NCBI GenBank assembly: GCA_004322215.1
Contig: SCSM01000018.1
Span: 1-36,303, forward strand
Source: Bacteroidota bacterium
Lineage (GTDB): Bacteria > Bacteroidota > Ignavibacteria > Kapaibacteriales > UBA2268
Length of the DNA: 36,303 nucleotides
Direction of reading: 5' to 3'
The notes under the pieces are model-generated. The model had not been told where the DNA came from and searched no databases. It saw only the letters and a list, made by a program, of their open reading frames with translations. Positions within the stretch are counted from its first letter, which is position 1; every line of letters begins with the position of its first letter. This document shows, piece after piece, positions 1 to 36,303 of the stretch. Made by a program: the position numbers and the translations under genes.

Positions 1-64
1 CTGGAGTTAATCTTGTAACTTTTAATCTTGATTTTGGCATTTGTACACCTGCATTGTTTGACAT
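1..64 (-). CDS. 5' end of an unidentified gene, cut by the window edge
   Basis: An ATG at 64 (minus strand) opens a frame that runs without a stop to the left edge. It gives 21 residues beginning MSNNAGVQMPKSRLKVTRL. The start lies on the far side of a strong terminator (123-155) that closes the TonB receptor gene, so this is a separate transcription unit. I do not recognise the protein and no domain can be named from so few residues. The frame is short, so it could be open by chance. The plausible codon use and a promoter-like box directly upstream favour a real gene. Confidence 0.45.
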   Translation of the reverse strand, partial: MSNNAGVQMPKSRLKVTRLTP

Positions 65-68
65 AATG

Positions 69-76
69 CAAATATA
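69..76 (-). promoter_or_regulatory. Candidate Bacteroidota -7 box (TATATTTG)
   Basis: Read on the minus strand, this octamer matches the Bacteroidota -7 consensus TAnnTTTG. It ends only four bases before the ATG at 64, so a transcript from it would be leaderless or nearly so. No convincing TTG-type -33 element was seen at the expected distance, only a TTTAC about 18 bases upstream. In AT-rich DNA the octamer can occur by chance. Confidence 0.25.
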
Positions 77-122
77 CGAAATTTTATTCATTGTGTAAAA
101 TATTATTAGACTTTATATAAGT

Positions 123-155
123 AAAAAACCTCCTTCCGATAGAAGGAGGTTTTTT
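123..155 (-). terminator. Strong intrinsic terminator, probably bidirectional
   Basis: Two perfect 14-base arms (AAAAAACCTCCTTC at 123-136 and GAAGGAGGTTTTTT at 142-155) enclose a 5-base loop. The outer six pairs are A:T, so both strands show a GC-rich stem followed by a run of T. It sits 28 bases past the stop codon of the TonB receptor gene, which it most likely terminates. It also insulates the truncated gene at the left edge. Confidence 0.9.
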
Positions 156-183
156 AATTACATTAAGCAAGAAAATTAAACAT

Positions 184-2586
184 TCAAAATTCATAATTAA
201 TTTTAATACTGAGGTTTCTCCCCATATTGAATACTCCCCTTCTCCCGGTAACCGGATTAACTTCTGCATATTTTAATCTGCTTAAATGGTCCTGATATGA
301 TTTATCGAATAGATTGTTCAGTGTGATGTATATTTTAAATAAAGTTTTTCCATTTTGATTAGTAATACCTCCTCCAATACCTGCATTAAACAACAAATAA
401 TCAGTTGTAGCAGTTTCAGTTTGATGTGCTTTATAAAACTCATTTTGAGGAAAATGATAATCTCCTTCAATAAATAAATAACCATCTTTAATTTGAAAAT
501 TAATAAATGATAATTGATAATTAGCAAATCTTAATTGTGAAAGCAAGCGTGGTGCAGGAATCATAGGAAGATATTTCGAACTCTCGGGTTGTCCGATTTG
601 GCTTGCACGAACGATAGAAAATGAATTTTCAAAATGCAACCAATCCAACGGATGCGGGTGTAAGTCAATGTTCAGCTCTCCGCCATATAAAAATGAATTT
701 CCTTGTGTGAACTGATAAGCAGGTACAGGATGTATCGGGTCGGGAATACTATCTTCCATCAAATAATTGTTTAATTTCCCAACGTATATATAATTTTCTA
801 TGTAATTATAAAACAAACTGAGCCGGGTTGATAAATGTTCGATATTATAATCAAATCCAAAATCAATTTGAGTTGAAAATTCCGGTTTTAAAAGATTATT
901 TCCTATTTCATATCGGAATGTACCTTCATGCACTCCATTTGAACCAAGTTCGGCAATATTAGGAGAACGAAATCCACGGGATAAATTGAGTTTTGTCGAA
1001 AAATAGTCATTGAAGGAATATGATAAACCGGCACTTCCTGATAAACCATTAAAATTTTTATCGAATGGTGTGAATTTTACAAATGATGAAGGTACTTCAG
1101 TGAATGTACTATCCGAAGAATAATAAAGTCCTTTTGAACTTATTATCCTGGTGTCATACCTGAATCCAAAACTAAGATTGAGTTTCTCAAAATCCTTTTC
1201 AATTAAACAATATGTACCAATATCAAACAGATTATAGCCGGGAATCAATACCTCGTACCCCTGATTTTGATTTGATTGGAACATTCCGCTGATACCCAAA
1301 GTCGGCATCCAGCCACTATTTATGTTTAACATATATTTTGATGAATATGTAAAAGTATTCAACTCCATATTTAATCCGGGTATATTTGCTTTTAATGGGT
1401 TAGCAAATTCTTTACGGTTATTTTGTTGAAATCCAAGATTAAATTCCAAAATAGAATTTTCAAAATAAATTCGCGAATTATTAGAAATGCTATAATGATT
1501 TATATTTTGTTCAGGAATAAATATATCGTAATGGTTTAATTCTTCATTACTTATTCTTAATTCAGAAATTTTACCGTTTTGTACTGCTTCTCTTGTAAAA
1601 TTTCCATTGCTATCCCTTGTACCTTCAATCATTCCAACTTTCAGATTATACGCACTCAAATTAAAATGAGTATATCCCCATTTCCCATTCAATCCAAATC
1701 GTCCGTCAAAATCCAATTCTTTGAAATCCGAATTAAAAACTTTTCCGTCGTACTTGTTCTGGTAATTTCCTGCTAATTTCCCGCTTCCTCTCACTGACCA
1801 TATAAAATTATCATTATTTCCTTCGTTGTAGATTGTTCCTCCGATAAATTTATTATTAGTTTGATAGTTCATCATCACATTTGTTTTAATTTCTCCTTCG
1901 GGTAAAGGACTTGATGGAATGAGATTCACCACGCCAGCAAGTGCATCTGAGCCATACATCAAACTTCCAGGACCTTTAAGCAATTCCACGTGGTCAACAG
2001 TATTTTCATCAATTTCCAATCCATGTTCATCGCCCCATTGCTGACCTTCCTGCCGGACACCATCGTTAATTATGACTACCCTATTGTATCCCAGTCCGCG
2101 GATAACAGGTTTTGAAATAGCTGCTCCTGTTGTTACTTGTGAAATACCCGGCTCTTTGGATATTGCATCAACAATGTTGGTTGAAGAACTTTCATGTATT
2201 GCTTTCTCATCGATACTCGATAATGCAAGAGGATTCTCTGTTATTTCTTTGCTTCCCGATGCTCCAGTTACAACTACTTCATGAAGCTCAACAACCTCTT
2301 CGCTTAATTTGGCATCTAATTTAGTGTCACCTTTAATAGAAATCAATTCGGCGTGTTTTAAATACCCTATATATCTGAATTCGACAAGAAATTTCCCATC
2401 AGGCAAATCAGTTAATTTGTATTTCCCTTCTAAATCTGTACCTGCACTGCGTTTAAGGTCATGTATGAAAACTGTACAATGAGGTATAGGTTTACCAGTT
2501 GTGTCGGTTACCTTTCCTGTTAAACTGTTCTGAGCACTTACAATTGATGGCATCAGAATCATCAAAAGACATATATATATTTTCAT
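184..2586 (-). CDS. TonB-dependent outer membrane receptor
   Basis: This is an 800-residue outer-membrane receptor that imports a substrate using TonB energy. A signal peptide (about 1-18, cut before QNS) is followed by a CarboxypepD-regulatory-like domain (about 20-100), a segment ELHEVVVTGA that may serve as TonB box, a plug domain (about 115-225) and a 22-strand-type barrel ending in an aromatic residue (NYEF). The plug contains IRGLGYNRVVIINDGVRQEG followed by QQWGDEHG, a pattern I associate with one Bacteroidota receptor subfamily. The ligand (metal, haem or other) cannot be read from the sequence. No SusD partner is adjacent, so a glycan-type SusC role is unlikely. It stands alone, 252 bases from the next gene upstream, and has its own terminator. 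Confidence 0.93.
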   Translation of the reverse strand: MKIYICLLMILMPSIVSAQNSLTGKVTDTTGKPIPHCTVFIHDLKRSAGTDLEGKYKLTDLPDGKFLVEFRYIGYLKHAELISIKGDTKLDAKLSEEVVELHEVVVTGASGSKEITENPLALSSIDEKAIHESSSTNIVDAISKEPGISQVTTGAAISKPVIRGLGYNRVVIINDGVRQEGQQWGDEHGLEIDENTVDHVELLKGPGSLMYGSDALAGVVNLIPSSPLPEGEIKTNVMMNYQTNNKFIGGTIYNEGNNDNFIWSVRGSGKLAGNYQNKYDGKVFNSDFKELDFDGRFGLNGKWGYTHFNLSAYNLKVGMIEGTRDSNGNFTREAVQNGKISELRISNEELNHYDIFIPEQNINHYSISNNSRIYFENSILEFNLGFQQNNRKEFANPLKANIPGLNMELNTFTYSSKYMLNINSGWMPTLGISGMFQSNQNQGYEVLIPGYNLFDIGTYCLIEKDFEKLNLSFGFRYDTRIISSKGLYYSSDSTFTEVPSSFVKFTPFDKNFNGLSGSAGLSYSFNDYFSTKLNLSRGFRSPNIAELGSNGVHEGTFRYEIGNNLLKPEFSTQIDFGFDYNIEHLSTRLSLFYNYIENYIYVGKLNNYLMEDSIPDPIHPVPAYQFTQGNSFLYGGELNIDLHPHPLDWLHFENSFSIVRASQIGQPESSKYLPMIPAPRLLSQLRFANYQLSFINFQIKDGYLFIEGDYHFPQNEFYKAHQTETATTDYLLFNAGIGGGITNQNGKTLFKIYITLNNLFDKSYQDHLSRLKYAEVNPVTGRRGVFNMGRNLSIKINYEF

Positions 2587-2838
2587 TTAATAATTTATTT
2601 ATTATTGAATCTCTTTGAAATTTAGCAGATGACGAAATAATACTAATCAACATTTTTTCTTATGAACATATTTTGAAGTTTATACAAAATTCTTCAAGTT
2701 CCTTGAGAATCGTTTAAAATCATTATTGTATCATAATAATTGAATAAATATATCGAAAGCTATATTAGGATAAAAAAAAATTAAATTATGATTCGGAATT
2801 ATGTAAAACAAATCTCAATTTTCAATTGTCAATTAATT

Positions 2839-5800
2839 CTAATTGCCGTTCTGTATTGATTCAAAATACATCCTTATTAAATTTTCATAATCCTTAGTAT
2901 AGCCCTCCTGAATAGAGCGGAGAAGGTCCTGAAGTGCTTTGTTTCTTCCTTCCTGCGTGCTTAAGTCAATTTCTCCGGGAGACTGTCTATTGAACTCCTT
3001 ACCGGTCTTGGATTCTCTTGTTTTCTCATAATCCCTGTCATGAATTGATTTGGTTGCATCAAGCAAACGTGATAATATTCGTTCTTGTCTTTTCAAAGTC
3101 TGGTCATTAATATTACTGGATTTCATATCCGAAACAACTTCTTTCATTTCCTGGGCAATCTTTTCGATGTCCCCAAGCGTTTTTCTGTCCGTTTGAGGAT
3201 ACTTCTTTTGTTCATTTGCCAATTCCTCGAGTGTTTTTTGAGCTTTACCTTGTTCGCCGGCAATCCTGTTTAATTTCGCCTGTTCTTCCTGTGACAGTTT
3301 TCCATGTTCACCTAATTGCTGCATTGCCTGGTTAATTGATTGCTGCTGGCTTGCTAATTGTTGTAATCTCTGCGAAAAACTACCGCCCATCTGGTTCTGC
3401 CCTGAACCTTGTCCTTCTCCACTGCCACCGGGATTATTACAGCTACCTGAACTTTGAATTTGTGAGAGCATATTTTGCATTTGGATAATAGCATTATTCA
3501 TTGCAGTCATTGATTTGCCTTGCTCCTGGGATGCTGAAAGGGTTTGCATCTCTGATAATTTACTTATGGCATTTCTCATCGAGTTTAGGGCATCTCCGAT
3601 TTCTTTTCCCATTTCAGGGGTAACAGCAAATGTTTTTTGAGAGAGTTCTATCAAACTGTTTGCTATATTCCCCAATGCTTCCTCCATATTTTGCTGTTCC
3701 TCTGCATATTTAGGAATCTGGGTTGAATTATAATCAGCAGACGATGTTTTCGATTTCAATTGTTCTTGTTTCTTCGAAAGTTCAAGCATATTGGAAATGG
3801 CTTTCTGCATCTTTTTAATTGCTTCTTTTGTTATCTTTTTATCCATTTCTTCTTTAAGCTTCTTCATTTGCTTGGTAAACTTTTGAAGTTTTTTCGAAGC
3901 TGAACTTTGAGATTGCTGGGCTTTATTGAACTGACCGTTCTCAGTTGATTCGGATGCCTCCTGCATATCCTGTGAGGTTTCATTTTGACTAAGTTCCTGC
4001 TTTGCTTTATTGAGTTCATCCATAGGCATTTCATCGCCGATTTCCTTCATCAGTTTCTCGAGGTCTTTCAAATCCTCACCAATGTCATTCAAATCTTTTT
4101 TCAGATTTTTTTGCTGTTCGGCAAGGTCTTTCCTTTTATTCTCGTCATTCGGATTTGTATTATTCAATTTATTCTGCAAATCTTCCTGTTTTTGCTGTAA
4201 CTCCTCTGCCCTTTTTGTGAGAGCATCCACTTTTTGTTCTGCCTGCAAACGTTTCAATATTTTTATTGTTCTCTCGATACTTTTACGGAAATTTTCTTCA
4301 TTGAACTTAGCTTCCTCCATTGCCTTTTGAAGCTGTTCCTTGGGAATGGATTCGAGCATCTGTTGCATTTTTTCCTGTAGTTTTCTCAATTCGGGTGAAT
4401 TTACATCTTGCAACAATTTTTGTAATTCCTGGTATTTTGCAAGAGTCTCCGGTGATAATGCATTATTCTCTTGCAATCGCTTGGTTACATCTTCAATATT
4501 TTTTTGAACATCTGAAAGTTTTTGCCTGATTGCTTCCTGTTTCTTCTGAATGTCCTGCAAGCTTTTCTTTTCCTTCCAGTCCATTTCTTTCTTCCCTTCG
4601 TTCTTAAGCATTTCCTTGTTCAGTTCATCCATGTCTTTCTTAACATCTTCTGCCTGTTTAAGGACATTCTGCAAATCTTTTTGAAGTTTATCTTGTGATT
4701 TATCGGCATCCTTCAATACTTCATCCAACGAAGGTAGTCTCAATGATAAAGTCTGTGTGCGTGCCGATTTCGGACCGGAGACAATATCATTATCATATAC
4801 TTCAAGATAAAATTCATATCGGTCTTCAGGGGCAATATTAATTTTATTCAGATTCCATAAATATGGAATATCGGCAGTGTTCTCATTCGTTAAAACCGGG
4901 ATATTGATTGATGTAAATTTCTGGTCCGGCTGTACATATTGCGATTGAGTTAAACGATAGAAAAGTTTCAATCCCGAGAATCCGTAATCATCAGAAATTG
5001 AAACTCTAATTGGTAAAAGTGCTTCCTCGGTTACTTGTATATCCATTGTAGGTGAAACGAGAGATATAGATGGATAATCATCATTCAAAGCTACTATGCT
5101 ATATTTTATCGGATTTGAATTATTCTCTCCGTTTTTATCTTTAATGCTGATATAATAATTTCCATTTCTCGATACCCTGAATGAACCATAAGCTTTTTTC
5201 CCATCAGTTTTCATTGCTACATAATTTGTATCAATTTTAATATTATTTACCACAGTTAATGAAGTCGAAGTGTCTTTTGTATTAAGAGAAATATTAGGGT
5301 CATTCTCAATCACAATTTTAGCCGTTGAAAGTTCCTTGTTTGAGATTACCTGTAAACTTACAACTGAACCCTTGAGTGCAGCAATATCTGCACTTTGCTC
5401 ATCAATTGCCCTCGCTGTTAGTTTTGTATATGACGGATATGTCAGCTTTCCTGTCATCGAACGAATTGATGGTTTATCCACGACATTAACAGTTCCTTCT
5501 CCCGATTTAACTGATGTATTCAGCCATGGTGATTCGGCATAAAACACAATTGATTGTCTTATTGATGGTATTTCGTATTTATATACCCCGTCTGAATCGG
5601 CTTGCAATGTATAAGAATCATACTGTTCCTGTTGCTTTTCTCGAATGTATAAAATTACCTTTTCCGGTGCTGTACCTTTTGCTGTTACAGTGAGTATCAC
5701 ATTTGTTCCTCTCAGCACCGATGTCTTTTCTGGCTTTATTGATAATGAAAATGGAGCAGGCGGTAAAAATGATTCGTTAAAATTCATTACCCTGTAAAAT

Positions 5801-6354
5801 GCAGCTCCGAGTGATGTATGAAAAATTCCGAGTAATAAAACAGTTATAAAAAATATGGATAAAAAGTAAAGTAAAGATTTTTTTGTTTCTTTTTTGTTTA
5901 TTATCACTCCGAAATCTTTGCTCGCTGCATCTTCCGAAACATTCCCGAACGCCTCGACAGCAAGTACAGGCGATGTCCCTGTTTTCATCGACAGATTCTT
6001 TATTAATTGAATACCATTGCACAATCTATCTTTTAATTCAGGATATGCATTTCCAATCCTTAAAGCAATGCTTTCAATACTCGATTTTCTCAAACCCAGC
6101 AATCTTACTAATGAACCGTTGAGTAGAATTACACCTGCTACGATTGATGAGATTAACATCAATACCATCAAAATTGTTCTGAAAACCTCATCCCCATTAG
6201 CGAGCATTTCGATTAATGATATTACCAAAATAAATATTAATAGAAATGATAATGTTCTCATAAATCCCGATAGGAACAAATTTCTTGTTTCCTTACCCCT
6301 TACAGAAACAATTCTATTTAATACTTCATTATATTTTATATTATAATTTTCCAT
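2839..6354 (-). CDS. Large DUF4175-like membrane protein with long coiled coil
   Basis: A 1171-residue protein with no cleavable signal. Hydrophobic helices lie at about 28-50, 57-80 and 158-180. An extracytoplasmic part rich in Ig-like beta segments follows (about 190-530). After that come some 430 residues of Lys/Glu/Gln-rich coiled coil, a Gly/Ser/Gln linker at about 975-993, and a further helical tail. This architecture and the DUF4159 gene just upstream match the DUF4175 family of Bacteroidota; no biochemical function is established to my knowledge. The gap to the DUF4159 gene is 31 bases, so they are probably co-transcribed. A structural or scaffolding role in the envelope is inference. 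The many reverse-frame open frames across the coiled coil are codon-bias shadows. Confidence 0.8.
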   Translation of the reverse strand: MENYNIKYNEVLNRIVSVRGKETRNLFLSGFMRTLSFLLIFILVISLIEMLANGDEVFRTILMVLMLISSIVAGVILLNGSLVRLLGLRKSSIESIALRIGNAYPELKDRLCNGIQLIKNLSMKTGTSPVLAVEAFGNVSEDAASKDFGVIINKKETKKSLLYFLSIFFITVLLLGIFHTSLGAAFYRVMNFNESFLPPAPFSLSIKPEKTSVLRGTNVILTVTAKGTAPEKVILYIREKQQEQYDSYTLQADSDGVYKYEIPSIRQSIVFYAESPWLNTSVKSGEGTVNVVDKPSIRSMTGKLTYPSYTKLTARAIDEQSADIAALKGSVVSLQVISNKELSTAKIVIENDPNISLNTKDTSTSLTVVNNIKIDTNYVAMKTDGKKAYGSFRVSRNGNYYISIKDKNGENNSNPIKYSIVALNDDYPSISLVSPTMDIQVTEEALLPIRVSISDDYGFSGLKLFYRLTQSQYVQPDQKFTSINIPVLTNENTADIPYLWNLNKINIAPEDRYEFYLEVYDNDIVSGPKSARTQTLSLRLPSLDEVLKDADKSQDKLQKDLQNVLKQAEDVKKDMDELNKEMLKNEGKKEMDWKEKKSLQDIQKKQEAIRQKLSDVQKNIEDVTKRLQENNALSPETLAKYQELQKLLQDVNSPELRKLQEKMQQMLESIPKEQLQKAMEEAKFNEENFRKSIERTIKILKRLQAEQKVDALTKRAEELQQKQEDLQNKLNNTNPNDENKRKDLAEQQKNLKKDLNDIGEDLKDLEKLMKEIGDEMPMDELNKAKQELSQNETSQDMQEASESTENGQFNKAQQSQSSASKKLQKFTKQMKKLKEEMDKKITKEAIKKMQKAISNMLELSKKQEQLKSKTSSADYNSTQIPKYAEEQQNMEEALGNIANSLIELSQKTFAVTPEMGKEIGDALNSMRNAISKLSEMQTLSASQEQGKSMTAMNNAIIQMQNMLSQIQSSGSCNNPGGSGEGQGSGQNQMGGSFSQRLQQLASQQQSINQAMQQLGEHGKLSQEEQAKLNRIAGEQGKAQKTLEELANEQKKYPQTDRKTLGDIEKIAQEMKEVVSDMKSSNINDQTLKRQERILSRLLDATKSIHDRDYEKTRESKTGKEFNRQSPGEIDLSTQEGRNKALQDLLRSIQEGYTKDYENLIRMYFESIQNGN

Positions 6355-6385
6355 TCTTTATTCACTTTTCACTATTCATTATTCA

Positions 6386-7081
6386 CTAATTTGTCAGCGC
6401 CCACACTACAACATTAGTACCCATCTTAAAAGCAGCATCCCTGATTTCCTGCGGGTCTTTATATATATCCGGGTCAACCCATCCGTCCCCCAAATTGGAT
6501 TCATAAGTATAGAATACACACAATCTTCCGCTATAAAATAATCCAAATCCCTGAGGTGGCTTATTATTGTGTTCATGCACTTTAGGAAGCCCTTTTGGAA
6601 ATTTGAAATGGCAGGAATAAATACCGTGTGTGTATGGTAACTCGGCAAAATCCTGGTCAGGAAAAACTTTCTTCATTTCCTTGCGAATGAATTCATCCAA
6701 ACCATAATCATCATCAATATATAAAAAACCGCCATTTTCAAGATATGACCTCAATTTATCTGCCTCAGTATTTGTGAAATTAACATTTCCGTGTCCGGTT
6801 AAATATATTAAAGGATATGCAAACAAATTATCCGATGCCAAATCAACAAATTCATAAACCGGGTCAATCGGAAGATTAGTATTTTTTGCAATAAAATTTA
6901 GCAGATTTGGTTCACTTGTCTGGTCATTATACCAATCACCACCACCGGAATATTTTACCCTTGCAATACGAAATTTGCTTTCTGTTTTTTGTGCAGGTAA
7001 TTCTGGCAGAAAACATATATAACATATTAATATTAAAGTAATTAATAATTTATTTTTATATTTTATCGAGATATTAGCCAT
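6386..7081 (-). CDS. DUF4159 domain protein, exported
   Basis: A 231-residue protein with a signal peptide (about 1-30, cut near LPAQ) followed by a complete DUF4159 domain. Recognisable family landmarks are RVKYSGGGDWYND, LTGHGNVNFTNTEADKLRSY, GGFLYIDDDYG, a VFPD...LPYTHGIY stretch and GFGLFYSGRLCVFY. The central part (a strand followed by TGHG, then a helix and GG) resembles class-I glutaminase/ThuA-like folds, but no catalytic Cys-His pair is evident. It lies 31 bases upstream of the DUF4175-like gene and 150 bases downstream of rsmG. The family often travels with MoxR/DUF58/VWA genes, which are absent from this window. Function is unknown; an exported envelope role is inference. Confidence 0.88.
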   Translation of the reverse strand: MANISIKYKNKLLITLILICYICFLPELPAQKTESKFRIARVKYSGGGDWYNDQTSEPNLLNFIAKNTNLPIDPVYEFVDLASDNLFAYPLIYLTGHGNVNFTNTEADKLRSYLENGGFLYIDDDYGLDEFIRKEMKKVFPDQDFAELPYTHGIYSCHFKFPKGLPKVHEHNNKPPQGFGLFYSGRLCVFYTYESNLGDGWVDPDIYKDPQEIRDAAFKMGTNVVVWALTN

Positions 7082-7129
7082 ATATTATTATATTTTATAA
7101 AATTAATTCAATTAATTCTCCCTTAAAAT

Positions 7130-7145
7130 GGGGATTTAGGGGGTT
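7130..7145 (+). repeat. Copy 1 of a GGGGATTWAGGGRGTT motif flanking rsmG
   Basis: The 16-mer GGGGATTTAGGGGGTT matches the 16-mer at 7973-7988 with two mismatches and in the same orientation. The two copies flank rsmG. This G-run/ATT/AGGG pattern is familiar as a dispersed intergenic remnant in bacterial genomes. Here it lies in the 150-base gap between rsmG and the DUF4159 gene. Confidence 0.5.
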
Positions 7146-7159
7146 GTTTTTTATTATAG

Positions 7160-7180
7160 ATGCTGAACGAAGTTCAACAT
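7160..7180 (-). repeat. Small intergenic palindrome (ATGTTGAAC-TTC-GTTCAGCAT)
   Basis: Nine-base arms with a three-base loop. On the minus strand all pairs form, with one G:U; on the plus strand that pair is a C:A mismatch. Sequences of this type recur between genes in Bacteroidota genomes, so it is probably a dispersed REP-like element. It lies in the transcript between rsmG and the DUF4159 gene and could act as a processing or attenuation hairpin, but no T run follows. Confidence 0.5.
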
Positions 7181-7231
7181 GACAACCTCATTTATTTCCC
7201 CAACAAACATGAACGGGTAAAAGGGCGTTTA

Positions 7232-7891
7232 TCAATTAAAAGAACACACCAAAAACTTCTTCTCTTCCTTCTCAAATTTATTATATCCTATTAAAGAAAT
7301 TAATTGTTCCTTTAAGATGATTTTGGGAAAACTCTTCCTCAAATCATCAATTTCTTTTTTTAAATCTCCCCCTTTATAAAGAACAATTTTTCCATTCTGT
7401 CTCAACAATTTCTTCGACCATTTTACAATTTGTTCTGCATCAGTAACAGCACGTGCAAAAACAAAATCAAAATACGAATTATATTCATTTTTATTAACCA
7501 GGTCTTCAACCCTTGCGTTCACTGCTTCTATATATTTATTCCCTGAGTGTTTCGCAAGCATATCTGTAATTTTAATTTTCTTCCCGATTGAATCCACAAG
7601 CAACATCTTTACTTCAGGATTTGCTATTCCAATTGGAATACCCGGCAACCCCCCACCAGTGCCAATATCGAGACATCTTGATTTAATCCGCAAACTTAAA
7701 TATTTCAAAACCGAAAGGGAATGGAGTATATGATTCTCGAGAACATTCTCTATATCCTTACGTGAAATTAAATTCACTTTCTCATTCCAGTAAACAAGCT
7801 CATCCCTGTATCTTTCAATCTGCCTGATTTGCTCTTTGCTGAGTACAATCCCATTTGCAGAACAAATCGTCCAGAATTCAACAATATCCAT
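7232..7891 (-). CDS. rsmG: 16S rRNA (guanine(527)-N7)-methyltransferase RsmG (GidB)
   Basis: A 219-residue cytoplasmic enzyme, the usual length for RsmG, which methylates N7 of G527 in 16S rRNA using S-adenosylmethionine. It shows the N-terminal helix pattern WNEKVNLISRKD (about 35-46), HILHSL, the SAM-binding loop DIGTGGGLPGIPIGI (75-89), an acidic residue ending the next strand (LLVDS, about 97-101) and FDFVFARAV (141-149). It starts with ATG at 7891 and is divergent from the glycosyltransferase gene, with about 100 bases between them. It is the first gene of a probable minus-strand row leading to the DUF4159/DUF4175 pair. Confidence 0.96.
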   Translation of the reverse strand: MDIVEFWTICSANGIVLSKEQIRQIERYRDELVYWNEKVNLISRKDIENVLENHILHSLSVLKYLSLRIKSRCLDIGTGGGLPGIPIGIANPEVKMLLVDSIGKKIKITDMLAKHSGNKYIEAVNARVEDLVNKNEYNSYFDFVFARAVTDAEQIVKWSKKLLRQNGKIVLYKGGDLKKEIDDLRKSFPKIILKEQLISLIGYNKFEKEEKKFLVCSFN

Positions 7892-7972
7892 TCACTTCTT
7901 TCGATTGTATGCTATAAACAATTTTGTAAACGTTTTTACTGGTTAAAGATTTTTTAGCCCATTTTTTCTAAA

Positions 7973-7988
7973 GGGGATTAAGGGAGTT
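7973..7988 (+). repeat. Copy 2 of the GGGGATTWAGGGRGTT motif; supplies a ribosome binding site
   Basis: GGGGATTAAGGGAGTT differs from the copy at 7130-7145 by two bases. The AGGGAG inside it lies about six bases before the TTG start at 7993, so this repeat copy appears to provide the Shine-Dalgarno sequence of the glycosyltransferase gene. Confidence 0.5.
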
Positions 7989-7992
7989 TCAA

Positions 7993-8655
7993 TTGAGAGA
8001 ATCTAATTTTAAATCACCATTTTTCTCTGTCATAATCTGCACATTCAACCGTGCTGCACTTCTTAACAGGGCACTTGATTCTTTGCTCCATCAACCCGAA
8101 TCCGATTGGGAAGCAATCATCATTGATGACGGAAGCACAGACAATACAAAAGAAATTCTCAACAAATATTTAGAGCAGAACCAAAACATTAAATATTTTT
8201 TTCAGGAAAATCATGGTTCAGGTTATTCCAAAAATGAAGGATTGAAACAAAGTTCCGGTCGATACATTTCATTCCTCGATTCGGATGATGAATATTTACA
8301 CGAACATCTCACTTCCAGAAAAAAAATTTTATTGGAAAATTCTACGATTGATTTGTTATACGGAGGTGCAAAAATCATAGGCAATCCTTATGTTCCTGAC
8401 TTTGAAAATCCGGGTAAACAAATTCATCTTGACAATTGCATTATAGGAGGAACATTATTCATTAAAAGAGAAATGGCATTGAAAATCGGTGGCTTTTCTG
8501 CTCTTAGATTCGGTGAAGATTACGAATTTTTTCAGAGAGCAATAAAACACAATTTCAAAATAATGAAAACCGAAGAGCCGACCTACGTTTATCACAGGGA
8601 TGGAGATGATTCGTTGTGTGATTCTAAAAAAAAAATAAATTTTTTCTTAGATTGA
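7993..8655 (+). CDS. Family 2 (GT-A fold) glycosyltransferase
   Basis: A 220-residue cytoplasmic glycosyltransferase that moves a sugar from a nucleotide-sugar donor. It has the GT2 opening FFSVIICTFNRAALL (about 10-24), AIIIDDGSTDNT (41-52), the NEGLKQSSGRYISFLDSDDE block with the metal-binding DxD-type DSDD at 96-99, and a downstream GGF..LRFGEDYEFFQRA acceptor-side segment. The frame has no ATG; TTG at 7993, preceded by AGGGAG, is the only usable start. A run of ten A (8626-8635) near the 3' end encodes DSKKK and is a possible slippage site. It is followed 48 bases later by a secreted propeller gene. Its acceptor is unknown; O-antigen, A-LPS or protein glycosylation are all possible. Confidence 0.9.
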   Translation: MRESNFKSPFFSVIICTFNRAALLNRALDSLLHQPESDWEAIIIDDGSTDNTKEILNKYLEQNQNIKYFFQENHGSGYSKNEGLKQSSGRYISFLDSDDEYLHEHLTSRKKILLENSTIDLLYGGAKIIGNPYVPDFENPGKQIHLDNCIIGGTLFIKREMALKIGGFSALRFGEDYEFFQRAIKHNFKIMKTEEPTYVYHRDGDDSLCDSKKKINFFLD

Positions 8656-8703
8656 ATTATTAGTTAAATTTAAAATAATAATCATTGATTGTAAGGCAAG
8701 AAT

Positions 8704-10725
8704 ATGAAAAAGCTGGTCATTTTTTTTCTCTTCTTAAGTTTAGTTCAAATCAATAATATTTATTCTCAATGGGAAGAATGTAATAATGGATTACCAGGAA
8801 AACAAATATTTTGTATAGAAAAATACAAAAATACATTATTAGCAGCTGTTGATAATGGCGTTTATTTATATGATAGCAGTGGTTTATTATGGAATTACAT
8901 TGGCTTAAATGGTATTCATATTTCAAATATTAAAGTGGTCAATTCAAGAATTTTTGTAGGATCCTACAATGGATTATACTTCTGCCCAGATATAGATTCC
9001 CAATGGATAAATTTAACACCTAATAGATTTTTTGGGATTAGTTTTGATATTAAAGACTCAAATATTTATGCTGCATCAGGTTATCAGGCAATTTTGTCAA
9101 CAAATTTTGGAAAAGATTGGAGGAGAATTGATTCAGGATTGAATTATGCATCTGTTTATTGTATTGCAGCTCAAGATTCTGATATTTATGTTGGAACCTC
9201 GACAGGTTTATACAGAACAAATGACTTTGGAAAAAATTGGTTAGATTTAGGATTATCAAACGAAATGATTTTTAATATCATCATTAATGAATCATATATT
9301 ATAGCACGAAATATTAATGACACTTTTTTTATCTCATCTAATTTTGGAACAAGTTGGTACAAATTAAATGTTGGTATTAATAATATTAAAATTAATAGTA
9401 TTACAATAAAAAATAGTGTTTTTTATGTAAGTACAGATAGTGCAGGCATATTTATTTCAGATAATTTTGGGCAAAACTGGATAAACAAAGATTATGGACT
9501 TAGAAATAAGTCAACTCGCAAAATAATTGTTAATGATTCCAATTTTTATTTAGGAACTGATTTCGGTGTAATGCTGTATTCGAAATATGATTCTTCATGG
9601 TCTTACATTAATTCTGGTTTGACTAACACATGGGTAAAAAATATTATCAAAAAAAATGATTATATTTTTGCTGAAACATTTGATGCATTACTTATATCCA
9701 ATGATAAAGCATCACATTGGATTGAGACCAATTGGTATATTACAAAAAGTCAAATATATTCTTTAGCTGTTTTTGACTCCACACTTTTTGTTGGTACCTG
9801 GGAAAATGGCTTATATCAGTCAAATGATAATGGAACTAACTGGGATATTTCTAGCAAAGATCTAGCAAAACAAACAATAGATTTAATAAAAAAAAATAAT
9901 TCAAAATTATTTATCAGTACTCGGGATAAAGGATTATTTGAATCTACAAATAATGGAATTAATTGGGAAAAAGTAAATTCTGGTCTTACTGATTCTTATG
10001 TTAGTAATTTATTTTTTGATGATTCAATTATTTTAGCATGTACAAGCTCTGGATTATATAAATCAACTAATAATGGCATGGATTGGGAATTTAAGCAAAA
10101 AGGATTATTCAAATATTTATCCGTTATTACAAAAATTGATAATATATACTTAGGTATTTCACAAGACGCTATAATATTTCATTCTTCAGATAATGGTGAT
10201 AGTTGGGTTGAGGTAAATTCTGATTTAAAAACTAAGGATATTGAATGTTTAACGACTTATAAAAGAAATATTTTTATCGGTACATATGGTGATGGTGTTT
10301 TTTTATCAACTAATAATGGAATTAATTGGATTGAATTAAATGTTGGATTAAAAAATAAATATATACTTACTTTATCTATAATTGATTCAAATATTTTTGC
10401 AGGAACAGATGGTCGAGGTATATATAAAGAAAAATTGTCAAATCTCAACTTAAATTTGGTTGAAAATAATCCAATTAATTCAGGTAATAAAATTGTCATT
10501 ACACCCAATCCTTCATTCGATAAAATAACAATTCGAAGAGAAAATACCAAACAAGCAATACTAATCATTACAAATCTAATTGGAGAGATGATTTTTCAAA
10601 ATCACTTTTATTCGGGTGATAATGAAAAGATAATTCCTACAGCAGAATTGGCATTTGGTCCATATTTCATTAAAATAATTTATCACGACGGAAAAGTTGA
10701 ATTTGGAAATTTTATAAAATTTTAA
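8704..10725 (+). CDS. Secreted Asp-box beta-propeller protein with T9SS sorting domain
   Basis: 673 residues. A signal peptide (about 1-21, cut before QWEEC) is followed by about ten repeats of roughly 45 residues carrying Asp-box motifs of the type S-T-N-x-G-x-x-W (for example STNFGKDW, SDNFGQNW, SNDNGTNW, STNNGINW), as in BNR/sortilin/Ycf48-like propellers. The last 75 or so residues form a T9SS type-A sorting domain (ITPNPSFDKITI ... GPYFIKI), so the protein should cross the outer membrane and be released or anchored on the surface. The ligand is unknown. It has a paralogue at 28965-31115. It ends eight bases before a palindrome that marks the edge of the duplicated ompA 3' end. Confidence 0.9.
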   Translation: MKKLVIFFLFLSLVQINNIYSQWEECNNGLPGKQIFCIEKYKNTLLAAVDNGVYLYDSSGLLWNYIGLNGIHISNIKVVNSRIFVGSYNGLYFCPDIDSQWINLTPNRFFGISFDIKDSNIYAASGYQAILSTNFGKDWRRIDSGLNYASVYCIAAQDSDIYVGTSTGLYRTNDFGKNWLDLGLSNEMIFNIIINESYIIARNINDTFFISSNFGTSWYKLNVGINNIKINSITIKNSVFYVSTDSAGIFISDNFGQNWINKDYGLRNKSTRKIIVNDSNFYLGTDFGVMLYSKYDSSWSYINSGLTNTWVKNIIKKNDYIFAETFDALLISNDKASHWIETNWYITKSQIYSLAVFDSTLFVGTWENGLYQSNDNGTNWDISSKDLAKQTIDLIKKNNSKLFISTRDKGLFESTNNGINWEKVNSGLTDSYVSNLFFDDSIILACTSSGLYKSTNNGMDWEFKQKGLFKYLSVITKIDNIYLGISQDAIIFHSSDNGDSWVEVNSDLKTKDIECLTTYKRNIFIGTYGDGVFLSTNNGINWIELNVGLKNKYILTLSIIDSNIFAGTDGRGIYKEKLSNLNLNLVENNPINSGNKIVITPNPSFDKITIRRENTKQAILIITNLIGEMIFQNHFYSGDNEKIIPTAELAFGPYFIKIIYHDGKVEFGNFIKF

Positions 10726-10732
10726 TTAAGAT

Positions 10733-10760
10733 GTAGGGGCAATTCGTGAATTGCCCCTAC
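10733..10760. repeat. Perfect 13-bp palindrome (REP-like), distal copy
   Basis: The arms GTAGGGGCAATTC (10733-10745) and GAATTGCCCCTAC (10748-10760) pair perfectly around a two-base centre. It lies ten bases beyond the stop codon of the duplicated ompA-like tail (10771-10836), just as a related hairpin lies 13 bases beyond the real ompA-like stop. Similar GTAGGGGCAATTC palindromes are dispersed intergenic repeats in many bacteria. It also ends the converging propeller gene. No long T run follows on either strand, so a terminator role is possible but unproven. Confidence 0.8.
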
Positions 10761-10770
10761 AAAACATATT

Positions 10771-10836
10771 CTACTTAAACTCTATCTGTGTTTCCACTGT
10801 AACATCCACACGTCGGCAATAGAACTTGCCTTCGGA
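10771..10836 (-). pseudogene. Orphan copy of the 3' end of the OmpA-like gene
   Basis: Read on the minus strand these 22 codons end in TAG and give SEGKFYCRRVDVTVETQIEF plus K. The intact gene at 11475 ends PEGRYYCRRVDVTVETPIEF plus K. My alignment counts 58 of 66 identical bases: four differences are silent, four change a residue (P/Q, Y/F, R/K, P/S), and there is no gap. Similarity stops at about 10837, 24 bases before the end of the brnA gene. The conservative differences suggest this was once the end of a working paralogue rather than a fresh duplication. It has no start codon and no upstream OmpA domain here. Confidence 0.85.
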
Positions 10837-10860
10837 TGAATAGTAATTTATATTAATAGA

Positions 10861-11091
10861 CTATACTGCTCTTTGCCTTGCTTTTGGGAATGCCTCGATT
10901 ACTGCCCTCAAAACGTTGTTAACATCTTCAGAAGTTTTAAAATATTTATGGACTTCATCTGTTAATTTAACATATCCATTCTTCTCAGTTGCTTTTCGAG
11001 CATACTTTCCACGAACACCAGTTCTATAATCGAAATCATATTCTTTTCTCATAAAATCTTCAGGCACTTTCTTTTTATGCTGATTCTTCAT
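10861..11091 (-). CDS. brnA: BrnA-like antitoxin of a type II toxin-antitoxin pair
   Basis: I place the start at the ATG at 11091, giving 76 residues (MKNQHKKKVPEDFMRKEYDF ...). It is preceded by AAAGGA at a good distance, whereas the longer open frame from 11169 would overlap the toxin gene heavily and add a low-complexity Lys/Gln tail. The segment EDFMRKEYDFDYRTGVRGKY is typical of small antitoxins paired with BrnT. The C-terminal part (VKLTDEVHKYF...VNNVLRAVIEA) resembles the ribbon-helix-helix-like DNA-binding end that represses its own operon. The start overlaps the end of brnT by 17 bases, so translation is coupled. Confidence 0.85.
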   Translation of the reverse strand: MKNQHKKKVPEDFMRKEYDFDYRTGVRGKYARKATEKNGYVKLTDEVHKYFKTSEDVNNVLRAVIEAFPKARQRAV

Positions 11092-11356
11092 ATTTTTTCC
11101 TTTCTTTTTTTGTTGCTTCTCTTGCCGAAAATATTCTGATTTTATTGTTTCTTTCTGTAAAAAAAACAAGAATCAATCTATTCTTAACTGAATATCCTAT
11201 AGTAATTTCACGTTGTTCTTGAATGGAATGATCAGGATCTTGAAATGTAACAGATAATAAATCATCAAAAACTGTTGCTGCTTCTTCAAAACTAACATTA
11301 TGCTTTGCTAAATTTTTTTCTGATTCTTCTTCATCCCATTCAAAATTATATATCAC
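11075..11356 (-). CDS. brnT: BrnT-family ribonuclease toxin
   Basis: 93 residues, normal for BrnT, a RelE-fold mRNA-cleaving toxin. It has the family opening YNFEWDEEESEKNLAKHNVSF, FEEAATVFDD, the DPDHS motif, the ITIGYS strand and the end IRIFSAREATKKERKKYE. The start codon is GTG at 11356 with GAGG seven bases upstream. It is the first gene of the pair, as usual for brnTA, and starts 51 bases past the hairpin that follows the OmpA-like gene. The pair is bounded on both sides by copies of the ompA-like 3' end plus a palindrome, a sign that the module was inserted or left behind by recombination. Confidence 0.93.
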   Translation of the reverse strand: MIYNFEWDEEESEKNLAKHNVSFEEAATVFDDLLSVTFQDPDHSIQEQREITIGYSVKNRLILVFFTERNNKIRIFSAREATKKERKKYEESA

Positions 11357-11407
11357 ACTAACCTCAAAACGAAATAATCATTGCTAAATTATAAATTTTG
11401 TTAATAG

Positions 11408-11461
11408 AGGGGCAATTGACTTCGTCGGTCTTCGCTTCGCTCCGGCTCGTGGATTGCCCCT
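11408..11461. repeat. REP-like hairpin with GC-rich loop, proximal copy
   Basis: Nine-base arms AGGGGCAAT (11408-11416) and ATTGCCCCT (11453-11461) enclose 36 bases of about 64% G+C that contain several CTTCG units. The arms match the inner part of the palindrome at 10733-10760. The element begins 13 bases past the stop of the OmpA-like gene, the same relative place as the distal copy behind the duplicated tail. The long loop looks like an expansion or insertion within an originally simple palindrome. Confidence 0.75.
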
Positions 11462-11474
11462 AAACAAATACTTC

Positions 11475-13481
11475 CTATTTAAACTCTATCGGTGTCTCCA
11501 CTGTAACATCCACTCGACGGCAATAGTACCTGCCTTCGGGTGTATTATTGTCATATAGAAAATCGTTTGCCCCGATTCCGGTAATTGTTTTCTTATCCGA
11601 ATGAAGTGTGTTTGCTACTCCCTGAGCTCTCTGCTGAGACAATTTCAGATTATAATCCGCCTCACCCATCCTGTCTGTATAGCCCATTACTTTAACTTCG
11701 GATTCCGGTTTTATATAGCTCTGAATAATATCCAGTACCTTTGTATTGAAGTATGTCAGCTTAGTTTCATCGAATGTAAAAAGTATTAAGCTGAATCTGT
11801 CAATAAGTTTATCTGCAAATAATTCACGCCGTTTCTTTTGCAATGTCAATACTTCAACGGGTAAAGATTTCACCGGTGATTCATACATCTGCCCTGCATT
11901 ATCATGAACAATTAACTGGTAATCTAATGGGTCCTGTGTCTTAGGAATGCTCTTTTCATCGAGAGCAAACATCCAGTCGGTTTCTTTCGGCATTGCATTA
12001 TCACCCGAAAAAGTCTTCAAAGTTCTACCCTTTTGCTTTGCAAGCAATGTCCAGCTTCTCAAAGGAGCTTCTCCTTTATAATCAGTTTTGAATCGTACGG
12101 AAGGTGGATTTGTAACCCTCAATGTATCAACCGTAATTACGGGAGCTATAATTTCCATTGTATTAGACAGGATTTCAACTCTTCGGTTTTCCACCACACC
12201 ATCATCCTTCTGAGGATTTGATGGCTCATTAGGAAGATTTCTCGGATTCAAGCTGATTCTTTCAGGGGCAATACCCCATGTATCAACCAAATATGCTTTA
12301 ACTGCTTCTGCCCTTTTCTTCGATAGCTCGATATTATTTTTTTCTTTGCCTTCATTTGAATTGCATCCGTCGAGTACAATCTTAGCATCAGGATACATCA
12401 ACATTCTCTTTCCTACTATGTTCAGTAGATTGTAATAAGTTTCGAGTGCATTGAAATCATGAAACTGTTCCACCTTCGCTGTTGCTGCCTTTTCTTTAGT
12501 TATTCTTTTATACCTGTCAGGAATTACCGAAGAATTTTCATCAAAGAAAACATAAGTCAGGAGAGGGTGCATTCTGGTAGATAAAAACTCTTCAACTTTG
12601 ACCTGTACAACAGGAACTTCTGCACCCTCATGTGTAACACCGGTTGCATTAACATCAGCTAATAACACAGGCAGTTTCTTTTCAATAATTTTGCGTTCAA
12701 ATACCTCATCGGGAATTGGTGAATACTTCAAAGCCAAGCCGAATCTCAGCATATTAACTTTCCATATAGTATCTTTGATTTCAGGTAATAATCCATAAGA
12801 ATAAAAAATCTCCGGGGCAAGAATCCAGCTTTTCTTATAATTCAATGGAAATTCGTAACTCAGACCAATTAGTAATGATAATTTCATTGAAGAAAATTCA
12901 CTAATATCGCCTGTTGAATCTAACCTGATTCTCGATTTATTCTCAAATGTTCCAATTTCAGGAATTACCAATTGTTCCCATGAATGAAATTTCTTTCTCA
13001 AATTAAAAGGAATAAATTGAAATCCTGCATGTACCAGAAATTTGTCGAAAAACCTGTAATTTATTGTTGGCTCTAATGCAATATCGGAAAGCATTATCTC
13101 AAGTGTATGTCTCATTGTACCTAATGTATCCCTACCAAATATATTTACTATTTGATTTTCATCTCTTGTAAATTTTCCGTCTCTTGTTAAAAATCCTGCA
13201 TGGATTCCAAGAAATAAATCATCCTTTAATGGGTATTCAAAGAGCAATCCCGCCATTAAACCGGTTCCTGAACCGTCAACGTAATCCTGGCAGCATGATG
13301 CAACTCCCGGAAGAGTTTGGAACTCTGCCGGATGCTGATTCAAATTGAAACTCCCAAAAATACCGAATCTCATGTTATCGTGTTGTTTTTTCAATGGCTC
13401 AAGAGGATTATCCGAAATCTGTGAATAAACACTGCAATAGCACAATGTTATAAGCGAAAAATATAAGAACAGCTTTTTCAT
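11475..13481 (-). CDS. Outer-membrane protein with beta-barrel region and two OmpA-like domains
   Basis: 668 residues. A signal peptide (about 1-20, cut before QISD) precedes a barrel-like region (about 35-255), a first OmpA-like domain (about 305-440), an Ig-like spacer (about 441-555) and a second OmpA-like domain (about 560-668). The second keeps the peptidoglycan-binding pattern GYTDRMG...LSQQRA, with Asp603 and Arg618 at the positions that hold diaminopimelate in OmpA. The first reads GCNSNEG...LSKKRA and has Ser375 where that Asp belongs, so it may have lost binding. Its ATG overlaps the stop of the upstream T9SS cargo gene as ATGA, with GGAGGTGAG just before it, so the two are translationally coupled. 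A 66-base copy of its 3' end lies beyond the toxin-antitoxin pair. Confidence 0.9.
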   Translation of the reverse strand: MKKLFLYFSLITLCYCSVYSQISDNPLEPLKKQHDNMRFGIFGSFNLNQHPAEFQTLPGVASCCQDYVDGSGTGLMAGLLFEYPLKDDLFLGIHAGFLTRDGKFTRDENQIVNIFGRDTLGTMRHTLEIMLSDIALEPTINYRFFDKFLVHAGFQFIPFNLRKKFHSWEQLVIPEIGTFENKSRIRLDSTGDISEFSSMKLSLLIGLSYEFPLNYKKSWILAPEIFYSYGLLPEIKDTIWKVNMLRFGLALKYSPIPDEVFERKIIEKKLPVLLADVNATGVTHEGAEVPVVQVKVEEFLSTRMHPLLTYVFFDENSSVIPDRYKRITKEKAATAKVEQFHDFNALETYYNLLNIVGKRMLMYPDAKIVLDGCNSNEGKEKNNIELSKKRAEAVKAYLVDTWGIAPERISLNPRNLPNEPSNPQKDDGVVENRRVEILSNTMEIIAPVITVDTLRVTNPPSVRFKTDYKGEAPLRSWTLLAKQKGRTLKTFSGDNAMPKETDWMFALDEKSIPKTQDPLDYQLIVHDNAGQMYESPVKSLPVEVLTLQKKRRELFADKLIDRFSLILFTFDETKLTYFNTKVLDIIQSYIKPESEVKVMGYTDRMGEADYNLKLSQQRAQGVANTLHSDKKTITGIGANDFLYDNNTPEGRYYCRRVDVTVETPIEFK

Positions 13482-15727
13482 TTTCTCACCTCCACCATTT
13501 TGCTAATAACTTTAGTTTGTGTCTTTAATGTAATATAGTAAAGACCTGAAGGAATTTCAGATGTTTCGAAAATAAGATTATACACTCCCATCTCATAAGA
13601 TTCATCTATGAATTTCCTGACCACCTGACCTATTGCATTTGACATAAACAGTTGAGTAGGTCCTGTTTCAGCAAGAGAAAATTCTATCGTTCCTTTATCT
13701 TCTACCGGATTGGGTTTGAATTGCATATTTGTCGGTACACCTTCATAGTTGTATAGGCGAATAACACTGTCTCCATTAAAATAAGACCTGCAAAGATTAT
13801 CAAGTCTGAACTCTGAATTAAAAAGTGAATCGGGAATCGAACAATCTGTCCACTCAAACAAGCTGATAGTCAAGGCAGTCTGTGGTACTCTACCAAGAGT
13901 AGCCCTGAAATCAAGATACATAAGAGTATCATCTGTACTACGGGTACCTGTTAAATCGAGAATCCTGTTATCTCCCACCATTGTGCCTTGTGGTGTATTT
14001 CCTTTGGGAACGAGTAATGTTTTATTAAAATTAATTATTGCATGAAAGTTTCTCACATTACAAGTATCGAGATACCAGGAATTCCTGATATAAAGCGGTA
14101 TTCTTACCATCTCACCCGGTTCAGCATGAACCGGATATTGTGGAAGTGCAATCTCTGCTCTCGGATAAATCACATTTATCGTTATCGGTGCTGATGTATT
14201 GACACATCCGTTAGTATCTGTAACTGTAACGGTATATTGCCCCGGATTTCGGACAACAATTGTTTGTGTTGTTTGATTTGTTGACCAACGATAAGAAATA
14301 TATCCCAAATTACCTGCGTCGAGTGTTACACTGTCGCATGAACAGAATGTTGTGGGACCCGATGCAGTAATCACCGGCTGTGGCAATGGATTAACGGTTA
14401 CAACGACTGTGTCAATATCAACGCAACCGTTAGCATCCGTCAAAGTACAAATATAAACTGTAGTTGCCGTTGGTGAAGCCATAGGATGCTGAATATTGGG
14501 ATTATCCAAACCTGTTGGTGGTGTCCAGGAAAATGTGTACTGAGGTGTTCCATCGCTGGCATTTTCTCCGAGTCTTGTTGGATTTCCGATACATATAGGT
14601 CTGTCTAATCCAGCATCGAGTATAGGCAATGGATATACATTTACTGTTACAGTATCATCATCCGTAAAACATCCGTCGGCAGAAGTACCCCTGACAAAAT
14701 AACGGGTCGTAACTGTCGGTGATACGGTTATATTATTACTTGTTGAATTGAAACCTGGTGGGTCTGATGTCCAGACATAACTTGCAGCTCCCGATACACT
14801 TATATTAGCAGAATTACCCAAACAAAATCCTGTATTTTTGGGATTAACATTCAAATTTATTTGTCCTGTTGGGCAAGTGGTACAAGTTGTGGTTTGATAA
14901 TATAAACCCATCATTGCCCATGAATAGCAATCTCCGACATTTGGCTGAACTTGGAAAGCAACGTTATTCTTATTCTGTGAAACATTACAATTTACGGTTG
15001 CTGTATTCCAAAAATCCCGTGTCTGATTATTAGGAACACCGTCAACGACAAAAATCCATGGTTGGGTATAATTTGACTGCATATCGGATACTATTGAAAA
15101 AGCTCTTGCAAAAGTTGCATTTGCACAGGCATTGAATCCGCCCATTGTTTGCGACTCATTAGTTCCGGCATCATTGGTTATTATTCCGTCATAAATCACA
15201 AAATGTCCTTCATAAGTTGCCAGTTTGTCTTTATAAATTATCATCAATGTCATTCCATCAGTCTCTATTTGAGGTGTATTTAATGTTATGGAATAATTAC
15301 CGTTCCCGGTAATCATTGAAGTTACATTTGCACGGAAACATCGCGTTCCTATTTCACCGATGCCTCCACCTCCGCCCCAGCATTTGGGTATACTTGCCCC
15401 GGCTAAAACTGCATTAATGTTCTGAGTTGCATTTTGTGGATTTGTTATCGATACAATTCCTTGGGCAGGCGAGCCGTTTCTATAAGAAACTGTCCACCAA
15501 AGGTAAGCCGCTTCTATCGTATAACATGAATTTGGAATGCCGTTAACACCAAATGTTATTGGATATGCATTCCCCGGGTAATTGGTATGTCTTGCAGATA
15601 TTTCGATGGAATTTATTACATAATTTAACCCGCAATCTGAACGGACAAACACAGCGTTGTTAAGCTGAGGATAAATTAACATGGGAATTGCCCCAAGTAT
15701 CAGAATAATGAGTATTAACCTTTTCAT
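13478..15727 (-). CDS. Secreted PKD/cohesin-like surface protein with T9SS sorting domain
   Basis: 749 residues from the ATG at 15727, which has GAGGAG four bases upstream; a TTG further upstream overlaps that site and is less likely. After a signal peptide (cut near YPQLN) comes an N-terminal domain of about 270 residues, rich in Asn, Cys and aromatic residues, that resembles DUF3344-type surface domains. Two or three Ig/PKD-like repeats follow (FCLGNSANISVSG..., LPILDAG..., TVTDTNGCV). Next comes a cohesin-like domain (AEIALPQYPVHAEPGEMV ... FEWTDCSIPDS) and a T9SS type-A tail (FKPNPVEDKGTIEFSL ... GLYYITLKT). The protein should be exported to the cell surface. The ATGA overlap with the double-OmpA gene suggests the two products work together. 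The N-terminal assignment is tentative. Confidence 0.85.
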   Translation of the reverse strand: MKRLILIILILGAIPMLIYPQLNNAVFVRSDCGLNYVINSIEISARHTNYPGNAYPITFGVNGIPNSCYTIEAAYLWWTVSYRNGSPAQGIVSITNPQNATQNINAVLAGASIPKCWGGGGGIGEIGTRCFRANVTSMITGNGNYSITLNTPQIETDGMTLMIIYKDKLATYEGHFVIYDGIITNDAGTNESQTMGGFNACANATFARAFSIVSDMQSNYTQPWIFVVDGVPNNQTRDFWNTATVNCNVSQNKNNVAFQVQPNVGDCYSWAMMGLYYQTTTCTTCPTGQINLNVNPKNTGFCLGNSANISVSGAASYVWTSDPPGFNSTSNNITVSPTVTTRYFVRGTSADGCFTDDDTVTVNVYPLPILDAGLDRPICIGNPTRLGENASDGTPQYTFSWTPPTGLDNPNIQHPMASPTATTVYICTLTDANGCVDIDTVVVTVNPLPQPVITASGPTTFCSCDSVTLDAGNLGYISYRWSTNQTTQTIVVRNPGQYTVTVTDTNGCVNTSAPITINVIYPRAEIALPQYPVHAEPGEMVRIPLYIRNSWYLDTCNVRNFHAIINFNKTLLVPKGNTPQGTMVGDNRILDLTGTRSTDDTLMYLDFRATLGRVPQTALTISLFEWTDCSIPDSLFNSEFRLDNLCRSYFNGDSVIRLYNYEGVPTNMQFKPNPVEDKGTIEFSLAETGPTQLFMSNAIGQVVRKFIDESYEMGVYNLIFETSEIPSGLYYITLKTQTKVISKMVEVRK

Positions 15728-15919
15728 GGCTCTCCTCAATTAATTTTTAATAATAGAATTTTCTAAGTTATTAATATACTTTGATTAATAAAATTCAATA
15801 TTTAATTTAATTATTACCTAACCTTACCAACAATTTCAAATGAATCAGAGTATTTTGCTTAACTTAAATAAAAAAAGGATTGATAACAAATATTAATTTT
15901 TGTTAAAAATTCAAAATAT

Positions 15920-16945
15920 TTATATTTTTATATTGAAAAGTGTACTTGTTTTCTCTATCACTAACTTTTTTGCATCTAAAAGTGAAATATTTGAAATTCG
16001 TGCGCCCGCTGCATGGAAATGCCCTCCTCCGCCTAATGAAAGTGCCAATTCTCGAACATTAAGTTCTCCTTTTGACCTGAATGAAATCCTGATTTCAGCT
16101 TCGTTTGGCCTTTCGGTGAGCAATACACCTACTTTTGCATCCTTGATTGTCATGGTTTGTTCTACCAAACCCTCGATGTCTGATTCTGTTGCACCTGATT
16201 TATTAAATGTATCTTTCGAGAGAGTTAAAACGACAAGTTTGCCATCACAATAAATTTCCATACCTGAAAAAGCTTCTCCATAAATCCTCGCAGCCCTGGG
16301 AGGAATTATATTATACACTTCCTCGTAAATTTTCACCGGGTCTGCACCATATTTAATTAGCTCGGCTATAATCTGGTGTGTTTCAGAATCCGTGTTCGGA
16401 TATCTGAAACTTCCCGTATCGGTCATTATCGCTGTATATAATGCAGATGCCATTTCTTTTGTGAGATTAATATTATTATCGCTTTTCAGTATTTTCCAGA
16501 CAAGTTCTCCGGTTGATGTCGCATCCGAATCAATATAATAATTGTCTGCAAAATCCTTTGGCTCTATATGATGGTCAATAACGACTTTTGTTGCAGTAGA
16601 ACTCATTACAGATTCTTCCATTTCTTTAACTCGTGAACTGTTATTCAGGTCGAGAAATAATATGGTATCCGAATTTTTTATATAATCCGTATCATGACTT
16701 TTATCAAAAACACAAACATTTTCTATCCCGTTAAGAAATTTCAAATTATATGGAGTTTCACTGTAATTGATTATTCTTACCCGGCTTCCTTTTTGTTGAC
16801 AATAAAAGAACATAGCTAATTCTGAACCAATTGCATCTCCATCGGGGCTAACATGTGTTGTAATTGTGATTTTTTTTGAATTTAACAGAATTTTTAGAAT
16901 TTCGCTTGCAGGCGAATTTTTTATATTATTATTCATATTCTTCAT
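15920..16945 (-). CDS. nrnA: DHH/DHHA1 phosphoesterase, NrnA-type oligoribonuclease / pAp phosphatase
   Basis: 341 residues, normal for NrnA, a cytoplasmic enzyme that degrades nanoRNAs to mononucleotides and often dephosphorylates 3',5'-pAp. The DHH domain shows HVSPDGDAIGSE (31-42; His31, Asp35, Asp37), FLDLNNSSR (97-105), the DHH triad at 124-126 and TDTGSFRYPNT (175-185). The DHHA1 domain ends with the GGGGHFHAAGA substrate-binding loop. Paralogues of this family include cyclic-di-AMP phosphodiesterases, so the exact substrate is inferred. It diverges from the PASTA-protein gene and lies about 190 bases upstream of the T9SS cargo gene on the same strand. Confidence 0.93.
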   Translation of the reverse strand: MKNMNNNIKNSPASEILKILLNSKKITITTHVSPDGDAIGSELAMFFYCQQKGSRVRIINYSETPYNLKFLNGIENVCVFDKSHDTDYIKNSDTILFLDLNNSSRVKEMEESVMSSTATKVVIDHHIEPKDFADNYYIDSDATSTGELVWKILKSDNNINLTKEMASALYTAIMTDTGSFRYPNTDSETHQIIAELIKYGADPVKIYEEVYNIIPPRAARIYGEAFSGMEIYCDGKLVVLTLSKDTFNKSGATESDIEGLVEQTMTIKDAKVGVLLTERPNEAEIRISFRSKGELNVRELALSLGGGGHFHAAGARISNISLLDAKKLVIEKTSTLFNIKI

Positions 16946-17038
16946 TTTTTTATAATAATCAATGCTCCAAAATTAACATTTTCTTTGTAATTTACAGGTC
17001 GTTTATATGATTGATTTATTAGTTGTAAAAGTGAATTC

Positions 17039-17761
17039 TTGAAAAAGTATCTTCCTTATATATACATATTTCTCGGTTTTATTGCCGGATTATTAATCAT
17101 TTTCTGGCTTGTTGATTCAGTCATGATGCCGCTCATTGTCCACAATACCGAGACTGTCCAGGTTCCAAACGTTGTCGGAAAATCTTATGATGACGCACAA
17201 AATCTCATCGGGGGAAAAAATCTCAAATTCATTAAATCTGGTGAACAATACAGCGAAAATGTAGTTCCGAATACTATAATAAATCAAATTCCGAAACCCG
17301 GAACTGAAGTAAAAGTGGGAAGAAGCATATATTTGATAATCAGCAAAGGAAGAGAAACACTCGAAGTTCCTTATTTAATCGGAAAATCTTTACGTGAAGC
17401 AAGGGTTAATCTGATACAAAGCGGAATGGCTTTGGGCAATGTCGTTTATGTCGCTTCCGATTCAATCGGATTCGATACTGTTATCTCTCAAAGTATTGTT
17501 ACCGATAGAAAAATCCCCGCTGGAAGCCCAATCAATCTTATTGTGAGCAAAGGTTCTGAAAATTTTGTTAAAGTGCCAAACCTTGTGGGTTTGTCAGTAA
17601 GTGAAGCACAATCATTACTCACAGAATCCGGCTTAACTGTCGGCAATATTTTTCTTGGTAAAAGTGAGACTTATATGGCAGGCACTGTGATTGACCACTC
17701 TCCTGCTGCCGGTGAACTTGTAAAACAAAATTCTCCGATTAATATAACAGTTGCAAAATAA
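17039..17761 (+). CDS. Membrane-anchored protein with three PASTA domains
   Basis: 240 residues. One transmembrane helix (about 5-28) is followed by three PASTA repeats (about 40-104, 108-172 and 177-240), each opening with V/L-P-N/Y-V/L-x-G-x-S-x-x-x-A. PASTA domains usually sense or bind peptidoglycan fragments on Ser/Thr kinases or penicillin-binding proteins, but this protein has no kinase or transpeptidase part. Stand-alone PASTA proteins of this layout are found in the Bacteroidota group. The frame has only TTG as a start and shows no clear Shine-Dalgarno sequence. It is followed 24 bases later by a beta-barrel gene, probably in one transcript. Confidence 0.9.
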   Translation: MKKYLPYIYIFLGFIAGLLIIFWLVDSVMMPLIVHNTETVQVPNVVGKSYDDAQNLIGGKNLKFIKSGEQYSENVVPNTIINQIPKPGTEVKVGRSIYLIISKGRETLEVPYLIGKSLREARVNLIQSGMALGNVVYVASDSIGFDTVISQSIVTDRKIPAGSPINLIVSKGSENFVKVPNLVGLSVSEAQSLLTESGLTVGNIFLGKSETYMAGTVIDHSPAAGELVKQNSPINITVAK

Positions 17762-17785
17762 TTTTTTTATTTATATGGACATTTT

Positions 17786-18325
17786 ATGAATGCATTCAAA
17801 TCATTTGGTATAATATTATTCATAATTATTGTATCAACAATTAGCTGCTTTTCCCAGGAAAACAACATGATGCTTAGTGCTTATGTGAATTACAATATGC
17901 CAATGGGAACTGCTGCCGATAACTATAAAAGCAGTGTGGGATTCCAGGCACAATTCGAATATTTAATCACAGAAGAAATCGGTATGGATATAACTGCGGG
18001 TTATACTCCATGGAATTTTGAAAATGCTCCTTCAGTTTGGAAATTCTCTATTATTCCGGTACTGATTGGAGGAAGATATTATTTTACAGCTAAAAGTATG
18101 TCGTCTTATGTAGGATTTGATGTCGGGATGTATAATACAAGCATTAAAAAAGAAGTTGAAAAAACAAATGAACCCAAATTCGGTTTTTCGTTTCTGGGTG
18201 GTACATTATACCCGATGGGAGATTATTTATATCTCAATACTTATTTAAGCTATACCCGTATAAGTACATCGGGATATGTATTTTCTTATTTGGCAATTAA
18301 TGCAGGTGTATCTTTTACTTTTTAA
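17786..18325 (+). CDS. Small outer-membrane beta-barrel protein (tandem paralogue 1)
   Basis: 179 residues with a signal peptide (cut near CFSQ) and alternating strands suited to an 8-strand barrel of the OmpX/outer membrane protein beta-barrel type, ending in an aromatic residue (VSFTF). It aligns along its length with the next gene: both have NIMLS or NMMLS, a GFQ(A/G)Q segment, a (GMD/GID) strand, a GFDVGMYN/GLDVGLFN strand, KFGFS and an INAGVSF end. No catalytic motif was seen. It lies 24 bases after the PASTA-protein gene. Function unknown. Confidence 0.8.
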   Translation: MNAFKSFGIILFIIIVSTISCFSQENNMMLSAYVNYNMPMGTAADNYKSSVGFQAQFEYLITEEIGMDITAGYTPWNFENAPSVWKFSIIPVLIGGRYYFTAKSMSSYVGFDVGMYNTSIKKEVEKTNEPKFGFSFLGGTLYPMGDYLYLNTYLSYTRISTSGYVFSYLAINAGVSFTF

Positions 18326-18366
18326 GCCATTTTATATAATAATCCAATTATTATTTGATATTATCA

Positions 18367-18876
18367 ATGAAAAGGATTTATATTATTATTTTATTAGTTT
18401 GTTTATCTTCCTTTGGCATTGCTAAAGAAACCAATATAATGCTTAGTCCTTTTATTGGATATTATATACCAATTGGGGGTGGCTCAAGTTCTTATGAAGG
18501 CACCTATGGTTTCCAGGGGCAAATTGAAATCAGAACTAATGAATATACCGGAATAGATTTTACATTTGGTTATGTCCAATGGTCATTGAGTACCAAAGAA
18601 ATTATATCTTTGATGTTAGGAACTAGATTTTATTGGTTTAAAAAGGGACCTACACCATACACAGGTTTAGATGTTGGACTATTTAATTATAATCATCAAT
18701 TTTATGGAATATCTGATAGCCATTCAAAATTTGGTTTTTCCGTACTTCAAGGTGTTTTATTACCATTTAGTAATAATTTCTTATTTAATAGTAATATAGA
18801 ATTAACATACTTTTACAATTCACTAAGCCCTTACTCATACATAACTATAAATGCAGGAGTGTCTTTCTTATTTTAA
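18367..18876 (+). CDS. Small outer-membrane beta-barrel protein (tandem paralogue 2)
   Basis: 169 residues from the ATG at 18367; a TTG at 18355 would only add four residues before the MKR that opens the signal peptide. The signal peptide is cut near GIA-KETN, and the mature part ends INAGVSFLF. It is clearly paralogous to the preceding gene (shared order of MLS, GFQGQ, DVG, KFGFS and INAGVSF) but diverged through most of its length, so the duplication is old. The pair with the PASTA gene suggests an envelope role. The ligand or partner is unknown. Confidence 0.8.
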   Translation: MKRIYIIILLVCLSSFGIAKETNIMLSPFIGYYIPIGGGSSSYEGTYGFQGQIEIRTNEYTGIDFTFGYVQWSLSTKEIISLMLGTRFYWFKKGPTPYTGLDVGLFNYNHQFYGISDSHSKFGFSVLQGVLLPFSNNFLFNSNIELTYFYNSLSPYSYITINAGVSFLF

Positions 18877-18949
18877 AATAATAAAAAAAATAATCTTATT
18901 AAACCATGTTTAAAATTATTATATTAAATAGAAAAAATACGAGGTTATT

Positions 18950-20863
18950 ATGTCAAAGATTTTTACGATAATTTGTTTCCTTATTTTTTATAATTTATCC
19001 TTTGGAGAATACAAAGAAGTCCAAATTCCTACCCGCGAAGAAAATCCCGAAAAGAAATATCTTTTTGCAGATATATATGTTTTGGATTCTACGGTTAAGA
19101 AACCGACTATATTGATTCAGACACCTTATAATAAAATTACATACAGAACTTTACAATCCCCACCGCAGGAAGGTGGAACACAATTGCCATTCGACACAAT
19201 CAATTATAATTTTGTCGTTCTCGATTGGCGTGGCTTTTTTGCTAATAATGACAAAGATATTCAGGGAAAAGACAGGGGAGAAGACGGTTATGATGTGGTA
19301 GAATGGATAGCACAGCAAAGCTGGTCTGATGGCAAAGTTGGAACTTATGGCGGTTCAGCTCTTGGACTGATTCAATTCCAGACTGCAAAACTTCATCCGC
19401 CTCATCTGGTTTGTTCAGCACCATTCATAAAGGACTTCTTAACTAAATATGAGAATTATTATTACGGTGGCGATTACCGGAAAGAACAATGCGAACAATT
19501 ACAACGACTCGGTTTCATACCTACTTCTTTTATATTAATGCTATATAAAGATAGTTTTTATTGGGACTCATTAGAAATAAAATCTGATTGTTCATCACTC
19601 ATAAAAATTCCAATGCTTATGTGCAGCGGCTGGTTCGACCACTATCCTTCCGATTGCATTCGTGCCTTCCACGATTTAAGAAACAAAAGCAATCCTGATG
19701 TGAAGGATAAACATAAATTAATTATGGGACCATGGCTTCATTCAAGCATTGGTTTACCGAAACAGGGTGAATTGACTTTTACAGAAGCTGAAGATATTCC
19801 AAATCAGCAGGCACAGAAATTCTTCGATTATTATCTGAGAAATATAAATAACGGTTGGGAAAATGAACCTGTAATTAAATATTTTGAGATGGGCTCTAAC
19901 GTTTGGAAAACAACCGATAACTGGTATAATGTAGCAGATTCCTACGACACATTATATTTTAATAATAATCATTTATTAACCGATACACCGTCAATGCTTG
20001 ATATTAAATCTATTGATTCGGTAGAATACAACCCTAAAGACCCTTCACCGACTTATGGCGGTTCGAGGTTCAATCCCTTTGACCCCAAAACTCCTATGGG
20101 ACCATTAGACCAAAGAGATGAAGTCGAAAGCAGGTCAGATGCATTGGTTTATACTACTGCTCCATTGCAAAATGATTTTGTTTTGAATGGCACTGTCAGT
20201 GCTGAATTGTACGTTTCAGCAGACAAAGAAGACACAGATTTCGGGATAAGGTTATGTGATGTATATCCGGACGGCAGGTCAATTCTGCTCACCCAGGGAA
20301 TCAAGAGAATGCGATTCAGAAATTCTCTTTCAAATGAAGAGCTAATGACTCCCGGTGAAATCTATCCGGTTAAAATTGAACTTAATGATTTATCGAACAA
20401 TTTTCTCGCCGGCCATTCCATCAGAGTAATTGTAACTAATTCTAATTACCCGATGTTCGATATTAATTTAAATAATGGTGGTGAACTTTATAAACCGGGT
20501 GACACTTTAATAGCCAAAACATATCTTCACCATTGGGGTAATTACATTTCGAAGGTTATTTTTCCTGTAACAAATACAACAGGAATTAATAACGATTTAA
20601 ATGTAGCAGCTCAAATTGAAATATTTCCAAATCCAACTAAAGCTAATATTACGCTATCTTGCCAAAATGTTAATTCTGAAAATGTCGGAATAGAATTATT
20701 CAATATATATGGTATAATCGTCAAATCTTTAAATATTCAACCTGATTCCCAAAGAAATTTTAATGAGACAATATCTATATCCAATGAAACAAATGGTATA
20801 TATTTTATTAAATTTAAATTTAATGATTCTGTTTTCATTAAAAAAATAATATTAAATAGGTAA
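18950..20863 (+). CDS. Secreted S15/CocE-NonD family hydrolase with T9SS sorting domain
   Basis: 637 residues. A signal peptide (about 1-19) is followed by an alpha/beta-hydrolase domain of the X-Pro dipeptidyl-peptidase/cocaine-esterase type. The triad is visible: Ser136 in GGSALG (the usual following Tyr is replaced by Ala), Asp230 in GWFDHY and His264 in GPWLHS. A C-terminal jelly-roll domain of the PepX type follows (about 370-540, with PLDQRDEVESRSDALVYTT). The tail (EIFPNPTKANITL ... NGIYFIKFKF) is a T9SS type-A sorting domain. It has GAGG near the ATG. It stands upstream of an S9 peptidase and a peptide symporter, so a peptide-releasing role is likely; an esterase or acylase activity cannot be excluded. 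Confidence 0.88.
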   Translation: MSKIFTIICFLIFYNLSFGEYKEVQIPTREENPEKKYLFADIYVLDSTVKKPTILIQTPYNKITYRTLQSPPQEGGTQLPFDTINYNFVVLDWRGFFANNDKDIQGKDRGEDGYDVVEWIAQQSWSDGKVGTYGGSALGLIQFQTAKLHPPHLVCSAPFIKDFLTKYENYYYGGDYRKEQCEQLQRLGFIPTSFILMLYKDSFYWDSLEIKSDCSSLIKIPMLMCSGWFDHYPSDCIRAFHDLRNKSNPDVKDKHKLIMGPWLHSSIGLPKQGELTFTEAEDIPNQQAQKFFDYYLRNINNGWENEPVIKYFEMGSNVWKTTDNWYNVADSYDTLYFNNNHLLTDTPSMLDIKSIDSVEYNPKDPSPTYGGSRFNPFDPKTPMGPLDQRDEVESRSDALVYTTAPLQNDFVLNGTVSAELYVSADKEDTDFGIRLCDVYPDGRSILLTQGIKRMRFRNSLSNEELMTPGEIYPVKIELNDLSNNFLAGHSIRVIVTNSNYPMFDINLNNGGELYKPGDTLIAKTYLHHWGNYISKVIFPVTNTTGINNDLNVAAQIEIFPNPTKANITLSCQNVNSENVGIELFNIYGIIVKSLNIQPDSQRNFNETISISNETNGIYFIKFKFNDSVFIKKIILNR

Positions 20864-20958
20864 GATATTAACCAATTTATAACATTATTTTCTCTCCCTC
20901 GTTTTTCTTAATTTTAAAATTCTATTTTTATCAAAACCATAAATCTGAGGTATTAGAA

Positions 20959-23304
20959 ATGAAAAATATTCATATAATAATATTCACATTAATTTTATTA
21001 ACGTTCGGTTCCTTTGCACAGGATAAGGCAATATTTAATCCACAGGATTTGGAACCACCAATTGAGTTCTATACGCCATTTTTAAAAAAATTGCCTGATG
21101 CTTTGGTAAAATCATTGACCGACACTACTTCGACTGGAATTATGAATTTCCTGATGCGTAACCTTCCCGATGAGGACAAAAGAGAATTAAAATCTAAATT
21201 AAATGAATATCACCTATCGAGAATGCCTGAAATTCATAAAAAGCCAATAACCCCGGAAATTCTCTTATCACTCGAAAGAGTAAGTGACCCGCAAATTTCT
21301 CCCGATGGTTATTGGGTTTTATATTGCAAGTCAATTCCAAAATACAAGGAAAATAAAACTTATAAAGATTTATATGTGGTATCCATTGATGGTAGATGGA
21401 ATATTCAAATTACTACCGATGCTGCTGCAGATTATAACGGAAGATGGACTCTAAACGGAAAAAAAATATATTATATTTCAAAAAGTACCGGCAAACCGCA
21501 AATTAATATTATTGATGCCCCTGATACAAACCGGCTCCTGACCACCAATACAAGAGGTGTCTGGAGAATGTTACCTAATGTCATACCTCAATTCCCTTTT
21601 ATTGTAGAAAACGGGGTTGACAATATTTCCTGGTCTCCCGACGGTAAATACTTTGCATTTACATCCGATGTTAAAATGGATTCGACATTAAAAGAAAAAT
21701 ATCCCGATTTACCTGATGCCAATGCAAGGGTTTATACCCAATTACCGATAAGACACTGGGACGAATGGGAAGATGAAAATTACAGTCACCTGTTTATCCG
21801 CGAGTTCCATCTGGTTGGTTCGACAGATTTTAAACAACCAATTGACTTAATGCAGGGGGAAAGATTTGAAACACCCGTGAAACCTTTCGGTGGTATCGAA
21901 CAAATTGCATGGTCGCCCGATGGAAAAGAAATTGCTTATACTTCAAAGAAAGTTAATAATTATGTACAGACTACAAACTCAGATATTTTTATTGTTCCTG
22001 TGACAGGTGGCGAAACAAAAAATATTACTAAGGATTTGAAAGGTGCAGATTCAGACCCATTATATTCACCTGACGGAAAATGGATTGCTTTCCATAGCCA
22101 GGAACATGAAGGTTTCGAATCGGACAGAATAAGATTAATGCTCTACAACAGGCAGAACGGTGATATCAAAGAATTATCCAAAAAGCTTGACCAATGGGTT
22201 GGACACATGGTTTGGGCTCCCGATAGCAAATCTATTTATTTTACTGCCGAAGATAAAGCAACAGTACAGATTTATCAGATGCAAATTGAAGATGGTTCGT
22301 GGAAAATTATCACTTCAGGAAGATACAATTTCGATGGTGGTTTAGATATTTCCAAAGACGGAAAAACACTTATTACCGCAAGAAGAGATATGACTCGACC
22401 TTATGAACTTTACACAATTGAAATGAAAGGTGAGACTCCACTATATTTCCAGCTTACCGATGTGAATAGTTATTACTTTGCAAATCTTGCAAAAATTAAT
22501 ATTGAGGAAAAATGGTTTACAAGCATTGACGGAAAAAAATTCCAAAGCTGGGTGCTTTATCCACCCTATTTTGATTCGACAAAAAAATACCCGATGATTA
22601 CTTATTGCCAGGGAGGTCCTCAATCAACAATTAGTCAATTCTTCAGTTTCAGATGGAATTTATTTTTAATGGCTTCCCAGGGTTATGTTGTTGTTGCTCC
22701 AAACAGAAGAGGATTACCAGGATTCGGCCAGGAATGGAATAACGCCATAAGCAAGGACTGGGGCGGTAAACCAATGGAGGATATTTTGACGGCTACTGAT
22801 GAGATGCTAAAAGAAACTTATATTGATAAAAAAAGTGTGGCTGCTGTCGGTGCCAGCGCAGGTGGTTATGCTGTATTTTGGCTTGAGGGCAATCACAAAA
22901 AAAGATTCTGTGCTTTTGTTTCTCATTGCGGAGTATATAATTTCGAAAGTATGTATGGCTCGACCGAAGAATTATGGTTCCCCGATTGGGAATTCGGAGG
23001 TCCATTCTGGATTAAAGATAATAAAGAAATTTATGAGAAAAATTCTCCCCATAAATTTGCTCAGAACTGGGACACTCCGATTATGATTAGTACAGGTGAA
23101 AAAGATTTCAGAGTTCCATACACTCAAAGTCTGGAGGCATTCACTCTTGCTCAGGTCAAAGGTATCCCCTCCAAACTCGTGATTTTTCCTGATGGAAATC
23201 ACTGGATTGAAGGATTACAGGATGCATTGTTATGGCAAAAAGAATTTTTCGGTTTTCTTGATTCATATTGTAAACATAAAGAACCGGTAATAGAGAATAA
23301 ATAG
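20959..23304 (+). CDS. S9 family prolyl-oligopeptidase-type peptidase
   Basis: 781 residues. A signal peptide (cut at SFA-QDK) is followed by a helical lead of about 75 residues and then a TolB/DPP-like beta-propeller with repeats such as WSPDGKYFAF, WSPDGKEIAY, YSPDGKWIAF and WAPDSKSIYF. The C-terminal alpha/beta-hydrolase domain holds the triad Ser633 (GASAGGY), Asp716 (GEKDFRVP) and His748 (GNHW). The fold and triad fit dipeptidyl or acylaminoacyl peptidases that cleave short peptides. There is no T9SS tail, so it is probably periplasmic. It lies 95 bases after the S15 hydrolase gene and 85 before the POT transporter gene. Confidence 0.95.
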   Translation: MKNIHIIIFTLILLTFGSFAQDKAIFNPQDLEPPIEFYTPFLKKLPDALVKSLTDTTSTGIMNFLMRNLPDEDKRELKSKLNEYHLSRMPEIHKKPITPEILLSLERVSDPQISPDGYWVLYCKSIPKYKENKTYKDLYVVSIDGRWNIQITTDAAADYNGRWTLNGKKIYYISKSTGKPQINIIDAPDTNRLLTTNTRGVWRMLPNVIPQFPFIVENGVDNISWSPDGKYFAFTSDVKMDSTLKEKYPDLPDANARVYTQLPIRHWDEWEDENYSHLFIREFHLVGSTDFKQPIDLMQGERFETPVKPFGGIEQIAWSPDGKEIAYTSKKVNNYVQTTNSDIFIVPVTGGETKNITKDLKGADSDPLYSPDGKWIAFHSQEHEGFESDRIRLMLYNRQNGDIKELSKKLDQWVGHMVWAPDSKSIYFTAEDKATVQIYQMQIEDGSWKIITSGRYNFDGGLDISKDGKTLITARRDMTRPYELYTIEMKGETPLYFQLTDVNSYYFANLAKINIEEKWFTSIDGKKFQSWVLYPPYFDSTKKYPMITYCQGGPQSTISQFFSFRWNLFLMASQGYVVVAPNRRGLPGFGQEWNNAISKDWGGKPMEDILTATDEMLKETYIDKKSVAAVGASAGGYAVFWLEGNHKKRFCAFVSHCGVYNFESMYGSTEELWFPDWEFGGPFWIKDNKEIYEKNSPHKFAQNWDTPIMISTGEKDFRVPYTQSLEAFTLAQVKGIPSKLVIFPDGNHWIEGLQDALLWQKEFFGFLDSYCKHKEPVIENK

Positions 23305-23354
23305 TTTTCTCAATCCACAAAGAGTTTTGGTTACGGTATTCCATTAATTTCAAT

Positions 23355-23393
23355 ATGGAAGAAAGAGAATTATTTAATTATCAAAAAAATTGA
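23355..23393 (+). other. Possible 12-codon leader frame overlapping the transporter start
   Basis: ATG at 23355 opens MEERELFNYQKN and stops at TGA 23391-23393, overlapping the transporter's TTG start (23390) as TTGA. Either it is a short leader whose translation feeds the transporter by reinitiation, or it is the true N-terminus separated from the rest by a one-base change in the seven-A run at 23383-23389. Adding one base there would give a continuous ATG-started protein. Confidence 0.35.
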
Positions 23394-24775
23394 AATTTGA
23401 GGATAAATTAAATACATGGTGTTTTTTGAAAGATAAAGTAGAAGTAAAACAAAAGAGTTCATGGCATTTCCCTGCAACATTTTGGACAGCAAATTTTGTC
23501 GAACTGCTCGAAAGAGCCGCTTTTTACTGTATGTTTATTGCAATATCTTTATACCTTACCGATATTGTCGGATTCGATGACAAATGGGCAGGAATAATAG
23601 GCGCCTTCTTCAGTGCAGGTGTATATTTCCTTCCCCCTTTTACCGGTGCTTATGCTGATAAAATCGGATTCCGCGCAGCATTACTCATCGCATTTACTAT
23701 GCTCACTATTGGGTATTTTACAATGAGTTTCCTTCCTTATAAATCAACTGTGATACCTGCTTTTGTTTTCCTTATGTTCGGCGGTTCTTTCATAAAATCA
23801 ATCATTACCGGAACTGTAGCGAAAAACTCTTCGGAATCGAACCGGGCAAAAGCTTATTCGATTTTTTATTTTGTTGTTAATATTGGTGCTTTTACGGGAA
23901 AGATGTTTGCAAAGCCGATTCGAATTGATATTGGATTGGAAGCCATCGGATATTTCTCTGCAATTATGACATTTATTGCCATAATTGTTGTCTTTTTCTT
24001 TTTCAAAAATATTGACACTTCCGGGCAAGGAAAGCCAATAAAAGAGATTTGGGCTGGATTTGTCAGAGTCATAACGAATGCAAGGTTAATCACATTGATA
24101 TTAATTCTTGCCGGCTTTTGGCTGATACAACACCAGATGTATGCTTCTATGCCAAAGTATATTATTCGGCTTGTCGGTAAGGATGCTTCACCTGAATGGT
24201 ATTCGAATGTCAATTCTGCTACTGTAATAATTTTTGTTATGTTAATAACTCATTGGATGAAGAAATTCAAAGCAATCACTTCTATGAATGTTGGAATGAT
24301 TCTGATGCCTATGTCTGCAGTTCTGATGGCATTGAGTCCTCTATTGGAGAAATGGACCGGCTTATCAATATCAATATTCGGATTATTCACATTGCATCCC
24401 GTGGCATTAACAATGATAATCGGAATCGGAATTCAAGGACTTGCCGAATGTTTCATTTCACCGAGATTCCTTGAATATTTTTCATTGCAGGCGCCAAAGG
24501 GTCAGGAAGGTATGTATCTCGGTTTCTCTCATTTACATTCGTTCTTTGCAAATTTTGCCGGCTTTTTCATTTCTGGTTTCTTACTCGACGCCTACTGCCC
24601 CGACCCGAATAAAGAAGGTTTAAAGGGATTGACATCAAGCCAACTCGTTCCATATTACGAACATGCTCATTATATTTGGTATTATTTTGCTGGAATTGGT
24701 ATTCTTGCTGCTATCGCTCTATTTATCTACTCTATCGTTGTTAAAAGGTTGGATGCAAGAAAAGCAATTGTCTGA
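23390..24775 (+). CDS. POT-family (proton-dependent oligopeptide) MFS transporter
   Basis: 461 residues with about 12 hydrophobic helices. The first helix carries ELLERAAFYCM, the ExxER proton-coupling motif of POT/PTR symporters. FLPPFTGAYADKIGFRAAL matches the loop after helix 2, and RAKAYSIFYFVVNIGAF the PTR2 signature around helix 5. It should bring di- or tripeptides into the cytoplasm with protons. As read, the frame has only a TTG start, with an upstream in-frame stop at 23375. See the overlapping leader frame for a possible frameshift. Together with the S15 and S9 peptidase genes upstream it makes a peptide-use cluster. Confidence 0.88.
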   Translation: MKFEDKLNTWCFLKDKVEVKQKSSWHFPATFWTANFVELLERAAFYCMFIAISLYLTDIVGFDDKWAGIIGAFFSAGVYFLPPFTGAYADKIGFRAALLIAFTMLTIGYFTMSFLPYKSTVIPAFVFLMFGGSFIKSIITGTVAKNSSESNRAKAYSIFYFVVNIGAFTGKMFAKPIRIDIGLEAIGYFSAIMTFIAIIVVFFFFKNIDTSGQGKPIKEIWAGFVRVITNARLITLILILAGFWLIQHQMYASMPKYIIRLVGKDASPEWYSNVNSATVIIFVMLITHWMKKFKAITSMNVGMILMPMSAVLMALSPLLEKWTGLSISIFGLFTLHPVALTMIIGIGIQGLAECFISPRFLEYFSLQAPKGQEGMYLGFSHLHSFFANFAGFFISGFLLDAYCPDPNKEGLKGLTSSQLVPYYEHAHYIWYYFAGIGILAAIALFIYSIVVKRLDARKAIV

Positions 24776-24928
24776 AGCGGTATTTGCAGGAATTTTGATT
24801 TATTAGAATAATAAATTCTATAAAAAAATAATTATACATTGAATTGATAAAATTGCTATTTTTCATTTTACTCTGTTTCAATTTCAGAGTAATATTTCAA
24901 ATTTGTAAAATCAATTTTGGGATTCAAT

Positions 24929-27900
24929 ATGAAAAAAGTGATTTACATGCTTGTTGCGATTACAATTTTATTTTCAACTTTATATTCTGCTCCTGTTATT
25001 TTTAAGTATGATAATGGAATTCCCGCCGGAATGTATTCAAATATTAATACACTGGGCTGGGATGAGACTGCAATGTTGAAACCTCCGGGTCCATGTAAAA
25101 TAAATAAAATTCAAATATACCTTAGCGGCTCCGTTGCAGCACCTGATACTATCTGGATTGCTGGAGACCCTGCCGAAGGAGCTTATCCTCCTTCATCATA
25201 TTGCTGGTATATCAACAAACTGACTGATGGAAAAATAATCAATTATTCGGGAACACCCGGTTGGTATGAAATTGATATATCAGCAGACAATATCAGAGCA
25301 GATGGAATTTGCAGTGTCGTAATACAACACAGAAATAAACAAAACGGTCCCTATTTCACCTTTGATAATCAAACTCAGTCACAGGGAATTCATTCATTTA
25401 TGACAGATTTACGTCCTAACCCGGATTTCTTAGGAATCAGAGGTACTATCTTTTCAGGGGCTCAGGGCAATTTCATGGTTCGTTTCGAGGTTGATTACGA
25501 CTTCCCGGATGCTGAAACGTCTTCAACACCTCCCACACCCACTTTAGTTGATGTTACAAAAGAAGTTGGATTGGTTGATGGTAACGGCAATCCTATCAAA
25601 TCGGCTACAGTTAGCGTTGTCGGTTTCAATAATGAAGAAAAAGAAGATATAGCACTCGGTTCATATTATTTTAAAAATAATGGAAACGGAACATTTACAA
25701 ATATTTCACAGCAGGTAAATTTACAGGCAGGTCAGACAAGCTGGGCTGACATTGATAACGACAGTAAAATTGATTACTTCGCTTTGAATACTGGTGGAAA
25801 TGATAAAATCATGTTCGGCAACGGAGATTATACTTTTATTGATAGTACAGACCCGGTAATAAAATTAAATCAGCCGACTGTTACTCCAATGTGGCTGGAT
25901 TACAATCATGATGGATTGCTTGATTTATACGTTGCTTATGGCAGAACTTCCGATGCTCAGGGAAACGAAACTTTTTATCCCGACCAACTATTTAAAAACT
26001 CTGGAAACCGTTTATTTGAAAATGTTACAAACTCTGCTGGTATATCAACTGGGGAACCTTCTCCCTATTATGATTGCTGGGGTGCAAGTATTTGCGATTT
26101 TAACAATGATAATTGGTCCGATGTATTTGTTGCTACATACAGATTGGCTCCCGACTTGCTTTATATGAATGGTTCAAATGACATTTTCTATGAAGTAGGC
26201 ACTGAGACAGGAACAAGAGGTATTGACGCTTATTATCCTGGATACTTCGGCCATGGAATGGGTTCCGACTGGGGTGACTTCAACAACGACGGATACGATG
26301 ATTTATGTGTCGGCAATCTTGGTCATCCGGACGAAAGGGCTTTGAATTCGAATCCTTCATTGCTTTTCAAAAACGACGGTCCTCCGGATTGGACATTTAC
26401 TGATATGCATTCTGAAATGGGTTTGAAATTTTTCGAGATGAATGCAGGAACTGTGTGGGCTGACCTCAATCTTGACGGTTATCTCGACCTGGTTCATGCT
26501 CAATACTCATACGACCAAAAGGGAGCCAGAAATAACAGATTTACAAGATTTTACTTAAACCAGGGACCACTTAAAAATTACAAGTTAAAGGATATAACCT
26601 GGGAAAGCGGTGCATATATTCATGGGGCATGGACTCCTGTTCGGCTCGATTACGACAATGATGGCGATATGGATATTATCATTGCCAGCGATAAGGAAAA
26701 TCTTAAATTGTTCAGGAATGATTTACCTGGCAAAGGTTACTGGGTGGCTTTCAGATTATCCGGTAGCCCCGCGAATAATATTCCGAATGAAGGATTCGGA
26801 ACTAATGTTACCGTTTATTGTGGTAGCCAGAAATTTTACAGGAGTCTCCCCGGTACAGTTATGAACGGGCGCTGCTCACAAAGTTCAAACGAATTGAATT
26901 TCGGACTAGGTGATTATAATAATATTGATAGTGTAATAATAATATACCAGAATGGACAAACCAATAAATTCACAGATTTAACTGTAAATACAAAATACAA
27001 AATTCCGTATATGCAATCACCTGTGAGAATGAAACTGACTGCACCGATGTTAGTTAATCCAAAGAATTTTTCCATTAAAATACCCTATAGTTCAGTTGTT
27101 CTCGACTGGACGAAGGTAGCATCAGGTACAAAATATGAAATACTGATTTCCGGAAAATCAGATTTTTCCGATACAATACTTGACGTCAGGAATTATGATG
27201 GAATACAATTCCTGTCAAATTCATATTCTGACAATAAATCTTATTATTGGAAAGCCAGAGCTTATGATTCCGCCGACACAAGCAACTGGTCAAGTGTTTG
27301 GGAATTTACAACAGGTACTCCAATACCATTAGCACCGGTATTAAAAATGCCGCCTAATGATACATTAAATATCAGTGCAAAACCTAAGTTTATTTGGAAT
27401 TCTTCCCGGTATGATGCGAAATATCCCGGTATAACTATATATGACTTGCAGTATTCAACTGACCCTACTTGTTCGACAGATGTCCATGAACTTAACAATT
27501 TGAACGATACAACACTGCAATTAACCGAACCCTTATCAGCAGCGAGTAAGTATTACTGGCGTATTCGCGGTTTAAATGAAATGAAACCCAGCCAATGGTC
27601 TGATATTTGGAATTTCACAGTCATGGCTTTACCTGCAAAGCCGGTGTTAAAAATTCCTCTTAATGGTGATAGTGCTGTAAAAACAAAACCGACTTTCACC
27701 TGGGATTCGGTAGCTAATGCAAATTATTATGATTTGGAGATTTCATTATCTGATTCGTTTTCAAAAGCAGATTCAGTTTATTTTTTAACAAATATTTCAT
27801 CAACGACAAGGAAATTATTCAAGACTCTGGATGAAGGAACAAAATATTACTGGCATATACGTGCTGTGAACGATGGGGGTGAAGGTCTATGGTCTGATGC

Positions 27901-28210
27901 ATTTAATTTCATCACTGAAGGAACAAGAGGTGTTGATGATAATGAAAATCCTGTTCTAATTATTAATAATACTCCTAATCCGTTTTCTCAGTTCACAAAC
28001 ATTGAATTTGAACTGCCTGAACCCGCTATCACTGTTCTGAAAATATTTAATGTTGAAGGTGTTGAATTAGGAACATTATTATCGGAAAAATTAGATTCAG
28101 GAAATCATATAATCAAGTGGGATGCAAAGGGATATCCAACAGGATTATATTATTATCAATTAATGGTAGGAAACAAATCATACACAGGTAAAATGATTGT
28201 AATTAAATAA
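24929..28210 (+). CDS. Secreted FG-GAP/ASPIC-UnbV repeat protein with fibronectin-like domains and T9SS tail
   Basis: 1093 residues from the ATG at 24929; the TTG at 24917 is ignored because it only adds four residues before the signal peptide. Order: signal peptide (cut near LYSA), a lectin-like N-terminal domain (about 20-195), a beta-propeller with at least six calcium-binding loops of the DxDxDGxxD type (DIDNDSKID, DYNHDGLLD, DFNNDNWSD, DFNNDGYDD, DLNLDGYLD, DYDNDGDMD), an ASPIC/UnbV domain (GYWVAFRLSGSP...NEGFGTNVTVY), three fibronectin-III-like repeats (P-x-N...F-x-W...YYW(K/R)xR pattern), and a T9SS type-A tail (NTPNPFSQFTNIEFEL ... GLYYYQL). It is a large exported surface protein; adhesion or glycan binding is inference. 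It is followed at once by a palindrome and a toxin-antitoxin pair. Confidence 0.93.
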   Translation: MKKVIYMLVAITILFSTLYSAPVIFKYDNGIPAGMYSNINTLGWDETAMLKPPGPCKINKIQIYLSGSVAAPDTIWIAGDPAEGAYPPSSYCWYINKLTDGKIINYSGTPGWYEIDISADNIRADGICSVVIQHRNKQNGPYFTFDNQTQSQGIHSFMTDLRPNPDFLGIRGTIFSGAQGNFMVRFEVDYDFPDAETSSTPPTPTLVDVTKEVGLVDGNGNPIKSATVSVVGFNNEEKEDIALGSYYFKNNGNGTFTNISQQVNLQAGQTSWADIDNDSKIDYFALNTGGNDKIMFGNGDYTFIDSTDPVIKLNQPTVTPMWLDYNHDGLLDLYVAYGRTSDAQGNETFYPDQLFKNSGNRLFENVTNSAGISTGEPSPYYDCWGASICDFNNDNWSDVFVATYRLAPDLLYMNGSNDIFYEVGTETGTRGIDAYYPGYFGHGMGSDWGDFNNDGYDDLCVGNLGHPDERALNSNPSLLFKNDGPPDWTFTDMHSEMGLKFFEMNAGTVWADLNLDGYLDLVHAQYSYDQKGARNNRFTRFYLNQGPLKNYKLKDITWESGAYIHGAWTPVRLDYDNDGDMDIIIASDKENLKLFRNDLPGKGYWVAFRLSGSPANNIPNEGFGTNVTVYCGSQKFYRSLPGTVMNGRCSQSSNELNFGLGDYNNIDSVIIIYQNGQTNKFTDLTVNTKYKIPYMQSPVRMKLTAPMLVNPKNFSIKIPYSSVVLDWTKVASGTKYEILISGKSDFSDTILDVRNYDGIQFLSNSYSDNKSYYWKARAYDSADTSNWSSVWEFTTGTPIPLAPVLKMPPNDTLNISAKPKFIWNSSRYDAKYPGITIYDLQYSTDPTCSTDVHELNNLNDTTLQLTEPLSAASKYYWRIRGLNEMKPSQWSDIWNFTVMALPAKPVLKIPLNGDSAVKTKPTFTWDSVANANYYDLEISLSDSFSKADSVYFLTNISSTTRKLFKTLDEGTKYYWHIRAVNDGGEGLWSDAFNFITEGTRGVDDNENPVLIINNTPNPFSQFTNIEFELPEPAITVLKIFNVEGVELGTLLSEKLDSGNHIIKWDAKGYPTGLYYYQLMVGNKSYTGKMIVIK

Positions 28211-28215
28211 AATAT

Positions 28216-28243
28216 GTAGGGACAGAACATTGTTCTGTCCCTT
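28216..28243. repeat. Palindrome AGGGACAGAACA / TGTTCTGTCCCT (REP-like)
   Basis: Twelve-base perfect arms (28218-28229 and 28231-28242) around a single central base, preceded by GT. The head GTAGGGACAG resembles the GTAGGGGCAA head of the element at 10733, so they may belong to one family of intergenic palindromes. It sits six bases after the stop of the FG-GAP gene and upstream of the toxin-antitoxin pair. No T run follows on the plus strand, so it is not a classical terminator. Confidence 0.75.
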
Positions 28244-28246
28244 AGA

Positions 28247-28296
28247 AATAATTTCATAATAATTTCGTACCTAATTAAGTATAAAAATAAACTTAA
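28247..28296 (+). promoter_or_regulatory. Candidate control region of the AF2212/MazF-type pair
   Basis: Two direct copies of AATAATTTC (28247-28255 and 28258-28266) lie one helical turn apart, the layout of an operator for an autoregulating antitoxin. Next, TTAAGT (28275-28280) and ACTTAA (28291-28296) form an inverted repeat whose right arm runs into AAGGGA (28295-28300), the likely ribosome binding site of the antitoxin gene. Both are short and AT-rich, so chance is a real alternative. Confidence 0.3.
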
Positions 28297-28308
28297 GGGA
28301 ACATTAAT

Positions 28309-28533
28309 ATGATTGCAATAAAAGGAATTTATGATGGTAAGGCAATTAAACCATTGGATAATATTCCAATAAAAAAACCAACAAAAGTAATTATAACATT
28401 TATTGATGAGATTATACAATCTGAGGATGAAATGATTCGCGATTTCACTTCTCATACTAATGCTTTTAAGTTTTGGGAAGACGAAAAAGAAGATATATAT
28501 CAGGATTATCTAACTAAAAAGGCTCCAAAATGA
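28309..28533 (+). CDS. AF2212-like (DUF104) antitoxin
   Basis: 74 residues. The N-terminal part, IAIKGIYDGKAIKPLDNIPI followed by KKPTKVIITFID, is the typical AF2212-like antitoxin domain. The C-terminal acidic part (FWEDEKEDIYQDYLTKK) would wrap the toxin. AAGGGA precedes the ATG by eight bases. The stop overlaps the toxin start by four bases (ATGA), so synthesis is coupled, with antitoxin first. It neutralises the MazF/PemK-like toxin encoded next. Confidence 0.9.
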   Translation: MIAIKGIYDGKAIKPLDNIPIKKPTKVIITFIDEIIQSEDEMIRDFTSHTNAFKFWEDEKEDIYQDYLTKKAPK

Positions 28534-28856
28534 AAACTGGAGATATTGTATTAATCCCTTTTCCTTTCTCAGATTCTCCAAATAAGAAAGTCAGACCTGC
28601 AGTTGTTATAGCTGTTACAAAAGATAAACATGAGGATTTGGTTTTATCTGCAATAAGTTCTGTTTTACCAAAAAAACTATCAAGTAGAGAAATTCTAATG
28701 AGACACAGTAATACAAATAAACTCAGGGTTGATTCTATCATTAAAGTAGATAGAATTGTCACTTTGAATAAAGAGGAAAAAATTGCTGACTTATGTAAAT
28801 TAAATAAAATTGAATTAGATGAATATAAAAGTATATTCAGAGAACTTGTTGATTAA
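28530..28856 (+). CDS. MazF/PemK-family endoribonuclease toxin
   Basis: 108 residues, a normal length for the PemK/MazF fold. It shows the opening MKTGDIVLIPFPFSD, the core KKVRPAVVIAV, an SAISSV strand, and LRVDSIIKVDRIVTL, which carries the late strand of the barrel. It should cleave single-stranded mRNA at short motifs when not held by the AF2212-like partner. This is the second toxin-antitoxin pair of the window. Like the first it lies beside a palindrome and next to an Asp-box propeller gene. Confidence 0.93.
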   Translation: MKTGDIVLIPFPFSDSPNKKVRPAVVIAVTKDKHEDLVLSAISSVLPKKLSSREILMRHSNTNKLRVDSIIKVDRIVTLNKEEKIADLCKLNKIELDEYKSIFRELVD

Positions 28857-28964
28857 AATTGATAATTCAGAATTATAATAAAAGTTTGAGACCTTTTACC
28901 GAATGATGTGTCATTATATAATATATATGGCAAATTTAAATAATTAATAAATTGAATCACACCA

Positions 28965-31115
28965 ATGTTAAGTGATAAACAAATTAATTTTGAACGTAAG
29001 AACATTTTTCAATGTTCCATTATCAATTTTCTATTTTCTATTTTCTATTTTCTATTAATTGTAATCACAATATTACTTTTTGAATCATTACCCGCCCTGT
29101 CGCAAAACAAACCGGAATGGACAAAAACAGAAGGACTTTACGGAGGCATCATCTCCTGCATTACAGGAAAAGACAATCAAATATTTGCAGGAACATTAGG
29201 TTCGGGTATCTATAAATCCACAAATTCAGGTGAAAGCTGGGAACAAAAAATAGACGGATTATCTGAACTTGACATCATTACTCTTTTAATTACCAAAAAT
29301 AATAATATTATTGTTGGAACTTATGGCAGTGGTATCCTACGTTCCACTGATTTCGGTGAAAATTGGTTAGACGCGAATAGCGGAATTTCTGCTGCTGATT
29401 TAAGGACATTAGCACAAGATTCTAATGGCATAATTTGGGCTGGTTCTCATGAAGATGGAATCTTTTCTTCAACAAATGATGGCTTAAATTGGATTCACAG
29501 GGGTTTGGATAGTCTTGATATCTGGAGTATCGCAATTAATAAAACCGGGTATATTTTTGTAGGTACTAATGATGGTATTTTATTATCGAAAGACAATGGT
29601 TATAACTGGACTCATATTGATAAAACACTCTTCGCTAAGGATTTAAAATGCATATTATTAAATAATGATACAATCTTCATTGGAACATCACTGGGTGTTT
29701 ATTACACAAGTGATACAGGAAGAACCTGGATTGATTATAATGATGAACTATACGGCAATGAGATTTGGGCTTTAATGATTAATAATAAAAAATTATATGC
29801 TGGCACACGTGGCAAAGGTCTTTTCATAAGGGACATCTCTTCTGTAAATACATTCTGGCAACAGAAACCTGTCAGTTCCGATTACATTTGGATTAGGGCT
29901 CTTTACAGTTTTGGTGACAGTATTTTATTAGCCGGAACAGGAGAAAATGGTGTAATTCATACTAATTTGAATGGGGATTCATGGTACGATTCAAACCTTG
30001 GGATTAATAATCTCGATGTAGAAACAATCACATTTGATAAAGATAATAATTTATATTGTGGTACAATAACTTCAGGTGTATTTAAATCCGTTACACAAAC
30101 CCCGGTTTGGTTTAATCAAAGCACAGGTATCACGAAAAATAATATTATGTCTTTGGCTGTTGATTCCAATAATAATATTTATGCAGGTTCTTATGGAGAA
30201 GGTGTTTTTCGTTCAACTGATAATGGCAACTCATATACTCAGATCAACAACGGTTTAATTGATTTAAATATATATTCACTTTTAGTCAGCTCAAATAATA
30301 AATTATTTGCGGGTACGGGGGGAAGCGGTATTTTCTTTTTTGATATTGATTCCTTAAAATGGTTCAGCCGAAATGAGGGTTTAACTCATCTTGTTGTTTA
30401 CTCATTGGCAGAATCTTCAAAGGGATATTTATTTGCTGCTACTCCTGGCTCAGGCGTATTCAAGTCTGAAAATAACGGATTATCATGGACAAAAATTAAT
30501 AATGATATTGGCAATTTGTTTATCAATGTCATTACTGTAATAAAAGATAGTATTCTTATTGCCGGCACCCAGGGTAGCGGTGTGTATCTCTCATCAAACG
30601 ACGGGTTGAATTGGATGAATCTGGGTCTGCAGAGCACAGACATTCGTTCAATAGTTATCGCTCCGGATTCTTTTTTATATGTAGCTACTCGTGATAACGG
30701 TGTATATAGGTCAAATCTCGAAACAATTGATTGGAAGTTTTTCAATAACGGATTATTTACAAATACTGCCCAATATCTTATTTGTGATAAAAAAGGAAGA
30801 TTATTAGTCGCACCTCATAGAAATGGTGTATATATATATGAAACTATCACAGATGTTACCGATTATAATTCAAATTTAATAGATAATATTTCAGTATATC
30901 CAAATCCGGCAAATGAATTTCTAACAGTTGAAATTAGTGAATTAATATTATCGAAAAACCATGTCTACATATACGATTATCTTTCAACTCTTCTTAAAAC
31001 AGTAGAACTTGACCGGTTAAATAATATTCTCATTTTATCTGTTTCCGAGCTATCTGAAGGAATATATTTCTTAAGATATGAAAAGTATATAATTCCATTT
31101 CTGATAATAAGATAA
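28965..31115 (+). CDS. Second secreted Asp-box beta-propeller protein with T9SS sorting domain
   Basis: 716 residues. The N-terminus is unusual: about 18 polar residues (MLSDKQINFERKNIF...) precede a long hydrophobic stretch encoded partly by a 7-bp tandem repeat, with cleavage expected near PALS-QNK. The body has at least eight Asp-box repeats (STNSGESW, STDFGENW, STNDGLNW, SKDNGYNW, TSDTGRTW, SENNGLSW, SSNDGLNW) with recurring FAGT.GSGI/V strands. It is therefore a BNR/Ycf48-like propeller paralogous to the gene at 8704. The tail (ISVYPNPANEFLTVEI ... GIYFLRY) is a T9SS type-A sorting domain. Surface export is expected; the ligand is unknown. Confidence 0.9.
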   Translation: MLSDKQINFERKNIFQCSIINFLFSIFYFLLIVITILLFESLPALSQNKPEWTKTEGLYGGIISCITGKDNQIFAGTLGSGIYKSTNSGESWEQKIDGLSELDIITLLITKNNNIIVGTYGSGILRSTDFGENWLDANSGISAADLRTLAQDSNGIIWAGSHEDGIFSSTNDGLNWIHRGLDSLDIWSIAINKTGYIFVGTNDGILLSKDNGYNWTHIDKTLFAKDLKCILLNNDTIFIGTSLGVYYTSDTGRTWIDYNDELYGNEIWALMINNKKLYAGTRGKGLFIRDISSVNTFWQQKPVSSDYIWIRALYSFGDSILLAGTGENGVIHTNLNGDSWYDSNLGINNLDVETITFDKDNNLYCGTITSGVFKSVTQTPVWFNQSTGITKNNIMSLAVDSNNNIYAGSYGEGVFRSTDNGNSYTQINNGLIDLNIYSLLVSSNNKLFAGTGGSGIFFFDIDSLKWFSRNEGLTHLVVYSLAESSKGYLFAATPGSGVFKSENNGLSWTKINNDIGNLFINVITVIKDSILIAGTQGSGVYLSSNDGLNWMNLGLQSTDIRSIVIAPDSFLYVATRDNGVYRSNLETIDWKFFNNGLFTNTAQYLICDKKGRLLVAPHRNGVYIYETITDVTDYNSNLIDNISVYPNPANEFLTVEISELILSKNHVYIYDYLSTLLKTVELDRLNNILILSVSELSEGIYFLRYEKYIIPFLIIR
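29027..29054 (+). repeat. Four perfect tandem copies of TTTTCTA inside the signal-peptide codons
   Basis: The heptamer occurs exactly four times in a row, within codons 21-30 of the propeller gene, where it encodes part of the hydrophobic core NFLFSIFYFLL. Seven is not a multiple of three, so gain or loss of one unit would shift the frame and stop production of the protein. Similar CAATTTTCTATTTT sequences occur as non-coding repeats near the right edge (36122-36162). Confidence 0.9.
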
Positions 31116-31198
31116 TCTTTATAATTATTTCAATAATAAAAACATAGATTCGTCAACGTCAAACGACTTTTTGTTGTGATAACTTATTATGGAATGTA

Positions 31199-33058
31199 AT
31201 GTCGGACAAACAAATTAATCAGAATCAGTATGAATACAAAGCTGAAATGAAGCAATTGCTTCACCTTATAGTTCATTCACTTTATACTCATCCTGAAGTT
31301 TTTCTTAGAGAATTGATATCAAACTCATCAGACGCACTTAATAAAATTCGCTTCAGACGCTTGACTGACGCCAACATTCTCGACCCGGATTCAGAATTGA
31401 AAATCAGCATTGATGTTGATGAAAAGGAAAATACTTTTGCAATAACTGATACCGGTATTGGTATGACCAAAGAAGATTTAATAAACAGAATTGGAACAAT
31501 AGCAAGTTCCGGTACACTGGAATTTCTCAAAAAATTGAAGGATGAGAATAAATCTGCAGATGCTAATCTTATCGGACAATTCGGAGTTGGTTTCTATTCG
31601 GCATTTATGGTAACTGATGAGATTAATATCGAATCTACTTATGCTGACATGAATTCAAAAACCTATAAATGGAAATCTTTGGGTGAAGATAAATTTTTTA
31701 TTGAAGAAATAGAGCAGAAGCCAAGAGGTACTAAGATTCATTTTAAATTGAAAGATGAATTTAAAGAATATTCACAAAACTGGAATATCAAAAGTACTTT
31801 AAAGAAATATTCCAATTTCGTTGATTTCCCAATTTATGTTAATGGAGAGAAAGTTAATATTGTTTCTGCGTTATGGCACAGGAAAAAGGATGAGATAAAA
31901 GAAGAAGAATTAAATGATTTTTATACTTTTATTTCAAATGATACTAAACCTCCATTAGACCATCTGTTATTAAATATTGAAGGTACTTTAAACTTTAAAG
32001 CTTTAATATTTTTCCCGGAGACTGCCCCACCAAATTTATTCCAGGATGCATTGGAAAAATCTTTACAATTATATTCAAACAGGATTTTCATACAGGACGA
32101 CTGTAAAGAACTTTTACCTGATTATCTGAAATTTGTAAAAGGTGTTGTTGATACTGAAGAATTGCCGCTGAATGTATCGAGAGAAGTTACACAATCGAGT
32201 CCTGTCCTCGCAAAAATTAAAAATGTATTGACGTCAAGAATTATAGGTCAATTAGAAGATTGGGCTGAAAACGATATACCGAAATATGAGAAATTTTATA
32301 ATAATTTCGGCTCCTTGTTAAAGACTGGATTGAATTCTGATTTTACTCACAAAGATAAATTAATTGGACTTCTGAGATTCGAAACTTCATTAAAACCGAA
32401 AGGCGAAAAAGTATCACTGAAAGATTATGTCAAGAGAATGGCAGAAGACCAAAAAGTAATTTACTATATTATGGGCGACCATAGGGATTTGATTGAAATG
32501 AATCCCAATCTCGAATATTTCAGGAAAAATGATATCGAAGTTCTTTATTTAACAGACCCTGTGGATGTTTTCACAATACCATATATATTTGAATACGACA
32601 AAAAACAATTGAAATCAATTGAGAAATCTGATATTGATATTAATAAAGATACCGTAAAGGAACCTGTTTCCGAAAGTCAATCTAAAAATATAATTGAATT
32701 GTTTAAAAAAGTGTTGGGAAACAAAGTTGAAGATGTGATAGAATCAAAGAGACTAATTGATTACCCGGTAACACTTGTTGTTGGCAAACAAGGATTCGAC
32801 CCGCAGGTCGAAAAAATGATGCAGTACATTGATAAAAACTTCACTCATTCTAAAAGAATTTTGGAAGTTAACCCATCTCATCAAATAATAAAGAATATGG
32901 CGACGTTAATGCTCGTTGATTCAAATAACGAATTAATTAACAATACAATATTACAGCTTTATGAAGGTGCTTTACTTTTAGAAGGAAAATTGCCATCTCC
33001 TAACGAGTTTTTAAGAAGAATGAACGAATTTATTGAAATTTCTACAAAAAAAGATTAA
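31199..33058 (+). CDS. htpG: Molecular chaperone HtpG (Hsp90)
   Basis: 619 residues, close to the usual 620-630 of bacterial Hsp90, a cytoplasmic ATP-dependent homodimeric chaperone. The N-terminal GHKL ATPase domain shows ELISNSSDALNKIR, DTGIGMTKEDLI (nucleotide-binding DxGxG), GTIASSGT and the lid segment IGQFGVGFYSAFMV. The middle domain contains LPLNVSRE, with the Arg that contacts ATP phosphate, and the C-terminal dimerisation domain follows. The start is ATG at 31199 with a weak GGA upstream. No CIRCE-type inverted repeat was found in front of it. Confidence 0.98.
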   Translation: MSDKQINQNQYEYKAEMKQLLHLIVHSLYTHPEVFLRELISNSSDALNKIRFRRLTDANILDPDSELKISIDVDEKENTFAITDTGIGMTKEDLINRIGTIASSGTLEFLKKLKDENKSADANLIGQFGVGFYSAFMVTDEINIESTYADMNSKTYKWKSLGEDKFFIEEIEQKPRGTKIHFKLKDEFKEYSQNWNIKSTLKKYSNFVDFPIYVNGEKVNIVSALWHRKKDEIKEEELNDFYTFISNDTKPPLDHLLLNIEGTLNFKALIFFPETAPPNLFQDALEKSLQLYSNRIFIQDDCKELLPDYLKFVKGVVDTEELPLNVSREVTQSSPVLAKIKNVLTSRIIGQLEDWAENDIPKYEKFYNNFGSLLKTGLNSDFTHKDKLIGLLRFETSLKPKGEKVSLKDYVKRMAEDQKVIYYIMGDHRDLIEMNPNLEYFRKNDIEVLYLTDPVDVFTIPYIFEYDKKQLKSIEKSDIDINKDTVKEPVSESQSKNIIELFKKVLGNKVEDVIESKRLIDYPVTLVVGKQGFDPQVEKMMQYIDKNFTHSKRILEVNPSHQIIKNMATLMLVDSNNELINNTILQLYEGALLLEGKLPSPNEFLRRMNEFIEISTKKD

Positions 33059-33210
33059 AAAGTACTTGATGTGGGCAGTTGAATTATTGTATTTTTGTAT
33101 TATTAGTATTTGTCTAAATAATATTTTCCATTTTATTAATGAAATTCCTGTTCATTTAGAACCTTAGGCAAAATTTTTAAGCGCATCTATTTAATTTTAA
33201 AGGATATATA

Positions 33211-34254
33211 ATGAAATTATCAGAATTTAAGTACAGTATTGCTAAGAACTTGATTGCTAAATTTCCCGCTGAACCGAGAGATAAATCAAAACTAATGGTG
33301 TTGAACAGACATAATGGGAAAATTGAAGAAAGAGTATTCGAGGATATTATTGATTATTTAAATAAAGGAGACTGTCTTGTTGTTAATGAGACAAAGGTGT
33401 TCCCTGCACGATTGTTTGGTAAAAAGGAAAAAACCAATGCAAAAATTGAAGTTATGCTACTTCGGGAACTCAAATCAGAAGAAAGAATCTGGGATGTTCT
33501 GGTCGAACCCGCAAGAAAAGTCAGAATCGGAAATAAAATTTATTTCGATAACAATAAATTCAACTGCGAAGTAATTGATAATACTACTTCAAGAGGCAGA
33601 ACTGTAAGATTCAGCTACGATGGTAACTTATTTAAAATCATAGAGAAAATCGGTGAAATGCCTCTGCCTGAATATATAAAACGTGAACCGACCGAACACG
33701 ATAAAAAAACTTATCAATGTGTTTTTGCAAATAAAAATTTTCTTGCTTCCATCGCCCCGCCGACTGCAGGACTCCACTTTACCGATGACTTACTTAAAGA
33801 AATAGAAGCTAAGGGTGTTAGAATTGCAAAAGTACTCCTAAATATAGGACAGGGTACATTCGAAAGAATTGAAGTTGAGGATTTGACTAAACACAGAATG
33901 TATTCCGAATTCTTCACAATATCCAGGGAATCTGCCGAAATTATTAATAAATCTCTAAAAGCAAAAAAACAGGTTATGGCAGTAGGTTGTAGTGTTGTAA
34001 GAGCATTGGAATCGTCTGTGTTGACATCAGGGCAAGTTAAACCGAACAAGGGCTGGACTGATAAATTCATCTATCCTCCTTATGATTTCAAAATAGTGGG
34101 TAAGTTTCTGACTAACTTCCAGCCGCCTGCATCTCCATCATTATTGTTAACTGCAACATTTGCCGGTAAAGAAGAAATGTACAAAGCATATAAAAAAGCT
34201 ATGAAAAGCAATTTCCGTTTCTTTGCTTATGGTGACGCATTTTTAATGATTTAA
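33211..34254 (+). CDS. queA: S-adenosylmethionine:tRNA ribosyltransferase-isomerase QueA
   Basis: 347 residues, the normal length. The enzyme moves the ribosyl part of S-adenosylmethionine to preQ1 in tRNA to make epoxyqueuosine. Family landmarks are the start LSEFKY...AKFPAEPRDKSKLMVL, LVVNETKVFPARLFG, PLPEYIKRE, APPTAGLHFTDDLL, LNIGQGTFERI, and the end LTNFQPPASPSLLLTATFAG plus FRFFAYGDAFLM. The ATG is preceded by AAAGGA. A terminator follows at 34281. No other queuosine gene is in the window. Confidence 0.98.
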   Translation: MKLSEFKYSIAKNLIAKFPAEPRDKSKLMVLNRHNGKIEERVFEDIIDYLNKGDCLVVNETKVFPARLFGKKEKTNAKIEVMLLRELKSEERIWDVLVEPARKVRIGNKIYFDNNKFNCEVIDNTTSRGRTVRFSYDGNLFKIIEKIGEMPLPEYIKREPTEHDKKTYQCVFANKNFLASIAPPTAGLHFTDDLLKEIEAKGVRIAKVLLNIGQGTFERIEVEDLTKHRMYSEFFTISRESAEIINKSLKAKKQVMAVGCSVVRALESSVLTSGQVKPNKGWTDKFIYPPYDFKIVGKFLTNFQPPASPSLLLTATFAGKEEMYKAYKKAMKSNFRFFAYGDAFLMI

Positions 34255-34280
34255 AAATGCTCTCCTTTTATTAATTTTGT

Positions 34281-34312
34281 AAGGCATACTTTAAATAGTA
34301 CGCCTTTTTTTT
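34281..34312 (+). terminator. Intrinsic terminator after queA
   Basis: The arms AAGGCATACT (34281-34290) and AGTACGCCTT (34297-34306) pair with one A:C mismatch around a six-base loop, and a run of eight T (34305-34312) follows. It lies 26 bases past the queA stop and separates it from mutA, which must therefore have its own promoter. Confidence 0.8.
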
Positions 34313-34351
34313 ATTTTGAATTATGAATCGAGTATAGTCATTAGTTTAAAT

Positions 34352-36019
34352 ATGGAAAAAATTGAAAAAAAAATATTATTTCAAGATTTTCAAAAATCAA
34401 ATTATCTTAATTGGGAAAATTCAACTAATTTACTTTTTAATGATAAGTTAGATGATTATGTTAAGAAAATATATGAGGACATTGCATATAAACCAATTTA
34501 TTTCAAAGAATACATTAATAACAATTATCTTAATCGTCAACATCTGATAACAAATTTAACTAATTCAATTAATTGCTTATTATCACAGGATATTCCACTT
34601 CCAACACCTGAAGATTTTAATAGTAGTTTGTCAGAAAATCTTAATTCAGGGCAAAATGCAATTGCGTTAAAGCTTGATGATGCATCAGCATACGGATTTA
34701 ATCCTGATGAGTTAATAATTGATAAAATAGGAAAAAATGGAACTTCATTTTTCACTTCAAGTGATTTTGATAAGGCATTGAAAAATATAAATATTGAACT
34801 TTACCCGATTTTTATTAAGACTTCAACAAATATTACTTCAATTGCTTCAGTTTTTTTTTATTATTTACTCAGGAATAAGATTGACATTAAAAAAATAACA
34901 GGTGGCTTTCATTACGACCCATTATCAGCTTTAGCTCAAAAACATGAATATCCTTATGATTATGAGTTAATTTTTGATGAAATAGTATCAATATTCAATT
35001 GGCTTAAATTTAAGAAAAGTCCTTTTTCTGTAATCACAATTAATGGAAATTTATTCAACGATACAGGTGGAAATGCAGTGCAGGAACTTGCATTCACTAT
35101 GAGTGAACTTGTATTATACCTGAAAGAGTTACTGAATCATGGAATTAACATTGACGAAGCTGCAAGTAGAATAAAATTATCTTATGCAATAGGTCCGAAT
35201 TTCTTTATTGAAATATCTAAGTTAAGGGCAGCAAGAATATTATGGGCAAAAATCATTAAGCACTTCGGAGGTAATAAAGAATCTCAAAGAGTATGGATTC
35301 ATACTGAAACCTGCAAATGGAATAAATTTAAAACCGATGCTTATGTTAATATACTCAGAAACACCGGTGAAGCACTGTCTGCTATGCTTGGTGGATGTAA
35401 TAGCATCAATCTTCAATACTTTGACAAAGAATTTGGCTTACCAAATGAATTTTCCGGAAGAATCACCCGTAATACATTTCTTGTTCTGAAAGAGGAATGT
35501 GATTTTGCAGGTATAACTGACATTCCCGGCGGTTCCTGGTATGTCGAGAATATCACAAATGGACTTGCTAAAAATGCCTGGGAACTGTTTCAGAAGGTTG
35601 AAAAAGAGGGTGGATTTTACTCGGCTCTCGACAATGGATTTATAAAGGAAGAAATCGAAAAAGTTAAAAATGAAAGACTTTTCAATTACACAAAAAAGAT
35701 TGATGAATTTATCGGTAATAATATCTATCCAAACCCTAAAGAAAAGCCGATTGAAGCCACAGAAATTGACTATAAGCAGGTTTTTCAGCAAAGACACTCA
35801 ACATTAAAGGCACACATCGAAAAACGGGATAACATGAACGTTTCGAAATTGCTCGATAAATTTAATGCCTCTGTCAGCGAAGACCCTCTCGATGCTTTTG
35901 AATATGCTTTGAATGCAGTGCAGGCAGGAGCCACACTCGGAGAAATCAGCAAACCATACAATGTGAAATTCAATGCTACGATTAAGAATCCGATAGAGAA
36001 GATGAAATTGTCTGAATAA
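34352..36019 (+). CDS. mutA: Methylmalonyl-CoA mutase small (beta) subunit, without C-terminal domain
   Basis: 555 residues from the ATG at 34352; a TTG at 34316 would add 12 unlikely residues inside the terminator flank. The mutase barrel signatures are clear: GGFHYDPLSALA, GGNAVQELAFTMSELVLYL, GPNFFIEISKLRAARILWA, HTETCKWNKF, GEALSAMLGGCNSI and ITDIPGGSWYVE. The small subunit partners MutB, which binds B12 and converts methylmalonyl-CoA to succinyl-CoA in propionate metabolism. Family members are often about 620 residues, with a degenerate B12-type domain at the end. This one stops right after the barrel (ATIKNPIEKMKLSE). No mutB lies in the remaining 284 bases. Confidence 0.93.
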   Translation: MEKIEKKILFQDFQKSNYLNWENSTNLLFNDKLDDYVKKIYEDIAYKPIYFKEYINNNYLNRQHLITNLTNSINCLLSQDIPLPTPEDFNSSLSENLNSGQNAIALKLDDASAYGFNPDELIIDKIGKNGTSFFTSSDFDKALKNINIELYPIFIKTSTNITSIASVFFYYLLRNKIDIKKITGGFHYDPLSALAQKHEYPYDYELIFDEIVSIFNWLKFKKSPFSVITINGNLFNDTGGNAVQELAFTMSELVLYLKELLNHGINIDEAASRIKLSYAIGPNFFIEISKLRAARILWAKIIKHFGGNKESQRVWIHTETCKWNKFKTDAYVNILRNTGEALSAMLGGCNSINLQYFDKEFGLPNEFSGRITRNTFLVLKEECDFAGITDIPGGSWYVENITNGLAKNAWELFQKVEKEGGFYSALDNGFIKEEIEKVKNERLFNYTKKIDEFIGNNIYPNPKEKPIEATEIDYKQVFQQRHSTLKAHIEKRDNMNVSKLLDKFNASVSEDPLDAFEYALNAVQAGATLGEISKPYNVKFNATIKNPIEKMKLSE

Positions 36020-36303
36020 TGAATTGGAAATAGGAATTCGGAAATTGGGAAATAGGAATTGGGGAAGAAGGAATTTTATCACGGAGTTTCACAGAGTTTT
36101 GCTCAGAGTTTCTCAGAGAAATTTTCAATTTTCTATTTTTAAATTTTCAATTTTCTATTTTTCCCTTGACTTTTACCTCACTATATATTATATAAAATCT
36201 AATAATTAATTACACATAGATTCTTACATTTTTCATTACTCTTTTGAAAGTGTGAGAACATTTGCCAGAACCATACTACTCTCTCGCTTAATCTATTAAT
36301 ATA
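36020..36303. other. Non-coding, repeat-rich stretch at the right edge
   Basis: No credible gene was found. It contains two near-identical ATTGGGAAATAGGAATT units 21 bases apart (36023-36038 and 36044-36060), a CACGGAGTTTCACAGAG-like stretch (36079-36120) with repeated CAGAG units, and a perfect 19-base direct repeat, TTTTCAATTTTCTATTTTT, at 36122-36140 and 36144-36162. These look like decayed dispersed intergenic repeats. The remainder is plain AT-rich DNA that may hold the promoter of a gene beyond the edge. Confidence 0.6.

Follow-up and report, generated by a model that had tools for sequence, protein, structure and literature searches.

By what route small chromosomal toxin–antitoxin (TA) pairs move in the absence of a transposase or integrase is, to our knowledge, an open question, and it is raised by a locus in the window (the whole 36,303-nt stretch of DNA analysed here) where a brnT/brnA pair lies between two copies of one gene's 3' end. 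The order on the minus strand was found to be that given by the first-pass annotation: an ompA-like gene, a hairpin, brnT, an open reading frame (ORF) in the brnA position, and a partial copy of the ompA-like 3' end followed by a hairpin of its own. The host gene (11475–13481, minus strand) encodes a 668-residue OmpA-like outer-membrane protein with a beta-barrel and an OmpA domain (Pfam matches PF00691, E 3.6e-23, and PF13568, E 2.5e-7), with orthologues of 82–87% identity in three congeners (G001, G002, and G003). The 93-residue product of brnT (11075–11356, minus strand, GTG start) carries a full-length BrnT domain (PF04365, positions 1–77 of 77, E 2.8e-28). Overlapping brnT by 17 nt is a candidate antitoxin ORF of 76 residues (10861–11091, minus strand), which matched no BrnA model in Pfam or NCBIfam and takes its name from its position and from a similar ORF in G003, the two being compared by eye. 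The locus is bounded on its outer side by a convergent BNR-repeat gene with a T9SS tail (8704–10725, plus strand), and a similar gene bounds it in G001.

The inner tail copy (11466–11545, minus strand) consists of the terminal part of the intact ompA-like gene and the first bases beyond it, whereas the outer copy (10762–10841, minus strand) comprises the last 22 codons, the stop codon, and the first bases beyond, the rest of the gene being absent. Together they form a direct repeat of 80 nt at 84% identity, which blastn reports as 99 nt (84%, E 5e-25) inside a 3.2-kb stretch. The tails differ at 8 of 68 aligned nt, stop included, in agreement with the 58 of 66 shared bases counted previously. 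A search of the rest of the genome (G000), as had been proposed, returned these two copies only; in this genome the tail is therefore not a common domain end, and the distal copy is not part of an unrelated gene. Misassembly is unlikely because the copies have diverged and G000 and G003 have the same brnA-tail joint. This shared joint also places the ompA insertion before the split of G000 and G003.

At the same locus in the congeners, G003 retains brnA, flanked by the same two tails, and then has an HTH/PIN pair; a single tail is found in G002, but HTH/PIN is present there too; and G001 has a single tail with a hybrid antitoxin ORF. Comparison of relatives had been suggested as a way to tell insertion from deletion. 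It spoke against deletion, in that a full second ompA was absent from the locus in 3 of 3 congeners, and it yielded no clean empty site, so that the repeat is single in an insert-free relative only in part (one tail in G002, with HTH/PIN). The best-scoring ompA paralogue elsewhere in the genome is 37% identical and the best partial match 43%, and the earlier proposal that most of a second ompA paralogue had been lost was not borne out. Within-genome pairs of ompA tails differ at 8/68 and 7/68 positions and cross pairs at 11 and 11, small numbers that give no more than a hint of exchange between the two tails.

Duplications of this kind recur at other genes in related bacteria. Eleven coding gene-end duplications around small inserts were found, the window included, at unrelated host genes (ompA, rsmI, hisH, GT, NlpC, an epimerase, and others) and with BrnT, HicA, YgiT-type, and other cargo, and a further 3 duplications of terminator or intergenic sequence surround small inserts. 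In the 11 coding cases the homologous anchor lies on one side and is a gene tail, or in one case a gene head. The distance from the last cargo stop to the outer tail was 2–25 nt (window, G012 C30, G016, and G003 GT), and the joints of the 11 events showed no consistent microhomology or end motif in these diverged copies. Separately, at L156 (G000 C5), the end of a 112-aa ORF recurs as a 65-nt copy (83% identity) 4.4 kb off, with several genes in the interval; it stands outside the 11 and may be a further case.

Of 67 BrnT places, 13 had strict flanking repeats, as did 4 of 75 HicA places; among 240 control windows there was one such hit, a repeat inside one ORF. The strict BrnT hits include seven repeats that are non-coding or dispersed, and one further hit is a relic of brnA. 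Counting gene-end repeats alone, which were sorted from the others by eye and not blind, gave 8 of 142 TA places and 0 of 240 controls. The loose test for HicA was not significant (6/75 versus 7/240, p 0.09).

At three loci (rsmI, hisH, and the OsmC terminator), the long direct repeat around the insert has a single counterpart in a relative that lacks the insert. The rsmI neighbourhood is single-copy without an insert in G003 and G000 and carries a HicA insert in G001; hisH has a single-copy site without an insert in G003, and the OsmC terminator has such sites in G001 and G002. These observations bear on the possibility that a tandem second gene copy once existed, of which the TA pair replaced all except the 3' end. 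Such a history would account for the coding-like divergence of the tails described below, but it demands tandem copies of ompA, rsmI, hisH, GT, NlpC, the epimerase, and others, when three congeners lack a second ompA and, in congeners, rsmI and hisH occur as one copy each with contiguous flanks. We regard it as highly improbable.

Both ompA tails are followed by a palindrome of GGGGCAAT type. Palindrome 2 (10732–10761) has perfect 14-nt arms (10732–10745 and 10748–10761, complementary at 14 of 14 positions) and a predicted RNA fold of -20.9 kcal/mol (z -6.25). Palindrome 1 (about 11407–11461) has the longer loop, with ~30 nt of filler, and its fold of -18.8 kcal/mol (z -1.75) was equalled by 12 of 200 shuffles. 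If these were REP-like elements, a Y1 (RAYT-type) transposase might have moved the interval between two of them, and G000 does contain both dispersed palindromes (11 pattern matches, palindrome 2 included) and Y1_Tnp matches (5). The duplicated part, however, takes in coding sequence upstream of the palindrome, and at the 13 other duplications that were checked no such palindrome lies within 200 nt; beside a duplication it occurs only at the G000 and G003 ompA loci. There is accordingly very little to recommend transposition of this sort. As it is absent near the other 13, the palindrome is not needed for tail-anchored arrival and seems to have been copied along with the other sequence flanking the gene on its 3' side. 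The first-pass annotation had allowed for recombination through either the ompA tails or the palindromes; use of the tails is favoured by the recurrence and by the single-copy rsmI, hisH, and OsmC sites, whereas use of the palindromes is not.

The divergence between tail copies was compared with that of orthologues. Ten tail pairs, a set that left out the G002 GT relic (decayed, with a 2-nt gap) and the G012 C44 5'-end case, gave a pooled pS of 0.35, pN of 0.067, and dN/dS of 0.15, the value for congener orthologues being 0.06. Under each of three transition biases, none of 400 runs simulating a neutral relic reached a silent share as high as the one observed. In all ten pairs the outer copy has an uninterrupted frame whose stop coincides with that of the gene or lies about one codon away, which does not hold for the outer copy of the G002 GT relic. 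Judging by their substitution pattern, the tail copies resemble the ends of orthologous genes from two different lineages.

These data also bear on insertion with long target duplication, in which a staggered or re-copied target would leave tails that were identical at birth and of which the outer copy has since decayed. The three single-copy sites fit this account, as does the youngest-looking coding pair (G012 C30), which is 98% identical. So do the many replacement changes in some pairs: the window ompA pair has 4 silent and 5 replacement changes and is not clearly coding-like, and the same is true of the hisH, epimerase, 774-aa, and GT pairs. At hisH, moreover, the inner tail is 2–5/57 from the congeners and 9 from its own outer copy, whereas the outer copy shows 7–9 differences from all sequences compared and is the odd one, as decay predicts. 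Against this stand the open outer copies and the pooled silent share of 0.586, which lies above the maximum of 0.522 among 400 neutral runs with the strongest bias and remains 0.537 without the NlpC pair, whose 16 base changes leave the 32 encoded residues identical. Decay after long target duplication therefore appears possible but rather unlikely.

The reading to which we give slightly better than even chances is that recombination anchored in the 3' end of the ompA-like gene placed the brnT/brnA pair behind it. Donor DNA from a related lineage would have carried an ompA tail, the palindrome, and the TA pair; its tail would have recombined by homology with the resident ompA tail, and the second joint, just beyond the antitoxin stop, would have been illegitimate. 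A duplicated tail is predicted by one form of such an event, in which the chromosome undergoes a single crossover with a circularised fragment whose ends had been joined illegitimately. The product would be gene plus tail, cargo, second tail, and old flank, so that the gene is left intact; the cargo could be deleted later if the tails exchanged with each other. The donor, the circle, and the enzyme are parts that we infer, alongside the observed layout, its recurrence at unrelated genes, the three single-copy sites elsewhere, and the coding-like pooled divergence. A donor with tail and cargo and a single tail was not found in the genomes searched, and the distances of the hisH and rsmI tails (the rsmI copies differ at 10/75, neither being closer to another species by >1 base) point to no donor among the species sampled.

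The best reading of the mechanism is as a variation on known processes, namely long target duplication and single-crossover or homology-facilitated integration. PMC3031569, PMC3874152, and PMC2654758, which cite Nobusato et al. 2000, describe long target duplication for restriction-modification units. As there, a small selfish unit lies between direct repeats of ~100 bp and relatives have single-copy sites; here, however, the cargo is TA pairs or other small genes, the repeats are mostly gene 3' ends, and the pooled copies differ as orthologues do and not as one decayed copy. In E. coli, according to PMC3240628, single crossovers of circularised DNA duplicated 109–950 bp of target, and homology-facilitated illegitimate recombination proper usually gives deletion, not duplication. 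The likeness to the events in that text lies in one homologous side, one illegitimate joint, and partial gene duplications; the forms it treats are known from laboratory DNA, whereas those found here are natural and carry TA cargo. For T6SS effector–immunity arrays, PMC5361080 reports displaced 3' ends and proposes a similar mechanism for T6SS/Rhs arrays, in which modules stack behind a conserved region and displace old 3' ends. There the toxin gene itself is the host, in contrast to the unrelated host gene seen here, which is left intact. TA pairs with long target duplications or gene-tail scars were not reported in the titles and abstract openings of the matches listed.

TA arrays with about 12 same-type spacers were also found, in G018 and G012. 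An integron cassette array was considered and rejected: attC-type folding was looked for in two of the 12 G018 spacers, which on both strands folded no better than shuffled sequence (z -0.24 to 0.72), and scanning the G018 array against Rfam returned a single match, far under the cut-off. A coding origin of the G018 spacer was likewise rejected: some copies seemed to have an open frame, yet they are shifted relative to one another. The window itself differs from an integron array in having two repeat copies only, mostly of coding sequence.

The layout points to entry of a TA pair without a transposase and without breaking the adjoining gene. The scar of such an event can be seen repeatedly, at identifiable genes and with insert-free relatives; as a pair of gene ends whose differences are mostly silent, the scar itself informs on the origin of the DNA. 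Movement of TA pairs by plain recombination thereby becomes testable, and annotators may note that short orphan gene ends adjoining TA pairs can be scars. A wider suggestion, tentative and probably too strong, is that small TA pairs in this bacterial family would spread between species largely by gene-tail-anchored recombination, travelling with the 3' end of the preceding gene and re-entering the same gene elsewhere without breaking it, with a second gene end left as the scar and repeated events building same-spacer arrays such as those in G018 and G012.

In the genome of the window (G000; 4.2 Mb, 47 contigs, 96.7% completeness), the minus strand reads, in order, an ompA-like gene (11475-13481, from a family search for OmpA), a palindrome (palindrome 1), brnT (11075-11356, from a family search for BrnT), an ORF of 76 aa in the brnA position (10861-11091, minus strand, named by position), a copy of the ompA-like 3' end (10762-10841, minus strand) and a second palindrome (palindrome 2, 10732-10761). 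This outer tail is a direct repeat of 80 nt with 84% identity to the end of the intact gene at 11466-11545 (the inner tail), and a genome search found no further copy of it elsewhere in G000. Family searches supply the names OmpA, BrnT, NlpC/P60, glycosyltransferase, epimerase, HicA, PIN, HTH_17, YgiT-type finger and GxxExxY. Two other genes we take to be rsmI (Pfam TP_methylase) and hisH (Pfam GATase); the names tmk, OsmC, PrsW, nuoN, CrcB, DUF190, HEPN, HicB partners and BrnA-like ORFs are likewise presumed or were assigned by eye.

Palindromes of the GGGGCAAT type are dispersed in G000 (11 matches), where Y1 transposases have 5 matches, and the 13 other duplications checked have none within 200 nt. 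The palindrome at ompA appears to be a piece of the 3' flank of the host gene that was brought along. The loop of palindrome 1 (11417-11448) holds about 30 nt of GC-rich filler, which is missing in palindrome 2 and in the congener palindromes aligned.

An ompA-like orthologue with 82-87% identity was found in three congener genomes (G001-G003), which are MAGs recorded under Ignavibacteria, Ignavibacteriae or Bacteroidetes. Behind it, G003 contains a palindrome, a brnA-like ORF, a second ompA tail, a second palindrome and an HTH/PIN pair; BrnT was not detected at this locus by family search, and the BrnA-like ORF between the two tails (stretch L047, 6033-6293) would be a solitary antitoxin. A single tail with palindrome is followed in G002 by an HTH/PIN pair (the families of which were searched in this genome) and in G001 by a hybrid ORF of 70 aa and then a BNR gene, as in the window. 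The hybrid (stretch L048, 6046-6279) has a BrnA-like start and an end like the HTH antitoxin that accompanies PIN in G002 and G003, and is likely the product of a deletion between two toxin-antitoxin (TA) pairs. Because the joint between brnA and the tail is at the identical position in G000 and G003, the insertion predates the split of these two, and different parts of the locus were lost in different lineages afterward. A second ompA gene, the loss of which was one origin offered for the outer tail in the first-pass annotation, was found at this locus in none of the three congeners. Across G000-G003 there was no clean pair of sites with and without the insert for ompA itself; the single tail in G002 is compatible with, and no proof of, removal of the cargo by recombination between tails.

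Similar arrangements recur beside BrnT (PF04365, E ≤ 1e-8). Of 123 genomes in the order, 27 carry it, at 67 places in total, all of which were read with up to 1500 nt per side. Under loose limits, 17 of these places are flanked by a direct repeat, one copy to either side, compared with 24 of 485 overlapping control windows from the BrnT stretches and 7 of 240 non-overlapping windows from 40 stretches of 20 kb in G000, G003 and G018. Stricter limits gave 13 of 67 versus 1 of 240 (Fisher 1e-8), the sole control match having both copies within one ORF of 719 aa; among the other control matches, one had neither copy in an ORF of at least 100 aa and the rest had both in such ORFs. Repeats were sorted into gene ends and others by eye and not blind, which placed five strict cases at host-gene ends: the window, a glycosyltransferase in G003 with its 3' end copied beyond a different BrnT pair (108 nt, 83%), a gene tail with 3' flank in G016 (162 nt), and two cases in G012, one on contig C30 (66 nt at 98%, where the insert additionally carries CrcB- and DUF190-like ORFs) and one on C44, where the 5' end of a gene is repeated beside two TA-like units. 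On C44 (stretch L133, 7004-10084), the order is head fragment, nucleotidyltransferase and DUF6883 gene, head fragment, brnT/brnA and intact gene. The remaining strict cases are one brnA relic and seven repeats that are non-coding or dispersed, of which three occur just twice in the sequence examined and four in at least three copies. The same glycosyltransferase end is copied in G002 beyond a YgiT-type ORF (66-nt match).

HicA (PF07927) gave 132 matches in eight genomes, and the 75 places in G000-G003 were read. Flanking repeats were found at 4 of 75 under strict limits (Fisher 0.012) and 6 of 75 under loose limits (Fisher 0.088), both against the 240 controls of the BrnT test. Three strict repeats are host-gene ends (NlpC/P60, 333 nt with 3' flank; rsmI, 73 nt; epimerase, 176 nt), the fourth (OsmC) and one loose repeat (PrsW) lie within the 3' flank of a gene, and the sixth is that of stretch L268. 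Restricted to gene ends, the count is 8 of 142 TA places against 0 of 240 controls (Fisher 3e-4); the sorting was done unblinded, and the genome sets behind the BrnT, HicA and control samples differ. An open scan of 836 kb, window included, added two gene-end cases with non-TA cargo, namely hisH (452-aa ORF) and a 774-aa T9SS-tail gene, whose 267-aa cargo ORF (stretch L163, contig C34 of G003, 1930-2733) reached the cut-off of no family in Pfam, NCBIfam or PADLOC. The scan also returned repeats in intergenic DNA that flank a HicA pair in one case and a GxxExxY protein in the other. Because no control window was centred on an insert, open-scan cases from the same stretches do not enter the control counts. 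Also left out of the counts was stretch L156 (contig C5 of G000), possibly a larger case of gene-end duplication, in which the end of a 112-aa ORF is copied (3475-3539 and 7984-8048; 65 nt, 83%) 4.4 kb apart with several genes between.

Spacers are repeated at two TA arrays. One (G018 contig C77, stretch L279, 121-8239) contains 12 copies of an approximately 85-nt spacer, 0.14-1.15 kb from one to the next. Many of its intervals carry genes of TA type (BrnT/A, HicA twice, MazF/PemK, ParE and part of PIN). The array also includes a YafQ-like ORF that scored below cut-off and two ORFs of DUF3782 type, of which one was named by family search and the other by eye. Its last spacer lies 4 nt past the stop of a beta-lactamase-fold gene, and attC-like folding was not seen in the two of 12 spacers folded. 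The other (G012 contig C21, stretches L280/L281, 19555-25591) has 13 matches to an approximately 65-nt spacer, 12 in the same orientation and one short match opposite, with TA-like genes between them (HicA and BrnT identified by family search, the rest by eye), and adjoins a possible restriction-modification pair (by eye).

Sites with and without an insert could be compared at three other loci. In G003 and G000 a single tail links the rsmI gene to its neighbour, and a HicA pair lies between two tails in G001. For hisH, the single tail in G003 runs directly into the flank that in G000 adjoins the second tail, and in G002 sequence matching the cargo is found further downstream. The OsmC terminator is present in two copies around the HicA stretch in G000 and in a single copy, with no match to that stretch, in G001 and G002; G003 had no OsmC match. 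These sites show that insertion brought with it a second gene end or terminator. The rsmI spot in G002 (stretch L276, 2398-2957) holds a nucleotidyltransferase/HEPN-like pair, assigned by eye; judged by this comparison of G001 with G002, the same gene end takes in different TA pairs.

An incoming fragment consisting of the end of the same gene and a TA pair could undergo homologous recombination with the gene end already in place, its other end being joined illegitimately; recombination between tails would then delete the cargo. In the window, G012 C30, G016 and the G003 glycosyltransferase case, 2-25 nt separate the last stop of the cargo from the outer tail. According to PMC3240628, 109-950 bp of target were duplicated in E. 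coli when circularised fragments integrated by single crossover. Homology-facilitated illegitimate recombination in the strict sense mostly leaves a deletion there, which makes the circle form the better fit here. A like model, with displaced 3' ends, is proposed for immunity-gene arrays behind T6SS effectors (PMC5361080), and insertion of restriction-modification units with target duplications of the order of 100 bp is described in PMC3031569 and PMC3874152. Direct repeats flank 10-18% of small variable segments in three other species, most below 30 bp (PMC2884548). The present cases differ in cargo, the spared host gene, and copy length and divergence. The genomes compared here are all assemblies, MAGs among them.

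A decayed plain duplicate is expected to gain replacement changes and frame breaks. Ten coding tail pairs were compared; the ompA pair of G000 and that of G003 are in this set, and the decayed glycosyltransferase relic of G002 (2-nt gap) and the 5'-end case on G012 C44 were left out of it. They differ by 65 silent and 46 replacement changes (pS 0.35, pN 0.067, dN/dS 0.15), and orthologous tails between congeners gave a dN/dS of 0.06 (nine comparisons, three genes). The silent share was 0.586, compared with at most 0.522 in simulated neutral relics (gene branch 0.06, relic 1, equal rates; 400 runs for each of three transition biases), and stayed at or above 0.537 with any one pair removed, the simulated comparison applying to the full set only. 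All ten outer tails keep an open frame whose stop coincides with that of the host gene or falls about one codon away; the NlpC pair has 16 base changes and 32 identical residues, and the window's own pair has 4 silent and 5 replacement changes. Tail distances at rsmI are about equal throughout. The inner hisH tail differs at 2-5 of 57 positions from congeners and at 9 from the outer copy, distances that fit a decayed outer copy. Taken together, the ten pairs are most simply explained if many copies diverged as working gene ends in separate lineages before they were joined, with some decay later.
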